DNA from: Caulobacter sp. X
Lineage (GTDB): Bacteria; Pseudomonadota; Alphaproteobacteria; Caulobacterales; Caulobacteraceae
Direction: 5' to 3'
DNA: 64,000 nucleotides
NCBI RefSeq assembly: GCF_002742635.1
Contig: NZ_PEGF01000002.1
Coordinates: forward strand, 1-64,000
Every line of letters begins with the position of its first letter. The stretch's first letter is position 1. A program made the translations under genes and the position numbers. Positions 1 to 64,000 of the stretch are shown piece after piece. The notes under the pieces were generated by a model that searched no databases, was not told the DNA's origin, and saw nothing but the letters and a program-made list of their open reading frames with translations.

Positions 1-44
1 AACCAAAGTCCACGAACCCTCCCTCACAATACAAAACACCCTGA

Positions 45-121
<77 letters not shown>

Positions 122-139
122 AGGGTCTAGATCGACAAG

Positions 140-163
140 AAGCCGCCTTCGGGCGGCTTTTTT
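140..163 (+). terminator. Intrinsic terminator of the initiator tRNA
   Basis: Perfect 8-bp stem AAGCCGCC/GGCGGCTT with a TTCG tetraloop, followed by a run of T. It lies 18 bases after the tRNA CCA end. Confidence 0.9.
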
Positions 164-181
164 CGTGTCTGGAGCTCGGCT

Positions 182-1675
182 TCACCAGAACGGCTTGGCC
201 TCGATGAGGTCCTTCAAGGCGTCACGAGCGGCGGAGAGCAGGTCTTGCTCCTCGTCGCCGAGCACCACGCGTTGGGCCGCGCGCGCGAGATCCGCGTCGC
301 CGTGGGCGGCGAGGCCGACGAGGTCTTCACGGACGGAGCGGTCGTTGAGCGCGCCCAGGGTGTCCTGAGCGGCCTTGGCGGCTTTCACGAAGCGATCGGC
401 GCGCTCGGCGTGGTCGGGGAACAGCGGGGCGAGGTCCTCGGCGGCGTAGCGCAGGGTCTTGCCCTTCAGGCGCAGGCGATGGCGGGCGGCGGCGTCGAGG
501 TCGTCGAAGTGCTTGGCGCGCTTCTTCACCGCCTTGCGGCGATGCTCGAGCGCCTCGGCGGCGTAGGCCTTGGCCGAACCGTCGCGAATCTCGGCCAGCG
601 CGGGATCGGTCGTCCAGTCGCCGGCCTCGAGCCAGGCGGCGGCTTCGAGCAGCACCGCGCGGGCGCGAGGGCTTTCCAGCGCGGCTTCCATCCGCAGATA
701 GGCGTTGGCGTGGACCGCCTGTAGCCCCCGCTCGAAGGCGTCCTTGCCCGAGAATTCCGCGCCGGGCGCGGCGCCGCGCCAGATCTCGTCGACGAAGACA
801 TCGAGGTCGCGGGCGTTGTCAAACTCGCCGGCCAGCCACGAGAGTTCCTCGTCGAGGCGCTGGGCCGCCTCGTCCTTCGCCAGGGGCTTGAAGATCTTCA
901 GCAGCGCCCGCAGCCGCCGGGCGGCGACGCGCGCCTGGTGCACGGCCTGCGCCTCGGGCCGTTCGCGCAGGGCTTCGAGCGCCGCGCAGAGATGGCCGAG
1001 ATCGGCGCGGCCCAAGGTCTGCAGCGCTTCGCCGACGGTGGCCCGGTGGCTCAAGCCCGCCGCATGTCGGCGCGGCGGCAGGCCGTCCTCGCCGGCGGCG
1101 AGGCCGTAGCCGCGCTCGGCCTTGCTGACTAGCGACAGGCGCAGCGGCACGCGGTCGGCCAGGGTGCGAGCCAAGTCGAACAGCGCCCGAGGCGGGCCGG
1201 CCTTCAGCTCGAGTTCGAGCTCGCAGACCGGCGCGCGGCGATCGGCGGCGCTGAGCTCGCCGCGGTCCAGCGCCGTCTCGACGATCGCCTCGCCGACCTG
1301 GACCAGGCGCACCACGCGCTCGACATGGGTCGTGAAGACCGGCGCCAGGGGCTGGTCCCGCAGCATCGCGGCCGCCGGCGTCAGGGCCAGGGCGTCGCGA
1401 TCGGGGCCCGGCCCCTCGACGACCGTCTCCCATTCGCCCCGCGAGAAGACCCCGCCCGCCGAGGCCGACTTCAGGGTCTGCTTGCGGCCGCCCTCGCCGT
1501 CGCGCACCCGCAGGCCGTAGCCGGCGCGGCGCAGGGCGTGGTCGGGGGTGTCGAAATAGGTGGCATCCAGCTGGCGCACCGCGCCCTCGCCGGCCTGCAC
1601 GGCTTTCAGCTCGGCCAAGGCCAGGCTGGCGGCCTCGGGCGGCAGCAGGAACTTCAGCTCGATCTCGCGATCCAT
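182..1675 (-). CDS. CYTH and CHAD domain protein (inorganic triphosphatase-like)
   Basis: The 497-residue protein begins MDREIELKFLL, which contains the ExExK signature of CYTH (triphosphate tunnel) enzymes. The CYTH domain covers about residues 1-200. A CHAD domain of helices with conserved His and Arg/Lys residues (VHQARVAARRLRALLKIF, then RHRLRLKGKTLRY) covers about 210-497. CYTH enzymes hydrolyse inorganic triphosphate and CHAD domains bind polyphosphate, so a role in polyphosphate chemistry is likely; the exact substrate is inferred. The start at 1675 has a GGGAGGGG-type ribosome site upstream. The gene is divergent from bioB, sharing about 130 bases of intergenic DNA. Family assignment is firm and the same fusion occurs in E. 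coli YgiF. Confidence 0.9.
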   Translation of the reverse strand: MDREIELKFLLPPEAASLALAELKAVQAGEGAVRQLDATYFDTPDHALRRAGYGLRVRDGEGGRKQTLKSASAGGVFSRGEWETVVEGPGPDRDALALTPAAAMLRDQPLAPVFTTHVERVVRLVQVGEAIVETALDRGELSAADRRAPVCELELELKAGPPRALFDLARTLADRVPLRLSLVSKAERGYGLAAGEDGLPPRRHAAGLSHRATVGEALQTLGRADLGHLCAALEALRERPEAQAVHQARVAARRLRALLKIFKPLAKDEAAQRLDEELSWLAGEFDNARDLDVFVDEIWRGAAPGAEFSGKDAFERGLQAVHANAYLRMEAALESPRARAVLLEAAAWLEAGDWTTDPALAEIRDGSAKAYAAEALEHRRKAVKKRAKHFDDLDAAARHRLRLKGKTLRYAAEDLAPLFPDHAERADRFVKAAKAAQDTLGALNDRSVREDLVGLAAHGDADLARAAQRVVLGDEEQDLLSAARDALKDLIEAKPFW

Positions 1676-1762
1676 GACCTGATCCCCTCCCGCGCGGGTC
1701 GCGACAAAGCCCGAAAGAACGCCAGGGCCGCCCCAGCGCTATGGTGACGAACGCGCGCCTTG

Positions 1763-1774
1763 GCAAGGCCTTGC
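1763..1774. promoter_or_regulatory. 12-bp palindrome upstream of bioB
   Basis: GCAAGGCCTTGC is a perfect palindrome 33 bases before the bioB start, in the divergent intergenic region. It may be an operator. It does not match the BioR site TTATMKATAA as I remember it. Confidence 0.35.
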
Positions 1775-1807
1775 AAACACCATGGCGCCGGTCCAAACGT
1801 GCGCGCC

Positions 1808-2821
1808 ATGAGCAAGATCAACGCGTTCGAACCCCGTCACGACTGGACCCTGGCCGAGGTCGAGGCCCTCTTCGACCTGCCGTTCATGGACCTGGTCCAT
1901 CAAGCCGCCAACGTCCATCGCGCCTGGTTCGATCCCTCCGAAATTCAGCTCTCGCAGCTCTTGTCCGTCAAGACCGGCGGCTGCGCCGAGAACTGCGGCT
2001 ATTGCAGCCAGTCCGCCCACTTCAAGACCGGCCTCAAGGCCGAGAAGCTGATGGAGGCCGAGGACGTCGTGGCCAAGGCCCGCGCCGCCCGCGACGGCGG
2101 CGCCCAGCGCTTCTGCATGGGCGCGGCCTGGCGCGAGCTGAAGGACCGCGACCTGCCCAAGCTGGCGACCATGATCGCCGAGGTGAAGGCTCTGGGCATG
2201 GAGACCTGCGCCACCCTGGGCATGCTGACCGCCGACCAGGCCAAGGCCCTGAAGGCCGCCGGCCTCGACTACTACAACCACAACCTCGACACCGGTCCGG
2301 ACTACTACAAGGACGTGGTGACCACCCGCACCTATCAGGAGCGGCTGGACACCCTGGCCCACGTCCGCGACGCGGGCATGAGCACCTGCTGCGGCGGCAT
2401 CGTCGGCATGGGCGAGACGCGCCGCGACCGCGCCGGCCTCCTGCATCAGCTGGCCACCCTGCCGGCCCACCCCGACAGCCTGCCGATCAACGGCCTGGTG
2501 CCCGTCAGCGGCACCCCGCTGGGCGACAAGATCCTGGCGGATGGCGCCAAGCAGATCGACTCGATCGAGTTCGTCCGCACCATCGCCGTCGCCCGCCTGG
2601 TCTGCCCGAAATCGATGGTCCGCCTGTCGGCCGGCCGCGAGGGCATGAGCCGCGAGCTGCAGGCCCTGTGCTTCATGGCCGGCGCCAACTCGATCTTCGT
2701 CGGCGGCAAGCTCCTGACCACCCCGCTGCCCGACATGGACGAGGACAGCCGCCTGTTCCAGGACCTGGACCTGAAGCCGATGGGCTCGGTCCGCGCCGAG
2801 TTCGTGGCGGCGGCGGAGTAG
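1808..2821 (+). CDS. bioB: Biotin synthase
   Basis: Radical SAM enzyme that inserts sulfur into dethiobiotin, the last step of biotin synthesis. The signature [13 protein letters not shown] gives the CxxxCxxC cluster ligands Cys59, Cys63 and Cys66. The later [13 protein letters not shown] stretch and the [11 protein letters not shown] motif are typical of BioB. From ATG 1808 the protein is 337 residues, the usual length. An in-frame TTG at 1760 would add 16 residues, but the family normally starts close to the [13 protein letters not shown] region. No other biotin genes are next to it, so it is probably transcribed alone. Identification is secure. Confidence 0.96.
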
Positions 2822-2833
2822 CCGGCGGAGCGC

Positions 2834-3133
2834 TCAGCCCCGTCCGACCCGGCGCTCCCGTCGCCGCATCTCGCCGGCCAGGCGATCCAGCACCGGCGTG
2901 CGGCTGGGAACCAGCATCTCGGCCCGCGCCTCGGCGAAGATCCGCCGGTTCTCGGCGCAGGTGGCCCGCATGGCCGCCAGCTCCTCGGGCGGGATGCGAT
3001 CGGCCAGGGCCTCGGCCTCGCGCTCGGCCCGATCGGTGATCCGCTCCAGGCGATCGAAGAAGTCGACCATCCCCCGATCATGGCTGTTCACATGGCGCGG
3101 ACGCTTGCGGCGGGGTGGCTTGGACTTGGGCAT
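2834..3133 (-). CDS. Small basic protein of unknown function
   Basis: A 99-residue protein starting MPKSKPPRRKRPRHVNSHDRG. Its N-terminus is very rich in Lys/Arg/Pro and the rest is helical and charged (RLERITDRAEREAEALADR). I do not recognise a family. The ATG at 3133 is preceded on its strand by GGAG about 7 bases upstream, which favours this start over longer versions that would run through repeat DNA. It converges with bioB, the two stops being 12 bases apart. The helical amphipathic body could be a coiled-coil partner protein, but nothing fixes a role. Confidence 0.6.
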   Translation of the reverse strand: MPKSKPPRRKRPRHVNSHDRGMVDFFDRLERITDRAEREAEALADRIPPEELAAMRATCAENRRIFAEARAEMLVPSRTPVLDRLAGEMRRRERRVGRG

Positions 3134-3148
3134 GGGGTGCTCCTGTGA

Positions 3149-3272
3149 AGTTCCTCCCCCGTGACACGGGGGAGGTGTCGGCGGAGCCGACGGAGGGGGC
3201 AAGCTGGACGTCGGCCGAGATGGCCCCCTCCGGCCCTCTGGGCCACCTCCCCCGCAAGGCGGGGGAGGAACT
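3149..3272. repeat. Palindromic intergenic repeat, copy 1
   Basis: Starts AGTTCCTCCCCC and ends GGGGGAGGAACT, so the whole 124 bp is an inverted repeat. It contains two smaller hairpins (CTCCCCCGTG/CACGGGGGAG and CCTCCCCCGC/GCGGGGGAGG) plus CGGAGGGGG and CCCCCTCCGG blocks. The same design recurs at 22081-22211, 28146-28290, 29152-29309 and 34571-34678. Confidence 0.8.
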
Positions 3273-3300
3273 GACTGGCGGACACGACATCTCTGCTTCA

Positions 3301-3813
3301 CGCGATCGCTCGCTGAAGGTGTTGGGGAGGCGACGGAGCGGCCGGGCGAACCCGGAGACCGTGAGTGTGATTTGCGTTTCGGCTCGAACGACCGCTCCGC
3401 CAGGCTGTTCTTGCCCGTGAGGATGGGGGGCGTGAGCGTGTTTCAGCTCGGGACCCCACTAGCCCCCGGACGGGCGCGGACCAACTGGAGCGGCGACTTC
3501 CGTGTCCAGCCCGACGATCCGCGATAGGCGGCTTATACGATCACCGCCCTGTCGCTCCGCTTTCGACCTTGGTCCCGACCGTCCCGCCACCCGCGCGCGC
3601 TCCTAAAGAGTAAGCCGCGCGGCCTGCCGAAACGGACGGGGACCGAAAGCGGCCCCGCTCAGCCTATCCCCGCCGCCGCTTTGGGCCGGATCCAAGCGCC
3701 CTCCCCCGCGACGGGGACGGCTCTGATTGTGCGCGCGGTTTCAACGCGGATGACCCAGCGGCGTGTAAAAGTGAGAAGTGTTTGAAATCTCTGGCTTCTA
3801 TTCCGCCAACTAC
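3301..3813. other. Gene-free intergenic stretch with nested inverted repeats
   Basis: No convincing reading frame was found. Several complementary arms can be seen: CGGAGCGG at 3334 with CCGCTCCG at 3392, a CCGGG-CGAA-CCCGG hairpin at 3342-3355, TCGGGACC at 3448 with GGTCCCGA at 3571, and GGCGG at 3527 with CCGCC at 3544. These could belong to a structured RNA, but I could not match it to tmRNA, RNase P RNA, SRP RNA or 6S RNA by eye. Confidence 0.3.
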
Positions 3814-3851
3814 GAGCGTTCAGCCACGCCAATTCCCTCTCTTTGAAGAGA
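3814..3851 (+). repeat. Direct repeat, left copy
   Basis: A 38-base segment containing GAGCGTTCAGCC and CCTCTCTTTGAAGAGAG that is nearly repeated at 4260-4298. Its right half is a small hairpin (CTCTCTTTGAAGAGAG). Confidence 0.7.
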
Positions 3852-3930
3852 GAAGGATTCCCTTCCCCGATTGACGCCCGCCGCGCCGCCTGGTCATCCT
3901 CAGCTCCACCCAGCCCGCCACGGATCGGAC

Positions 3931-4329
3931 ATGAGCGAGCGACAAGAGGCCGGCTTCCGCGTGGTCGCGATCACGGCGCGGCGGGCGATGGGGCTGTTCG
4001 GGCCCAAGGTGGTGGACCTGACCTTCGAGGCCGTCGGCGCGCCGTCCATACCCGTCGCCAAGGTGGGCATGCAGACCAGCCTTCTGGGCGTGCTCAAGGT
4101 GCGCCAATTCCGCCTGGACTTCACGGACGGCGAGCGGCTGACCGGCGTCGCGCCGGCGCGCGATCGGCCGGCCCTGGGCGCGCTTCTCGCCCCGACGCGG
4201 CTGCGCGACCTGGGCTGGTGTCGTCACGACTTGAACCGGCGCCTGGAGACGGCGACGCCGAGCGTTCAGCCGCGCCAATCTCCTCTCTTTGAAGAGAGGG
4301 AGGGACCCACGCGCAGCGTGGGAGGGTGA
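3931..4329 (+). CDS. Doubtful ORF between direct repeats
   Basis: Frame of 132 codons starting MSERQEAGFRVVAITARRAMG. The first 105 or so residues have protein-like composition, for example GLFGPKVVDLTFEAVGAPSIPVAKVGM and VRQFRLDFTDGERL. The last 25 or so residues are translated from the repeat at 4260-4329, so the natural C-terminus may be lost or replaced. I recognise no family. No strong ribosome site precedes ATG 3931. It may be a real small gene whose end was overrun by repeat DNA, a decaying gene, or a chance frame in GC-rich DNA. The antiparallel frame covering the same bases is less protein-like. Confidence 0.35.
   Translation: MSERQEAGFRVVAITARRAMGLFGPKVVDLTFEAVGAPSIPVAKVGMQTSLLGVLKVRQFRLDFTDGERLTGVAPARDRPALGALLAPTRLRDLGWCRHDLNRRLETATPSVQPRQSPLFEEREGPTRSVGG
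4260..4298 (+). repeat. Direct repeat, right copy
   Basis: Second copy of the segment at 3814-3851, with only a few substitutions. It runs into the larger inverted repeat at 4281-4451. Confidence 0.7.
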
Positions 4330-4451
4330 GTAGACAGGCCTGCCCGGACAAGGCGGGCCGCTGAATGGCCGGGGCTTATCGGCCAACCCTCGTCGCCACT
4401 CACCCTCCCACCGCTTCGCGGCGGGCCCCTCCCTCTCTCGAGAGAAAGGGG
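4281..4451. repeat. Palindromic intergenic repeat of the CTCTCTTTGAAGAGAG type
   Basis: Left arm has CTCTCTTTGAAGAGAG, then GGAGGGACCCACG and GGGAGGGTGAGT. The right arm has ACTCACCCTCCCACC, then GGGCCCCTCCCTCTC and a CTCTCGAGAG hairpin. The two halves are imperfect inverted copies, a design like the repeats elsewhere in the window but with different core sequences. Confidence 0.7.
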
Positions 4452-4508
4452 TTTCGCGCGGGCCGGTCTGCTGTGTCAGCCCTCCCGTCCCCCAGCGGCG
4501 GGAGCCAT

Positions 4509-4653
4509 CCTTACATCTCACGGCGAGACGATCGCGGGGCTGAGCGGGTTGCTCAAGGACGACGCTCCGCGTCGCCGCCGCGCGGCCGGCCGGAGGCCGG
4601 TCCTTGACCAACCCGCTCAGCCCCGCACGCTCCAGCCTCCAAGAGGTGTAAGG
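4509..4653. repeat. 145-bp palindromic element, copy A
   Basis: The element begins CCTTACATCTC and ends GAGGTGTAAGG, forming terminal inverted repeats. Inside are long complementary arms (GGGCTGAGCGGGTTG and CAACCCGCTCAGCCCC) around a GC-rich centre. Copy B at 13586-13730 is the same length in the opposite orientation and nearly identical. No transposase is encoded. The similarity to a small non-autonomous mobile element is an inference. Confidence 0.75.
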
Positions 4654-4871
4654 AGAGCGCCGACCTGGGAGGTCGGGTGGGCGAGGATCGACGCCTTGGG
4701 TCTCTGACGCACATGTCTAAGCGCAGAGGCACCACGACCAAGTACCGTGAATCCATCCTTAACGGACCCCACGCTATAGATGCTAATATTGCTGCTTGTT
4801 CTTTTTTTGTTCTTTGTGGCATGGTGAGGTTAGTGGGGTTGGTTCAACGACTGGCCCCTAGCGAGATCGCA

Positions 4872-5654
4872 ATGGCTGAAACGCAAATCGAGTGGACTGA
4901 CGCCACCTGGAACCCGGTCGCAGGGTGTACGATCGTGAGCGCCGGCTGTACCCACTGTTACGCCATGGAGATGGCACGCCGCCTAGAAGCCATGGGCGTC
5001 CCCAAATATCAGGGACTGGTCCGACGAAGCGGCGCTCGCACCATTTGGAATGGCGTTGTCCGCGAGGACGAGGGCGCGCTGGCCATCCCGCACGGGTGGA
5101 AGAAGCCAAGGAAGATTTTTGTCAACTCGATGAGCGACCTGTTCCATGAGGGCGTGAGCGACGCCTTCATCAGAAAGGTCTGGCGGGTAATGCAAGACAC
5201 GCCCCACCATCACTATCAGATTTTGACTAAGCGGCCCGAGCGCATGGCGTCGGTCGTTGCTACGCAGATCGGCAACGTGCTGCCCAATGTCTGGCTTGGA
5301 ACCAGCGTCGAGAGCGCAGAGGTCGCTGGGCGGATTGATTACCTTCGCACTGTGCCGGCGGCTATCCGGTTTGTCTCATTCGAGCCGTTGATCGGTGCCG
5401 TAGGTGAGATCGATCTTTCCGGTATCCAATGGGCGATCGTCGGCGGTGAGAGCGGCCGGTTCGCGCGCCCCATTCGAGAAGAATGGATCGACGAAATCTA
5501 CGGCCAATGCGCCAAGTTCGAGACGGCCTTCTTCTTTAAGCAATGGGGGACCTGGGGCAAGGACAACAAGCGCAGGTCCAAGAAAGCTAATGGTCGAGAG
5601 TATCGAGGTCGGACCTGGGACGAAATGCCAACAAGCTTGGCCGCCGTACCATAA
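4872..5654 (+). CDS. Three-Cys-motif protein, phage Gp37/Gp68 (DUF5131) family
   Basis: The 260-residue protein starts MAETQIEWTDATWNPVAGC. Its family signature CTIVSAGCTHCYA places Cys19, Cys26 and Cys29 in a Cx6Cx2C pattern resembling an iron-sulfur or radical-SAM-like site. Further family motifs are KIFVNSMSDLFHEGV, QILTKRPERM and WAIVGGESG near the C-terminus. The biochemical function is not established to my knowledge. A longer upstream frame exists but ATG 4872 matches the family start. The partner gene tcmP begins 31 bases downstream, so the two are almost certainly co-transcribed. The DNA is AT-richer than its surroundings and the region just upstream contains T-rich tracts, consistent with horizontal transfer. 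Confidence 0.9.
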   Translation: MAETQIEWTDATWNPVAGCTIVSAGCTHCYAMEMARRLEAMGVPKYQGLVRRSGARTIWNGVVREDEGALAIPHGWKKPRKIFVNSMSDLFHEGVSDAFIRKVWRVMQDTPHHHYQILTKRPERMASVVATQIGNVLPNVWLGTSVESAEVAGRIDYLRTVPAAIRFVSFEPLIGAVGEIDLSGIQWAIVGGESGRFARPIREEWIDEIYGQCAKFETAFFFKQWGTWGKDNKRRSKKANGREYRGRTWDEMPTSLAAVP

Positions 5655-5685
5655 AGTCCGCAGAAGCTGAATTGAGGGGTGGGCG

Positions 5686-6936
5686 ATGGAGAAACCTTAC
5701 GAGTGGGCGAATGGTGCTGAACTTGAGGAGCATTCGCGCCGTAAGCACAAGATTCTCCGCGAATACTTCTTCCAGTATATAACAGTGCGCTGTCAGCTCC
5801 CCCAGCAAGAGCGATTTCGACTAGCGGTCATTGATGGCTTCGCAGGTGGCGGGCGCTATAAGTGTGGCACGTCGGGATCGCCGCTCATCTTCGTTGAGGA
5901 GCTAAAACGGGCGATCGACGCGGTCAACACACAGCGCGCCGCTCAGGGGCTAGGTTTGATCGAGATCGAATGCTTGCTCGTGCTGAACGACTTCAGTCGA
6001 GACGCGATTGAGCGGTTAAAGGTCAACTTGGCACCGCTCCAAACCGATATTCAATCTACGACGCCGCGCCTGCATGTGCGCGTCGAGTACATGAACGACC
6101 CGTTTGAGGGGGCCTACCCGAAGATCAAGCGAGCGCTCGAACAGGGACGATACCGCAATGTTCTCTTCAATCTAGACCAATGCGGACACAAGCATGTCGA
6201 GCGGGCCACGCTGGTTGATATCATGCGGTCCTACTCGTCGGTGGAGATTTTCTATACCTTTGCGATCGAGGCACTTATCTCATTCCTGAAAAAGGCCGAT
6301 CCGATAAAGCTTGCGGATCAGCTTCGTCCGTTCGGACTGCAGTCGACGGATCTGAGCGCGTTGGAAGGCGCTATGAGCAAGAACACATGGCTCGGTGCTG
6401 CGGAGCGACTGGTGTTCGACGCCTTCAGGTCATGCGCCCCTTATGTGAGTCCATTTTCAATCAATAACCCAGGCGGCTGGCGTTATTGGATGATCCATTT
6501 CGCCAACGTGGTCAGGGCCCGGCAGGTTTACAACAACGTCCTGCATGACAACGCTAGCGCCCAAGCGCACTTCGGCCGCTCGGGCTTGAACATGCTTTCC
6601 TATGACCCCAGCCATGAAGACGGGGCGCTCTATCTATTTGATGTCAGCGGACGGGAGGGAGCCCGAACCCAGTTGCTGACCGATATCCCTCGGCTTATCT
6701 CGGAGGCGGGGGATGTCATTCGGGTCGGCGAATTCTATGAGGGAATCTATAATGCAACTCCCGCTCACACCGACGACGTCCACCAAGCCCTCATCGATAA
6801 CCCAGATATTCAGGTGATCACGCCCACCGGAGGAGAGCGTCGCTCTGCAAAGGCGATCGACGCGGGTGACATTCTTAAGCTCAAAGACCAGAAGAGCTTC
6901 TTCCCGATGTTCTTCGATGCCGGGAAGAAGACTTAG
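5686..6936 (+). CDS. tcmP: Three-Cys-motif partner protein TcmP
   Basis: The 416-residue protein shows the TcmP pattern: a K/H-rich helix near the N-terminus (HSRRKHKILREYF), the nucleotide-binding-like loop DGFAGGGRY at residues 50-58 followed by GTSGSPLIF, and a strand-loop FNLDQCG with Asp164. The order resembles motifs I and IV of class I methyltransferases, so a SAM- or nucleotide-binding Rossmann fold is a reasonable inference; catalytic activity is not shown. Members of this family occur next to Gp37/Gp68-type proteins, as here. GGGGTGGGCG precedes the ATG. Codon use is less GC-biased than in neighbours. The gene ends only 30 bases before the end of the HPr gene on the other strand. 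Confidence 0.88.
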   Translation: MEKPYEWANGAELEEHSRRKHKILREYFFQYITVRCQLPQQERFRLAVIDGFAGGGRYKCGTSGSPLIFVEELKRAIDAVNTQRAAQGLGLIEIECLLVLNDFSRDAIERLKVNLAPLQTDIQSTTPRLHVRVEYMNDPFEGAYPKIKRALEQGRYRNVLFNLDQCGHKHVERATLVDIMRSYSSVEIFYTFAIEALISFLKKADPIKLADQLRPFGLQSTDLSALEGAMSKNTWLGAAERLVFDAFRSCAPYVSPFSINNPGGWRYWMIHFANVVRARQVYNNVLHDNASAQAHFGRSGLNMLSYDPSHEDGALYLFDVSGREGARTQLLTDIPRLISEAGDVIRVGEFYEGIYNATPAHTDDVHQALIDNPDIQVITPTGGERRSAKAIDAGDILKLKDQKSFFPMFFDAGKKT

Positions 6937-6966
6937 CGGGTAACAGCGCCAGTAGGCTTCAAACCC

Positions 6967-7245
6967 CTACCGCTCCTCATCAAACCGGTTCGCCACCAGC
7001 TCACACAACGCCTCCAGCGCCGCCGCCGCCTCCGGCCCCTCGGCGCTGATGTCGATGGTCGAGCCGATGCCGGCGGCCAGCATCATCAGGCCCATGATCG
7101 AGCGGGCGTCGACGCTGGCGCCGTCGCGGCTGACGGTCACTTCGGCGTCGAAGCTGGACGCCATCTTCACGAACTTGGCCGAGGCGCGGGCGTGCAGTCC
7201 GCGCTCGTTGACGATCTCGACCGTTCTGGAATTCATTCCGCTCAC
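6967..7245 (-). CDS. HPr phosphocarrier protein
   Basis: Small phosphotransferase carrier of 92 residues. The active-site histidine is in RGLHARASAKFV (His18 in this numbering), and the regulatory serine site is in DARSIMGLMML, the target of HprK. The GTG start at 7245 overlaps the upstream EIIA stop in a GTGA arrangement. An ATG three codons later (7236) is an equally possible start. It is the last gene of the chvI-chvG-hprK-EIIA-HPr cluster. No sugar-specific EIIB/EIIC gene is nearby, so it is likely a regulatory rather than a transport HPr. Confidence 0.95.
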   Translation of the reverse strand: MSGMNSRTVEIVNERGLHARASAKFVKMASSFDAEVTVSRDGASVDARSIMGLMMLAAGIGSTIDISAEGPEAAAALEALCELVANRFDEER

Positions 7246-7649
7246 TTCTCTCCGGCGAGCACGTAGGAGGCCACGGAGATGTACTTGCGTCCAGCTTCCT
7301 GGGCGTGGGCGACGCAGGCCTGCAGGCTCTCGCGCTGACGCACGCTGGCCAGCTTGATCAGCATGGGTAGGTTCAGGCCGGCGATGACCTCGGCCTTGGT
7401 CTGCTCCATCACCGAGATGGCCAGGTTGCTGGGCGTGCCGCCGAACATGTCGGTCAGCAGGATGACGCCGTGGCCGTCCTGGTCGACGTCGGCGCAGGCC
7501 TTGAGGATGTCGGAGCGGCGGCGCTCCATGTCGTCCTCGGGGCCGATGCAGATCGCCTTCACGGCGGTCTGCGGACCGACCACATGCTCCATGGCGGAGA
7601 CAAACTCTTCCGCCAGACGCCCGTGCGTCACGATCACGAGCCCGATCAT
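7242..7649 (-). CDS. PTS EIIA component, mannose (EIIA-Man) type
   Basis: A 135-residue cytoplasmic EIIA. The N-terminal MIGLVIVTHGRLAEEF carries the phosphorylated His9, and ILTDMFGGTPSNLAISVM is the other hallmark of the family. The ATG at 7649 gives the normal family length; a longer frame from 7676 adds a weak extension. It overlaps the HPr gene by 4 bases and lies 75 bases after hprK. In alphaproteobacteria this protein usually acts as a phosphorylation-state sensor without a cognate permease; that role is inferred here from gene context. Confidence 0.93.
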   Translation of the reverse strand: MIGLVIVTHGRLAEEFVSAMEHVVGPQTAVKAICIGPEDDMERRRSDILKACADVDQDGHGVILLTDMFGGTPSNLAISVMEQTKAEVIAGLNLPMLIKLASVRQRESLQACVAHAQEAGRKYISVASYVLAGEK

Positions 7650-7724
7650 GCCAGATATCTCAAACGGGATCCCCATTCCCTGCGCGACCGAGTGAACGCC
7701 GCGCGGGCGGTCTTGATACGCCCG

Positions 7725-8174
7725 TTAGAGAGGGACTCCAAGAGACTGCATGATGCGAACGATTTTCAGAGGCGCGGCGGGTTCTCGCGGCCACAGGTCG
7801 AAGACGGGGACGGTCATGCCCGCGATCGTCTCGGTCCGGGGCTCGGGCAGGCGCTCGACGGCCTCGGGCGCGGCGACGCAGCGGATGACGACGGCGACCT
7901 CGCAGAAGGGCAGGGCGGCCTCGGCGGCGACGACGCCCAGGCCGCGCACTTCGATCAGGCCGGCCAGGGTGTCGGGGGCCTTGCCATAGAGGCGGCCGCC
8001 GGCGGCGAAGGCGAGGACGCGGTCGTCGGCGACCAGGCGGAAGCCGTGGGCCAGGGCGCGCAGGGCCAGGTCGCTCTTGCCCGCGCCGGAGGGGCCCTCG
8101 ATCAGGGCGCCGCGCCAGACGCCGTCCTGGCGGCGGGCGATCAGGCCGGCGTGGCGGATTTCGGGGTTGCTCAC
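7725..8174 (-). CDS. hprK: HPr kinase/phosphorylase, short alphaproteobacterial form
   Basis: Phosphorylates HPr on its regulatory serine. The 149 residues contain the Walker A loop EGPSGAGKSDLALRAL near residue 25, the VADDRV stretch, and EVRGLGVV, the HprK signature. The N-terminal domain of Firmicutes HprK (about 130 residues) is absent, as is usual in alphaproteobacteria, so this is not a truncation by mutation. The start overlaps the chvG stop by 4 bases (ATGA), implying translational coupling. With EIIA and HPr downstream it forms the regulatory PTS branch attached to ChvGI. Confidence 0.93.
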   Translation of the reverse strand: MSNPEIRHAGLIARRQDGVWRGALIEGPSGAGKSDLALRALAHGFRLVADDRVLAFAAGGRLYGKAPDTLAGLIEVRGLGVVAAEAALPFCEVAVVIRCVAAPEAVERLPEPRTETIAGMTVPVFDLWPREPAAPLKIVRIMQSLGVPL

Positions 8175-9778
8175 GCCCGCGCTTCCGGCAGGTCGACGAC
8201 GAAGCGCGCGCCGATCACCGCGCCGGCGGCGTCGTGGCGGTTCTCGGCGTGGATCAGGCCGCCGTGGGCCTCGACGATCTGGCGGGCGATGGACAGGCCC
8301 AGGCCCGAATTGCCGCCGAACGCCCGGCCCTTGGGACGCGAGGTGTAGAAGCGCTCGAAGATGGTCTCGAGGTTGTCGGGCGGGACGCCGGGGCCGTCGT
8401 CCTCGACCGTGGCGATCAGCCGGCCCTTGGCGCGGGAGAGGCCGACGCGGACCTCGCCGTCGGCGGGGCTGAACGAGCGGGCGTTGTCGATCAGGTTGCG
8501 GAACACCTGGCCGATCGGGGTCTCGCGGGCCAGGATCTGCGCCGGATGGCCCGGATCGGCGCTGGCGAAGCGGACCCGCACGCTGCCGGGGGCGTCGCCG
8601 GGCCGCAGCTGGGCTTCGTAGAGGCTGGTCACCTCGGTCAGCAGGCGATTGAGGTCCAGGGCCCTGGGCGGATCGCGCGACAGCTCGGCGTCCAGGCGCG
8701 AGGCGTTGGAGATGTCGGTGACCAGGCGGTCCAGCCGGTTGACGTCGTTCTGCAGGATGGCCAGCAGGCGGGCGCGGGCGGCTGGGTCGCTGACCAGGTC
8801 CAGGGTCTCGACGGCCGAGCGGATCGAGGTCAGGGGGTTCTTGATCTCGTGGGCCACGTCGGCGGCGAAGCGCTCGATGGCGTCCATGCGCTCGGACAGC
8901 GAGTGGGTCATGTCCTCCAGCGAGCGCGACAGGTCGCCCAGCTCGTCGTGGCGGCGCGACAGGTCGGGCAGGGAGATGGCGCGCGCGCCCTGCAGCCGGA
9001 CCTGGTCGGCGGCGCGGGCCAGGCGCTGGACGGGGATGGCGATCAGCCGATGCAGCAGCACGCTCGACGTCAGGATCGCGATCATGGCCACGACGATGAA
9101 CGGCAGCAGCGCCCGGCGCTCGGCCGAGATGATCTCGTCGACGTCGCCGGCCTCGAGGGTCAGCACGCCGAGGATGGCGCGCACGTGCTGGATCGGGATC
9201 GAGACCGAGACGACCCGCTCGCCGTCCTCGTCGATGCGGGTGCCGGCCACGGTGCGGCCCTTCATGGCCTGGGCGATCTCGTCGGCCAGGGCCTTCTGGG
9301 CGCGTTCGGCCTTGGCCTGCTCGGCGGGAGTCTTGCGCGGGCCGTCCTGGGTCTGGCCCGGCTTGCGGGCGGGCGGCAGCACCTTCCAGTCGACGCGGTC
9401 GGCGACCACGAACGAGTCGGCCAACACCTTGCCGTGGGCGTCGAACAGCCGCGCCCGCTGCGAGCGCGGGATGAACAGCAGCTGGAAGATCTGGCTGGCC
9501 GTATAGGAGTCCAGCGCCGGTTCGGGCTCGCCGATCGTCGCCGACTGGTCGATGACGTTGGCGATCAGCTCGCCCTGGGTGCTGAGGCTGTCGATCCGCG
9601 CGTTGACGAGGCCGCTGCGCAGCTCGTTCAGCACCAGCGCCCCGACGACCACGATCACCAGGGCCAGGACGTTCAGGGTGATGATCAGCCGGCCCAGCCG
9701 CGAGCCGCGCGGCCAGGCCAGGCGCCCACGGGGGGCGTCGGCCCCCGAAGGCTCAGGCCTCGCGGTAACGGTAGCCAA
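8171..9778 (-). CDS. chvG: Sensor histidine kinase ChvG
   Basis: Inner-membrane sensor of envelope and acid stress. The order is a first membrane helix ([20 protein letters not shown]), a periplasmic domain of about 200 residues, a second helix ([19 protein letters not shown]), HAMP, a HisKA box with [19 protein letters not shown], and a HATPase with DDGPGVP and GLGLSIA motifs. The start is uncertain: no ATG lies close to the first membrane helix. The TTG at 9778, overlapping the end of chvI by 26 bases, gives 535 residues and a plausible cytoplasmic N-terminus. Its partner chvI is directly upstream and hprK downstream. Confidence 0.93.
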
Positions 9779-10460
9779 CGCCGTACAGGGTCTCGATGGA
9801 GTCGAATTCCGGATCGACCTGACGGAACTTCTTGCGCATGCGCTTGATGTGGCTGTCGATCGTGCGGTCGTCGACATAGACCTGATCGTCGTAGGCGGCG
9901 TCCATCAGGTTGTCGCGGCTCTTCACGAAGCCGGGACGCTGGGCCAGGGCCTGCAGCAGCAGGAACTCGGTGACCGTCAGGCGCACGGGCTTGCCGTCCC
10001 ACAGGCTGTCGTGACGGGCGGGATCCAGGGTGAGCTTGCCGCGCTTCATGACCTTGGAGCCCGGCGCGTTCGGGTCGGCCGGGGCGGTCTCGCCCTCGGG
10101 CCGCGCGCGGCGCAGCACCGCCTTGACCCGCTCGACCAGCAGGCGCTGGCTGAACGGCTTGTGCATGTAGTCGTCGGCGCCGAGGTTGAAGCCCAGAACC
10201 TCGTCGATCTCCTCGTCCTTGGAGGTCAGCATGATCACGGGGATCTCGGAGTGCTGGCGCAGGCGGCGCAGCACCTCCATGCCGTCCATGCGAGGCATCT
10301 TGACGTCCAGGATGACGAGATCCGGCGGATTGGCCTCGACGCCTTCCAGCCCCGACACGCCGTCGTGGAAGTGGTTCACGGTGTGCCCATGAGCCTGCAG
10401 GGTCATCGCGATCGAGGCGACGATGTTCTCGTCGTCGTCAATGAGGGTGATGGCGGCCAT
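9753..10460 (-). CDS. chvI: Response regulator ChvI (OmpR family)
   Basis: A 235-residue transcription factor with a receiver domain starting [12 protein letters not shown], phospho-acceptor Asp52 in [13 protein letters not shown] and conserved Lys in DYMHKPFS. The C-terminal winged helix includes [22 protein letters not shown] and [17 protein letters not shown]. In alphaproteobacteria ChvGI controls envelope, acid and osmotic responses. It is the first gene of the minus-strand cluster. The promoter must lie in the 215-base gap shared with the divergent gene at 10676. Confidence 0.95.
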
Positions 10461-10675
10461 CTATTCGATCTTATCCTTCGACCTTCGTCGCTCGTCCGAT
10501 CCTACCGGTCGAGCGCATCAGCTTCAACGCGCGTCGCGGCAAAGCTTTCCCGCCCTAAGTCCTAGGCCTTTGCGGCCTCAGCAAGGCGCGATCGTGGCGC
10601 CCCCCAACCTGGGTTTCCCTCAACCTCACCTTAAGGTCTCGTACGCCATAGTCGCGCCTCGGGAGTGACGATTGA

Positions 10676-12373
10676 ATGAGCCAAATCCATTACGAGCTTT
10701 TTGTCCGACGGAAGGTCGGCGCGCAGTGGACGCTCGAAATCGCCACCGAGAACCGCGCGCACGCCATCCAGACGGCTGAAGACGTCCTGGAGCAGGGCCG
10801 CGCCGTGGCCGTGCGGGTCAGCAAGGAGACGCTGAACCCCGACACCGGCGAATACAAGTCGCTCGCCATCTTCACCAAGGGCATGGTCGACGGCGGCAAG
10901 CCGAAGAAGGAAGAGGAAGAGCGCGATCCGCTCTGCGTCCAGCCGGCCGACCTCTACACCGCCCACGCTCGCGACCGCATCGGCCGCCTGCTGGAGGGCT
11001 GGCTGAACCGCCACAAGGCCACGCCTTTCGAGCTGCTGCACCGTCCCGACCTGGTCGAGAAGCTGGAAGCGTCCGGCACCGACCTGCAGCACGCGCTGCA
11101 GAAGATCGCCATTCCCGAGGCCGAGGCGCGCGGCGTCACGGTCCACGAGATCATCCGCCACTTCCAGGGCCTCGTCGAACGCACGATCGGCAACCTGAGC
11201 AAGGCGTTCAAGAAGGGCGCCCTGCCCGACCTCGACAAGGAAGGCTTCGCCAAGGCCGCCGAGCGCCTGGTCGCCGATCCCGATCGCGCCTTCCTGCTGG
11301 GCGCGGGCGTCGCCGCCTCGATCGCCCCGGCCGTCAACTGGTCGGACAAGATCGCCCGCCTGCTGGACCTGGCCGACGCCGCGCCGACCGAGCCGCGCGC
11401 CCGCGCCGCGGCCCTTTCCGCCATCGAGCAGCCGCTGGCCGAAATCATCGGCTCGCGCGCCGGCATGGCCGACCTCTTGGACACCAAGAACGACCTGGGC
11501 TCGACCCTGGCCGCCATGACCCGCCTGACCGGCGGCGCGGCGGTGGAGGCCTTGATCCGCATCGAGGCCAGCGTGCGCGCCTGCATGCCCGAGCTTTCCG
11601 GCACGGCCAAGCGGCTCAGCGACTGGCTGTCGGGCGACGACTTCCCGACCGTGCGCAAGGCGATCGCCGAGCGCGTCCTGACCGAGCTGAACGGCGTGCG
11701 CCGCCTCAAGCCCAGCGACGCCGAGGCCGAGATCGAATATCTGCGCGCCCTGGCCATGAGCCTGACGGCCGCCGCCGGCCGCATCCTGCAGGCCGAGGAC
11801 ATCCAGGCCGCCTTCACCACGCGCTCCAAGACCCTGCTGAACGGCGACTTCATCGACAGCCTGCTGGGCCGCGACCTCTCCTCATACGAGGAGATCAAGA
11901 TCCTGATCCGCCTGGCCGAGAACGTCATGGGCGCGGTCAACAAGCGCAACGCCGCCCGCTGGCTGAACGGCAACATCAGCGCCATGCGCTTCGAGAAGGA
12001 AATGCGCCAGGGCCCCGACTCCCCGGTCGCCAAGCTGAGCCAACTGGCTGGGCTCCAGCGCCAGCTGACCCGTTCGGGCCTGGTGCGGGAAGATTACGAG
12101 CCGCTGTGCGCCAAGCTCGGCGAGATCGGCGCCCAGATCGAGGGCGACACGCGCCTCCTGACCATGCTGGTCCGCGCGCCCGCGCCGCTGCCGCATCGCC
12201 TGACCCTGCTGGCCAAGCTGGCCATGGGCGAGTCCGGCCCGACCGGCCCGGTCGCGGAAAAGGCCCGCGTCGAGGCCCTGAAACTGGCCCGCGGGCCCGG
12301 CGCCCGCGAGGAGCTGGCCGAGTCCCCGGCCACCATGGACCTGCTCAAGACCCTGGCCGGCAAGGCGGCTTAG
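10676..12373 (+). CDS. Conserved-looking 565-residue protein of unknown function
   Basis: A soluble, mainly helical protein starting MSQIHYELFVRRKVGAQWTLEIATENRAHAIQTAEDVLEQGRA. The first 70 residues look like a small alpha/beta domain, followed by an acidic-basic linker (KKEEEERD) and a long Ala/Leu/Arg-rich helical body to the end. No membrane helix, signal peptide or catalytic motif is evident. I do not recognise the family. Codon use is typical of the core genome, which argues that it is an old resident gene. It is divergent from chvI, so a shared control region and a role linked to envelope stress are possible but unproven. Confidence 0.85.
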   Translation: MSQIHYELFVRRKVGAQWTLEIATENRAHAIQTAEDVLEQGRAVAVRVSKETLNPDTGEYKSLAIFTKGMVDGGKPKKEEEERDPLCVQPADLYTAHARDRIGRLLEGWLNRHKATPFELLHRPDLVEKLEASGTDLQHALQKIAIPEAEARGVTVHEIIRHFQGLVERTIGNLSKAFKKGALPDLDKEGFAKAAERLVADPDRAFLLGAGVAASIAPAVNWSDKIARLLDLADAAPTEPRARAAALSAIEQPLAEIIGSRAGMADLLDTKNDLGSTLAAMTRLTGGAAVEALIRIEASVRACMPELSGTAKRLSDWLSGDDFPTVRKAIAERVLTELNGVRRLKPSDAEAEIEYLRALAMSLTAAAGRILQAEDIQAAFTTRSKTLLNGDFIDSLLGRDLSSYEEIKILIRLAENVMGAVNKRNAARWLNGNISAMRFEKEMRQGPDSPVAKLSQLAGLQRQLTRSGLVREDYEPLCAKLGEIGAQIEGDTRLLTMLVRAPAPLPHRLTLLAKLAMGESGPTGPVAEKARVEALKLARGPGAREELAESPATMDLLKTLAGKAA

Positions 12374-12538
12374 GCGCGTCTTGGCGACGCGAAAGCGGAC
12401 GCTTGCGAAGGCTGCAGAGGGTGGGGAGCGGCCATCAATTCTCCAGCCCTTCGCCTAGGCTGAAGTCCGGGCGCGGCCGGATGAAGTTCGACGACTGAGC
12501 CTACCTCCGCGCCCTAGCGAAGGCCCTTGTGCAAAATA

Positions 12539-12552
12539 TCTACTTATGTAGA
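12539..12552. promoter_or_regulatory. Inverted repeat, possible PadR operator
   Basis: TCTAC-TTAT-GTAGA sits in an AT-rich stretch 8 bases before the PadR-type gene. PadR regulators often bind inverted repeats at their own promoters, so autoregulation is likely. Confidence 0.5.
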
Positions 12553-12560
12553 GTTATTGC

Positions 12561-12866
12561 ATGACCATACGCCAGCGCCGCCCCTCCGCTCAGACGCTCG
12601 CCGTTCTGCACGCGCTGCGCCGCGGCGACTGGTCGTACGGGTTAGAGATCGCCAGCGTAACCGGGCTGAAGTCCGGCAGCCTGTATCCGATACTGGCGCG
12701 GCTGGACGAACGCGGCCTGGTGGAAAGCCGCTGGCTGGAGCCGGAGCGGGCCGGCCGGCCCGCCCGCCATGCCTACCGTCTGACCGCTGAAGGCCTTACC
12801 GCGCTGCGCGAGAACCCGACCTCCAACCACACAGTGCTGGCGCTGTCGCCCAAGGGAGCCGTCTGA
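12561..12866 (+). CDS. PadR family transcriptional regulator
   Basis: A 101-residue winged-helix repressor. The pattern LHALRRGDWSYGLEIASVTGLKSGSLYPILARLDERGLVESRW, then GRPARHAYRLTAEG, matches PadR. The C-terminal dimerisation helix is short, as in the minimal PadR-s2 type. There is no clear ribosome site before ATG 12561, so the message may be nearly leaderless. The stop overlaps the start of the next membrane-protein gene (TGATG), so the two are translated together. The regulator probably controls that membrane protein. Confidence 0.9.
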   Translation: MTIRQRRPSAQTLAVLHALRRGDWSYGLEIASVTGLKSGSLYPILARLDERGLVESRWLEPERAGRPARHAYRLTAEGLTALRENPTSNHTVLALSPKGAV

Positions 12867-13435
12867 TGCCGACGACCGTCTCGCTGTCCCGTGTCATCCT
12901 GACCCTGGCGGCCTGGGTCGCGCCACCCGGTCGCCGGACTCTGTGCCAGGCGATGCGGGCCGAGCTGGACGTGCTGTACGACGGGCGGTTGTCTTGGGCG
13001 CTGGGCGGCCTAGTCAGCGCGCTCGGCTGGCGCCTGCGCGTCGACGGACTGTTCTGGGCCGTCGTCCTAGCGTGCGCCCTGCCAATCTGGCGCTCGGTGA
13101 CCTTCCTCGCGACGGTTCCGATCTATCGCTTGCTGGACCGACTGGGATCGCCCGCGATCTACAGCTATTGGCTGCTGCAGCAGGCGTTAGTTTGCGCTTT
13201 GTTGGCGGCATGGCGCCCGCGCTTGGCCGCTCCCGCAGCGATCACCTACTTGGTCGTGCAGTACGCGATCAGCGAGATCGTGTGGATCTATGTATTACGT
13301 TGGCCGACGGGCAAGGGCGTCAAGATCATGGACGCCCCACCCGTGGTCGGCTTAAGCGCCGTCCTCTGCTGGTGCCTGATCGGCGCATGGTCCGGCGCGT
13401 CGCTGCGCCGGACCTTCGCCAGGCCCACGCTCTAA
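12866..13435 (+). CDS. Membrane protein co-encoded with PadR
   Basis: A 189-residue protein with several hydrophobic segments: VDGLFWAVVLACALPIW, a segment around YSYWLLQQALVCALLAAW, AAITYLVVQYAISEIVWIYVL, and VVGLSAVLCWCLIGAW. The N-terminal part (RTLCQAMRAELDVL) is amphipathic and cytoplasmic-looking. This layout is common for membrane proteins encoded next to small PadR regulators, whose function is mostly unknown. The overlap with the upstream stop indicates coupled translation. I recognise no transporter signature. Confidence 0.8.
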   Translation: MPTTVSLSRVILTLAAWVAPPGRRTLCQAMRAELDVLYDGRLSWALGGLVSALGWRLRVDGLFWAVVLACALPIWRSVTFLATVPIYRLLDRLGSPAIYSYWLLQQALVCALLAAWRPRLAAPAAITYLVVQYAISEIVWIYVLRWPTGKGVKIMDAPPVVGLSAVLCWCLIGAWSGASLRRTFARPTL

Positions 13436-13516
13436 ACCGTCTCCAGCGGCAGGGTCGTGGAGAATGCGATCACGTCCGATTTATCCGGCTCGGCTTCCGC
13501 TCCTGCTGACAATTTG

Positions 13517-13533
13517 GCATCCGCAGCGGATGC
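13517..13533. repeat. Hairpin after the PadR operon
   Basis: GCATCCGC-A-GCGGATGC is a perfect inverted repeat about 80 bases after the membrane-protein stop. No T-run follows directly, so a terminator role is doubtful. The rest of 13436-13812 holds a CCGACCTCGCGAGGTCGG palindrome at 13563-13580 and the 145-bp element, but no gene. Confidence 0.5.
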
Positions 13534-13585
13534 TTTGCCAATGTCCGACTAGGGTCGAAAGCCGACCTCGCGAGGTCGGTGCGAA

Positions 13586-13730
13586 CCTTACATCTCTTGG
13601 AGGCTGCAGCGTGCAGGGCTGACCGGGTTGGTCAAGGACCGGCCTCCGGCCGGCCGCGCGGCGGCGACGCGAAGCGTCGTCCTTGAGCAACCCGGTCAGC
13701 CCTGCGATCGTCTCGCCGTGAGATGTAAGG
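13586..13730. repeat. 145-bp palindromic element, copy B
   Basis: Inverted copy of 4509-4653 with the same termini (CCTTACATCTC at the left, GAGATGTAAGG at the right) and the same GC-rich core. Similarity extends a few bases beyond each end, including a CCGACCT...AGGTCGG palindrome on one side and GGAGCC/GGCTCC on the other. Confidence 0.75.
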
Positions 13731-13812
13731 ATGGCTCCTTCTCCGAGGAGAAGGAGCGCGACCACCCCGCCAGGGTCCCATCAGGGTCGAAGCCGACGTT
13801 CCCAGCGCCCTG

Positions 13813-14670
13813 TCACTCCGGCAGCAATCCCAGCCGCCGGCCGGTGATCCTGTCCAGCGTGCGCTTGGGCAGGATCTCGGTCATCAGCACCTGCATCGGC
13901 GAAGGCGAGACGACGTAGCGGACCTTGGGCTTGGCGGTGGTCAGGGCGGTGGCGATGGCCTCGCCGATCGTCTCCGGCGGCAGGCCCGACTTGCCGATCG
14001 CCAGCATGAACTGGCGCAGCTTCTCCAGGGCTGGGGCGTAGACGGTGTTGGCGTAGCGGGTGGTGTCGGTCTCGTCGGCCTTGTCCCAGATGGGCGTGGC
14101 CACCGCGCCGGGCGCGACCACCACGACGTCGACCCCGAACGGCAGCAGCTCGCGGCGCAGGGATTCCGACAGGCCCTCCAGTCCGAACTTCGTGGTGCAG
14201 TAGGGGGCCATGAACGGATTGGCGTTGCGGCCGCCGACCGAGGAGATGTTGACGATCCGGCCGGGCTCTGGGGCGGGGGCGCCGCCCGCGCCCAGCAGGG
14301 GCGCGAAGGCCTGGGTGACGATCACCACGCCCGTCAGGTTGACGTCCAGCTGCTTCTTCCACTCGTCCAAGGGCAGATAGAGCAAGGGACCGGCCACGGC
14401 GACGCCGGCGTTGTTGACAAGGCCCGCCAGCGTCGCGCCGCCCAGCGCGGCTTCAACCTGTCGGGCGCCCGCGCGAACGGCCGCCTCATCGGTGACGTCG
14501 AACAGCAAGGGCGTGAAGGCGTCGCCGAACTCGGCCTTCAGGCGGTCTGCGTCGGCCGGCTTGCGCACGCTGCCGAAGACGTGAAAGCCCTTGCCGACCA
14601 GCACCTTGACCGCGCCCCAGCCAATGCCCGTGGACACGCCGGTGACCACCACAGACTTCTTCCGCGCCAT
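13813..14670 (-). CDS. Short-chain dehydrogenase/reductase
   Basis: A 285-residue classical SDR. The cofactor loop is VVVTGVSTGIGWGAVK (TGxxxGxG), followed by LVNNAGVAVAG, the catalytic serine in NISSVGG, and YCTTK carrying Tyr and Lys of the active site. The substrate is not predictable; the C-terminal segment (SPSPMQVLMTEILPKRTLDRI) resembles SDRs acting on lipids or retinol-like compounds. The start ATG 14670 is consistent with the family N-terminus. It is followed on the same strand by the DUF5694 gene's neighbourhood but separated from it by about 65 bases, so co-transcription is possible. Confidence 0.9.
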   Translation of the reverse strand: MARKKSVVVTGVSTGIGWGAVKVLVGKGFHVFGSVRKPADADRLKAEFGDAFTPLLFDVTDEAAVRAGARQVEAALGGATLAGLVNNAGVAVAGPLLYLPLDEWKKQLDVNLTGVVIVTQAFAPLLGAGGAPAPEPGRIVNISSVGGRNANPFMAPYCTTKFGLEGLSESLRRELLPFGVDVVVVAPGAVATPIWDKADETDTTRYANTVYAPALEKLRQFMLAIGKSGLPPETIGEAIATALTTAKPKVRYVVSPSPMQVLMTEILPKRTLDRITGRRLGLLPE

Positions 14671-14735
14671 TCTTTGCCCTCCCTGGGTTTTGGGGAGGAT
14701 GCGCCAGCTGATCGCTATTCGCCAGGGCGCGGCGC

Positions 14736-15833
14736 TCAGCGCAGCGCGGTCTGGACATCGACCAGCCGCACGTCATGCATCTGGTTCAGATAAGCCTCGT
14801 AATAGCCCTTGTGCGAGGCGCCGACGATCGCCAGCAGGCGCATGCCGGGATGCTGGCCCAGCACGTCGCGGATATTGGCGACCATCCGCAGGTTCCGCGT
14901 CTCCCAGTAGCCGACGTACTGGCGGCCGAAGCCCTGGGGCGAGGGGTCTCGCAGGGCCGCGCCGAAGTCGCCTTCATAGGCCATGCGCTGGGCCTTGGCG
15001 CCGTTGTAGACGCGATAGAGGTTCAGCACGCCATCCGGCTTGTCGAGGTCTTGCTGAAGGCGCGTGTCCTCGGCTCGCCGGGCGTGGCTGACCGGATTGT
15101 CCCAGGCGGCCCGGATGGCGGTCTCGAAGGCCTTCAGTTCGGCGGGATCGGCGCTTTCGGCGGTGTCGGCCGTGTGGTCATCGACGCTCCACAGGCGTTC
15201 GTGCCCCAGGCGCGCGGCGAGGACGGCCGCGATCGAATAGGTCTCGTTGCGGCTGGCCCTGATCTTTTCCAGCAGGGCCACAAGCTCGTCATTCAGCTCC
15301 TCGCCGGCCTTCCGCTCGGCTTCCGGCAGCCGCAGCCACTGGACCAAGGCCGAGCCGCGCTCGCCCGCCGCCAGGAAGACGGCGGCCAGACGGCGACGCT
15401 GGGCGGCGCTGGGCTCGGCGGGCCAGGCGGCCAACAGGCGCTCGGCCTCGGCGTTGGCCGCGGGAACATCCAGGCCCAAAGCCTTGCCCGCCGCCGAGGG
15501 ATCGGGGCAGTAGCTCTTCACGGTCTCGGCGTAGCGGGCGGGATACCGCCGCAGCGCGTCGCATTGCAGGCCCGAGAGGCTCTCCGTGGCGACGCCGGTC
15601 GGTTTCCACGCCGCCAGCTGTTCCAGCAGGGGTGACAGCCGCGCCATGTCGAAGGTCTTGGGCAGGCCCGAAAGATGCGGCGTGCCCAGAACCATCACCG
15701 CGTTTGGCGCGCCGCGCGGCGGTCCCTTCAAGGTGTCCGGATGGAAGGACGGCCGATAATCCCCCGCCTGGGCGACGGCGGTCATGCTGGCCAAGGTCAC
15801 GGCCGCGGCCAGGATGCGGATGGTGCGAAACAT
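14736..15833 (-). CDS. DUF5694 family exported protein
   Basis: A 365-residue protein with a Sec signal peptide (RILAAAVTLASMTAVAQA, cleavage near residue 23). Conserved-looking segments are AVMVLGTPHLSG near the start of the mature part and LLAIVGASHKGYYEAYL near the C-terminus; together they recall the TraB/PrgY-type hydrolase fold, to which DUF5694 may be related. The molecular role is unknown. The gene lies upstream of the SDR on the same strand. Confidence in the family is moderate to high, and function is not assigned. Confidence 0.8.
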   Translation of the reverse strand: MFRTIRILAAAVTLASMTAVAQAGDYRPSFHPDTLKGPPRGAPNAVMVLGTPHLSGLPKTFDMARLSPLLEQLAAWKPTGVATESLSGLQCDALRRYPARYAETVKSYCPDPSAAGKALGLDVPAANAEAERLLAAWPAEPSAAQRRRLAAVFLAAGERGSALVQWLRLPEAERKAGEELNDELVALLEKIRASRNETYSIAAVLAARLGHERLWSVDDHTADTAESADPAELKAFETAIRAAWDNPVSHARRAEDTRLQQDLDKPDGVLNLYRVYNGAKAQRMAYEGDFGAALRDPSPQGFGRQYVGYWETRNLRMVANIRDVLGQHPGMRLLAIVGASHKGYYEAYLNQMHDVRLVDVQTALR

Positions 15834-15983
15834 GGATTCCCCTCGACGCTCTTGGCGCTTAGAGGCTCCGGCGCCGTCTCGCGGAGGCGCCTGACGATAA
15901 TTTAATGTTGAGCGGCGGGCGCGTCTTCCCTCTGGATTCGCGCCGCCTGGCGGGCCAACCTGACGTTGTCGAGGGCGGAGACG

Positions 15984-16253
15984 ATGACAGAGGACAACCG
16001 CGAAAAATCCGATGTCTGATTCGAGTATGTGCTGACGGCGGGTCGGTTCACGGCGTGGCCCGTTCGCTGGCAGGGCTGGGCGGCGATGATCGTGCTGATC
16101 GCGGGGCCGCTCGCGGGCATGATGGTCCTGACGAAAGCCTTGCCGCGCGTTCCAAGCATCGTGTTCCTGATTGGCGCCTTCGTGCTTTGCTTCGGGACGA
16201 TCTTCCCGCTGGCCTATTTCAAGGGGCGGCCGTCGAAGCGCTCGGGCGTTTGA
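15984..16253 (+). pseudogene. Small membrane protein gene interrupted by in-frame TGA
   Basis: ATG 15984 has a good ribosome site (GGGCGGAG) and reads MTEDNREKSDV, then TGA at 16017-16019. The same frame continues as FEYVLTAGRFTAWPVRW and two membrane helices (WAAMIVLIAGPLAGMMVLT, VPSIVFLIGAFVLCFGTIFPLAYF) to the stop at 16253. A single C-to-T change (CGA to TGA) would explain the break. Alternatively the gene starts at GTG 16029, which lacks a good ribosome site, giving 74 residues. I favour a recent nonsense mutation or sequence error. The protein family is unknown. Confidence 0.6.
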
Positions 16254-16317
16254 CTCTTCCCTGGCGGCGCCCGCTAGGGTCCATCGGCGCGGTCATTCCG
16301 GCCGCTGGGAGATCGCC

Positions 16318-16626
16318 ATGGCCGTGTTCACCGTCCTCTATCCCGCTCGCGAAGGCGCGAAGTTCGATCACGCCTACTACGACGCCCACCACATCCCGCT
16401 GGTGAAGAAGGCCTTCGCCGAGACGGGCCTGACCGACGTGCAGGTCCTGACGGGCGTCTCCGCCGGCGACGGCGGACCCGCGCCGTTCGTCAAGATCGTC
16501 ACCTTGTTCTTCCGCGACGCCGAGGCGATGCAGGCCTCGCTGACCAGTCCGCAGGGGGCTGAACTGACGGCCGACGTGCCCAACTTCACCGACATCCAGC
16601 CGATCGCGCAGATCAGCGTGGCCTAG
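16318..16626 (+). CDS. EthD family protein
   Basis: A 102-residue dimeric ferredoxin-like-fold protein. The segment FDHAYYDAHHIPLVKKAF is the EthD hallmark (YxxxHhPL), followed by the DVQVLTGV strand and the VKIVTLFFRDAEAMQASL pattern. EthD proteins are often encoded with degradation enzymes, but their role is poorly defined. ATG 16318 was chosen because the family begins with a short strand such as MAVFTVLYP. The gene stands alone, with strong stem-loops immediately after it. Confidence 0.9.
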   Translation: MAVFTVLYPAREGAKFDHAYYDAHHIPLVKKAFAETGLTDVQVLTGVSAGDGGPAPFVKIVTLFFRDAEAMQASLTSPQGAELTADVPNFTDIQPIAQISVA

Positions 16627-16736
16627 AGCATTTTCCGATAAGTGTGAAACGGTTATCGGATCGAAAAATGCTCTAAACTTTTGAATTAGAGCCCTTTTTA
16701 TCCGATCTGATTGATGCAATCAGATCGGAAGGGGCT

Positions 16737-16739
<3 letters not shown>
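16624..16739. repeat. Two adjacent stem-loops, probable bidirectional terminator and dispersed repeat
   Basis: First hairpin 16624-16675: TAGAGCATTTTCCGATAA pairs with TTATCGGATCGAAAAATGCTCTA with small bulges. Second hairpin 16687-16739: TAGAGCCCCTT-like arm, CCGATCTGATTG and CAATCAGATCGG, ending GGGGCTCTA. The GAGCATTTTC core resembles a repeat widespread in alphaproteobacterial genomes. The block separates the convergent EthD and flmB genes. Confidence 0.75.
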
Positions 16740-19478
<2,739 letters not shown>

Positions 19479-19961
19479 TCAGGACTTCTTCCGCCGCGCC
19501 CGGAAGAAACCCCGCAGCAACTCCGCGCTTTCCTCGGCCAGCACCCCGCCGGTGACCTCCGGCCGCCAGTGGCAGGTCGGTTGGGCGAAGAACTGCGGCC
19601 CATGGACGACGGCGCCGCCCTTGGGGTCTTCGGCCCCGAACACCACCCGCCCGATCCGCGCGTGGCTGATCGCCCCGGCGCACATGGCGCAGGGCTCCAG
19701 GGTCACGACCAGGGTGAGATCGGTGAGCCGATAGTTCTTGAGCTTGGCCGCCGCCGCCCGCATCGCCGCGATCTCGGCGTGGGCCGTCGGGTCATGGGCC
19801 GCGATGGGGCCGTTGCCGGCCGTGGCGATCACCTCGCCGGTCTTGGGATCGAGGATCACCGCGCCGACCGGCGTCTCGCCGGCTTCGGCCGCCGCGCGCG
19901 CCGCGTCCAACGCCAGGCGCATCATCTGGCGGTCTTGATCCTCGTCCTGATCAGTGCGCAT
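19479..19961 (-). CDS. tadA: tRNA-specific adenosine deaminase
   Basis: Converts adenosine 34 of tRNA-Arg(ACG) to inosine. The 160-residue enzyme has the zinc motif HAEIAAM with the catalytic glutamate and PCAMCAGA with the two cysteines. The segment AAAEAGETPVGAVILD is typical of the family. ATG 19961 was chosen because the extended frame upstream is the antisense of rluB and has no domain. It is divergent from rluB, with about 50 bases between starts, a common neighbour pair in alphaproteobacteria. Confidence 0.94.
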   Translation of the reverse strand: MRTDQDEDQDRQMMRLALDAARAAAEAGETPVGAVILDPKTGEVIATAGNGPIAAHDPTAHAEIAAMRAAAAKLKNYRLTDLTLVVTLEPCAMCAGAISHARIGRVVFGAEDPKGGAVVHGPQFFAQPTCHWRPEVTGGVLAEESAELLRGFFRARRKKS

Positions 19962-20012
19962 TAGGTCCAAAAGCCCATCGAGAGATGCGCCCAGCCCAAG
20001 AAGGACGCCAAC

Positions 20013-21314
20013 ATGACCAAGCCACACGATCCCCTGTACGAGCCTGAACTCGACGGTCAAGACGGCGATCTCGACAACGGCCCCGGCGAGCGGGTCGCCA
20101 AGGCCCTGGCGCGGGCGGGCGTGGCCTCGCGGCGCGAGGTCGAGCGGCTGATCGAGGCGGGCCGCGTGGCGATCAACGGCAAGGTGCTGACGACCCCCGC
20201 GATCAAGGTCAAGCCGGGCGACTTCCTGACCGTCGACGGCCAGCTGGTGGCCGAGCGCGAGCCGACGCGGATCTTCCGCTACCACAAGCCCACCGGCCTG
20301 ATGACCACCCACAGCGACCCCAAGGGCCGCCCGACGGTGTTCCAGACCCTGCCCAAGGATCTGCCGCGCCTGATCTCGGTCGGCCGCCTGGATTTGAACT
20401 CCGAGGGCCTGCTGCTGCTGACCAACGACGGCGAGCTGTCGCGCGCCCTGGAGACGCCCAGCAACGCCTGGGTCCGCCGCTATCGCGCCCGAGCCTTCGG
20501 CGACACCACCCAGGCCAAGCTGGATGCGCTGAAGGACGGCGTGACGGTCGAGGGCGTCAAGTACGGCCCGATCGAGGCCAAGCTGGACAAGGCCCACGAC
20601 AGGGCCGGCGGCGGCAAGAACATCTGGATCACGGTCTCGCTGTCGGAAGGCAAGAACCGCGAGGTCCGCAAGGTGCTGGAGTCGGTCGGCCTGAAGGTCA
20701 ACCGCCTGATCCGCATGTCCTATGGCCCGTTCGCGCTCGGGACCCTGGCCGCCGGCCAGATCGAGGAGGTCGGGCCCCGGGTGATCCGCGAGCTGCTGGA
20801 AGGCGTCGTGCCGCCCGAGAACATGCCGACCGGCGATCGTCCGAAGTTCGCCGGGATCGCCAATCCAGTGAAGGCCCCGGGCACGGACGGCGGCGGCGAC
20901 CTGCAGCGTCGCGGCGTCCCCCGAGCCGATCGCGAAATCCTGCCCGCCGCGCCGGAACGGCCCGAGAAGCCGGTCTACAAGGCCGGATGGGCCAAACCGA
21001 AGAAGAAGGCCGCGCCGCATGCTCCGGCCAAAGGCGCGGCCAAGGCCAAGCGCGCGCCGGCCAAGTCGATCGAGACCAAGTTCATCGACGACAAGAAGCC
21101 CGTCGCGCGCGGCAAGCCGGCGGCGCGTCCGGCTGGGAAGCTTGGCGCGAAGCCGGTCGAGGGCGCGGCGCGGCGTGTCTCGGAAAAGTCCGGCAAGCCG
21201 ATGGGCCGCCCTGATGCTCGTCCCTCTGGCGCGCGTCCCGCTGGCCCTCGCCCCACGGCCGCCCGGCCCCAAGGCGGTCGCGGTCCGGCCCCGCGCGGTG
21301 GTCCCAAACGCTAG
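20013..21314 (+). CDS. rluB: 23S rRNA pseudouridine synthase RluB-like
   Basis: A 433-residue enzyme with an S4 RNA-binding domain at about 25-75 (RVAKALARAGVASRREVERLIEAGRVAING) and a RsuA/RluB catalytic domain. The active-site stretch VGRLDLNSEGLLLLTNDG contains the catalytic Asp. NREVRKVLESVGLKVNRLIR follows. The last 150 residues are a Lys/Ala/Pro/Arg-rich low-complexity tail that probably contacts RNA; such tails are frequent in alphaproteobacterial RluB. Substrate specificity (U2605) is inferred from the family. Confidence 0.9.
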   Translation: MTKPHDPLYEPELDGQDGDLDNGPGERVAKALARAGVASRREVERLIEAGRVAINGKVLTTPAIKVKPGDFLTVDGQLVAEREPTRIFRYHKPTGLMTTHSDPKGRPTVFQTLPKDLPRLISVGRLDLNSEGLLLLTNDGELSRALETPSNAWVRRYRARAFGDTTQAKLDALKDGVTVEGVKYGPIEAKLDKAHDRAGGGKNIWITVSLSEGKNREVRKVLESVGLKVNRLIRMSYGPFALGTLAAGQIEEVGPRVIRELLEGVVPPENMPTGDRPKFAGIANPVKAPGTDGGGDLQRRGVPRADREILPAAPERPEKPVYKAGWAKPKKKAAPHAPAKGAAKAKRAPAKSIETKFIDDKKPVARGKPAARPAGKLGAKPVEGAARRVSEKSGKPMGRPDARPSGARPAGPRPTAARPQGGRGPAPRGGPKR

Positions 21315-21531
21315 GACGGATCGACATTCCAAGCCGGGACGAATTCCCGCCTTCCTGGGCCCTGTGCCCAGGACCCATCGTCCGTCGCTGCTGGTCTTGA
21401 GCTGTAAGCTGGGCCTCTCAGCCCCGGCGGTCCTGGACGCCTGAGGCCGTCGCCGGCATGGGTCCTGGGCGCAAGGCCCAGGAAGGCAAGGATTTGGCTT
21501 CCAAGTCGTGTTCGACTGTCGATCCGCCCTA
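21315..21531. repeat. Large imperfect palindrome after rluB
   Basis: The left arm (GGACGGATCGACATTCC, TTCCTGGGCC, GCCCAGGACCCAT) is mirrored by the right arm (ATGGGTCCTGGGC, GGCCCAGGAA, GTCGATCCGCCC). The centre at about 21380-21450 is unpaired. It lies between convergent rluB and the cupin gene. Confidence 0.75.
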
Positions 21532-21541
21532 GAAGGCCGCG

Positions 21542-22048
21542 TCACTTCCCGGCGGGCAGCTTGATCCCCAGCAGGACCAGCCGCTCGCCGGTGATCCCGA
21601 ACCAGTGCGGGACGCCGGCGGGAACCAGGATGACGTCGCCCGCGGCCAGCGCCCGGGTCACGCCGCCCTCGATGCGGCCGCCCTCGGTCAGGGTGGGGTT
21701 GGTGACCTTCGGGTCGGTCATGACGCCGCCCGAGACCAGCTCGCCCTTGCCCTCCAGCACGATGGCGTATTCGGCCTGATTGGGGTGGACGGCGGGGCGG
21801 CCGGGCTTCTTCCAGATCTCGATCGCCGCCACATTCGCCCCGTCACGAACCACGGGCCGCCACATGAACCCCTGGTCGGGCTTCATCTCGGTCAGCATCT
21901 GGCGCAGCTGCGCCTGGACCTCCGCGCCGCTGGCGAAGCTGGTCGGATCGGCGGCGGGCGCGGCGGGGGCCTGGGCCGAAGCCGCGCTGGATCCGACGCC
22001 GAGCGCCAGCGCCGCACTGATCGCGAAGGCCTTCGCCATGGTCTTCAT
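21542..22048 (-). CDS. Exported cupin-domain protein
   Basis: A 168-residue protein with a signal peptide (AKAFAISAALALGVGSSAASA, cleavage near residue 25). The mature part contains a cupin barrel: GRPAVHPNQAEYAIVLEGKGELVSGG (motif 1 with His and Glu) and GDVILVPAGVPHWFGI (motif 2 with His). A metal-binding role is likely, but substrate and reaction are unknown. ATG 22048 is preceded by GGGAGAG on its strand. No operon partner. Confidence 0.85.
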   Translation of the reverse strand: MKTMAKAFAISAALALGVGSSAASAQAPAAPAADPTSFASGAEVQAQLRQMLTEMKPDQGFMWRPVVRDGANVAAIEIWKKPGRPAVHPNQAEYAIVLEGKGELVSGGVMTDPKVTNPTLTEGGRIEGGVTRALAAGDVILVPAGVPHWFGITGERLVLLGIKLPAGK

Positions 22049-22080
22049 CGCAACTCTCCCTAACCGACAAGGCGCGAACG

Positions 22081-22211
22081 CCCCCTCCGTCTCGTCGCTT
22101 CGCGCCGATCCACCTCCCCCGCAAGCGGGGCAGGAGGGAAGCGGTTTCTTCCTCACCCGTGAAACGGGGGAGGTGGCGCGATGCGGATACGCATCGTGAC
22201 GGAGGGGGCGT
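22081..22211. repeat. Palindromic intergenic repeat, copy 2
   Basis: Outer arms CCCCCTCCGTCTCG and CGTGACGGAGGGGGCG enclose two hairpins, CACCTCCCCCGC and CGGGGGAGGTGG. It has the same architecture as the copy at 3149. Confidence 0.8.
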
Positions 22212-22244
22212 GGCGTTCAGCGCCGTCTTCCGCCTAGCGTCAGT

Positions 22245-23216
22245 TCACGCCGCAGCCGGGGCCTGAAGCCGCGTCCAGCGGCGCAGGGCCGGCCAGCGGG
22301 CGGCCAGTTCGGCGACGCCGATGAAGCCGGCCAGCACGACGAGGGCGCTGGCGATCAGTCCGGCCTTGAACTCGTGCGGCGCGTCGGGGCGGGTGGTCAT
22401 CGGACGCACCAGCAGCAGGATCACGGCGTTGTTGGCCGCGTGGGCGCCGATGCCCAGCTCAATGCCGCCCAGCCGCAGCGCCATCCAGGTCAGCCCCGCC
22501 CCCATGGCGGCGCGAACCAGGAAGGCGTCGATGTTCGGGTCGAAGTGGATGGCGGCGAACAGCAGGCCGTTCAGGACCATCAGCACGATCGGATCGCGGA
22601 CATAGGCGGCGCTCTGCTTCAGCAGCCAGCCTCGGAACACCAGCTCCTCGGCCGCGGCGGCCAGGATCAGCAGGCCGACGGCCATGGCGGCGTAGAGGGT
22701 GCGGCCGACGAGGTTGGGCGAGGTGCGCCACAGCGGCGGATCGATGGTCTGGCCGGTGACGGCGGAAATGGCGACCAGACCGGTCATGGCCGCGCCCACG
22801 ATCACGAGGCCACCGATCAGCAGGCGCTTGCGGAAGCGTCCGCCGCTGTTGACGTATTCGGTGATCTTGCGGTGGTGGATGGCGCCGGCCGCATAGACGA
22901 AGCCCACGGCCGCGCCCAGGTTCACGCCGGCCAGCACCGCCAGCAGGAACAGCGACTGCCGCGCCGACGGATCGGTCAGGGTCGGGTCGGTGAAGATCTG
23001 GAAGAGGTCACCGGCCGCCGGGGCCCCGTCCAGGCCGCTGACGATCAGCAGGGCCGCCAGGGTCGCGGTGATCGCGCCCAGCAGGGCGGCAACGGCGCCG
23101 GCCAGCACGCCGACGGGCACCGCGAACAGGGTGCGCCACGGGTCGCGGTCGTACGGCGACAGGTCGGCCAGAAAGGGCGAACGCCTCGCCGCCTCCAGGA
23201 TCTCGCCCATGCGCAT
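22245..23216 (-). CDS. CPBP family intramembrane glutamic endopeptidase
   Basis: A 323-residue polytopic membrane protein. The signature is complete: AAEELVFRGWLL (EExxxR), AAIHFDPNIDAF with the second-motif His, and IGAHAANNAVILLL with His and Asn. About eight hydrophobic segments are visible, beginning with TLFAVPVGVLAGAVAALLGAI. CPBP proteins are related to CAAX prenyl proteases and often act in protein maturation or bacteriocin immunity; the substrate here is unknown. ATG 23216 was chosen because upstream sequence lacks the family pattern. Confidence 0.9.
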   Translation of the reverse strand: MRMGEILEAARRSPFLADLSPYDRDPWRTLFAVPVGVLAGAVAALLGAITATLAALLIVSGLDGAPAAGDLFQIFTDPTLTDPSARQSLFLLAVLAGVNLGAAVGFVYAAGAIHHRKITEYVNSGGRFRKRLLIGGLVIVGAAMTGLVAISAVTGQTIDPPLWRTSPNLVGRTLYAAMAVGLLILAAAAEELVFRGWLLKQSAAYVRDPIVLMVLNGLLFAAIHFDPNIDAFLVRAAMGAGLTWMALRLGGIELGIGAHAANNAVILLLVRPMTTRPDAPHEFKAGLIASALVVLAGFIGVAELAARWPALRRWTRLQAPAAA

Positions 23217-23339
23217 CGTTCGATCGCCCTTCCCTTCAAAGGCGACTAAGAGGGGGCGACGGGCGACTTGTAAAGCGCGCGCTTGCCGCAGCGCGCCAGG
23301 GACGGCACACATCCCGTTACGGGTTGTAAGGGGAACACG

Positions 23340-23966
23340 ATGAGCGATCGGAATTCGAGCAAGGGCGACAGCGGCGGCGCGCACCTGCACCGGCTGGTGC
23401 TGTTCTCGGACGCCGTGTTCGCGATCGCCATCACCCTTTTGGCGATCGAGATCCATCCGCCCGAGCACTGGCATGGCGCGGCGGACCTGTTCAACCTGAT
23501 GGGCGCCAAGCTTCTGGCCTACGCGGTCAGCTTCGCCGTGATCGGCGTCTGCTGGTTCAGCCACCGACGGGTGTTCGCGCGCCTGGTTCGCGCCGACGCG
23601 GGCCTCGACTTCACGAACTTCCTGGTGCTGGGCCTGATCGGCCTGCTGCCGCTGGGCACCGAGCTTCTGTGGGAGCAGCGCGGCGGTCAGGCGCTGCCGA
23701 TCTATGTCGGCCAGGTCGCCCTGATCGGCGTCGCGATGGGCCTGGTCTGGGGCTATGCCGCCTTCATCGGCAAGCTGACCGAGCCGATGCCGGCGGCCGA
23801 GGCCTGGTTCGTCCTGCTCCGCGTGACCGTGCTGCCCGGGCTTATGTGCGGCCTGACGATGTACAGCCTGGTCTATCCCTGGGGCTGGGCCCTGATGGCC
23901 TTCCTGGTCGTCGCGACCTCCTGGCTGGGACGTCGAATCGTCCGCGCGTCGACCAAGGCCGCGTGA
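23340..23966 (+). CDS. TMEM175/DUF1211 family membrane protein
   Basis: A 208-residue protein with the TMEM175 hallmark RLVLFSDAVFAIAITLLAIEI (FSDxxxAIxxTLL) in the first helix, and about six membrane helices overall. Bacterial members form potassium-permeable channels. AAGGGGAACACG precedes ATG 23340. Its stop overlaps the start of rsmD (TGATG), so the two are translationally coupled, although no functional link is obvious. Confidence 0.9.
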   Translation: MSDRNSSKGDSGGAHLHRLVLFSDAVFAIAITLLAIEIHPPEHWHGAADLFNLMGAKLLAYAVSFAVIGVCWFSHRRVFARLVRADAGLDFTNFLVLGLIGLLPLGTELLWEQRGGQALPIYVGQVALIGVAMGLVWGYAAFIGKLTEPMPAAEAWFVLLRVTVLPGLMCGLTMYSLVYPWGWALMAFLVVATSWLGRRIVRASTKAA

Positions 23967-24529
23967 TGCGCATCGTTTCCGGCCAGTATCGCGGCAAGGC
24001 CATCGTCGCCCCGCCGGGCGACGCCACCCGACCGACCTCCGACCGCGCCCGCCAGGCGGTGTTCAACATCCTGGAGCACGCCGCCTGGGCGCCGGAACTG
24101 CGCGGCGCGCGGGTGATCGATGTCTTCGCCGGCTCGGGCGCTTTGGGCCTGGAGGCCCTGTCGCGCGGCGCCGGCTTCTGCCTGTTCGTCGAGACCGACG
24201 ACGCCGCGCGCGGCGCGATCCGAGAGAACATCGACGCCATGAACCTGTTCGGCGTCACCCGCGTGCACCGGCGCGACGCCACGGACCTGGGCCCCCGCCC
24301 GGCCAGCGCCGGCGCGCCGTTCGACATCGCCTTTCTGGACCCGCCCTACGCCAAGGGCCTGGGCGAGAAGGCGGCGGCCGAGCTCAAGGCTCACGACTGG
24401 CTGGCCCCCGGTGCGATCCTGATGTTCGAGCGCAGTCGCGGCGAGCCCGACCCGTTCCTGCAAGGCTTCGAGCAGATCGACGCGCGCGACTACGGCGCCG
24501 CGCGCGTCCTGTTCTTCAAGCTGCTCTAG
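23966..24529 (+). CDS. rsmD: 16S rRNA (guanine-966-N2) methyltransferase
   Basis: A 187-residue class I methyltransferase. It starts MRIVSGQYRGKAIVAPPG and has RPTSDRARQAVFNIL, typical of RsmD, then the SAM site VIDVFAGSGALGLEALSRGA and the catalytic DPPY in IAFLDPPYAKG. It methylates the small-subunit rRNA during assembly. The start overlaps the stop of the upstream TMEM175-like gene. It converges with the YjhX-like gene, the stops being one base apart. Confidence 0.94.
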   Translation: MRIVSGQYRGKAIVAPPGDATRPTSDRARQAVFNILEHAAWAPELRGARVIDVFAGSGALGLEALSRGAGFCLFVETDDAARGAIRENIDAMNLFGVTRVHRRDATDLGPRPASAGAPFDIAFLDPPYAKGLGEKAAAELKAHDWLAPGAILMFERSRGEPDPFLQGFEQIDARDYGAARVLFFKLL

Positions 24530-24530
24530 C

Positions 24531-24806
24531 CTACCAAGCCTTGGCGCCCACCCGGTTGTCGAGTTGGGCGCGCAGGTTGGCGAGGCCTAGCCGTGTGATG
24601 CGGTAGGGCCCGCCATCCTGGCTGGCGATCAGTCGTTTTCGCTTCAGCGACTGGAAGACGCCGACCGTGCAGTCGGTCAGCGCCCAGCCGTCGCGGGTGA
24701 TGCAAGGCGCCGCGATGATCTTGCCGTTTTCGTCGCGTTCGAGGTCGATCCGGCCGCCTTGGGCCAGGGCGTGCAGCGTCCGTTGCTGCGGTTTCGAGAT
24801 GTTCAA
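24531..24806 (-). CDS. YjhX family protein (UPF0386)
   Basis: A 91-residue protein matching YjhX throughout: [28 protein letters not shown], then [42 protein letters not shown]. The fold looks like a winged helix. E. coli YjhX has been listed as a toxin with YjhQ as antitoxin; no YjhQ-like acetyltransferase is next to this gene, so its role may be different. The start is a TTG at 24806, since no ATG fits the conserved N-terminus. Confidence 0.85.
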
Positions 24807-24870
24807 GGGATTGTCCGAGAGATCGAGGCATACGATCGCGCGACCACCAGCGGGAACGCGCGGGCGGAGC

Positions 24871-24916
24871 GGGCCTAGCGACTTTCGAACCTCGAGGTTC
24901 GGAGCCTGTTAGGCCC
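24871..24916. repeat. Hairpin with perfect 16-bp palindromic core
   Basis: Outer arms GGGCCTA and TAGGCCC enclose CGAACCTCGAGGTTCG. It lies 65 bases upstream of the YjhX-like gene. It could be an operator, an attenuator in a leader, or a remnant of a mobile element. Confidence 0.6.
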
Positions 24917-25003
24917 GGACCTCGCGCACAATCTCGGACATGAACCACACTGGGTTTCGGATGGGAGCAAGCATGGCGTAACCGGCGCCCGAGCTCAAGC
25001 GGC

Positions 25004-27085
25004 CTAATTCTTCGGCTTCGCCGGCGTGGTCTGCGACACCTTCACCGGCGCGCCCGACTGGCGGGCGTCGCTGACCAGGCCAGCGCAGTCGGCGTCCTTG
25101 GCCTCGCCGGCGGTGAGGAAGGGCAGCAGCAGGGCGGCGGGATTGACCAGCGAGGCCAGAGCCGCGGCGACGCCGCCCTGGCCCACGGCCTTGCTGGGAT
25201 CGAGCCCGACCTTCGGCGCCAGGAACGGCCCCCGGATCGTGATCGGCACGAACAGACGCACCAGGCGCGGCTTCTTGCTGTCGCCCTCGATGCGGAAGTC
25301 CATCCGCTCGGTCGCCAGGTTGATCGTCCCGCGCCCGCGCGCCAGCACCACGCCGGTGTCGGCGACCAGGTGGTTGGTGGTCATCACGCCGTCCTTGACC
25401 GAGAAGTCGGCGACCGCGCAGCGCACGGGCGTCTCCTTGTCGCTTTTCGATAGCAGCAGGATCAGGCCCTTGGAGGCGTTGACGCCCAGCAGCTCGGCGA
25501 AGGCCTGGCGGATCTCGCCGCGCGGCGCGACCAACGTCAGGTCGCCATTGGCGGTCGAGGCGGCGCGGTGGACGCTATTGCCGACGCCGGTCAGCTTGGC
25601 CCGGGCCATCACGGTCCCCGAGATCGCCGGCTTGCCCTCGCTCTGGATCGGGATGAATTCCTCCAGCCGGCCGTTGGTCAGGGTGAGGTCGAGCTCGGTG
25701 CGGGGGACGGCCGGGCGGGCGTCGAGACGCACCTTGCCGCGCAGGTCTCCGCGCGAAAAGGTCATGGCCAGCGGGTCCAGGGTCAGCACGCCGCCTTCGA
25801 GCACGGCGTCGACGCTGACCTTGCGCAGCGGCAGGTTCGGGGCGTTCACCGTCTCGGCGCGATAGGCGACCTTGGCGTCCATGGCCCGGACGCGTTCCGT
25901 CTGCAGGGTGGCGTCGGGCAGCAGGCGCTGGGTCGCGTCGCGTTGGGCGGCCTCGACCTTCTGGCCCGCCGAGGCGGTCTCGCCGCGCCCTGTCGCGGGG
26001 GCGGCGCCGACCAGGCTGCCCAGGTCGTCGAAGTCGAGGCGCTTCGAGCGCAGCTCGGCCTCCAGATAGGGTCGCTCGCGATCGGTCAGCACGAACAGGT
26101 CGCCGGCGATGTCGCTGTCGCCGACGCGGCCGTTCAGCTTCTGGAAGTCGTAGCGGGCGCCCTTGCGGACCATGTGGCCCGAGACGCGGTAGGGCGGGGT
26201 GTTGGGCAGCGTCAGGCCGGTCAGGTCGTGCAGCCGGTTGAGGTCGGCGCCGGACACGGTGAGGTCGGTCTCGAAACGGCCCAGGTCGAAGGGCTTGGTG
26301 ACCTGGCCGTGGGCGACGATCCGCGTCGCGCCCGCGCGCACTTCGGCGTCGAACGGATAGGGGCGGCGGGGCGAGATGTTCAGCAGCGGCCCGCCGCTGA
26401 TCTCGGCGACGAAGGCGGACTTGTTCAGGGTCCCATGGCCCTCCAGCACGAACCGGCCGCCGCGCGCGCCGGCCCGCTCCTGGGCGTTCACCGAGCCGAC
26501 GAACAGGGTCCCGCGCTGGCGGTCGTCGAAGCGCAAGGTCCCGTCGTTGATCACGAAGCGCTGGATGGCCGGCAGCTTCAGCGGCTTGTCGCTCTTGCGC
26601 GCGCCAAAGGTCCAGTTGGCCTTGCCGTCCTTGTCGCGCAGCAGGCGCACGTCCGGCTTGTCCAAAGCGAGAAACGGCATGATCACCTCGCCGCGCAGCA
26701 GCGGCAGGATCTTGATCTGCACGGCGATGCGCTGAAGGCGGACCATATCGCCGGCCGCGGGATCGACCTTCCGCGCCCAGGCCGGCTGGCCGATGCGTAC
26801 GCCATAGGCCTCGGCCTTGGGCGAGAACGACCAGGGATGGACGCGCAGGTCGCCGGTGATCGCCACCTCGCGCTGCATCTGGGCCGAGGCGTAGCGGCTG
26901 AGCGGCCCGCGCAGCCAGTTCCAGTCGAAGATCACCAGGAACGCGACGATCGCCGCCGTCAGCGCCAAGGCCGAGCCGATGCCGATCAGGGCGCGCCGCG
27001 ACAGGCCGCGCCACGGATGGCGGGGAGGCTTTGGCGGCGGGATGGCGTCGGCGGTCGACAGGGGCGTGGCTCCGGTTGAACCCAC
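25004..27085 (-). CDS. AsmA family protein
   Basis: A 693-residue inner-membrane-anchored periplasmic protein. A Pro-rich cytoplasmic tail precedes one membrane helix (ALIGIGSALALTAAIVAFLVIF), followed by the AsmA N-terminal domain (VAITGDLRVHPWSFSPKAEAYGVRIGQPAW) and a C-terminal repeat-rich region including the LTLVAPRGEIRQAFAELLGV segment typical of AsmA. Such proteins are linked to lipid transport and outer-membrane homeostasis in other bacteria. It starts ATG 27085, divergent from the HAD gene with a short intergenic region. Confidence 0.92.
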   Translation of the reverse strand: MGSTGATPLSTADAIPPPKPPRHPWRGLSRRALIGIGSALALTAAIVAFLVIFDWNWLRGPLSRYASAQMQREVAITGDLRVHPWSFSPKAEAYGVRIGQPAWARKVDPAAGDMVRLQRIAVQIKILPLLRGEVIMPFLALDKPDVRLLRDKDGKANWTFGARKSDKPLKLPAIQRFVINDGTLRFDDRQRGTLFVGSVNAQERAGARGGRFVLEGHGTLNKSAFVAEISGGPLLNISPRRPYPFDAEVRAGATRIVAHGQVTKPFDLGRFETDLTVSGADLNRLHDLTGLTLPNTPPYRVSGHMVRKGARYDFQKLNGRVGDSDIAGDLFVLTDRERPYLEAELRSKRLDFDDLGSLVGAAPATGRGETASAGQKVEAAQRDATQRLLPDATLQTERVRAMDAKVAYRAETVNAPNLPLRKVSVDAVLEGGVLTLDPLAMTFSRGDLRGKVRLDARPAVPRTELDLTLTNGRLEEFIPIQSEGKPAISGTVMARAKLTGVGNSVHRAASTANGDLTLVAPRGEIRQAFAELLGVNASKGLILLLSKSDKETPVRCAVADFSVKDGVMTTNHLVADTGVVLARGRGTINLATERMDFRIEGDSKKPRLVRLFVPITIRGPFLAPKVGLDPSKAVGQGGVAAALASLVNPAALLLPFLTAGEAKDADCAGLVSDARQSGAPVKVSQTTPAKPKN

Positions 27086-27159
27086 CTAACGCGCGAAGGC
27101 GGTGGTCATGTTCCCTGCCGCGGGGCTTCCCCTCGGGGCGTCGCGCGGCTAGCTTTCGA

Positions 27160-27175
27160 TCAAACAAGTGTTTGA
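27160..27175. promoter_or_regulatory. TCAAAC-N4-GTTTGA operator before the HAD gene
   Basis: TCAAACAAGTGTTTGA is a perfect inverted repeat, 11 bases before the start of the HAD hydrolase. It matches the PsrA-type consensus as I recall it (SAAAC-N2-4-GTTTS). Related sites stand at 28320 and 63275. Confidence 0.6.
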
Positions 27176-27186
27176 GGGGGCTGAAG

Positions 27187-27828
27187 ATGGCGATCGAGGC
27201 GGTGATCTGGGACTTCGGCGGTGTCTTCACGACCTCGCCGTTCGAGGCTTTCCGCCGCTACGAGACCGAACGCGGCCTGCCCAGGGATTTCATCCGCACG
27301 GTCAACGCCACGAACCCGGACGCCAACGCCTGGGCGCGGTTCGAGCGGGCCGAGATCGACGCGGCGGCGTTCGACGGCCTCTTCCTGGAGGAGGCCACGC
27401 GCCTGGGCCACGCCGTGCGCGGCGCCGAGGTTCTGCCGCTGCTCTATGGCGACCTGCGTCCCCGGGTGATGGACGCGCTGAAGGCCTGCAAGGCCCGCTT
27501 CAAGGTCGGCTGCATCACCAACAACGTGCCCACCGGCCACGGGCCCGGCATGGCCCAGAGCGCCGAGAAGGCCCTGGCGGTGGGCGACATCATGGCCCTG
27601 TTCGACGCGGTGATCGAAAGCTCCAAGGCCGGGGTGCGCAAGCCCGATCCGCGCATATACCAGATGATGTGCGAGCTGCTGGGCGTCGCGCCCGAGGCTT
27701 GCGTCTATCTCGACGACCTGGGGATCAACTGCAAGCCGGCCGCGGCCTTGGGGATGACCGCCATCAAGGTCTCCGGCGAGGACCAACTTCTCACCGATCT
27801 TGCAGAAGCGACCGGATTGGCGTTCTGA
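27187..27828 (+). CDS. HAD-family hydrolase
   Basis: A 213-residue HAD-IA type protein. Motif I is VIWDFGGVFT, in which the position two after the nucleophilic Asp is Gly instead of the usual Asp. Motif II is CITNN, motif III the KPDPRIY lysine, and motif IV is VYLDDLGINCKPAAALGM. It resembles the N-terminal phosphatase-like domain of ACAD10 and epoxide hydrolases. The loss of the general acid/base Asp may reduce phosphatase activity. The PsrA-like site at the promoter suggests a link to acyl-CoA metabolism. Confidence 0.88.
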   Translation: MAIEAVIWDFGGVFTTSPFEAFRRYETERGLPRDFIRTVNATNPDANAWARFERAEIDAAAFDGLFLEEATRLGHAVRGAEVLPLLYGDLRPRVMDALKACKARFKVGCITNNVPTGHGPGMAQSAEKALAVGDIMALFDAVIESSKAGVRKPDPRIYQMMCELLGVAPEACVYLDDLGINCKPAAALGMTAIKVSGEDQLLTDLAEATGLAF

Positions 27829-27854
27829 GGGGGTAAGTCTCTCTCGGAGGAAAC

Positions 27855-28139
27855 ATGTCCCGCCCCAGGATCGGCGCCGCCGCCGCGATCGCTCAGCTCG
27901 ACGGCTGGAGCGTCGCCCCGGACCACAAGGACGCCATCAAGAAGACCTTCCGCTTCGCCGACTTCAATGAAGCGTTCGGCTTCATGACCCGCGTCGCCCT
28001 GATGGCCGACAAGCTCGACCATCATCCCGAGTGGTTCAACGTCTACAACCGCGTCGAGGTGCTGCTGACCACCCATGACGCCGATGGTGTCACCGAGCTG
28101 GACGTGACGCTGGCGAAGTTCATGAACGAGGCGGCGTGA
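27855..28139 (+). CDS. phhB: 4a-hydroxytetrahydrobiopterin dehydratase (pterin-4a-carbinolamine dehydratase)
   Basis: A 94-residue enzyme. The signature is [23 protein letters not shown], which contains the His-His pair and the conserved Trp of the family; [18 protein letters not shown] closes the protein. It regenerates pterin cofactors for aromatic amino-acid hydroxylases, although no such hydroxylase is in this window. CTCGGAGGAAAC gives a strong ribosome site. It follows the HAD gene by 26 bases and may share its message. Confidence 0.95.
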
Positions 28140-28145
28140 TGATCG

Positions 28146-28290
28146 TCTCTCCTCCCCATTAGGGGGAGGTGGATCGGCGCGAATACGCGACGAGACGGAG
28201 GGGGTCCGCGAAGCGGTGATGAGGTTGCGACTTCACAGGGCCCCTCCACCGGCGTTCGCCGGTCCCCCTCCCCCAGAGGGGGAGGAGAGA
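28146..28290. repeat. Palindromic intergenic repeat, copy 3
   Basis: TCTCCTCCCC at the left and GGGGAGGAGAGA at the right are the outer arms. Inside are CCCATTAGGGGG and CCCCCAGAGGGGG hairpins plus the shared ACGGAGGGGGT block. Same architecture as copies 1, 2, 4 and 5. Confidence 0.8.
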
Positions 28291-28319
28291 TTTCGTCTTC
28301 CCCTGGCTGTGCGCCCAGT

Positions 28320-28335
28320 TCAAACTCTCGTTTGA
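28320..28335. promoter_or_regulatory. TCAAAC-N4-GTTTGA operator before the SDR gene
   Basis: TCAAACTCTCGTTTGA is a perfect inverted repeat 22 bases before the SDR start, in an AT-rich stretch ending in a GGGAGG ribosome site. It shares both half-sites and spacing with the site at 27160. Confidence 0.65.
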
Positions 28336-28357
28336 ATTATAATCGGGAGGATGCCGC

Positions 28358-29143
28358 ATGGCGCAGAGCACGGGCCGGGTCGCCGGCAAGAAGGCCTTCA
28401 TCACTGGCGGCGCCCAGGGCCTGGGCGCGGCGGCCGGGCGTCGGCTCGCCGAAGAGGGCGCCAAGGTCGCGCTCGCCGACATCAACCTGGCGGGCGCCCA
28501 GGCCGTGGCCGCCGAGATCAACGCCCAGCACGGCGCCGGCACCGCCTTCGCCTACCCGCTGGACGTCACCCAGGAAGACCAGTGGATCGAGGTCCTGGAA
28601 AAGGCCGTCGGCGACATGGGCGGCCTGTCGGTTCTGGTCAACAACGCCGGGATCGGCGGCGACGGCCCGATCGAGAGCCTCGACTTCGGCCTCTGGAAGA
28701 AGGTCATGTCGGTCAATGTCGACTCGGTGTTCCTGGGCGCCAAGCACGCCCTGACCCACATGCGGGCGCATCAGCCTGGCTCGATCATCAATCTGAGCTC
28801 GATCGCCGGCCTGATCGCCAATGGCAATTCGCCGGCCTACAACGCCAGCAAGGCGGCGGTCTGGCTGCTCAGCAAGAACATCGCGCTGTACTGCGCCAAG
28901 ATGAAGCTCGACATCCGCTCGAACTCCATCCACCCGACCTTCATCGACACACCGATCCTGGACGGCTTTTCGGCCCGGTTCGGCAAGGAAGAGGCCTTCG
29001 CCAAGCTGGCCCGCCAGGTGCCGATGGGCCGGATCGGCGAGCCGGCCGACATCGCCAACGCGGTGCTCTATCTGGCCAGCGACGAAAGCAAGTTCATGAC
29101 CGGCGCCGAGATCAAGGTCGACGGCGGCATTTCGGCGATGTGA
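28358..29143 (+). CDS. Short-chain dehydrogenase/reductase, hydroxysteroid-dehydrogenase-like
   Basis: A 261-residue classical SDR: cofactor loop AFITGGAQGLGAAAGRRLAEEG, acidic residue in ALADINL (NAD preference), LVNNAGIGGDG, catalytic Ser in INLSSIAG, and YNASKAAV with Tyr and Lys. HPTFIDTPIL and GGISAM near the end are typical of the 3(17)-beta-hydroxysteroid dehydrogenase and cyclohexanol-type group. The operator-like repeat upstream suggests control by a TetR-type regulator. The substrate is not predictable. Confidence 0.92.
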   Translation: MAQSTGRVAGKKAFITGGAQGLGAAAGRRLAEEGAKVALADINLAGAQAVAAEINAQHGAGTAFAYPLDVTQEDQWIEVLEKAVGDMGGLSVLVNNAGIGGDGPIESLDFGLWKKVMSVNVDSVFLGAKHALTHMRAHQPGSIINLSSIAGLIANGNSPAYNASKAAVWLLSKNIALYCAKMKLDIRSNSIHPTFIDTPILDGFSARFGKEEAFAKLARQVPMGRIGEPADIANAVLYLASDESKFMTGAEIKVDGGISAM

Positions 29144-29151
29144 GGCGAAAG

Positions 29152-29309
29152 CCCTTCTCCCCTTGCGGGAGAAGGTGTCGCCGTAGGCGACGGATGAGGG
29201 GTTGAAGAACGCAAACGCCGCGACAGCCCCTCGGCCGTCGCGGCGTTTCTGTTGGTGCGACCCCTCACCCGGCCCTGTCGAGCCACCCTCTCCCGCAGGG
29301 GAAGAGGGG
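29152..29309. repeat. Palindromic intergenic repeat, copy 4, with central terminator-like hairpin
   Basis: Outer arms CCCTTCTCCCCTTGCGGGAG and CTCCCGCAGGGGAAGAGGGG are imperfectly complementary. The centre carries a strong hairpin, AACGCCGCGAC with GTCGCGGCGTT, followed by TCTGTT. It sits between the convergent SDR and regA genes and may end transcription. Confidence 0.8.
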
Positions 29310-29317
29310 AAGCTTGA

Positions 29318-29875
29318 TCAGCGCGGCGCCCTTTTCGCCAGGATCCGCTGCAGGGTCCGGCGGTGCATGTTCAGGCGGCGGGCGGTTTCCGAGACGTTGT
29401 GGCCGCACATCTCGTAGACGCGCTGGATGTGCTCCCAGCGGACGCGGTCGGCGCTCATCGGGTTTTCCGGCGGCGCGGGCGCGGCGTCCTTGGCCGCCAG
29501 CAGGGCGCGGGCCACGTCGTCGGCGTCGGCCGGCTTGGAGAGGTAGTCGACCACCCCCGCCTTCACCGCCGCCACGGCCGTGGCGATGTTGCCGTAGCCG
29601 GTCAGCATGATGACCTTGGCGTCGGGGCGCGCGTCGCGCACCGCCTCGACCACCTTCAGGCCCGAGCCGTCCTCCAGGCGCATGTCCAGCACGGCGTGGG
29701 CTGGGGCCTGGGCGCGCAGGATGGTCAGGGCCTCGGCCACGGAAGCCGCCAGCGTCACCTCGAACCCGCGTTGCTCCAGCGCTCGTCCGAGCCGGGTCCG
29801 CAGCGGGCCGTCATCGTCCAACAGAAGCAGCGTCTTGTCCGGCAGCGCCGAAACCAGCTCTCCGATATCCGCCAT
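29318..29875 (-). CDS. regA: Redox response regulator RegA/ActR
   Basis: A 185-residue regulator, the output of the RegB kinase. The receiver domain has LLLLDDDGPLRTRL, phospho-acceptor Asp in AVLDMRLEDGSG, and YLSKPAD with the conserved Lys. The C-terminal Fis-type helix-turn-helix is HNVSETARRLNMHRRTLQRIL, almost invariant in RegA/ActR/PrrA proteins. ATG 29875 matches the family start. It is downstream of regB on the same strand, about 75 bases after the kinase stop. Confidence 0.94.
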   Translation of the reverse strand: MADIGELVSALPDKTLLLLDDDGPLRTRLGRALEQRGFEVTLAASVAEALTILRAQAPAHAVLDMRLEDGSGLKVVEAVRDARPDAKVIMLTGYGNIATAVAAVKAGVVDYLSKPADADDVARALLAAKDAAPAPPENPMSADRVRWEHIQRVYEMCGHNVSETARRLNMHRRTLQRILAKRAPR

Positions 29876-29950
29876 GAAGTCAGCCCCTCCCCGGGCCAAT
29901 ACTCAACAGGCCAAATAGTGCTCTATCCTTCCGCGCATCCGCGACAGAAC

Positions 29951-31351
29951 TCAAGCCCCCGTATAACCTGGAGCTTCGAGCGCGGCGCGCGGCCAACGCG
30001 CGGACACCACGGCGCCGCCGCGACGACCATTACGGAAATCGACGGTCGCGCCGGTCCGTTCCAGCAAGGTCTTGGCGATGAAGAAGCCAAGACCCATGCC
30101 GATATGGCCGGTACGCGAGCCTTCCGCGCCCGGACGCGTGGTCACGTACGGTTCGCCCAGCTTCGCCAGCACCTCGGGCGAGAATCCCGGCCCGTCGTCG
30201 CGGGCCTCGATGACAATATGTCGCGGGTCGAAGCGGGCGATGACGATCACCTCGCTGCGGGCGAAGTCCACCGCGTTCTCCACGATCGAGGTCATGGCGT
30301 GGATGATCTCGGGGCGACGCCAGATGTCGGGCGCGGTCTCGCCGGCCGGACCATTGACCACGGCCTCGACCCGGATGCCGTGGACGAGATGCGGCTCGAT
30401 GACGTCCTGGACCAGCTGCACCAGGCTCATGCGCTCATGCACGGCGTCCTGGGCCTCGGGCATTTCCGTCAGGCGCTGCAGGATCTCGCGGCAGCGGGCG
30501 GCCTGGCCGATCAGCAGCTCGGCGTCCTCGCGCACCTCCTCGCTGGTGGCGTTGCGGGCCATCTCGCGCGAGACGACCGAGATGGTCGCCAGCGGCGTGC
30601 CCAGCTCATGCGCGGCCGCCGCCGCCAGGGCGCCCAGGGCCGAGAGCCGTTGCTCGCGGGCCAACACCGTCTCGGTGACGTTCAAGGCCAGCTCCATGCG
30701 GGCGGATTCGCTGGCCGCCTGCCAGGCGTAGGCGGTGGTCAGGATGATGCCGACGATCCGGGCCGAGACGACGAACCACAGATTGAACGGCGAGGAGTCT
30801 GGCAGGATCGGTCTTCCGCCGATGGTGGGTAGCGGCATGTGGAAGACGGCCAACAGGATCGAGGCGGCGACCGCCAAGGCCGCCAAGCCCATCGCATAGC
30901 GCGCGGGCAGGGTCGCCGCCGCCAGGGTGGCCGGCGCGATCAGCAGCAGGGCGAAGGGATTATAGGCGCCGCCGGTCAGGTAGATCAGGCCCGACAGCTG
31001 CAGGATGTCGAAGGCGATCTGGGCCGTGGCCTCGCCGTCCCGAGCCATCCTCTGGCCGTTGGAGGCCAGGCCCAGCAGCACGTTCAGCCAGGCCGACAGG
31101 GCCACCAGGGTGAAGCACATCGCCCACGGCACCTGCATCTTCAGCGCCAGGCCCGAGATCAGCAGGGCGGCCGTCTGGCCGACGACCCAGGCCCATCGCT
31201 GGGCCAGCAGGGTGCGAACGCGGAGGCGGCTGCGACGCAGGCCGGGCGCGGTCCAGCTCCAGGCGTCGTCTTGCGCCGGCTCGTCGCCCGGCCTATCGAG
31301 CCCGTTGCGGCGCGGATCCTCGGGCATTCCAGCGAACGAGACGTCAGCCAT
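29951..31351 (-). CDS. regB: Redox sensor histidine kinase RegB/ActS
   Basis: A 466-residue membrane kinase with about six N-terminal helices. GGAYNPFALLL carries the quinone-sensing GGxxNPF motif. The H-box AAAAHELGTPLATI has the phospho-acceptor histidine, and the conserved redox Cys is in GQAARCREILQRL. HATPase motifs are DDGPGFS and GMGLGFFIAKTLL. The kinase adjusts respiration and energy genes to redox state. The regA gene follows, and the SCO gene is divergent, matching the known regB-senC-regA association. Confidence 0.94.
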   Translation of the reverse strand: MADVSFAGMPEDPRRNGLDRPGDEPAQDDAWSWTAPGLRRSRLRVRTLLAQRWAWVVGQTAALLISGLALKMQVPWAMCFTLVALSAWLNVLLGLASNGQRMARDGEATAQIAFDILQLSGLIYLTGGAYNPFALLLIAPATLAAATLPARYAMGLAALAVAASILLAVFHMPLPTIGGRPILPDSSPFNLWFVVSARIVGIILTTAYAWQAASESARMELALNVTETVLAREQRLSALGALAAAAAHELGTPLATISVVSREMARNATSEEVREDAELLIGQAARCREILQRLTEMPEAQDAVHERMSLVQLVQDVIEPHLVHGIRVEAVVNGPAGETAPDIWRRPEIIHAMTSIVENAVDFARSEVIVIARFDPRHIVIEARDDGPGFSPEVLAKLGEPYVTTRPGAEGSRTGHIGMGLGFFIAKTLLERTGATVDFRNGRRGGAVVSARWPRAALEAPGYTGA

Positions 31352-31425
31352 GGCCGCAAGATTGTCCAGAATTGCGCGCTTTGCGAGTGCAAAAGGATGG
31401 GCTGAGACAAAAGGATGCGCCGTCG

Positions 31426-32010
31426 ATGCTTCGCCAACGTCTGGTCCTGATCGTGGTCTGCCTGCTGGGTCTGCTCGTCGTCGGCGGGCTGGCGTGGCGG
31501 GCCAACACGCTCGGCGAGCAGCCCGCCGTCGCGGTCGGCGGCCCGTTCCAGCTGGTCGACCAGAACGGCGCCCCGACCACCGAGAAGGTGCTGAAGGGCA
31601 AGTGGAGCGCGGTGTTCTTCGGCTTCACCTACTGCCCCGACGTCTGCCCGGGCACGCTGCAGGGCCTGGCGGCCGCCACGGAGCTGCTGGGACCCAAGGC
31701 CAAGGATCTCCAGATCGTCTTCATCTCGATCGACCCCGAGCGCGACACGCCCGCCCAGATGAAGAGCTACCTGTCGGCCGACTATGTGCCGAAATCGACG
31801 ATCGGCCTGACGGGAACCCAGGCGCAGGTCGACGCCGCCGCCAAGGCCTACAAGGTCTATTACGCCAAGGTCGGGACGGGGCCGGGCTACACCATGGACC
31901 ACTCGACGGCGATCTACCTGATGGACCCCAAGGGCCGCTTCAAGACGGTGATCCCCTACAACCAGCCGCCAGCCGACATCGCCGCGCGGATCAAGGCGGC
32001 GATGAACTAG
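31426..32010 (+). CDS. SCO1/SenC family copper chaperone
   Basis: A 194-residue protein anchored by an N-terminal helix ([19 protein letters not shown]). The thioredoxin-like domain has the copper motif [12 protein letters not shown] (CxxxC) and the third ligand His in [13 protein letters not shown]. It helps deliver copper to cytochrome oxidase. ATG 31426 has AAAGGA upstream. It is divergent from regB, so a shared promoter region of about 75 bases may allow joint redox control. Its stop overlaps that of the convergent DUF2200 gene. Confidence 0.94.
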
Positions 32011-32375
32011 GCCCTTTGGTGCGAGCCATCGCGCAGGATCTTGCTCATCGGCCTGCCCTTGGCCAATTCGTCGATCAGCTTGTCGAGATAGCGGATCTCT
32101 CGCATCAGCGGATCCTCGACCGTCTCGACGCGCACGCCGCAGATCGAGCCCGTGATGGCCAGGCGCGCCGGGTTCAGCGCCGGCGCCTGGGCGAAAAAGG
32201 TCTCGAAGTCGGTGCGTTGCGCCAGATGCTCCTCGAACGCCGCCGGGGCGAAGCCCGTCAGCCAGAGAATGATCTCGTCGACCTCGGCCTTGGTCCGGCC
32301 CTTCTTCTCGGCCTTGGCGACATAGTGGGGGTAAACGCTGGCGAAGCTGGTGGCGTAAAGCCTGTGCCTGGTCAT
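32007..32375 (-). CDS. DUF2200 family protein
   Basis: A 122-residue cytoplasmic protein with an almost invariant family opening, [36 protein letters not shown], followed by WLTGF and [37 protein letters not shown]. The function of the family is not known. It converges with the SCO gene, overlapping by 4 bases. Codon use is ordinary. Confidence 0.9.
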
Positions 32376-32503
32376 CGGATCCCCCTGTCGTCGGCTCCCC
32401 GCGACCCTAGCATCCCCCGTCGTGCGTGATAGCGGTCACGCGGCGGAGCAAAGCGATGCCATGCCGCACCGCAAGACTAGACTCCGTTAGGCTTCCTTAT
32501 GCT

Positions 32504-32520
32504 ATGTTGCGCTGCAACAT
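32504..32520. promoter_or_regulatory. Inverted repeat before phaZ, possible PhaR site
   Basis: ATGTTGC-GCT-GCAACAT is a perfect inverted repeat 12 bases before the depolymerase start. The TGC-N-GCA core resembles the PhaR binding site reported for Paracoccus (CTGC-N3-4-GCAG). Confidence 0.5.
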
Positions 32521-32532
32521 TGTGGGTGCGAC

Positions 32533-33795
32533 ATGCTCTACGCCCTTCACGAGGCGGCCTACTACGCCTCGACCCCGATGCGCCTCGCGGCGCTGGCGGC
32601 CCGGGATTTCTGGGGATCGCCGCTGAATCCGGCCGCTGACTCGGCGCTCGGCCGGCGCATGCACGCCGGCGCGGACCTGTTCGCCAACATCACCCGGCGT
32701 TACGGCAAGCCGAAGTGGAACATCGACAAGGTCAAGGTCGGCCAGGTCGACGTTCGCGTAAGGCCGACCGTGGTCTGGGAAAGCCCCTGGGCGCGTCTCA
32801 TCCAGTTCGACCGCGACATGGCCGACATGCGCCGGGCGGGCAAGTTCTCGCTGGACCCTGCGGTGCTGATCGTCGCGCCCCTGTCAGGTCACTACGCCAC
32901 CTTGCTGCGGGGCACCGTCGAGGCCTTCCTGCCCGACCACGCCGTCTTCATCGTCGACTGGGTCAACGCCCGCGAGGTCTCGGTCCTGGAGGGCCGCTTC
33001 GACTTCCACGACTATATCGACCACGTCATCCAGATGCTGGAGGTCTTGGGGCCGCGTCCGAACGTAGTCGCCGTCTGCCAGCCCGGCCCGCCGGTCCTGG
33101 CGGCCGCCGCCCTGATGGCCGAGCAGAACCACCCCTCGCGTCCGGCCAGCATGACCTTCATGGGCTCGCCGATCGACGCGCGCCTGTCGCCGACCGTCAC
33201 GAACCAGCTGGCCGAGGAAAAGCCGTTCACCTGGTTCCAGTCGAACATGATCTACACCGTGCCGCCGCCCTATGCGGGCGCGGGGCGGCGCGTCTATCCG
33301 TGCTTCGTCCAGCTGGCCAGCTTCATGAGCATGAACGCCGAGCGCCACCAGGAAGCCCACCGCCGCTACTTCAACCACCTGGTCAGCGGCGACGGCGACA
33401 GCGCCGACAAGCACCTGGAGTTCTACGACGAGTACCTGTCGGTCCTGGACCTGACCGAGGAGTTCTATCTCCAGACCATCGATATCGTCTTCCAGCAGTA
33501 CCTGTTGCCCAAGGGCGAGCTGACGCACCGCGGAACGCTCGTGCGACCCGAGGCGATCACCGACATCGGCCTGATGACGGTCGAGGGCGAGAACGACGAC
33601 ATCTCCGGCATCGGCCAGACCCAGGCCGCCCACGGCCTGTGCCCGAACATCCCCGAGGACATGAAGCTGGACTATGTCCAGCCCAGCGTCGGCCACTACG
33701 GCGTGTTCAATGGCCGCCGGTTCCGGGAAGAGATCTATCCCCGCGTGCGGGCGTTCATCCGCAAGTGCGACCCGAATTTCGCGGAAGAAGCCTAG
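32533..33795 (+). CDS. phaZ: Intracellular polyhydroxybutyrate depolymerase
   Basis: A 420-residue alpha/beta hydrolase that mobilises stored polyhydroxyalkanoate. It opens MLYALHEAAYYASTPMRLAA, standard for the family. The nucleophile is a cysteine, Cys182 in VAVCQPGPPVL, in place of the lipase-box serine. PLSGHYATLLRGTVEAFLPDHAVFIVDW is the conserved oxyanion region, and HYGVFNGRRFREEIYPRV near the C-terminus holds the catalytic His. No signal peptide, so cytoplasmic. The palindrome at the promoter suggests control by a PHA-sensing repressor. Confidence 0.95.
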   Translation: MLYALHEAAYYASTPMRLAALAARDFWGSPLNPAADSALGRRMHAGADLFANITRRYGKPKWNIDKVKVGQVDVRVRPTVVWESPWARLIQFDRDMADMRRAGKFSLDPAVLIVAPLSGHYATLLRGTVEAFLPDHAVFIVDWVNAREVSVLEGRFDFHDYIDHVIQMLEVLGPRPNVVAVCQPGPPVLAAAALMAEQNHPSRPASMTFMGSPIDARLSPTVTNQLAEEKPFTWFQSNMIYTVPPPYAGAGRRVYPCFVQLASFMSMNAERHQEAHRRYFNHLVSGDGDSADKHLEFYDEYLSVLDLTEEFYLQTIDIVFQQYLLPKGELTHRGTLVRPEAITDIGLMTVEGENDDISGIGQTQAAHGLCPNIPEDMKLDYVQPSVGHYGVFNGRRFREEIYPRVRAFIRKCDPNFAEEA

Positions 33796-33840
33796 GGGCG
33801 GCATCTTGCGACGCGGGGCTTCGCACGCGATCTAAGGCCC

Positions 33841-34560
33841 ATGTTCTCGCGCATGGCTCAGAGGTTCTCGGACGGCGATCGGCTGGAGATCGGCGGCTGG
33901 CCGGTGCGGCTGCGCGTCGACGGCCGGGCGCGGCGGGTGTCGCTGCGGGTCGATCGCGCCAAGTCCGAGATCGTCGCCCTGGCGCCCAGTCCCAAGCGGC
34001 TGAACGAGGCCGTGGCCTTCGCCCAGGAGAAGTCTAGCTGGATCGCCAAGCAGCTGGCGGCCCTGCCCCAGCGGATGAGCCTGGCGCCGGGCGGCGTGCT
34101 GCGGCTGAACGACAAGCCCTATCGCCTTGAGGTCGGTCCCGGCCGCGCGCGGATGGAGGACGGCCGCATCATCGCGCCCGATGATCCGAACTGGGGGCTG
34201 AAGGTCATCCGGCTCGCCAAGCGCGAGGCCCTGAGCGTGCTGACCGAACGCACCGCCGTCCATGCCGCCGCCCTGGGCCGTCCGATGCCGTCGGTGGCCG
34301 TGGCCGATCCCAAGGCGCGCTGGGGCTCCTGCCGCCCGGCGACGCCGCGCGCGGCGGCGGCGATCCGCTACAGCTGGCGCCTGATCCTGGCCCCGGCGGC
34401 GGTGGCCGACTATGTCGCCGCCCACGAATGCGCTCACCTGATCGAGGCGAACCACGGGCCGAGGTTCTGGGCGATCTGCGAGCAGCTTGCGGGCGATCCG
34501 GCTCCGCACCGAGCCTGGCTGCGGGCGCATGCGGCGGAGCTGCACGCGATCGGGGCGTAG
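33841..34560 (+). CDS. M48-type metallopeptidase (YgjP/DUF45 family)
   Basis: A 239-residue protein. The zinc site is AAHECAHLIEANHGPRFW (HExxH plus a downstream His), and PKARWGSCRP is the WGS motif of the YgjP family. No signal peptide or membrane helix, so it probably acts in the cytoplasm. The substrate is unknown. ATG 33841 or the internal ATG 33853 may be the true start. It follows phaZ on the same strand by 45 bases. Confidence 0.9.
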   Translation: MFSRMAQRFSDGDRLEIGGWPVRLRVDGRARRVSLRVDRAKSEIVALAPSPKRLNEAVAFAQEKSSWIAKQLAALPQRMSLAPGGVLRLNDKPYRLEVGPGRARMEDGRIIAPDDPNWGLKVIRLAKREALSVLTERTAVHAAALGRPMPSVAVADPKARWGSCRPATPRAAAAIRYSWRLILAPAAVADYVAAHECAHLIEANHGPRFWAICEQLAGDPAPHRAWLRAHAAELHAIGA

Positions 34561-34570
34561 GGGTTCAAAT

Positions 34571-34678
34571 CCTCCCCCTAGCGGGGGAGGTGTTCGCGAA
34601 GCGAACGGAGGGGGAAGAAGCCGGATAGCCCGCACTTCCCCCTCCGGCCTTCGGCCGCCTCCCCCTCTGGGGGGAGGG
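34571..34678. repeat. Palindromic intergenic repeat, copy 5
   Basis: CCTCCCCCTAGCGGGGGAGG hairpin at the left and CCTCCCCCTCTGGGGGGAGG at the right, with CGGAGGGGGAAG and CTTCCCCCTCCGG inner arms. It lies between the convergent peptidase and PBP1A genes. Confidence 0.8.
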
Positions 34679-34683
34679 TTCCT

Positions 34684-36639
34684 CTAATAAGGCAGCTGCC
34701 CGGGCGGCGGGGCGGTTCCCGCCGGGGTCTCCGCCGCCGCGCCCGTCGGCGTCGGGGTGGGGTTGATCAGGTCGCCGATCGGGTCGGGCGCTTCCGGCGG
34801 CGGGGCGACGCCGCCGGGGATCGGGGTGGCCTTCAGGCGCGGCAGGGCGGCGGTCATGAAGTTGCGCCAGATCTCGGCCGGCGCGCCGCCGCCGGTCACG
34901 CGGCGCATGGTGGTGTTGTCGTCCTTGCCGGTCCAGACGGCGGTCACGAAGCCGCCGGTGTAGCCGACGAACCAGGCGTCGCGGTAGTCGCTGGTGGTGC
35001 CGGTCTTGCCGGCGATGTCGTAGCCCGGGACGTTGGCGCGGGTCCCGGTGCCCGAGGTCACGACCTCGCGCATCATCTGGTTCATGTACTGCAGGGCCGG
35101 CGTGCCGATCACCGCGGCGCGGGCCTGCTTGTCGACATTGTGGTCGTACAGGACCTTGCCCTTGGCGGTGCGGATGCGCTCGATGCCGTAGCCCTTGGCC
35201 AGGAAGCCGCCGTTCGAGAACGGGGCGTAGGCCTGGGCCATCTCCATCGGCGAGACCTCGACGGCGCCCAGGGCCATCGACGGGTCCAGCTGGATCTTGC
35301 TGGTGATGCCGAGGCGGCGGGCGGTGTTGGCGACGTTGCTGGTGCCGACCTCGCTGGCCAGGCGCGCGGCGACCGTGTTGATCGACTGCGCCAGGGCCGT
35401 CTGCATCGTGATCTGGCCGAGGTACTTGCCGGTGTAGTTGCGCGGCTCCCAGTTGCCGATCTTCACCGGCTCGTCGACGACCATCATGTCGGGCGTGCGG
35501 CCCTGCTCCATGGCGGTCAGGTAGACGAATGGCTTGAAGGCCGAGCCGGCCTGGCGGCGGGCGGTGGTGGCGCGGTCGAACTGGCTGTCGGCGTAGTCGG
35601 CGCCGCCGACATAGGCGCGGATGCGGCCTTCGCCGTCGATCGCCACCAGGGCCGACTGCTGGACGCCCTGCTTTTCATAGGCCTCGACGCCCTGCTTGAC
35701 GGCGCGTTCGGCGGCGACCTGGATCGGCAGGTCCAGGGTGGTCTCGACCACCAGATCCTCGGTCGGCTCGCCGACCAGCGAGCGGACCTGGGCGTCGATA
35801 TAGTCGGTGAAGTACTGGGCGCGCTGGTTGGCCAGGGTGGCCGAGACCTGCACCGGGGTGCTGAAGGCCTGGTCGCGCTGTTCGGGCGTGATGGCCTTGA
35901 TGCGCACCATCTCGTCCAGGACGATGGTGGCGCGGCGGGCGGCGCGATCCTTGGCCGAGACCGGCGAATAGCGGGCCGGGCCCTTCATCATGCCGGCCAG
36001 CAAGGCCGCTTCGCCGACCGACAGGTCCTTGGCGGGCTTGTTGAAATAGCGCTGCGAGGCGGCCTCGATGCCGTAGGCGCCGGCGCCGAAATAGACCCGG
36101 TTCATGTAGAGGGCCAGGATCTGCTTCTTGGAGAACTTCATCTCCAGCCACACGGCCAGGATCAGCTCCTGGGCCTTGCGGCGATAGTTCTGGGCCGGGC
36201 TCAGGAACAGGTTGCGGGCCAGCTGCTGGGTGATGGTCGAGCCGCCGCGCTGGGGGCCGTCATGGGTGGCGTTCCACACCGCCGAGCGCACGATGCCCCA
36301 CGGGTTGAAGCCGAAGTGGTGGTAGAACTGGCGGTCCTCGATCGCCACGAAGGCGGCCGGCACATAGGGCGGCAGGGCGTCGATGTCGACCGGCGGGGCG
36401 TACTGGCTGCCGCGCACGGCGAGGAGCGCGCCCGAGCGGTCCAGATAGTTGATCGAGGGCTGGCGCTTGACGTCGTACAGCGTCGAGGTGTCGGGCAGGT
36501 CGCGGGCGAACACCGCGAAGAAGGCCACGACGAAGATCAGGCCCCAGATGCCCAGCACGGTTCCCCAGTAGACCAGGGCCTGAAGCGGGGTGCGTTGCGG
36601 CTTCGCCGGCTTGTTTCCGCCGAAGGGTCCGTTCGCCAT
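34684..36639 (-). CDS. Bifunctional penicillin-binding protein 1A
   Basis: A 651-residue class A peptidoglycan synthase. One membrane helix (YWGTVLGIWGLIFVVAFFAVFA) anchors it. The glycosyltransferase domain has EDRQFYHHFGFNPWGIVRS, RGGSTITQQLARNLFLS and LYMNRVYFGAGAYGI. The transpeptidase domain has the SxxK nucleophile in GSAFKPFVY, SIN in ALAQSINTVAARLA, and AGKTGTTSDY. The C-terminus is Pro/Thr/Ala-rich. Caulobacter encodes several such enzymes; which paralogue this is cannot be decided. It is divergent from recQ. Confidence 0.94.
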   Translation of the reverse strand: MANGPFGGNKPAKPQRTPLQALVYWGTVLGIWGLIFVVAFFAVFARDLPDTSTLYDVKRQPSINYLDRSGALLAVRGSQYAPPVDIDALPPYVPAAFVAIEDRQFYHHFGFNPWGIVRSAVWNATHDGPQRGGSTITQQLARNLFLSPAQNYRRKAQELILAVWLEMKFSKKQILALYMNRVYFGAGAYGIEAASQRYFNKPAKDLSVGEAALLAGMMKGPARYSPVSAKDRAARRATIVLDEMVRIKAITPEQRDQAFSTPVQVSATLANQRAQYFTDYIDAQVRSLVGEPTEDLVVETTLDLPIQVAAERAVKQGVEAYEKQGVQQSALVAIDGEGRIRAYVGGADYADSQFDRATTARRQAGSAFKPFVYLTAMEQGRTPDMMVVDEPVKIGNWEPRNYTGKYLGQITMQTALAQSINTVAARLASEVGTSNVANTARRLGITSKIQLDPSMALGAVEVSPMEMAQAYAPFSNGGFLAKGYGIERIRTAKGKVLYDHNVDKQARAAVIGTPALQYMNQMMREVVTSGTGTRANVPGYDIAGKTGTTSDYRDAWFVGYTGGFVTAVWTGKDDNTTMRRVTGGGAPAEIWRNFMTAALPRLKATPIPGGVAPPPEAPDPIGDLINPTPTPTGAAAETPAGTAPPPGQLPY

Positions 36640-36834
36640 GTTGGTATCGTTCCTGCGCGCGCCGGGGGTCTTTTAGCGCGATCCGTTTAGCCGAACCCCA
36701 CAGAACGCGCGACAAGATTGACGAGATATGAACGCGGCGGTTTTCGGGCGCTCGCCGAGCACGGACTTCACAGAAACGTCGGCGCCAGCGATCCTGCCTT
36801 GGCGCGGCGCGGGCGGACCGCCATAACCACGCCC

Positions 36835-38679
36835 GTGTACGTTCCTCCCGAATCCCCAGAGCTCGATCAGGCGCGCGACGTCCTGCGCCGCACCTTCGGT
36901 CACGCCGATTTCCGCGGCATGCAGGCCGGGGTGGTCAATGAGATCCTGGCCGGACGCAGCGCCATGGCCGTGCTGCCCACGGGCGGCGGCAAGAGCCTCT
37001 GCTACCAGATCCCGTCGCTGATCCGGCCGGGCGTTGGCCTGGTCGTCTCGCCGCTGATCGCCCTGATGGCCGATCAGGTCCAGGGCCTGCGCCAGGCCGG
37101 GGTGGCGGCCGAGCGGCTGGACAGCAACATCTCGCTGGACGAGCGCTCGGACATCTGGCGGCGCATCGACGCCGGCGAGGTCGACCTGCTGTACCTCTCG
37201 CCCGAAGGCTTGATGCAGCCGTGGATGCTGGAGCGCCTGTCGCGCACGCCGCTGGCCCTGGTCGCCGTCGACGAGGCCCACTGCGTCAGCCAGTGGGGCC
37301 ACGACTTCCGGCCCGAATACCGGATGCTGGGGCGGCTGGCCGAGCTCTTCCCCGACGTGCCGCGCCTGGCGGTCACCGCCACCGCCGACGCCCGGACGCG
37401 GGACGACATCCGCGCCGAGCTGCGCCTAGAGGGCGCGGCCGAGTTCGTCGACAGCTTCGCCCGCCCGGAACTCGCCCTTAGCGCCGAGCGCAAGCGCGGC
37501 AAGGGCCACGACCGGGTCGTCGAGCTGGTCTTGGAGCGGCGGGGCCGCTCGGGCGTCGTCTATGCCGGCTCGCGCGACGCCACCGAGAAGTTGGCCGAGA
37601 AACTCAACGCCGAAGGCGTGCCGGCCCTGGCCTATCACGCGGGCCTGGACAAGGCCGTGCGCGCTCGCCGGCTGGAGGACTTCCTCGAGGCCGACGCGGC
37701 GGTGATGGTGGCGACGATCGCGTTCGGCATGGGCGTCGACAAGCCCGACGTCCGCTTCGTGATCCACGCCGACCCGCCGGCCGCCATCGAGGCCTATTGG
37801 CAGGAGGTCGGCCGCGCCGGCCGCGACCGCCAGCCGGCCGAGGGCATCACCCTCTACGGCTCGGCCGACATGGCCTGGGCCGCGCGCCGCATCGAGACCC
37901 GCGAGGCGCCCGACGAGGTCAAGCAGGTCCAGTCCCGCAAGCTCCGCCAGTTCTACGCCATGCTCGAGGGCGTCACCTGCCGCGCGGCGGCGGTGCGGCG
38001 CTATTTCGGCGAGGAGGGCGTGGCCCGTTGCGGGGTCTGCGACATCTGCGTCTCGCCGCCGGCCGCGACCGACGCCACCGAGGCCGCGCAAAAGGCCCTG
38101 TCGGCCGTCCACCGGCTGGGCGGGCGCCTGGGGCGCGGCCGCGTGATCGAGCACCTGCTGGGCAAGACCAAGGACTTCACGCCCAGCGAGGCCCAGCTGC
38201 CGACCTTCGGCATCGGCCGCGAGATGAGCCAGCCGGCCTGGCGCGACCTCTTCGACACCCTGATCTTCGAGGGCCTGCTGCGCGAGGACCCCAACGACGG
38301 CCGGCCGCTGATCGGCCTGGGCGACGTCGAGGGCGTGCGCCAGGTCTATCGCGGCGAGCGACGGGTGGCCTTGCGCCAGATGGTCGACGCGCCCGAGAGC
38401 GGCGGTCGCGCCGGGGGCGCGCGCAAGCGCCGCGAGGGCAAGGCCCTGGCGATCCCGGCCGAGAACCAGGTGCTGTTCGAGGCCCTGCGCGCCTGGCGCA
38501 AGGAGGCGGCGCAGCTGCAGCACGTGCCGCCCTACGTCATCTTCCACGACGCCACCCTGGCCGAGATCGCCGCCGCGCGACCGACCACCCTGGCCGCCCT
38601 CGGCAAGGCCGGCGGCGTGGGTCAGGGCAAGCTCGATCGCTATGGCGAGGCGGTTTTGAAGGTCGTGCGGGAGAACTAA
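36835..38679 (+). CDS. recQ: ATP-dependent DNA helicase RecQ
   Basis: A superfamily 2 helicase of 614 residues from GTG 36835. Motif I is LPTGGGKSLCYQIP, motif II VDEAHCVSQWGHDFRPEY, and motif VI includes EVGRAGRDRQPAEG. The zinc-binding cysteines are VTCRAAAVRRYFGEEGVARCGVCDIC. An RQC-like region follows, and an HRDC domain ends the protein (LFEALRAWRKEAAQLQHVPPYVIFHD). The reading frame extends upstream to 36718 without RecQ-like sequence, and no clear ribosome site marks the start, so the N-terminus is uncertain by up to 40 residues. Confidence 0.92.
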   Translation: MYVPPESPELDQARDVLRRTFGHADFRGMQAGVVNEILAGRSAMAVLPTGGGKSLCYQIPSLIRPGVGLVVSPLIALMADQVQGLRQAGVAAERLDSNISLDERSDIWRRIDAGEVDLLYLSPEGLMQPWMLERLSRTPLALVAVDEAHCVSQWGHDFRPEYRMLGRLAELFPDVPRLAVTATADARTRDDIRAELRLEGAAEFVDSFARPELALSAERKRGKGHDRVVELVLERRGRSGVVYAGSRDATEKLAEKLNAEGVPALAYHAGLDKAVRARRLEDFLEADAAVMVATIAFGMGVDKPDVRFVIHADPPAAIEAYWQEVGRAGRDRQPAEGITLYGSADMAWAARRIETREAPDEVKQVQSRKLRQFYAMLEGVTCRAAAVRRYFGEEGVARCGVCDICVSPPAATDATEAAQKALSAVHRLGGRLGRGRVIEHLLGKTKDFTPSEAQLPTFGIGREMSQPAWRDLFDTLIFEGLLREDPNDGRPLIGLGDVEGVRQVYRGERRVALRQMVDAPESGGRAGGARKRREGKALAIPAENQVLFEALRAWRKEAAQLQHVPPYVIFHDATLAEIAAARPTTLAALGKAGGVGQGKLDRYGEAVLKVVREN

Positions 38680-38724
38680 AGCGGCCGGGACGTGTTAGTG
38701 TGGCTCAAGCCGAGGAGCCTCCCC

Positions 38725-39042
38725 ATGACCGACATCAGCAGCTTCACCCCCGACACCGCGTCCGCCGCCCTGGGCGACGCCGAGAAGATCGCGACCGAAA
38801 AGAGCAAGCGCGCCAAGGAAGCGGTCAGCAAGGCCATGAAGTCCGCGCGCGAGACCGCCGCCGAAGTCGCCGAACAGACCCGCACCTTCGCCGCCGAAAA
38901 GGCCAAGGTCGGCGCGGCCTGGACCCGCGACAAGGCCCAGGTGGCGCACCAGGTCGCTGAAGAGCGTCCGATCGTCGTCGCCCTGAGCGCCTTCGCCATC
39001 GGCCTGGGCGTCGGCTTCCTGATCGCCCGCGCCCGCGACTAA
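38725..39042 (+). CDS. DUF883/ElaB-YqjD-like membrane-anchored protein
   Basis: A 105-residue protein: a long Lys/Ala/Glu-rich amphipathic helix (EKIATEKSKRAKEAVSKAMKSARETAAEVAEQ) followed by a C-terminal membrane anchor (PIVVALSAFAIGLGVGFLIARARD). E. coli YqjD and ElaB have the same layout and bind ribosomes at the inner membrane in stationary phase; a similar role is inferred only. GAGGAGCC precedes ATG 38725. Confidence 0.85.
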   Translation: MTDISSFTPDTASAALGDAEKIATEKSKRAKEAVSKAMKSARETAAEVAEQTRTFAAEKAKVGAAWTRDKAQVAHQVAEERPIVVALSAFAIGLGVGFLIARARD

Positions 39043-39065
39043 GAGATCACGCTCTTACCTTTTGC

Positions 39066-39121
39066 CTTGACGCATTTTTCTTCACGCGAACCGGGACCAC
39101 TTCGCTCGAAAAGTGCTCTCC
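39066..39121. repeat. Dispersed alphaproteobacterial repeat
   Basis: The segment with GACGCATTTTTCTTCACGCG, AACCGGGACCACTTCGCTCG and AAAAGTGCTCT resembles a short repeat I know from many Rhizobiales and Caulobacterales genomes. The CGCATTTTT and AAAAGTGC ends are partly complementary. Confidence 0.6.
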
Positions 39122-39577
39122 CTAGAGGCTAAGGCGCTCGGCGTTCACCCCCGCCGCCCGCAAGGCGGCGAGGCGGGCGAACGCCAGCGTCAGGGCCTTG
39201 CGACGCGCCGGCGCCAGAGGGGTGAGCGGCGCCTCGCGCACGACCGCGCCGCCAAAGCCGTCGGCGACCAACAAGCCCGGCTCGTCGGGCAGGACGCCTT
39301 CCGGGAAATTGGGCGCGACGGCGAAGTAGAAGGCGTCGCAGAACGGCGCGTATTCGCCCCACTTCCGGTCGACCCGGAAGTCTTCCAAGCTCGACTTCAC
39401 CTCGACGATCAGCACGTCGCCCTTGGGTCCTAGCGCCATCAGGTCGGCGCGCCGCCCGTTGGGCAAGGTGACCTCGGCCAGCGGCGCATAGCCCAGATCG
39501 ACGAGCAGCCGCGCCGCCCCGCGCGTGACGGCGAGGGTGGTTTCGGGGCGGCTCTGCAGCTGGATGATGACGTCCAC
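39122..39577 (-). CDS. mmcB: MmcB family DNA repair protein
   Basis: A 151-residue PD-(D/E)XK-like protein. The core is RGAARLLVDLGYAPLAEVTLPNGRRADLMALGPKGDVLIVEVKSSLEDFRVDRKWGEY, in which Asp of RADLMAL and the EVKSS Glu/Lys form a restriction-endonuclease-like site. Family members were named for a mitomycin C response in Caulobacter and belong to the SOS regulon there. It starts ATG 39577. No clear LexA box was identified in the short upstream segment. Confidence 0.9.
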   Translation of the reverse strand: MDVIIQLQSRPETTLAVTRGAARLLVDLGYAPLAEVTLPNGRRADLMALGPKGDVLIVEVKSSLEDFRVDRKWGEYAPFCDAFYFAVAPNFPEGVLPDEPGLLVADGFGGAVVREAPLTPLAPARRKALTLAFARLAALRAAGVNAERLSL

Positions 39578-39656
39578 GCCGCGATCATGTTCCAGCTTTG
39601 TTCGCGGATCAAGAGGGGGCCACCGCGCGGCGGAGCCTTGGGTCGCCCAGAAAAAT

Positions 39657-39666
39657 TATCGCGATA
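39657..39666. promoter_or_regulatory. AT-rich palindrome before the MarR gene
   Basis: TATCGCGATA is a perfect palindrome in an AT-rich segment 45 bases before the MarR-family start. It may be the autoregulatory operator. Confidence 0.4.
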
Positions 39667-39710
39667 TGTTTTATGGCGTCGACACCCTATATGAGGCGTA
39701 GGAGACGTCC

Positions 39711-40190
39711 ATGACCGACACACCCCCGCCCCCCCTCGACGGCCAGCTCTGCTACGCGATCTATTCCGCCGGCATCGCCATTCAGCGGACCTACAAGCCT
39801 CTGCTCGACGCGCTGGGCCTGACCTATCCGCAGTATCTGGTGCTGAACGTGCTGTGGGCCGAGGACGGCCAGTCGGTTGGGCGTCTCGCCGACCAGCTGG
39901 CGCTGGAGTCCAGCACGCTGACGCCGCTGCTCAAGCGCCTCGAGGCGGCGGGCATGGTGCGGCGCGCGCGCAATCCCGACAACGAGCGCCAGGTAATCAT
40001 CACCCTGACCCCCGCCGGGCGCGCCATTCGCGAGAAGGCCGGCTGTCTCGCGGCGGCCTTGCTGGAGACGTCCGGCCATGCGCTCGCGGACCTGAACGAC
40101 CTCAATCGCCAGGTCCGCGACCTGCGCGACGACATCTACCGCGGCATGGGCGGCTGGCGCGTCGGGGCCGAGCGAGCGGACGAGGCCTGA
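39711..40190 (+). CDS. MarR family regulator, OhrR-like
   Basis: A 159-residue winged-helix repressor. LDGQLCYAIYSAGIAIQRTYKPLLDALGLTYPQYLVL is the OhrR pattern, with the peroxide-sensing cysteine at Cys14. LADQLALESSTLTPLLKRLEAAGMVRRARNPDNERQVIITLT is the DNA-binding wing. OhrR proteins sense organic hydroperoxides and repress ohr; no ohr gene lies adjacent, so the target is elsewhere. AGGAGACGTCC provides a strong ribosome site. Confidence 0.9.
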   Translation: MTDTPPPPLDGQLCYAIYSAGIAIQRTYKPLLDALGLTYPQYLVLNVLWAEDGQSVGRLADQLALESSTLTPLLKRLEAAGMVRRARNPDNERQVIITLTPAGRAIREKAGCLAAALLETSGHALADLNDLNRQVRDLRDDIYRGMGGWRVGAERADEA

Positions 40191-40228
40191 TCCTTCGCGA
40201 GCTTGACCGGTCGTGAGCCTGGCCAGCT

Positions 40229-40498
40229 TCAGCCGGCCTTCGGCTCGTAGACAACGCGGCACTCGCCGTCGATCGTCGTATAGCGATGGCTGGCCGCGTC
40301 CACGAACGAGACGCGGCCTTCGTCGTACTCGACCTTGCCGGTAGACCGGCCCTTGAAGGTCTCGGTTCCGTAGCTCCAGCAGACGATGTCGGCCGGGCGA
40401 TCGGTCCAGGTCGCGTCGTTACGGGCGCGCTTGCTGTCGGTGCAGCCGGCGGCGGCGAGGGCGCCGGCGAGGGCGAGGAAGGTCAGGGCGGTTCTCAT
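40229..40498 (-). CDS. Small putative lipoprotein
   Basis: An 89-residue protein with a lipoprotein signal (MRTALTFLALAGALAAAGC), the lipobox LAAAGC placing the lipidated Cys at residue 19. The mature part, WTDRPADIVCWSYGTETFKGRSTGKVEYDEGRVSFVDAASHRYTTIDGECRVVYEP, has two cysteines likely to form a disulfide. I recognise no characterised family. It is transcribed in the same direction as the lipocalin gene and lies 49 bases downstream of it. Confidence 0.8.
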   Translation of the reverse strand: MRTALTFLALAGALAAAGCTDSKRARNDATWTDRPADIVCWSYGTETFKGRSTGKVEYDEGRVSFVDAASHRYTTIDGECRVVYEPKAG

Positions 40499-40547
40499 GG
40501 CGCCACTCTTCCACGGCGTTCGTCGCGCCGGAAGCCCTGGCCTTGGG

Positions 40548-41087
40548 TCAGCCCCAGGGCCCCGGCTGCTTGGTCTGTCGCAGCATGCCGACGTCGTAGC
40601 CCAGGGCCTTGGCTCGCGCGGTCAGCGCCTCGCGGTCGGCCGGGGTGGGGACGCGGCGCGACAGCAGCCAGAGATACTTCCCCGAGCCTTCGCCGACGAT
40701 CGCCCAGCTGTAGTCGTCGGCCCGGTCCAGCACCCAGTAGTCGCCGAAGAAGGGGCCGAAGAAGCTGACCTTCAGCTTGGCGTTGGTGGTGGCGTCGACG
40801 ATCTTGGCCTTGCCCTCGGCCGTCTTGATCGGTCCGTCGAGCGCGCCCTGGCGGCAGGTGTTCAGAACGCGGATCAGGCCGTCGGTGCGCTTGGAATATT
40901 CGGCGGTGACGCCCTCGCAGCCCTTCTCGAAGCGCATGTCGTAGCGGGCGACCTCGTACCATTTGCCCAGATAGCGATCGAGCTCGACCGCCTTGGCCGG
41001 CTGGGGCGGGTTCGGATTGCCGCTGGGGCCGGAGACGCAGGCGCTCAGGGACAGGACGAGCGGCAGGGCGAGCAGGGCGGCGCGCAT
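40548..41087 (-). CDS. blc: Outer-membrane lipocalin Blc-like
   Basis: A 179-residue lipoprotein lipocalin. The signal ends in a lipobox (VLSLSACVSG, Cys17). The lipocalin signature is LDRYLGKWYEVARYD (GxW), followed by EGVTAEYSKRTDGLIRVLNTC and DYWVLDRADDYSWAIVGEGSGKYLWLLSR, which match bacterial lipocalins. These bind lipids and are often induced by envelope stress. ATG 41087 has CGGAGA upstream. The small lipoprotein gene follows. Confidence 0.93.
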   Translation of the reverse strand: MRAALLALPLVLSLSACVSGPSGNPNPPQPAKAVELDRYLGKWYEVARYDMRFEKGCEGVTAEYSKRTDGLIRVLNTCRQGALDGPIKTAEGKAKIVDATTNAKLKVSFFGPFFGDYWVLDRADDYSWAIVGEGSGKYLWLLSRRVPTPADREALTARAKALGYDVGMLRQTKQPGPWG

Positions 41088-41171
41088 GGAATCTCCGGGC
41101 TGGGGCGCCCTTGAAGGCGGGCGCTCTGACGATACGCCCTCGCACGCTTGGCGGATGGGCGCGAAGCCCCA

Positions 41172-41208
41172 AAACGACGACCGCCCCGCCGGGGTTCCGA
41201 CGGGGCGG
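41172..41208 (-). terminator. Terminator of the diiron protein gene
   Basis: On the minus strand CCGCCCCG and CGGGGCGG form a stem with loop, followed by TCGTCGTTTT. It lies about 30 bases after the stop at 41237. Confidence 0.7.
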
Positions 41209-41236
41209 CGCTGCGCCGGCGGGGTGGTGGGAAACC

Positions 41237-42364
41237 CTACTCGGCGGCGATGCTGACCGCCGCCACCGGGCGGTCCTTGAAGTTGATGGCTTGCAGGTAG
41301 CGGATGCCTTCCTCGGCGATGTCGTCGCCGACCATCCGCTCGCCCTCGCGCTTCAGTTCGTCGAGATCGACGTACATGGCGTAGAAGGCCCGCGTGCGGT
41401 CGGTGATGATGCCCGCGTTCAGCAGCGTCTTGACCAGCACCCGGAAGATGTTGGTCTGCTCCTTCATGTTCTCCCGACGCACGTCGTCGGTCATGATCTT
41501 CCCGTACTCCTCGACCACCTTGTCGGGGTCCAGGCCGAACTCGGCGTAGAGATCCAGCTGCTGGTGCGGTGAGACCAGGTTGAACAGCAGGGTCTGGAAG
41601 CAGTGCGCCGCCCAGTCCTCGATGATCGCGTGCTCCTCGGCGCTGAGCTTGGGCACCGTGCGGTCGGCCCAGATCTTCCCGAACTTGTGGTGGAAGGCCT
41701 CGTCGGTCATCACCAGTTGCAGCAGCTTCTTGCCGACCGGATCGTTGATCGTGTTGAAGAAGGTGGCGAAGGCGCCCATGGCCAGGCCCTCGACCAGCAT
41801 CTGCATGCCGATGATCTTCTTGTAGACCTCGGGCGCGCCGATGATCTCGACCAGCAGGCTCTTCAGGGCCGGGCCGCACTCGACCGGCTTGCCCCAACGA
41901 GCCTTGATGTACTTGGCGAAGGCCGTGACGTGGCGGGCCTCTTCGCGGGTCTGGTTGGCGGCGTATTCCTGCGCGCCCTGGTCCCGCAGCACGTGGCACA
42001 GGCTGGCCGACAGGTTCAGCGCGCCCTGCTCGCCGTGCAGGATCGACGAGAAGTTCCGCAGCACCGACTGGTTGATGAAGCGGATGCGCTGCTTCGGATC
42101 GGACAGATGGTTGGAGACGTAGTCGGTCGACAGGGCGATGACCATGTCCTCGGGAACCAGCGCCTGGTTCTCCATGTCGAACGGCTCGTCGAAATCGATA
42201 TAGGCCTTGTCCAGCGGGTCCCAGAAGTGGTCGTGGGTCGCGGAGATGATCTTGTCGAACGCGGTCGAGCGGTTGTTGTACCGGTCGAGTTCGAGCATCG
42301 CCTCGAAGTCGTCCGGCGCCACCGCGTCATACATGGCGTCCTTGGTGATGTTCTTGTCCGTCAT
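41237..42364 (-). CDS. Ferritin-like diiron-carboxylate protein
   Basis: A 375-residue helical protein. Metal-ligand motifs are TREEARHVTAFAKY (ExxH) and MTDEAFHHKFGKIWADRTV (second ExxH-type), with further glutamates in QMLVEGLAMGAF. The pattern resembles AurF-like N-oxygenases and other diiron monooxygenases; substrate unknown. ATG 42364 has AGGGAG upstream. Its promoter region, shared with the sirtuin gene, holds a FixK/FNR-type box, suggesting regulation by oxygen. Confidence 0.85.
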   Translation of the reverse strand: MTDKNITKDAMYDAVAPDDFEAMLELDRYNNRSTAFDKIISATHDHFWDPLDKAYIDFDEPFDMENQALVPEDMVIALSTDYVSNHLSDPKQRIRFINQSVLRNFSSILHGEQGALNLSASLCHVLRDQGAQEYAANQTREEARHVTAFAKYIKARWGKPVECGPALKSLLVEIIGAPEVYKKIIGMQMLVEGLAMGAFATFFNTINDPVGKKLLQLVMTDEAFHHKFGKIWADRTVPKLSAEEHAIIEDWAAHCFQTLLFNLVSPHQQLDLYAEFGLDPDKVVEEYGKIMTDDVRRENMKEQTNIFRVLVKTLLNAGIITDRTRAFYAMYVDLDELKREGERMVGDDIAEEGIRYLQAINFKDRPVAAVSIAAE

Positions 42365-42468
42365 GGCGTGGCTCCCTAATCGCCCCGTGTCATGGCTTTG
42401 AGCGACATGGCTTTGACGGGCCCGTCTTGCGCGGGCCTTCGTCGATCTGAACACTGTCAACTCAACGC

Positions 42469-42482
42469 TTGACGCGGGTCAA
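42469..42482. promoter_or_regulatory. FixK/FNR-type box
   Basis: TTGACGCGGGTCAA fits the TTGAY-N4-RTCAA consensus perfectly. It is 105 bases from the start of the diiron gene on one side and 49 bases from the sirtuin start on the other. Confidence 0.65.
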
Positions 42483-42530
42483 ATGAAAAATGACGGAGGC
42501 GTCAGGTTTGTTGACCAAGAGGGACCGGGG

Positions 42531-43235
42531 ATGAAGATCTTCGTGCTGACCGGAGCGGGCGTCTCCGCCGAGAGCGGCCTGGGCACCTTCCGCGACAAGG
42601 ACGGGGTCTGGACGAAGTACGACCTGCGCGAGGTCGCCACGCCCGAGGGCTTCGCGCGCGATCCGGCCCTGGTGCGCGCCTTCTACAACGCCCGCCGCGC
42701 CAATCTGGCCGAGGCTTCGCCCAACGCCGCGCACGCGGCCCTGGCGCGGCTGGAGGCCGAGCTGGCGGCGCGCGGCGGCGAGCTCTTCCTCTGCACCCAG
42801 AACGTCGACGACCTGCACGAGAAGGCGGGCTCTCGGCGCGTGGTCCACATGCATGGCGAGCTGGCCGTCACCCGCTGCGACCACTGCCAGGCGCTGAAGC
42901 CCGACATGACGCCCCTGACCGCCGAGGCCGTCTGCGAGGCCTGCGGGCGGGCGGACGGCGCGCGGCCCCACGTCGTCTGGTTCGGCGAGATGCCACTGTT
43001 CCTGGACGAGATCGACGAGGCCCTGTCGCGCGCCGACCTCTTCGTCTCGATCGGCACCTCGGGCGCGGTCTATCCCGCCGCCGGCTTCGTGGCCGAGGCG
43101 CGGGCGATGGGCGTGGCGACCTGCGAGATCAATCTGGAGCCCTCCGCCAACGCCTACATGTTCGACGAGAAGCTCTATGGCCCGGCCAGCGAGCTCGTGC
43201 CGACCTGGGGCGAGCGGGTGCTCAAGGCGCTTTAG
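42531..43235 (+). CDS. cobB: NAD-dependent protein deacylase (sirtuin, CobB-like)
   Basis: A 234-residue Sir2-family enzyme. Motifs in order: FVLTGAGVSAESGLGTFR (NAD site), AFYNARR with the Tyr-x-x-Arg of class III desuccinylases, TQNVDDLHEKAG, catalytic His in VVHMHGEL, zinc cysteines CDHCQ and CEACG, and IGTSGAVYPAAGF. It removes acyl groups from lysines using NAD. ATG 42531 has GAGGGACCGGGG upstream; an upstream in-frame ATG at 42483 is possible but less likely. The stop overlaps that of the convergent methyltransferase gene. Confidence 0.94.
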   Translation: MKIFVLTGAGVSAESGLGTFRDKDGVWTKYDLREVATPEGFARDPALVRAFYNARRANLAEASPNAAHAALARLEAELAARGGELFLCTQNVDDLHEKAGSRRVVHMHGELAVTRCDHCQALKPDMTPLTAEAVCEACGRADGARPHVVWFGEMPLFLDEIDEALSRADLFVSIGTSGAVYPAAGFVAEARAMGVATCEINLEPSANAYMFDEKLYGPASELVPTWGERVLKAL

Positions 43236-43855
43236 GCGACCCGCGCCACGCCCTGTTCGCACCAGCCCATCGGGCGCGGGGCCTTGTCGAAGTAGAACCG
43301 CCGGCCCTCGTGAACCTGGAAGCCAGCCGCCTCGACCGTCGCCGTCACCGGTCGCGTCAGATGGCAGCCGCCCGCCAGCCGCTTCCACAACGGCTCGATG
43401 CGCCTTTGCCAGCGCGACACGCCGGCGTCGGGCGACAGGCCGTGCTCGCAGAACAGGAAGGTCCCGCCCGGCTTCAGCACCCGCCGCGTCTCGGCCAGCA
43501 CGGCCGCCGGCGAGCGCACCGAGCAGAGGGTGAAGGTGCACAGCACCGTGTCGAACCGCGCGTCGGCGAAGGGCAGGGCCTCGGCCTCGCCCGCCAGGAT
43601 CTCGATCTTGAGTCCGTCGGGACGCGGGGCGTTCTCGGCGAGGGTCCGTAACTCGGGCGAAGGATCGACGCCGGTGACGCGGGTGGCGCGCGCGGGATCG
43701 TAGAAGGCCAGGTTCAGGCCGCCGCCGATTCCCAGCTCCAGCACCTCGCCCGCCGCGCGGGGCGCGAGTTCCGCCCGTCGCTCGCGGAAGGCCGGCGCAC
43801 CGCAGGCGCAGCACAGCAGCTTCGGCAGGATGTAACGCTCGTACCAGGACGCCAT
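43232..43855 (-). CDS. Class I SAM-dependent methyltransferase (METTL7-like)
   Basis: A 207-residue enzyme. The SAM site is VLELGIGGGLNLAFYD with the acidic GVDPSPELR strand after it; EALPFADARFDTVLCTFTLCSVRSP and LKPGGTFLFCEHGL follow. The opening MASWYERYILPKLLCCACG is typical of this group, which resembles METTL7 and ubiquinone/menaquinone methyltransferases. The acceptor substrate is unknown. Confidence 0.9.
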   Translation of the reverse strand: MASWYERYILPKLLCCACGAPAFRERRAELAPRAAGEVLELGIGGGLNLAFYDPARATRVTGVDPSPELRTLAENAPRPDGLKIEILAGEAEALPFADARFDTVLCTFTLCSVRSPAAVLAETRRVLKPGGTFLFCEHGLSPDAGVSRWQRRIEPLWKRLAGGCHLTRPVTATVEAAGFQVHEGRRFYFDKAPRPMGWCEQGVARVA

Positions 43856-43977
43856 GGCGGTTGTCCTCCCCGCGCCCAGCAGAGCGTCGCGGCGAGCGCG
43901 GGGTCAAGCCGCGCTCCTGACAGATCTGGCAGCAATCAGGTTTATTCGGAAACGATCAGCCGCGCTGGAGACGCCCC

Positions 43978-44460
43978 ATGCCCAAAGCCCTGAAGCCGCC
44001 CGCCGAGGAAGCCGAGGGATCCTGCGCCTGTGGCGGCGTTCGCCTGGCGATCGGCGTGCCGGCGCGGTGGGCGTTCCACGATCACTCGGCCGCCAGCCGC
44101 CGGGCCCAGAGCTGCGCCTATGTCACCTATGTCGCCAGCTACCGCAGCCGCTTCCGCTGGCTAGAGGGCGAGGACCTGATCACGCGCCATGAGCACGAGG
44201 GGACCACGCGCGGCTTCTGCGCCCGGTGCGGGACGCCGCTGTTCATGACCCGCCAGCGCGCGCCGACCATGATCAACCTGCCCCGCGCCCTGTTCGCGAC
44301 CCGCACCGGCCGCGAGCCGCGCTACCACACCCACCTCGACGAGGCGCCGGACTGGGCCTATGGCGGCGGCAAGCTGGTCCCGCTGAAGGGCTATCCCGGC
44401 GTGATGTGGGAACGGCCTAAGGCCAAGCCCAGGCGCAAGCCGATCGACGACTTTCTGTAA
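43978..44460 (+). CDS. GFA family zinc-binding protein
   Basis: A 160-residue Gfa/CENP-V-fold protein. Zinc cysteines are in GSCACGGVRL and RGFCARCGTPLFM. Family members include glutathione-dependent formaldehyde-activating enzyme, but most, as probably here, have unassigned function. The DPxxW-like C-terminus (HLDEAPDWAYGGG) fits the family. It immediately precedes the AT-richer orphan gene at 44502. Confidence 0.9.
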   Translation: MPKALKPPAEEAEGSCACGGVRLAIGVPARWAFHDHSAASRRAQSCAYVTYVASYRSRFRWLEGEDLITRHEHEGTTRGFCARCGTPLFMTRQRAPTMINLPRALFATRTGREPRYHTHLDEAPDWAYGGGKLVPLKGYPGVMWERPKAKPRRKPIDDFL

Positions 44461-44501
44461 GAAGATGAGATCGCTTTCGAGATAATCTTTGGAAACTACC
44501 G

Positions 44502-45326
44502 ATGTACTGGATCAAGGACCATGTGGAACGTGTTCGAGGGTTGGTCCAAAACGGCACCGAAGCCTCTTTAACCTACGCCGCTTTGGAATGCCGATTGGCC
44601 TTGGAGCGGGTCTGTTACGACAGGCTCAGGGTGTCGCATGCATATATTTCCCCAGAGGATATTGGCCGATGGCAGCCACGGGACGTTGTTAATAGGCTCA
44701 TCCAGGATGTGGATCCGCATGTCGCTTCCAGCTTTACGATCTCGATAGCTAAGACGCCGGCAGGAAGCGTGCCGGAGGAAGACGAAGAGTATGTGGAAAT
44801 AGGCCGACAGGCCGGCTTCGATGCGAAGAGGCTTGGCCGCATCTGGAATGCGTTAAGTAACTTTCTTCACGTTCAAATGCCGAAGGTCGGGGACGTGGAG
44901 GTGAAGCCGTTTGGGGGTCGCGAAAAGCTAAAGCGAAAAATCGATGAGGCCCTGGAAATACTGGAGGAAATCCAGTTAGGAACACTAATTTCAAGTGGGA
45001 TGGGCGAGGTAGTCAAATTTACTTGCGGCTGTGGCGCAGAAAATAAGCGACGAGCCTGCCTCTTAAAGGAGGGGCAGACGGTCAGTTGCATAAATCCAAA
45101 ATGTAGAGAGAAGTGGGCTGTGCATTTGGAAGGCGATGCGATCGGCTTCCAAAGAAAATCAATAGCATTGGTGTGCCTGTCATGTCGGGCTGAGAGTAAA
45201 TTTTCCGAAGATTGGATTCTAGATATTAGATCCAATCAGCAATTCCAGCTTGATTGCGAGTGCGGTGCGTCAACTAGATTTGCATGGCGTTTGATGCATT
45301 TTGTGCCTGCCGAAGGCGGCTCTTGA
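44502..45326 (+). CDS. Orphan protein with helical N-terminus and zinc-ribbon-like cysteines
   Basis: A 274-residue protein in visibly AT-richer DNA. The N-terminal region (ASLTYAALECRLALERVCYDRLR, then GRWQPRDVVNRLIQDVDP) is helical. The C-terminal third carries paired cysteines: FTCGCGAENKRRAC, SCINPKCREKW, LVCLSCRAESKF and LDCECGASTRF, suggesting two zinc ribbons. I do not recognise the family. It is inserted between a GFA gene and a SWIM gene, ending 7 bases before the latter's stop. The different codon use indicates recent acquisition; a nucleic-acid-binding or defence role is only a guess. Confidence 0.8.
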   Translation: MYWIKDHVERVRGLVQNGTEASLTYAALECRLALERVCYDRLRVSHAYISPEDIGRWQPRDVVNRLIQDVDPHVASSFTISIAKTPAGSVPEEDEEYVEIGRQAGFDAKRLGRIWNALSNFLHVQMPKVGDVEVKPFGGREKLKRKIDEALEILEEIQLGTLISSGMGEVVKFTCGCGAENKRRACLLKEGQTVSCINPKCREKWAVHLEGDAIGFQRKSIALVCLSCRAESKFSEDWILDIRSNQQFQLDCECGASTRFAWRLMHFVPAEGGS

Positions 45327-45333
45327 ATCTGGA

Positions 45334-45738
45334 CTAACGCCCCTCCAGCGCCGCCAGCACCGCCGGCTGCAGACGGGCCAGCTCGGCGAGGCGCTCGATC
45401 AGGGCCTCCTTGCTGTCCACCGCCAGGCCGTCGCGCAGGCGGGCCATGCGGTCGCGGACCTTCCCGAGGTCGGCGGCGTTGGCGGCGGCGACCACGGCCG
45501 CCTGGTGCTTGCAGGCGCCGAACTTCTCGAAGCCGGGGCAGGTGCAGGTTCCATCGCCGGCCGGCGCCCACAGCTGCACGACATAGAGGTCGCCGACGCT
45601 GCCGGTGACGTGGGCGGTGACCTTCTCGTCCTCGATCGCGACAAGGTCGACATCGCCCTTCTCGGCCATGGCCACGCCGGTGTCGAACCAGCGCTCGTCC
45701 ATGCGCTCGCGCCACGTGTCGGTGTCGAACAGACTCAT
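45334..45738 (-). CDS. SWIM zinc finger protein
   Basis: A 134-residue protein. The SWIM motif is TCTCPGFEKFGACKHQAAVVAA (CxCx8CxH), preceded by VTAHVTGSVGDLYVVQLWAP, a typical lead-in strand. SWIM domains bind DNA or proteins. The start ATG 45738 overlaps the stop of the upstream metallopeptidase gene (ATGA), so the two form a coupled operon. The function is unknown. Confidence 0.9.
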   Translation of the reverse strand: MSLFDTDTWRERMDERWFDTGVAMAEKGDVDLVAIEDEKVTAHVTGSVGDLYVVQLWAPAGDGTCTCPGFEKFGACKHQAAVVAAANAADLGKVRDRMARLRDGLAVDSKEALIERLAELARLQPAVLAALEGR

Positions 45739-46136
45739 GCCTCGTCCTCGATACGGTGGATGTCGTCGTCCGACAGGCCGAAATGGTGGCCGATTTCGTG
45801 GACCAGCACGTGGGTGATCAGCTCGCCCAGGCTGACGTCGCCGCGCTCGGCCCATTCGTCGAGGATCGGCCGGCGGTACAGGAACACCCGCGACGGCTGG
45901 GTGGCGAAATCGAGCACCGAGCGCTGGGAAAGGTCGACGCCCTGATAGAGGCCGGTCAGCTCGAAGGGGTCGGGGATGCCGAGCGCCTCCAGCACCTCCT
46001 CGTCGGGAAAGTCGTCGACCCGGATCACCACGTCGCCCGCTAGTTGGCGGAAGCCTTCGGGTAGGGCGTCGAAGGCCGCCTTGCCCAGGGCGGCGAAGTC
46101 GTCCAGCGACGGGGCGAGGCGATCGGACCAGGTCAT
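45735..46136 (-). CDS. Minimal zincin metallopeptidase family protein
   Basis: A 133-residue protein of the small metallopeptidase family (formerly DUF1025). The zinc motif is THVLVHEIGHHFGLSDDDI, with HExxHxxGxxD ligands, and VFLYRRPILDEWAERG is a family strand. No signal sequence, so cytoplasmic. The substrate is unknown. It is the first gene of the pair with the SWIM protein. Confidence 0.92.
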   Translation of the reverse strand: MTWSDRLAPSLDDFAALGKAAFDALPEGFRQLAGDVVIRVDDFPDEEVLEALGIPDPFELTGLYQGVDLSQRSVLDFATQPSRVFLYRRPILDEWAERGDVSLGELITHVLVHEIGHHFGLSDDDIHRIEDEA

Positions 46137-46290
46137 GGACTTCCAAATAGAGCGATTGGCCGGCGGCGCCAGCGCCCGTTTCCCCGAAATCGCGATGGCG
46201 GTTCGTGGACGGCCTTGATCGCGCTCTGGTCATGGCCCGACTAATCTGGGATTCTGATTCGAAGACCCGCTGGGGCAGCGACCCGTTTTG

Positions 46291-48600
46291 ATGACTTCGT
46301 ATGACCTGATCCTCGCGGCCGCGGCCGGGGCGGTTTGCCTCGCGCTTTGCGTCGCCCTGTGGGCGTTCGGACAGCGGCGGGGCTTCGAGGCGCGGATCGC
46401 GGCGCTGAAGGCGCGCTTAGCCCTGCAGGGCGGCGACGCCGAGGCGCCGGCCTGGGTCGAGGCCTTCGACTCCGCCGTCATCGCCGTCGAGGGCGGCCGC
46501 GCCAGCTTGATGGCGGGCGCCGAGGGCCTTTCCGCCTGCGCCCAGGTGCTGGGCGTTCCCGCCGACGTCCAGGCGGTGGTCGCCGCCCTGGGCGGCGCGG
46601 ATCCAGACCACGCCCACAAGCTTTCCGCCCTGTTCGAGCGCGGCCAGTCCTGCGCCTTCGACGCGCGCGGGCGCGGCGGCTGGGTCTCGGTCGAGGGCCG
46701 CGCGGCCGGAGCCATGGCCTGGCTGCGCCTGGCGCCGGTCAGCGGCCATGACGCGGGCCTGCCCTCGGCGGCGCGCTTCGCCGCCTTCGTCGACAGCGTG
46801 GTCGAGCCCGCCTGGATCGCCGGCGCCGACGGCCAGGCCGTCTGGGGCAACACCGCCTTCGTCCGCGCCGTCGGGGCCAGCGCCGCCTCGGCGCCCGCCC
46901 TGCTGGGCAAGAGCTTCGACCGCGCGGTCGACGCCATGGTCGTCGAGGCCGCCGCCAAGGGCGAGCGCAAGGAAGCGATCCGCTGGGTGAACCTCGAGGG
47001 GCGCCGCCGCGCGTTCCGGCTTTCCGCCCAGCCGCTGGAAGGCGGCGGGGTCGGCGTGTTCTGCGCCGACGTGACCGAGATCGAGGACGTTCGCGACGCC
47101 TTCAAGAAGCATGTCGAGGCCCACGACGAGACCCTGAACCACATCGCCGAGGCCGTGGCGATCTTCAGCGCCACCCGCCGCCTGTCGTTCCACAACACCG
47201 CCTTCGCCGAGCTCTGGGGGCTGGAGCCTGCCTGGTTGGCCGACCGTCCGACCCACGGCGAGATCCTCGATCGCCTGCGCCAGCGCCGCCGCCTGCCCGA
47301 GACGATCGACTACGCCGGCTGGAAGGCCGCCGAACTGGCCCGCTACGAGAGCCTGGGCCCCCAGGCCGACGACCTCTGGCACCTGCCCGACGGCCGCACG
47401 CTCAAGGTCGTGCGCCAGCCGCACCCGCTGGGCGGCATGCTGCTGATCTATTCCGACATCACCGGCGAGCTACGCCTGAAGGCCCAGTATAACGCCCTGA
47501 TCCAGGTGCAGCAGGCCACGCTGGACAAGCTGAACGACGCCGTCGCCGTGTTCGGCTCGGACGGCCGCCTGCGCCTGCACAACGAAGCCTTCGAGACCTT
47601 CTGGAACGTCACGCCGCACGCCCTCGAGGCGGCCGGCGACTTCGAAGGCGTGGTCGAGCTGTGCGTGCCGCGTCTGCATGACCTGGCCTTCTGGCGCGAG
47701 CTGAAGGGCCGTGTGGCCGATCCCGATCCGCAGATGCGCGCCCCGACCTCGGGTGAGGTGCGCACCTCGGACGACCGCATCGTCGTCTATCAGAGCCGGC
47801 CGCTGCCGGACGGCGCGACCCTGATCGCCTTCGCCGACGTCACCGACACCCGCGAGCTGCAGAGCGCCCTGGCGGACCGCTCCGCCGCGCTCGACGAGGC
47901 CGAGCGCCTGAAGCGCGACTTCGTCGGCAACGTCTCCTACGAGCTGCGCACGCCGCTGACGACGATCATCGGCTATTCCGAACTGCTGGAGCGGGCCGAC
48001 GGCCTGTCGGAGCGCGGCCGCAACCACGTGGCCGCCGTCCGCGCCGCCGCCACCCAGCTGGCCCGCTCGATCGACGATGTCTTGGACATGGCCCAGATCG
48101 ACGCCGGCGAAATGGCCTTGGAGATCCAGGACATCCGCGTCTCGGACCTCCTGATGAACGCCCAGGAACGCGCCCTGAAGGACGCCCAGCTGGGCGCGGT
48201 GACCCTGGCTGTCGAGTGCGAGGAGGACGTCGGCCTGATCCGCGGCGACGCCAAACGCCTGGCCCAGACCCTGGACCACCTGGTCGAGAACGCCTTGCGC
48301 CAGACGCCGCCCGGCGGCCGCGTGACCCTGTCGGCGCGCCGGGCCCTGGGCGAGGTGCGGTTGGATGTCTCAGACACGGGGCGGGGCGTGCCGTTCCACG
48401 TCCAGGCCCACATCTTCGACCGCTTTGTCGGCCGCGATCGCGGCGGGCCTGGCCTGGGCCTGGCCCTGGTCAAGGCGCTGGTCGAGCTGCACGGCGGCTG
48501 GGTGGCGCTGGAGAGCGAGCCGGGCAATGGCTCGACCTTCACCTGCCACCTGCCCGAGAACCAGCCGCCCGGGGCGTCGCAGCCGGAGCTGGGATTCTAG
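46291..48600 (+). CDS. divL: Cell-cycle kinase-like protein DivL
   Basis: A 769-residue membrane-anchored PAS kinase homologue, the length of Caulobacter DivL. One N-terminal helix (LILAAAAGAVCLALCVALWAF) is followed by several PAS domains and a kinase core. The H-box reads FVGNVSYELRTPL, with Tyr at codon 550 (47938-47940) in place of the phospho-accepting His, the defining feature of DivL. HATPase motifs are VSDTGRGVP and GLGLALVKAL. DivL links DivK phosphorylation to the CckA-CtrA pathway, setting cell fate. The ahcY gene follows. Confidence 0.95.
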   Translation: MTSYDLILAAAAGAVCLALCVALWAFGQRRGFEARIAALKARLALQGGDAEAPAWVEAFDSAVIAVEGGRASLMAGAEGLSACAQVLGVPADVQAVVAALGGADPDHAHKLSALFERGQSCAFDARGRGGWVSVEGRAAGAMAWLRLAPVSGHDAGLPSAARFAAFVDSVVEPAWIAGADGQAVWGNTAFVRAVGASAASAPALLGKSFDRAVDAMVVEAAAKGERKEAIRWVNLEGRRRAFRLSAQPLEGGGVGVFCADVTEIEDVRDAFKKHVEAHDETLNHIAEAVAIFSATRRLSFHNTAFAELWGLEPAWLADRPTHGEILDRLRQRRRLPETIDYAGWKAAELARYESLGPQADDLWHLPDGRTLKVVRQPHPLGGMLLIYSDITGELRLKAQYNALIQVQQATLDKLNDAVAVFGSDGRLRLHNEAFETFWNVTPHALEAAGDFEGVVELCVPRLHDLAFWRELKGRVADPDPQMRAPTSGEVRTSDDRIVVYQSRPLPDGATLIAFADVTDTRELQSALADRSAALDEAERLKRDFVGNVSYELRTPLTTIIGYSELLERADGLSERGRNHVAAVRAAATQLARSIDDVLDMAQIDAGEMALEIQDIRVSDLLMNAQERALKDAQLGAVTLAVECEEDVGLIRGDAKRLAQTLDHLVENALRQTPPGGRVTLSARRALGEVRLDVSDTGRGVPFHVQAHIFDRFVGRDRGGPGLGLALVKALVELHGGWVALESEPGNGSTFTCHLPENQPPGASQPELGF

Positions 48601-48621
48601 CGATTAGCCCGACTTGAGTAT

Positions 48622-48643
48622 CGCATAAGGATATCTTTATGCG
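48622..48643. promoter_or_regulatory. 22-bp inverted repeat in the ahcY promoter
   Basis: A near-perfect palindrome with arms CGCATAAGGAT and ATCTTTATGCG, mismatched at one pair. It has the size and AT-centre expected of an ArsR-type operator such as that of SahR, a repressor of ahcY known in other proteobacteria. Confidence 0.6.
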
Positions 48644-48661
48644 TTAATTGCTCGGAAGGGC

Positions 48662-48684
48662 TGGGCAGGGTATAAGCCTGCCCA
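48662..48684 (+). promoter_or_regulatory. Hairpin in the ahcY leader
   Basis: TGGGCAGG and CCTGCCCA form a perfect 8-bp stem around GTATAAG. It lies 26 bases before the GTG start, so it would be in the leader RNA if transcription starts near the palindrome. A riboswitch is possible, but no SAH riboswitch consensus was recognised. Confidence 0.5.
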
Positions 48685-48709
48685 AGATCCCATCCCGCAG
48701 GAGCCGCTC

Positions 48710-50101
<1,392 letters not shown>

Positions 50102-50124
50102 GCCGTCCATCTTTCGGCTTTCGG

Positions 50125-50162
50125 AGGGCTCGTCGCGCAAGCGGCGGGCCCTTCTGCTTTTC
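50125..50162 (+). terminator. ahcY terminator
   Basis: AGGGCTCGTCGC and GCGGCGGGCCCT pair with G-T wobbles around GCAA, followed by TCTGCTTTTC. It lies 24 bases after the ahcY stop. Confidence 0.7.
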
Positions 50163-50205
50163 GGGCGCCTGTTCAAGCCTGGAAGGCTCGGCTAATCGCT
50201 AGGTC

Positions 50206-51054
50206 ATGCCGCTCGCCCTGATCCTCTCCAGCCACGTCGCCGGCAGCCAGGTCGGCGCGACCGCTCAGGCCGCGGCGCTGGCGCCGTTCGCGATCGACGC
50301 CATGGTCGTCCCCACGGTGCTGTTCGGCCGTCACCCCGGCTGGGGCGCGCCCGGCGGCGCGGCGACGCCGATCGCGATCTTCGAAGGGATGCTGGAAGGC
50401 ATCGCGGCCAACGGCCTCTTCGGTCGCACCGACCTCGTCGTCACCGGCTATTTCGCCAGCCCCGCCCAGGTCGAGGCGGCCGCGCGCGCCATCGACGCGG
50501 TTCGCGCCGCCCCGCGCGACGGCGCCTTCGCGCCCGCGCCGACCGTGATCGTCGACCCGACCGTGGGCGACGAGGGCAAGGGCCTCTATGTCCCCGCCGA
50601 GACCGCCGAGGCGATCCGCGCGTTGCTGATTCCGCGCGCTGACCTCGTGGCCTGCAACGCTTGGGAGCTGCAGTGGCTGACGAATGCCGAGGCCCGCGAA
50701 CCCGCCACCGCCCTGCGCGCCGCGCGGCAACTGGGCAAGCCGGTCCTCGTTTCCTCGATCCGTCGCGGCGACGAGATCGGCGCGGTCCTGGCGACGGCGG
50801 ACGAAGCCTGGCTGGCCCTGCACGCCCAGATCGACACGGCGCCGAACGGAACCGGCGACCTTCTGACCGCGCTCTACGCGGCGGCCGTGGTCGAGGGCCA
50901 GACGCTGTCGCACGGCCTGGCTCGAGCCGTCGGCGGCGTCGCCGAGACCGTCGCGGCCGCCAAGCTTTGGAACGCCCCCGAACTGCCGATCGTGGCCCTG
51001 GGCGCGCGCCTGAAGCAGACCTCTCCCTCTGTCCGCATTGAACGGCTGGCTTAA
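50206..51054 (+). CDS. pdxY: Pyridoxal kinase
   Basis: A 282-residue ribokinase-fold enzyme phosphorylating vitamin B6 aldehydes. LILSSHVAGSQVGATAQAAAL and VVPTVLFGRHPGW match pyridoxal kinases. VIVDPTVGDEGKGLYVP and CNAWELQWLTN follow, and the catalytic site NGTGDLLTALYAAA has the GTGD anion-hole motif. The next gene starts 3 bases after the stop, so they are probably co-transcribed. Confidence 0.92.
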   Translation: MPLALILSSHVAGSQVGATAQAAALAPFAIDAMVVPTVLFGRHPGWGAPGGAATPIAIFEGMLEGIAANGLFGRTDLVVTGYFASPAQVEAAARAIDAVRAAPRDGAFAPAPTVIVDPTVGDEGKGLYVPAETAEAIRALLIPRADLVACNAWELQWLTNAEAREPATALRAARQLGKPVLVSSIRRGDEIGAVLATADEAWLALHAQIDTAPNGTGDLLTALYAAAVVEGQTLSHGLARAVGGVAETVAAAKLWNAPELPIVALGARLKQTSPSVRIERLA

Positions 51055-51057
51055 GAC

Positions 51058-52182
51058 ATGACCGACATCACCGGCCTCTGCCCCGAGCGCTTCGCCCGTG
51101 TCCGCGACGCCTTCGAAGCCAATTTCCAGGACGGCGGCGAGCTGGGCGCGCGCTTTTCCTTCGCCATCGACGGCGAGATCGTCCTCGACCTGATGGGCGG
51201 CTTCGCCGACCGCAAGCGCGAGGTCCCGTTCGGTCCCGACACCCTGACGGCCCTGTTCTCGACCACCAAGGCCGTGGCGGCCCTGATGGTCGCGCGTCTC
51301 GTCGACGAGGGACGCCTAGCCTACGACCAGCGCGTCGCCGACGTCTGGCCCGAGTTCGCGCAGAACGGCAAGCAGGACGTCACGGTCGAGCAGGCCCTGT
51401 CGCACCAGGCGGGCCTGTCGGGCTTTCCGGACGAGACCGATCCAGCCATCTGGTTTGACTGGGACGCCACCTGCGCCAAGCTGGCCGCCATGGCCCCGCT
51501 GTTCCCGATCGGGTCGGCCAGCGGCTACCACCCGGTGACCTATGGCTACCTGGCCGGCGAGATCTTCCGCCGCGTCGACGGCCGCACGATGGGCGCGGCG
51601 CTACGCGAGGACATCTGCGCGCCGCTGGGCCTCGACCTCTGGATCGGCCTGCCCGACAGCGAGCACGACCGCGTCGCCGACCTGATGCGTCCGACGGCCA
51701 TGCCGCAGTTCGGCGAGATCAACGCCGCCGTGACCGCCGCCTTCTTCAAGCCCTGGTCCTCGCCAGGCGGCAAGGGCGCGGCCGAGTGGCGGCGGGTCGA
51801 GATCCCCTCGGCCAACGGCCACGCCACCGCGCCGGCCCTGGCGCGGCTGATGGGCGCTCTGGCCAGCGGCGGGACGCTGGACGGCCGCTCGCTGATCACG
51901 CCCGCCGGGATCAAGGCCGCCACCGCCGAGCGCATCCGCGGCCGCGACCTGGTCCTGCCCTACGAGATCAGCTGGGGCGCGGGCTTCATGCGCAATGAGC
52001 CCAACTTCTTCTACGGCCCGACGGCCGAGGCGTTCGGTCATTCGGGCTGGGGCGGCTCGTGCGCCTTCGCCGATCCGACGCGGGGCGTGTCGGGGGCCTA
52101 TGTGATGAACAAGCAAGGTAACGCCCTGATCGGCGATCCCCGCGCCGTGCGGCTGATCGAGGCGGCCTACGCCTGCCTTTAG
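51058..52182 (+). CDS. Beta-lactamase-fold serine hydrolase (class C-like)
   Basis: A 374-residue serine hydrolase of the EstB/penicillin-binding type. LFSTTKAVAALMVARLVDEG holds the SxxK nucleophile (S-T-T-K), YHPVTYGYLAGEIFRRV the Tyr motif, and HSGWGGSCAFADP the third motif. It has no signal peptide, so it is likely a cytoplasmic esterase, not a periplasmic beta-lactamase. Its start is just 3 bases beyond the pdxY stop. Confidence 0.9.
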   Translation: MTDITGLCPERFARVRDAFEANFQDGGELGARFSFAIDGEIVLDLMGGFADRKREVPFGPDTLTALFSTTKAVAALMVARLVDEGRLAYDQRVADVWPEFAQNGKQDVTVEQALSHQAGLSGFPDETDPAIWFDWDATCAKLAAMAPLFPIGSASGYHPVTYGYLAGEIFRRVDGRTMGAALREDICAPLGLDLWIGLPDSEHDRVADLMRPTAMPQFGEINAAVTAAFFKPWSSPGGKGAAEWRRVEIPSANGHATAPALARLMGALASGGTLDGRSLITPAGIKAATAERIRGRDLVLPYEISWGAGFMRNEPNFFYGPTAEAFGHSGWGGSCAFADPTRGVSGAYVMNKQGNALIGDPRAVRLIEAAYACL

Positions 52183-52230
52183 CGAGGCGTTCAGGCTTTG
52201 GGCCTAGGCCTTTCCGCGAAGGAGAGGCCC

Positions 52231-53037
52231 ATGGTCCGCACCGCCACACCCATCGCTCTGGGCGTCCTGGCCTTGCTGGCGCTGGCCGGCGCCGCGCGCG
52301 CGCAGGAGCGCGACTTCTGCGCCGATCGGCCGGGCAAGGGCTCGCCGCCCTGCGTGCTCGACAAGGGCCGCTTCCAGGTCGAGGTCAGCGGCGCCGACGC
52401 CGCCTTCACGCGCGGCGGCGGGGTGTCGGTCGATGACGTCTCGTACGGCGCTCTGGAGCTGCGCCTGGGCCTGGCCTCGATGGTCGAGGGGCAAATGACC
52501 TGGACGCCGCGCGAGCGGGCGCGCACCCGCGACCACGGTGTCGTCTCGACCGTCTCGGGCTCTGGCGACCTCGGCATGGCGTTGCGCTGGTCGCTGAAGA
52601 ACCCGGCGGGGGATGGCTTTTCCGCCGCGATCCAGCCCTTCGCCATCGCTCCGACGGGCGCGGACGGGATCGGCGGCGACGCCTGGCAGGGCGGGGTGAT
52701 CGTCCCGGTCTCCATTCCGCTGAATGGGGACTGGTCGCTGAGCCTGTCGCCCGAAGCGGATGTCCGCCCCAACGCCTCGGGATTGGGGCGTCACGCCGCC
52801 TACGCCCTGGCCGGCGGCGTCGGACGCGCCGTGGGGCCGGCGAACCTGGGCGCCGAGCTTTGGGTCGATGTCGACGACGATCCGGCCGAGCGCGTGACCA
52901 AGGCCAGCTTTGACCTGACTGCCGCCTGGACGCCCAAGGGGCTGAAGGACGTCCAGCTGGACGCCTCGGCCTATGTCGGCCTGAACCGGAAGACTCCCGA
53001 CCTGGAGCTCGTCGTCGGGCTCGCCCACCGCTTTTAG
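52231..53037 (+). CDS. Outer-membrane beta-barrel protein, transporter-like
   Basis: A 268-residue protein with a signal peptide (TPIALGVLALLALAGAARA). The mature part is built of alternating short strands and ends with the aromatic terminus VVGLAHRF typical of outer-membrane barrels. Conserved segments such as GSGDLGMALRWSLKN and VPVSIPLNGDWSLSLSPEADV recall the phenol-degradation MetA-like transporter family. The cargo is unknown. GGAGAGGCCC precedes ATG 52231. It converges with rarD, overlapping by 4 bases. Confidence 0.8.
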   Translation: MVRTATPIALGVLALLALAGAARAQERDFCADRPGKGSPPCVLDKGRFQVEVSGADAAFTRGGGVSVDDVSYGALELRLGLASMVEGQMTWTPRERARTRDHGVVSTVSGSGDLGMALRWSLKNPAGDGFSAAIQPFAIAPTGADGIGGDAWQGGVIVPVSIPLNGDWSLSLSPEADVRPNASGLGRHAAYALAGGVGRAVGPANLGAELWVDVDDDPAERVTKASFDLTAAWTPKGLKDVQLDASAYVGLNRKTPDLELVVGLAHRF

Positions 53038-53936
53038 GCGGCGGCCAGCACCCGCGTCTTCTTCCAGGCGCCGTAGGCGAAGGTCGCCACGCCTAGCCAG
53101 ATGAACACGAACGACAGCGCTCGCAGCGCCGTGAACGGCTCGCCGAACGCCACGCCCAGCGCGAACTGCAGGGTGGGGGCGATGAACTGCAGGAAGCCGA
53201 CGGCCGACAACGGCAGGCGGCGGGCCGACCAGGCGAACAGCGCCAGCGGGACGACCGTGGCGGGGCCGGCCAGGGCCAGCAGGGCGGTGACGCCGGCGCC
53301 GGTCCCGAAGTGGCCGTGACCGCTGGCCTGCAGCGCCAGCACGTAGATCAGGCCGGGCAGGGCCAGATAGGCGCATTCGATGAACAGGCCCGTCTGGGCG
53401 TCGGCCTTCACCTGCTTTCGCAGGATCGCATAGACGCAGAAGGTCAGGGCCAGACCCAGCGAGACGATCGGCAGGTGGCCCAGGGCCACCGTCTGGATCG
53501 CCACGCCGACGGCCGCGAAGCCGATCGCCACCTTGCCCTCGGTCGTCATGCGTTCGCGGAACAGCAGGGCGCCGGCCGCCATGTTCATCAGCGGGTTGAT
53601 GTAATAGCCGAGGCTGGCCTCGATCACGTGGCCGGCGTTGACCGCGAAGACGTAGATCGTCCAGTTGCCGAAGATCGCCAGGGTCGACAGGGCCAGCACG
53701 CCCAGGGTCTTGGGCTGGCGCAGCACCTGGGCCACCTGGCCGCCTTGCTTGGCGATCAGCACCAGGCCGCCGGCCCACAGCACCGACCACAGCGTCCGGT
53801 GGGCGATCATCTCCCAGGAGGTGACTCCCAGGTTCGCCAGCAAGTGGAAATAGAGGGGCAAAAAGCCCCAGAGCGAATAGCAGGCGACCCCGGCGATATA
53901 GGCCGAGCGGCTTTCGTTCTGCGTACTGGGTGGCAT
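53034..53936 (-). CDS. rarD: RarD (EamA family) transporter
   Basis: A 300-residue inner-membrane protein with ten hydrophobic segments. The family opening YIAGVACYSLWGFLPLYFHLL and RTLWSVLWAGGLVL, NWTIYVFAVNAGHVIEASLGYYINPLMNM, and GFLQFIAPTLQFALGV are RarD hallmarks. The substrate is unproven, but RarD relatives move small metabolites. ATG 53936 is preceded by AAAGGTTCGG. No operon partner. Confidence 0.92.
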   Translation of the reverse strand: MPPSTQNESRSAYIAGVACYSLWGFLPLYFHLLANLGVTSWEMIAHRTLWSVLWAGGLVLIAKQGGQVAQVLRQPKTLGVLALSTLAIFGNWTIYVFAVNAGHVIEASLGYYINPLMNMAAGALLFRERMTTEGKVAIGFAAVGVAIQTVALGHLPIVSLGLALTFCVYAILRKQVKADAQTGLFIECAYLALPGLIYVLALQASGHGHFGTGAGVTALLALAGPATVVPLALFAWSARRLPLSAVGFLQFIAPTLQFALGVAFGEPFTALRALSFVFIWLGVATFAYGAWKKTRVLAAA

Positions 53937-54080
53937 GATCCGAACCTTTCGGAAGGCTTCTCGCAAATAGGAAGCCCGCCGTCCGCCGACATCTTGCGGT
54001 GGTTCGGGAAAATCTGGACCGGCGCCCAGGAAATCCGTCGTCCTCCGCTTCGCTGGCGAAGGACGACGGGGATGGTCGTC

Positions 54081-55109
54081 TTAAGCCGGCGTCTTCTGCT
54101 TGATCAGGCCCTTGTCGTGCAGCAACTGGGCGATCTGCACCGCGTTCAGGGCCGCGCCCTTGCGCAGGTTGTCCGAGACGCACCAGAAGACCAGGCCGTT
54201 CTCGACGGTCGGGTCCTTGCGGATGCGCGAGACATAGACCGGGAACTCGCCCTGGGCTTCCTTGGGCGTGATGTAGCCGCCGTCCTCACGCTTATCGACC
54301 ACGACGACGCCGTCGGCCTCGCGCAGGATCTCGCGGGCCTCGTCCTCGTCCAGAGGGCTCTCGAACTCGACGTTCACGGCTTCGGAGTGGCCGACCATGA
54401 CCGGCACGCGCACGCAGGTGGCGACCAGCTGGATGTTCGGATCCAGGATCTTCTGGGTCTCGGCGGTCATCTTCCACTCTTCCTTGGTGAAGCCGTCGTC
54501 CAGGAAGACGTCGATGTGGGGGATGACGTTGAAGGCGATCTGCTTGGTGAACTTCTTGGGCGGCGGGGCGCCCAGGACGTAGACGCCCTTGGTCTGGTCC
54601 CACAGCTCGTCCATGCCTTCCTTGCCCGCGCCCGAGACCGACTGATAGGTCGAGACGACCACCCGCTTGATCTTGGCCTCGTCGTGCAGGGGCTTCAGCG
54701 CCACGACCAGCTGCGCCGTCGAGCAGTTGGGGTTGGCGATGATGTTCTTCGGGATGCTGTTGACCGCCTCGGGGTTCACTTCCGGCACGACCAGCGGCAC
54801 GTCCGGGTCCATCCGGAAGTGGCTGGAGTTGTCGATGACGATCGGACCAGCCGCGCCGATCTTCTCGCCCCAGGCCTTGGAGATCGCGCCGCCGGCGCTC
54901 ATCAGCACGATGTCGACCTTGCTGAAGTCGAACTGTTCGAGGTCCTCGCAGCGCAGGATCTCGTTGCCGAACGAGACCTCGACGCCGATGGATTTGCGGC
55001 TGGCGATGGCGTGCATCTTGTCCACGGGGAATTTCACTTCCTCGAGGATGTTGAACATCTCGCGGCCCACATTGCCCGTCGCGCCGACCACGGCGACCCG
55101 GTAACCCAT
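54081..55109 (-). CDS. asd: Aspartate-semialdehyde dehydrogenase
   Basis: A 342-residue enzyme of the aspartate pathway leading to lysine, methionine, threonine and diaminopimelate. VAVVGATGNVGREMFNIL is the NADP loop, the catalytic Cys129 is in IANPNCSTAQL, and GHSEAVNVEFESPL contains the His region. ATG 55109 has AGGAGAGCG upstream; a longer frame from 55139 lacks family similarity. Confidence 0.96.
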   Translation of the reverse strand: MGYRVAVVGATGNVGREMFNILEEVKFPVDKMHAIASRKSIGVEVSFGNEILRCEDLEQFDFSKVDIVLMSAGGAISKAWGEKIGAAGPIVIDNSSHFRMDPDVPLVVPEVNPEAVNSIPKNIIANPNCSTAQLVVALKPLHDEAKIKRVVVSTYQSVSGAGKEGMDELWDQTKGVYVLGAPPPKKFTKQIAFNVIPHIDVFLDDGFTKEEWKMTAETQKILDPNIQLVATCVRVPVMVGHSEAVNVEFESPLDEDEAREILREADGVVVVDKREDGGYITPKEAQGEFPVYVSRIRKDPTVENGLVFWCVSDNLRKGAALNAVQIAQLLHDKGLIKQKTPA

Positions 55110-55231
55110 CGCGCTCTCCTGAAAACTCTGGTCCGCCACAGATCGCGGAGCGGCGTTCCGTTACGCCTCATGCCCCCTTTTCGCAAGGCGAGGAAAGCTG
55201 GCGCGGCGATCAGGCGGGCTGCCCCGAAGCC

Positions 55232-56566
55232 TCAGGGCTGGCCGCCCTGCGCGGGCTTGGCCGGTTCGGCGGGCGCGTCGTCGGTGAAGGTGAACTGGAA
55301 CGGCACCGTGAGCTTCAAGCCGTCCAGGGTGTCGCCCTCCTTGGTCCACGGGTTCATGCGCATCGCCGACGCCGCCTTGACGGCCGCCGCGCCGAAGTCG
55401 AGGCCCGCCGGACTTTCCCGAGAGGCCTGGCACTCGCTCAGCCGCCCTTCGGCGGTGACGACGCAGGTCGCCGCGCCCTGACCGGCCATCACCTTGGCCT
55501 TGATCGCGGCCTCCGGATAGATCGCCGCCATGCCCTCGGCCGTCAGGGTCGCGGTCCAGTGCGGCCTGGTCAGCTTGCGATTGTCGGGCAAGGCTGGGTC
55601 GCGGAAGCGGAACGGCACGTCGACCTTGTAGTCGCGGAGCTTCTTGTCGTTGGGGTCGACGGCGACCTGGAAGAGCTTCGACAGGTCCTGGGCGGCGCGC
55701 CCGAAGCCCTTGCCGCGCGGCTCTTCGGAGATGACGTCGCAGGATCGCAGCTGGCCGGTCCTCACCAGGAGGCAACGCAGGGCGACCTGGGCGTGCGATG
55801 CGCCCGCCGCGCTCTTGGGCCAGGCCGCGTTGAGCTCGGCCTGAGTCGGAACGCGCGTCCAAGGCGGATCGAGAACGACCGGCGTGCTGTTGAAGTCCGA
55901 GCCCGGGTTGGGCGCGCCCCAGTTGATGGGGATGCTGACCGTGCCGCCGGGCACGGGCTTGCCGCCCCGCATCATCGGCGTCATGCGCAGTTGCGGGGTG
56001 ATCTGCAGCCCGGCCGCGCCGAAGGCGTAGCCCTCGGGCGACTCGGTCAAGACCTTGCAGTTCTGCAGGAAACCTTCGACCGTCACGTCGCAGCCGATCA
56101 CCGCCTTGCCGCCGACGCCGTCAGCCAGCGCCTTCTTGGGGAAGACATTGGCGATGTCCTGGGGGGTTGGCCTGCGCAGCCAGTTCGGATTGGCGTCGCC
56201 GGGAGCGAGGAAGCTGAAGTACGTGCGCACGGGCCGGCCCACGACGGAGACGCCGGCGTCGTCCTTCGGCTTGATGCGCTCATAGCTCACGACCGACAGC
56301 GCCGCGGCGCCGAAGCCCTGTCCAGCCGGCTCCTCCCTGGCGACCTTGCAGTCGACCAGTTTTCCGCCGGCCGCCGCGACGCAATCCAGCGCCACCTTGC
56401 CGCTCGCGTTTGCCCCTTGCGGGTAGGCGGCCTTCATCTTGTCCGCCGGGATGCTGGCGGTGAACTGCGGCCGCCAACCGGTTTTGGAGTCCTCGTCCTG
56501 GGCCAGGGCGGACGTTGCGGACAGGCCGCCGATCAGCAGGCTAAATAGAATCGCACGCGACAGCAC
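55232..56566 (-). CDS. Secreted protein with four TonB-C-like repeats
   Basis: A 444-residue protein with a signal peptide (LSRAILFSLLIGGLSATSALA), followed by four related repeats of about 100 residues. Each has the pattern yP..A...G.a.l.C.v...G.l..C.v..E.P.G.gFg.Aa, ending in a beta strand such as VSIPINW or VPFQFTF. This is the TonB C-terminal fold. No membrane anchor or TonB-like Pro-rich linker is present, so it is unlikely to be a TonB energy transducer. The GTG start at 56566 gives a clean signal peptide; a start at 56605 would add 13 residues. Confidence 0.85.
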   Translation of the reverse strand: MLSRAILFSLLIGGLSATSALAQDEDSKTGWRPQFTASIPADKMKAAYPQGANASGKVALDCVAAAGGKLVDCKVAREEPAGQGFGAAALSVVSYERIKPKDDAGVSVVGRPVRTYFSFLAPGDANPNWLRRPTPQDIANVFPKKALADGVGGKAVIGCDVTVEGFLQNCKVLTESPEGYAFGAAGLQITPQLRMTPMMRGGKPVPGGTVSIPINWGAPNPGSDFNSTPVVLDPPWTRVPTQAELNAAWPKSAAGASHAQVALRCLLVRTGQLRSCDVISEEPRGKGFGRAAQDLSKLFQVAVDPNDKKLRDYKVDVPFRFRDPALPDNRKLTRPHWTATLTAEGMAAIYPEAAIKAKVMAGQGAATCVVTAEGRLSECQASRESPAGLDFGAAAVKAASAMRMNPWTKEGDTLDGLKLTVPFQFTFTDDAPAEPAKPAQGGQP

Positions 56567-56678
56567 CGGACCCCCCACGCAACTGGCGATGCGCTCGTGA
56601 CGCAACTCGACCCTAGGTCGAGCCTATGACAGCTTTTCGCGCGCCGCCAGAGGGTTTCCGAGGCTCGCCGGTCCCCCT

Positions 56679-59579
56679 ATGTTCGCGGCCATGACCGACG
56701 TCGTCTCCGAATCCCCGCCCGCCTCGCACCTGACCCAGGACGGCCCCGCCGTTCGGCTCTTCCTGGTCGACGGCTCGGCCTATCTGTTCCGGGCCTATCA
56801 CGCCCTGCCGCCGCTGACGCGGAAGAGCGACGGCCTGCCGGTCGGGGCGGTGCAAGGCTTCTGCAACATGCTGTGGAAGCTGCTGCGCGACATGCAGGGC
56901 GATACGCCCACGCACCTGGCGGTGATCTGGGACCACTCCGAGAAGACGTTCCGAAACACCCTGTACGACCAGTACAAGGCTCACCGTCCGCCGCCGCCCG
57001 AGGACCTGATCCCGCAGTTCCCCCTGGTGCGCGAGGCCACCCGGGCGTTCGGCGTGCCGGCCATCGAGCTGCCGGGCTACGAGGCCGACGACCTGATCGC
57101 GGCCTACGCCTGCAAGGCGCGCGAGGTTGGCGGCGAGGCGGTGATCGTCTCGTCCGACAAGGACCTGATGCAGCTGGTCGGCGACGGCGTGTCGATGTTC
57201 GACCCGATGAAGAACGTCCGCATCGAGCGCGAGCAGGTGTTCGAGAAGTTCGGCGTCTATCCCGAGCAGGTCGTCGACGTTCAGGCCCTGTGCGGCGACA
57301 GCGTCGACAACGTCCCCGGCGCCCCGGGCATCGGGATCAAGACCGCCGCCCAGCTGATCACCGAGTTCGGCGATCTCGACACGCTGCTGGCCCGCGCGGG
57401 CGAGATCAAGCAGCCCAAGCGCCGCGAGACCCTGATCAACTTCGCCGACCAGATCCGCCTGTCGCGGGCCCTGGTGAAGCTGGACTGCGACACGCCGCTG
57501 CCCGAGCCGCTGGACGACCTGAAGGTGCGCGAGCCGGACAAGGAGGTCCTGGCCGCCTTTCTCGAGCAGATGGAATTCCGGTCGCTGGCTCGCCGCGTCG
57601 GCGACGGTTCGGCCGCGGCTGTTCCCGGAACGCTCGACCGTCCGCCGAGCCAGCCAAAGGCTCCGGTCTCGACCGTCTCCTACATGGGCGCGGCCGCCCG
57701 CGCCGCGGCCCAGCCGGTGGCCGAGCCGGTGACGATCGATCACGCGGCCTATGCCTGCGTGCGCGACCTCGACACCCTGAAGGCCTGGGTCGAGAAGGCC
57801 ACGGCCAAGGGCGTGGTGGCGTTCGACACCGAGACCGACGCCCTGTCTTCGGCCACCGCCGGCCTGTGCGGCGTCTCCCTGGCGATCGCGCCGGGCGAGG
57901 CCTGCTACATCCCGGTCGGTCACTGCGAAAAGGAAGGCCTAGCGCTAGAGGCCGCGGCCGACCTCGTCCAGATCCCGTTGGCTGATGTGATCGCGACCTT
58001 GAAGCCGCTGCTGGAGGATCCGGCGGTGCTGAAGGTGGCCCAGAACGCCAAGTACGACATCGCCGTCCTGGCCCGCTACGGCGTCCAGGTGTCCCCGATC
58101 GAGGACACCATGCTGATCAGCTACGTGCTGGAGGCCGGCTTGCACGGCCACGGCATGGACGAGCTGTCGGAGCTGTGGCTGGGCCACAAGCCGATCCCGT
58201 TCAAGCAGGTGGCCGGGACCGGCAAGGCGCAGATCAGCTTCAAGCACGTCGCCTTGGCCGAAGCGACCGCCTACGCCGCCGAGGACGCCGACGTCACCCT
58301 GCGCCTCTACGAAGTGCTCAAGCCGCGCCTGGCCCGCGAAGGGCTGCTGACGGTCTACGAGACCCTCGAGCGTCCGATGCCAACCGTGCTGGCGGCGATG
58401 GAGAACGACGGGATCAAGGTCGACCCCGAAGCCCTGCGTCGCCTCTCCAACGAGTTCTCGCTGCGGATGGCCGAGTTCGAGGCGCGCGCCACCGAACTGG
58501 TCGGCCGCCCGTTCAACCTGGGCAGCCCCAAGCAGATCGGCGACGTGCTGTTCGGCGAGATGCAGATCAAGGGCGGCAAGAAGACCGCCACCGGCCAGTG
58601 GTCCACTGACAGCGACGTGCTGGAGAGCCTGGCGCTGGAGCATGAGCTGCCGCGCGTGCTGCTCGACTGGCGTCAGCTGTCCAAGCTGAAGGGCACCTAT
58701 ACCGAGAACCTGGTCGCGGCGATCGCCGAGCGCACGGGCCGGGTGCACACCTCCTACGCCCTGGCCGCGACGACGACGGGGCGCCTGTCCTCATCTGATC
58801 CCAATCTGCAGAACATCCCGGTCCGAACCGAGGAAGGCCGCAAGATCCGCAAGGCCTTCATCGCCGAGCCGGGCAAGGTGCTGATCAGCGCCGACTACAG
58901 CCAGATCGAGCTGCGCCTGCTGGCCCACATCGGCGACATCCCGCAGCTGAAGAAGGCTTTCCAGGAAGGGCTCGACATCCACGCCATGACGGCCTCGGAG
59001 ATGTTCGACACGCCGATCGAGGGCATGGACCCGATGATCCGCCGCCGGGCCAAGGCCATCAACTTCGGCATCGTCTACGGCATCAGCGCGTTTGGCCTGG
59101 CCAACCAACTGGGCATCGGCCAGGGCGAGGCCGGGGCCTATATCAAGACCTATTTCGAGCGCTTCCCGGGCATCCAGGCCTATATGGACGCGACCAAGGC
59201 CTTCGTGCGCGAGCACGGCTATGTGACGACCATCTTCGGCCGCAAGATCAACATCCCCGAGATCCAGGCCAAGTCGGTCGGCCAGCGGCAATTCGCCGAG
59301 CGGGCGGCCATCAACGCGCCGATCCAGGGCGCGGCGGCGGACGTCATGCGCCGGGCGATGATCCGCATGCCGGCGGCGTTGAAGGAGGCTGGCTTGTCGA
59401 CCCGCATGCTGTTGCAGGTGCACGACGAACTGGTCTTCGAGGCCCCGGAAGCCGAGGCCGAAACCGCGCGTGCGGTGATCGCCCGCGTGATGGAAAAAGC
59501 GGCGGAGCCGGCGGTCGCCCTGTCTGTGCCGCTCACGGTCGAGGTTCGGGCGGCGCTCAACTGGGACGAAGCCCATTGA
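56679..59579 (+). CDS. polA: DNA polymerase I
   Basis: A 966-residue repair and replication polymerase with all three domains. The 5' nuclease has LFLVDGSAYLFRAYHALPPL and LPGYEADDLIA. The 3'-5' exonuclease appears intact (VVAFDTETDALSS). The polymerase has motif A DYSQIELRLLAHIGD, motif B RRRAKAINFGIVYGIS and motif C LLQVHDELVFE. ATG 56679 or ATG 56691 could start it. It is divergent from the TonB-C-repeat gene. Confidence 0.96.
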   Translation: MFAAMTDVVSESPPASHLTQDGPAVRLFLVDGSAYLFRAYHALPPLTRKSDGLPVGAVQGFCNMLWKLLRDMQGDTPTHLAVIWDHSEKTFRNTLYDQYKAHRPPPPEDLIPQFPLVREATRAFGVPAIELPGYEADDLIAAYACKAREVGGEAVIVSSDKDLMQLVGDGVSMFDPMKNVRIEREQVFEKFGVYPEQVVDVQALCGDSVDNVPGAPGIGIKTAAQLITEFGDLDTLLARAGEIKQPKRRETLINFADQIRLSRALVKLDCDTPLPEPLDDLKVREPDKEVLAAFLEQMEFRSLARRVGDGSAAAVPGTLDRPPSQPKAPVSTVSYMGAAARAAAQPVAEPVTIDHAAYACVRDLDTLKAWVEKATAKGVVAFDTETDALSSATAGLCGVSLAIAPGEACYIPVGHCEKEGLALEAAADLVQIPLADVIATLKPLLEDPAVLKVAQNAKYDIAVLARYGVQVSPIEDTMLISYVLEAGLHGHGMDELSELWLGHKPIPFKQVAGTGKAQISFKHVALAEATAYAAEDADVTLRLYEVLKPRLAREGLLTVYETLERPMPTVLAAMENDGIKVDPEALRRLSNEFSLRMAEFEARATELVGRPFNLGSPKQIGDVLFGEMQIKGGKKTATGQWSTDSDVLESLALEHELPRVLLDWRQLSKLKGTYTENLVAAIAERTGRVHTSYALAATTTGRLSSSDPNLQNIPVRTEEGRKIRKAFIAEPGKVLISADYSQIELRLLAHIGDIPQLKKAFQEGLDIHAMTASEMFDTPIEGMDPMIRRRAKAINFGIVYGISAFGLANQLGIGQGEAGAYIKTYFERFPGIQAYMDATKAFVREHGYVTTIFGRKINIPEIQAKSVGQRQFAERAAINAPIQGAAADVMRRAMIRMPAALKEAGLSTRMLLQVHDELVFEAPEAEAETARAVIARVMEKAAEPAVALSVPLTVEVRAALNWDEAH

Positions 59580-59751
59580 CCGGATGCGGGTACGGTATGG
59601 TGTATGCGACATTCCGTCACGGTCAGGGTTAATGCCTCCGCAACCGTACCTGCGCGATTTTTGAGCTCCACGGTCGATTTTTAGGCAACGGCGTCATCGG
59701 GCGCCGTGGAGGCTTGAGCGGCCGTCGTTCCATGAACGAGGAGTTCGCGCG

Positions 59752-61698
59752 GTGTCCTTCGGCAACTTGAAGATCCCCCAGAAGCTGATGGCGGTTTTCG
59801 CCGTCATGCTGGCGACGATCATGGCGATGGGCGTCGCCCTGTACGTCAACAAGGTCAATCTCGGCCACTCGGTCGAGCGGACCGAGCGGGCCTATGAGAT
59901 GCTGCGCGCGGCCGATACGGCGGCGTTCCGCCTGACCCGCCAGGAGAACTCGCTGCGCGGCTTCCTGCTCTCGGCCGACCCCTATTACGTCAAGCGTCTG
60001 GAAGAGGCCCACAAGCCGAAGTTCCTGAAGGCGCTCGACAAGCTGAAGGACCTGGCCGACGGCAATACCGAGGACCTGGCGCGCGTCGCCACCGTCGAGA
60101 CCGCCTACGCCAACTACCGCAAGCTGGCGATCGAGCCGGGCGAGGCGCTGGGCGCCGATCCGGCGACCCGCGCCCAGGCCATCGATCTGGTTAAGCACGA
60201 CGGCGTCGCCGACCAGGCGGTCACCCCCGTCGAAGACGCCATCGAAGCCATCACCAAGCACGCCGAGGAAGAACTGGCGACCGAAGCGGCCGCGCAAAAG
60301 AAGGCCTCGTTGCAGTCGACCCTGGTTCTGGCCGTCGGCATCCTGATCACCGCCGGCATCGCCATCGCGGGCGGCCTGCTGCTGACCGGCGCCATCGCCC
60401 GTCCCGTCGCGGCCATGACCAACGCCATGCGCCGCCTTGCGGCCGGCGACAACAGCGTCGAAGTCCCGGCCATGGGCCGCAAGGACGAGATCGGCGACAT
60501 GGCTTCGGCCGTCGTCTACTTCAAGGACGCCGCGATCGAGAAGATCCGCATCGAGCAGGCCGCCGCCGACGAGCGCCAGGCCGCCGAGAGCGAGCGCGCC
60601 GCCAACGAAGCCGAGAAGGCCGCGTCGGCCCGCGAGGACGCCCAGGCGATCACCGCCCTGAACGAGGCCCTGGATCACATGGCCTCGGGCGACCTGACCC
60701 ACCGGATCGTCGTGCCGTTCGCGCCGAAGACCGAAAGCCTGAAGACCAACTTCAACGCCGCCGCCGACCGCATGCAGCAGGCGATCCAGGCGATCGGCCG
60801 CGCCACCAGCGGCGTCAACAGCGGCGCCGACGAGATCGCCGACGCCTCGGACAACCTGTCGCGCCGCACCGAGCAGCAGGCCGCCAGCCTGGAAGAGACC
60901 GCCGCCGCCCTCGACGAGATCACCGCGACGGTGCGCAAGACCGCCTCGGGCGCCAAGGAGGCCTCGCAAGTGGTCGCCACCGCGCGCACCGACGCCGAGC
61001 GTTCGGGCTCGATCGTCAGCCAAGCGGTCTCGGCCATGAGCGAGATCGAGGCCTCGTCCAGCCAGATCAGCCAGATCATCGGCGTGATCGACGAGATCGC
61101 CTTCCAGACCAACCTGCTGGCCCTGAACGCCGGCGTCGAAGCCGCGCGGGCGGGCGAAGCGGGCAAGGGCTTCGCGGTCGTCGCCCAGGAAGTGCGGGCC
61201 CTGGCCCAGCGTTCGGCCGAGGCCGCCAAGGAGATCAAGGCCCTGATCTCGACCTCCACCCAGCAGGTCGGGGCGGGTGTGGACCTGGTCGGTCAGACCG
61301 GCGAGGCGCTGCAGCGCATCGTCGATCAGGTCGCCACGATCGACGCCCTGGTCACCGAGATCGCCGCCTCGGCCGCCGAGCAGGCCACGGGCTTGAACGA
61401 GGTCAACACCGCCGTGAACCAGATGGATCAGGTCGTTCAGCAGAACGCCGCCATGGTCGAGGAAGCCACGGCCGCCACCCACTCGCTGAAGGGCGAGGCC
61501 CGTTCGCTGAGCGAGATGGTCGCCCGCTTCCGCGTGGCCCAAGGCGCCGCCGCGGCGGCTCCGGCCCCGTCTTCGACGCCCGCGCCGCAAGCTTCGGCGG
61601 CCGCGCCGTCCGCGCCGCGCCCGTCGCGGGCCGTCCGTCCGGGCCGCGCCTCGGGATCGGCGGCGGTGGCCGTCTCCGAGGATTGGGAAGAATTCTAA
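59752..61698 (+). CDS. Methyl-accepting chemotaxis protein
   Basis: A 648-residue chemoreceptor. Two membrane helices ([21 protein letters not shown] and [21 protein letters not shown]) flank a periplasmic four-helix domain of about 150 residues. HAMP and long coiled coils follow, with the signalling tip [24 protein letters not shown]. An Ala/Pro-rich flexible linker ends in DWEEF, a pentapeptide that recruits CheR/CheB in other receptors. It starts with GTG 59752, with GAGGAG upstream. No che genes are adjacent. Confidence 0.94.
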
Positions 61699-61720
61699 GC
61701 TTTAGGTCGGCGACCGCCGA

Positions 61721-61755
61721 GGGCTCTCCGGGAAGCCGGGGAGCCCTTTTCTTTT
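61721..61755 (+). terminator. Terminator of the chemoreceptor gene
   Basis: GGGCTCTCC and GGGGAGCCC form a stem with a short loop, followed by TTTTCTTTT. It lies 22 bases after the stop. Confidence 0.85.
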
Positions 61756-61759
61756 CCGC

Positions 61760-61891
61760 TCAGTCGATCGGGATCGTCTGGAACGACGAGCGGGTGGCTT
61801 GCGGCTCGTGGCTGGCGCCGGGCGTGGGCAACGCAAGCCCGATGGCGGCGGCGACAAGCAGGGCGACTGCGAAAAAGGCCTTGGCGGCCAT
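61760..61891 (-). CDS. 43-residue putative secreted peptide
   Basis: A minus-strand frame of 43 codons from ATG 61891 begins MAAKAFFAVALLVAAAIGLA, a good signal-peptide core, followed by LPTPGASHEPQATRSSFQTIPID. The start has AAGGA about ten bases upstream. It converges with the chemoreceptor terminator. Small exported proteins like this are easily missed; I recognise no family. It could still be a chance frame. Confidence 0.5.
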   Translation of the reverse strand: MAAKAFFAVALLVAAAIGLALPTPGASHEPQATRSSFQTIPID

Positions 61892-61928
61892 GGCGGTCGG
61901 GTCCTTTGTTGTTGAAACGACAACAACA

Positions 61929-61962
61929 AAGGCCGGAAACCGGCTTCACGGTTCCCGGCCTT
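61929..61962 (-). terminator. Hairpin, probable terminator of the thiolase gene
   Basis: AAGGCCGG and CCGGCCTT form a perfect outer stem with complementary inner bases; on the minus strand it is followed by TTTGTTGTTG. It lies after the thiolase end and before the small ORF at 61891. Confidence 0.6.
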
Positions 61963-61991
61963 CTTGAGGCGAGGTTTTAGTCTCGCGTCAG

Positions 61992-62014
61992 ATCAGAAGA
62001 TTTCGAAAAGACCG
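61992..62014. repeat. Copy of the thiolase 3' end
   Basis: ATCAGAAGATTTCGAAAAGA and the following CCG repeat the bases at 62069-62091, which encode the last codons and stop of the thiolase gene. It may be the remnant of a small tandem duplication. Confidence 0.75.
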
Positions 62015-62069
62015 CAACTGAAATCGCCAAGGCGATTTCAGCAGCGCTTCCTTGTCGGGTTTTTCGAAA

Positions 62070-63257
62070 TCAGAAGATTTCGAAAAGACCGGCGGCTCCC
62101 ATCCCGCCGCCGATGCACATGGTCACGACGCCCAGCTTGGCCTTGCGGCGCTTGCCTTCCAGCAGCAGGTGGCCGGCGCAGCGGGCGCCGGTCATGCCGA
62201 ACGGGTGGCCGATGGCGATCGAGCCGCCGTTGACGTTGTATTTTTCCGGGTCGATGCCCAGGCGGTCGCGGCTGTAGAGGCACTGGCTGGCGAAGGCCTC
62301 GTTCAGCTCCCACAGGTCGATGTCGTCGACCTTCAGGCCGTGTCGTTCCAAGAGGCGCGGCACGGCGAAGACCGGGCCGATGCCCATCTCGTCCGGCTCG
62401 CAGCCGGCGATGGCGAAGCCGCGGAAGGCGCCCAGCGGTTCGAGATTGCGACGGGCGGCCTCCTTGGCCTCCATCACCACCACGGCGGCGGCGCCGTCCG
62501 ACAGCTGGCTGGCGTTGCCGGCGGTGACGAAATTGCCCTCGCCCATCACGGGCTTCAGGCTGGACAGACCCTCCAGTGTGGTCTCCGGACGATTGCACTC
62601 GTCCTTGGTGACCACGTAGTCGACCAGGCTCTCTTCCTTGGTCTCCTTGTTGACCACCTTCATCTTGGTGGCCATCGGCACGATCTCGTCGTCGAACAGG
62701 CCGGCGGCCTGGGCGGCGGCGATGCGCTGCTGGCTGCGCAGGGCGTATTCGTCCTGGTACTCGCGGCTGACATTGTAGCGCTTGGCCACGATGTCGGCGG
62801 TGTCGATCATCGCCATCCAGAGGGCCGGATGGGTCTGCATCAGCTTCTCTTCGGTGATGTGGAAGCGGTTCATGTGGCCGCCGCCCTGCACCAGCGAGAT
62901 CGACTCCACGCCGCCGCCGATAGCGACGTCGGCGCCGTCGTTGCGGACGTAGTTGGCGGCGGTGGCGATCGCCTGCAGGCCCGAGGAGCAGAAGCGATTG
63001 ACGGTCTGGCCCGAGGTGGTCACCGGCAGGCCGGCCCACATGGCCGCGTTGCGGGCGACGTTCATGCCGGTGGCGCCTTCGGGGCCGCCGCAGCCCAGGA
63101 CCACGTCCTCGACCTCCGGACCGTCCAGCTTGGCGCGCTTGACCGCGTGCTGGATCGCGTGGCCGGCCATGGCCGCGCCGTGAGTGTTGTTGAAGCCGCC
63201 GCGGTTGGACTTGGCCAGGCCCGTGCGGGCGTAAGAGACGATGACCGCTTCGCGCAT
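62070..63257 (-). CDS. Acetyl-CoA acyltransferase (thiolase)
   Basis: A 395-residue thiolase. The nucleophilic Cys90 is in [15 protein letters not shown], the second site is [16 protein letters not shown] with its His, and the third is [19 protein letters not shown] with Cys. The sequence type (beta-ketothiolase, FadA/PaaJ-like) fits fatty-acid or related acyl-CoA degradation. A TCAAAC-N4-GTTTGA-like operator lies in the promoter. No acyl-CoA dehydrogenase partner is adjacent in the window. Confidence 0.94.
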
Positions 63258-63274
63258 GAGGGCGCACTCCCCAA

Positions 63275-63290
63275 TAAAACATTAGTTTGA
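63275..63290. promoter_or_regulatory. TCAAAC-N4-GTTTGA-like operator before the thiolase gene
   Basis: TAAAACATTAGTTTGA differs from the sites at 27160 and 28320 at a single symmetric position. It lies 18 bases before the thiolase start on the minus strand. Confidence 0.55.
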
Positions 63291-63522
63291 ATTGGGCCCA
63301 CCCTAGACCGGCTTTTCGCAGCGCGAAAGGTCACGTGCGCGTAAACGGAAGCCTGACCCATTTTTCATACGACATCTTCGAAATCAGCGAGCATCGGCCC
63401 CTAAAAGGCTGATTTCTTGCAGCTTCTTTTCGCGTTGACTTTCCGTGATTCCAGGATGAACGCTGGAGTTGCGCTGCGGGCTCGACCTCGCCGCCACAAA
63501 AATAAAGGGTTGGGAGGAAATC

Positions 63523-64000
63523 ATGATCATCGCCACATCGCGCCGCCGCGCGCGCCGCGCCCTGCTGGGCGGGGCCGCCCTGTCTTCGTTTCTGCTCGCG
63601 CCCGCCCTGGCGGCGGCCCAGCAAGCCGACCAGACGGCGGTCGAGGAAGTCATCGTCACCGCCACCAAGCGCGACGCGACGATCCAGGACATCCCGTTCT
63701 CGATCAACGCCCAGACCGAGAAGGACATCCAGCGGTCCGGCGCGATCACGCTGGAAGATCTGTCGCGCAACGTCGCTGGCCTGACGATCCAGAACCTCGG
63801 TCCCGGCCAGAGCCAGGTGTCCGTGCGCGGCGTCTCGGCCGGCCAGGTCGTGCGCGACCAGCCGGGCGTCAAGGAGCAGGTCGGCGTCTATCTCGACGAG
63901 TCGGTGATCTCGCTGTCGCTATTCACGCCCGACATCGACCTCTTCGACCTGAACCGGGTCGAGACCCTGCGCGGCCCGCAGGGCACCCTGTTCGGCTCGG
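63523..64000 (+). CDS. TonB-dependent receptor, 5' part
   Basis: The first 159 codons are in the window; the gene runs past the right edge. The signal peptide is RRARRALLGGAALSSFLLAPALAAA. The TonB box-like VEEVIVTATKRDATIQDIPFSINA and the plug domain (LEDLSRNVAGLTIQNLG, VSVRGVSAG, VETLRGPQGTLFGS) are typical. Caulobacter has dozens of such receptors; the ligand cannot be assigned from the plug alone. GGGAGGAAATC gives a strong ribosome site. Confidence 0.93.
   Translation, partial: MIIATSRRRARRALLGGAALSSFLLAPALAAAQQADQTAVEEVIVTATKRDATIQDIPFSINAQTEKDIQRSGAITLEDLSRNVAGLTIQNLGPGQSQVSVRGVSAGQVVRDQPGVKEQVGVYLDESVISLSLFTPDIDLFDLNRVETLRGPQGTLFGS

Follow-up and report, generated by a model that had tools for sequence, protein, structure and literature searches.

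A four-domain string of TonB C-terminal domains in an apparently exported Caulobacter protein encoded beside polA

TonB C-terminal domains (CTDs) are known from research on a motor whose working end they form. The TonB energy transducer is held by an N-terminal inner-membrane anchor that engages ExbB/ExbD, spans the periplasm with a linker that is usually rich in proline, and ends in a single CTD. The CTDs of TonB and TolA are described as binding their targets by strand addition in the part of the source available to us (PMC12204202). FusB, a TonB homologue and by description an inner-membrane protein, is reported in the accessible part of its paper to bind ferredoxin, a non-receptor protein (PMC13253070), and is a precedent for a TonB CTD with such a partner. 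The cyanobacterial TonB-like protein SjdR of Anabaena, once called TonB1, is linked to cell-wall structure; as far as its partial record goes, it shapes septal structures and is not involved in endogenous siderophore transport. Our search of titles and abstracts in the literature found no description of tandem or soluble strings of TonB CTDs, which does not prove that none exists.

In the window (the whole stretch of 64,000 nucleotides of Caulobacter DNA that was analysed), a gene divergent from polA encodes a protein in which this domain occurs four times (Table 1). With the energy transducer, for example the two TonBs of the same genome (L001, L002), the four-domain protein shares the CTD family (PF03544, TIGR01352), the predicted fold and the YP motif, but it has four CTDs instead of one, no periplasm-spanning linker, and only an apparent, predicted signal peptide in place of the anchor. 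The earlier note had proposed four tandem TonB-C domains behind a signal peptide, with no anchor and no proline linker, and its coordinates proved exact. The Pfam search found a single family, TonB_C (PF03544), matching four separate parts of the protein (84.7 bits, cut-off 24.6; E 6.2e-24), and TIGR01352 of NCBIfam also matched in four stretches. The N-terminal segment is the most hydrophobic part of the protein, and its orthologues likewise begin with a hydrophobic segment. It ends in a cleavage site read by eye, so that the signal peptide of the note stands as a prediction, cleavage included. Beyond residue 25 the Kyte-Doolittle mean over 19 residues peaks at 1.2, and the mature part (about 44 kDa) has at most seven prolines in any 30 residues, which agrees with the absence of a later membrane segment and of a proline linker. 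The first domain begins about 30 residues from the start, about 8 residues past the apparent signal peptide, and the GTG start shares its reading frame with the start region that relatives conserve. No Pfam domain besides TonB_C was found, for example no peptidoglycan-binding domain; a siderophore-receptor model matched below its cut-off (51.3 of 925 bits). Among the linkers, LAPGDANPxW and LDPPW, for example, hardly vary across an alignment of nine sequences. A defence role was set aside, as PADLOC gave no match for the protein. The 17-bp palindrome CTCGACCCTAGGTCGAG upstream of the gene was dropped as a conserved operator; it is recognisable in nearer relatives only.

Table 1. Features of the four-domain gene and its surroundings, in positions of the window
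Feature	Coordinates	Strand	Basis
Exported 444-aa protein, four TonB_C domains, GTG start	55232..56566	-	ORF, Pfam, NCBIfam, aligned relatives
Apparent signal peptide, residues 1-22, end Ala-Leu-Ala/Gln	56501..56566	-	read by eye; cleavage predicted only
D1, about residues 30-120, Cys62/Cys73; no counterpart in three-domain relatives	56207..56479	-	
D2, about residues 124-222, Cys159/Cys170; nearest to the genome's transducer-type CTDs	55901..56197	-	
D3, about residues 231-326, Cys265/Cys276; TonB CTD match when modelled alone	55589..55876	-	
D4, about residues 331-431, Cys368/Cys379; position-specific Trp (MRMNPWT...EGD)	55274..55576	-	
polA (DNA polymerase I), divergent neighbour, locus marker across the genus	56679..59579	+	
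asd (aspartate-semialdehyde dehydrogenase), downstream neighbour in nearer relatives only	54081..55139	-	
17-bp palindrome CTCGACCCTAGGTCGAG upstream of the gene, putative operator	56606..56622		recognisable in nearer relatives only

The AlphaFold2 model, built from nine sequences (mean pLDDT 82, pTM 0.70), has the TonB-CTD fold with four similar orders of strands and helices, and TonB CTDs ranked first when the full model was searched with Foldseek and VIA-align; we found neither a different fold nor, beyond the N-terminal segment with its predicted cleavage, a clear membrane anchor. By VIA-align, D2 aligned over 90 residues with the FoxA-bound TonB CTD (Z 10.9, rmsd 2.2) and over 81 residues with the BtuB-bound one (Z 10.0, rmsd 2.1). 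Because D2 filled the top structural rows of the full model, D3 was also modelled alone (45 sequences, pLDDT 88); its best match was the TonB CTD 1u07 (Z 9.2, rmsd 3.7 over 86 residues), with which 6fip ties. For D1 and D4 the fold is assigned from sequence and secondary structure only. FusB, compared at its CTD only, has the same fold as the D2 and D3 models by structure comparison; a sequence search of solved structures gave weak matches, the best being a FusB chain at E 0.013. Domain III of TolA, a related fold, appeared among the structural matches below TonB (Z 3.5-6.2), and no TolA model matched the four-domain protein in Pfam at E up to 1.

The paired cysteines that the earlier note saw in each repeat are there, yet they are not peculiar to the repeats. 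The two cysteines of each pair lie 11 residues apart (Cys-X10-Cys) across a predicted hairpin, and all eight are invariant among nine Caulobacter sequences (the four-domain protein and eight relatives). Both cysteines are kept in 168 of 168 aligned domains, that is, 165 array domains and three transducer-type CTDs, and in all but three of the array domains (162 of 165) they are spaced by 11. The same pair occurs in every one of the 26 anchored TonBs with a proline arm that were aligned from the genus (30 TonB loci minus four in which 40 residues held fewer than 10 prolines), so we regard it as a feature of the CTDs of this lineage and no longer as a mark of the repeats. Judged from their position in sequence and model, the paired cysteines would form disulfides. 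The genome also encodes an M56 (BlaR1-type) peptidase fused to TonB_C (PF05569 and PF03544; L003, 541-1743 on the plus strand, at C1:2097329), which differs from the four-domain protein in its peptidase domain and its single CTD; that CTD carries the same cysteine pair and is 47% identical to D2.

Upstream of polA, 70 of 75 genomes of the genus could be read (the window and 69 further stretches); of the other five, three gave no polA match and two had polA at a contig edge. TonB_C genes stand divergent from polA in 43 of the 70 genomes and are absent there in 27, and the array is therefore dispensable. By a profile built on these same domains, with Pfam as an independent check, 27 carriers have one four-domain gene (one of them cut by a contig end), nine have one three-domain gene and two a two-domain gene; one gene is frame-disrupted, and the remaining four genomes have two to four such genes each. 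The longest cluster, beside polA in genome G048 (L102/L055), consists of four consecutive three-domain genes overlapping end to start, in which Pfam counts 3, 2, 2 and 2 domains and our profile three each. Elsewhere (L103) two array genes lie about 2 kb apart. The two counts may also differ in single proteins: L063 has one domain by Pfam and two by our profile, and a gene in genome G015 (L071, 5978-7777 on the minus strand), in a stretch in which polA was not found, has four by Pfam and five by our profile. In one genome (G073) the gene is gone and asd directly follows polA, whose product is 96% identical at its N-terminus. In the 27 genomes without a gene beside polA, tblastn found no array remnant at E 0.01, three of the stretches searched being short (845, 1494 and 2733 bases). 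Named relatives of the protein were Caulobacter records at 48-84% identity. The array diverges faster than its neighbours: in one relative (L018) identity is 72% in the array gene, compared with 95% in polA and 89% in asd. Its dN/dS is well below 1 (about 0.17 and about 0.26 against two orthologues), which fits purifying selection on the gene.

The domain copies were compared by position, leaving out the frame-disrupted gene (L078), one with an unclear start (L098) and one at a contig end (L125), from the domain tree and identities as well as from the column and spacing counts. The 19 three-domain proteins match D2, D3 and D4 in order, with mean identities of 0.36, 0.35 and 0.43 that are the highest each time, and this position-matched identity suggests that each position has a function of its own. 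Spot checks of three-domain proteins from other genera gave the same order with one exception (L165), in which the last domain is 0.381 identical to D2 and 0.364 to D4. In two-domain proteins the nearest positions tie (0.276 and 0.273; 0.349 and 0.342). In the domain tree, the D2 class is nearly one group, in which 45 D2 domains are joined by the three transducer-type CTDs and a single further sequence. With this near exception the position classes are not recovered as clean clades: when the tree is rooted at its midpoint, members of the D3 and of the D4 class lie on both sides of the root, and 121 of the 168 tips descend from the common ancestor of the D1 class. The simplest reading is that a three-domain core would be older and that D1 was added to its N-terminus. 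In a protein of another genus with four TonB_C domains by Pfam (L168), the fourth domain, at the N-terminus, resembles D3 more closely than D1, and this suggests that it was gained separately.

The array domains retain the YP motif, with an aromatic residue in 159 and the proline in 161 of 161 domains. In the genus TonBs, the residue two before the tyrosine is basic in 24 of 26, and we derived the arginine at this place as a TonB feature from these sequences; it is mostly absent from the repeats. The same column is basic in 3, 0, 0 and 1 of 26 four-domain proteins at D1 to D4, and in 7, 1 and 0 of 19 three-domain proteins at D2 to D4. When any basic residue within five positions before the motif is counted, the numbers are 21 (mostly Lys), 2, 7 and 1 of 26 in the four-domain proteins, and 10, 2 and 13 of 19 in the three-domain proteins. 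A second basic column, after the motif, is occupied in 24 of the 26 TonBs, in 14 of 26 at D2 and in 22 of 26 at D4. The tryptophan of D4 is present in all 26 four-domain and all 19 three-domain proteins (45 of 45), where the TonBs mostly have Gln. Strand addition rests largely on backbone contacts, and such binding would not show in residue counts. In FusB, according to the available part of the paper, the receptor is paired with an arginine that precedes YP, though its position is not identical to our genus column (PMC13253070). Because the arginine before YP is mostly missing from the repeats and the FusB arginine pairs with the receptor, the TonB-box reading is weakened, most of all for D3, and these residue patterns make classical docking of TonB boxes by the repeats doubtful.

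The anatomy of the four-domain protein is secure, and from it we infer how it may work. The reading that we favour, while stopping short of calling it probable, is a motor-free, multivalent binder of peptide strands in the periplasm with position-specific partners. A transducer-type CTD would have been duplicated and its motor-coupling part lost, and the product would be a multivalent adaptor in the periplasm, stapled by disulfides and passive in that it is not energised. Much as TonB binds the TonB box, each of its domains would accept an extended peptide as one more beta strand, and each position would have its own speciality: TonB-box-like peptides may still be bound by D2, and D3 and D4 probably bind something else. 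We rank second, as unlikely, that the string is a decoy or buffer that binds free TonB boxes of the many TonB-dependent receptors and either competes with energised TonB or presents the receptors to it; the earlier note had already raised such binding and competition. The resemblance of D2 to the transducer-type CTDs of its genome (41% and 39% identity to the two TonBs, in addition to the M56 fusion), their place among the D2 sequences in the tree, the match of the D2 model to receptor-bound TonB structures, the YP motif with its nearby basic residues in D1, D2 and D4, and the at least 54 Plug domains of the genome are all in keeping with a decoy. On the other hand, it sits badly with the near absence of the TonB arginine and with the receptor contact of the FusB arginine. 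Receptor numbers speak on both sides. With a loose proxy, a first-look count of receptor candidates used because scored matches stop at 54, uncorrected for kinship and with the frame-disrupted (G012) and contig-cut (G016) loci each set at four domains, domain number rises with receptor number among the 43 carriers (rho 0.41, p 0.007), against rho 0.21 and p 0.08 over the 70 genomes; a clear dependence of the one on the other does not emerge. Receptors are few (37 candidates) in the genome that reaches the highest domain total (12), and the gene has been lost from a close relative in which 100 candidates were counted.

A structural role in the cell wall or envelope apart from import is ranked third, and we think it rather improbable. 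It is drawn by analogy from SjdR, which we liken to the array by description only and whose septal function outside siderophore transport, within the available record, gives the precedent, but Pfam showed no further domain that might hold the protein to the wall. It is very improbable that the signal peptide remains uncleaved and anchors the protein as a transducer working with ExbB/ExbD. The hydrophobic N-terminus could serve as such an anchor, but the Ala-X-Ala site read by eye, the lack of a proline arm to span the periplasm and the short distance of D1 from the start argue against it. Neither the polA neighbourhood nor a neighbour of about 450 residues found in a related group (see below) gave a functional hint for the array, and no binding partner of the protein emerged.

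If a peptide-strand binder is the right reading, the conserved motor-free strings would show a second use of the TonB CTD fold. It is possible, though doubtful, that in the Caulobacteraceae the tip of TonB became a free-standing, expandable module without the Ton motor, with one to four, perhaps five, domains per protein and up to four consecutive genes, which sorts or holds extended peptides of outer-membrane or periplasmic proteins. Such a module would be a warning for annotation that TonB_C matches are not all energy transducers, and the binding preferences of TonB CTDs could be tested on it in a soluble, multivalent form. Because domain number varies at one syntenic place in one genus, the relation of copy number to function is directly testable.

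Beyond the genus, 88 of 149 genomes of other Caulobacteraceae gave a match at 1e-25, many of the matches listed being single-domain stretches, and the three-domain core matching D2, D3 and D4 recurs among them. In a sample of 190 genomes of the class two matched, both of the family of the window. In a sample of 120 genomes of the order, searched at 1e-15, 37 matched; a single sister family (f147) accounts for 12 of these, with one match there covering query residues 125-403 and others about two domains. Tandem TonB_C proteins also exist elsewhere: in a phylum sample of 60 genomes searched with PF03544, which under-counts weak domains, one clear tandem pair outside the family was seen among the matches listed, in a single frame of 239 residues (G212:C1:421706-422269).

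The array adjoins polA in 3 of 20 loci from other genera. In 10 of the 20, the immediate neighbour of the array, in the same orientation, is the gene of a related protein, mostly of 437-477 residues (extremes 240 and 594). This protein of about 450 residues has no signal peptide by eye; Pfam gave no match for three members of its family, nor NCBIfam for one. It is present in 46 of 60 Caulobacteraceae genomes searched, and a second group of exported TonB_C proteins adjoins it: within the 1.5-kb flank of its gene, 15 of 30 fetched loci have an exported TonB_C gene with one, two or three domains and 15 have none. One member is L161 (3196-4575 on the plus strand); the homologue in the genome of the window (L204, C1:1206184-1207542; 52% identity) lies about 60 bp or less upstream of an exported protein with a single TonB_C domain (L007). 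The same genome encodes two near-identical exported proteins of 103 residues (L014 at C2:206090 and L015 at C2:1195138) that carry a single, weak cysteine hairpin of TonB_C type; in L015, TonB_C of Pfam is matched at E 0.064 and a T7 terminase fold, itself below cut-off, better at E 0.0004. Another exported-looking protein of about 376 residues (L005, 1459-2592 on the minus strand, at C2:835775) has two Pfam TonB_C stretches and, by eye, lacks the usual hairpin cysteines.
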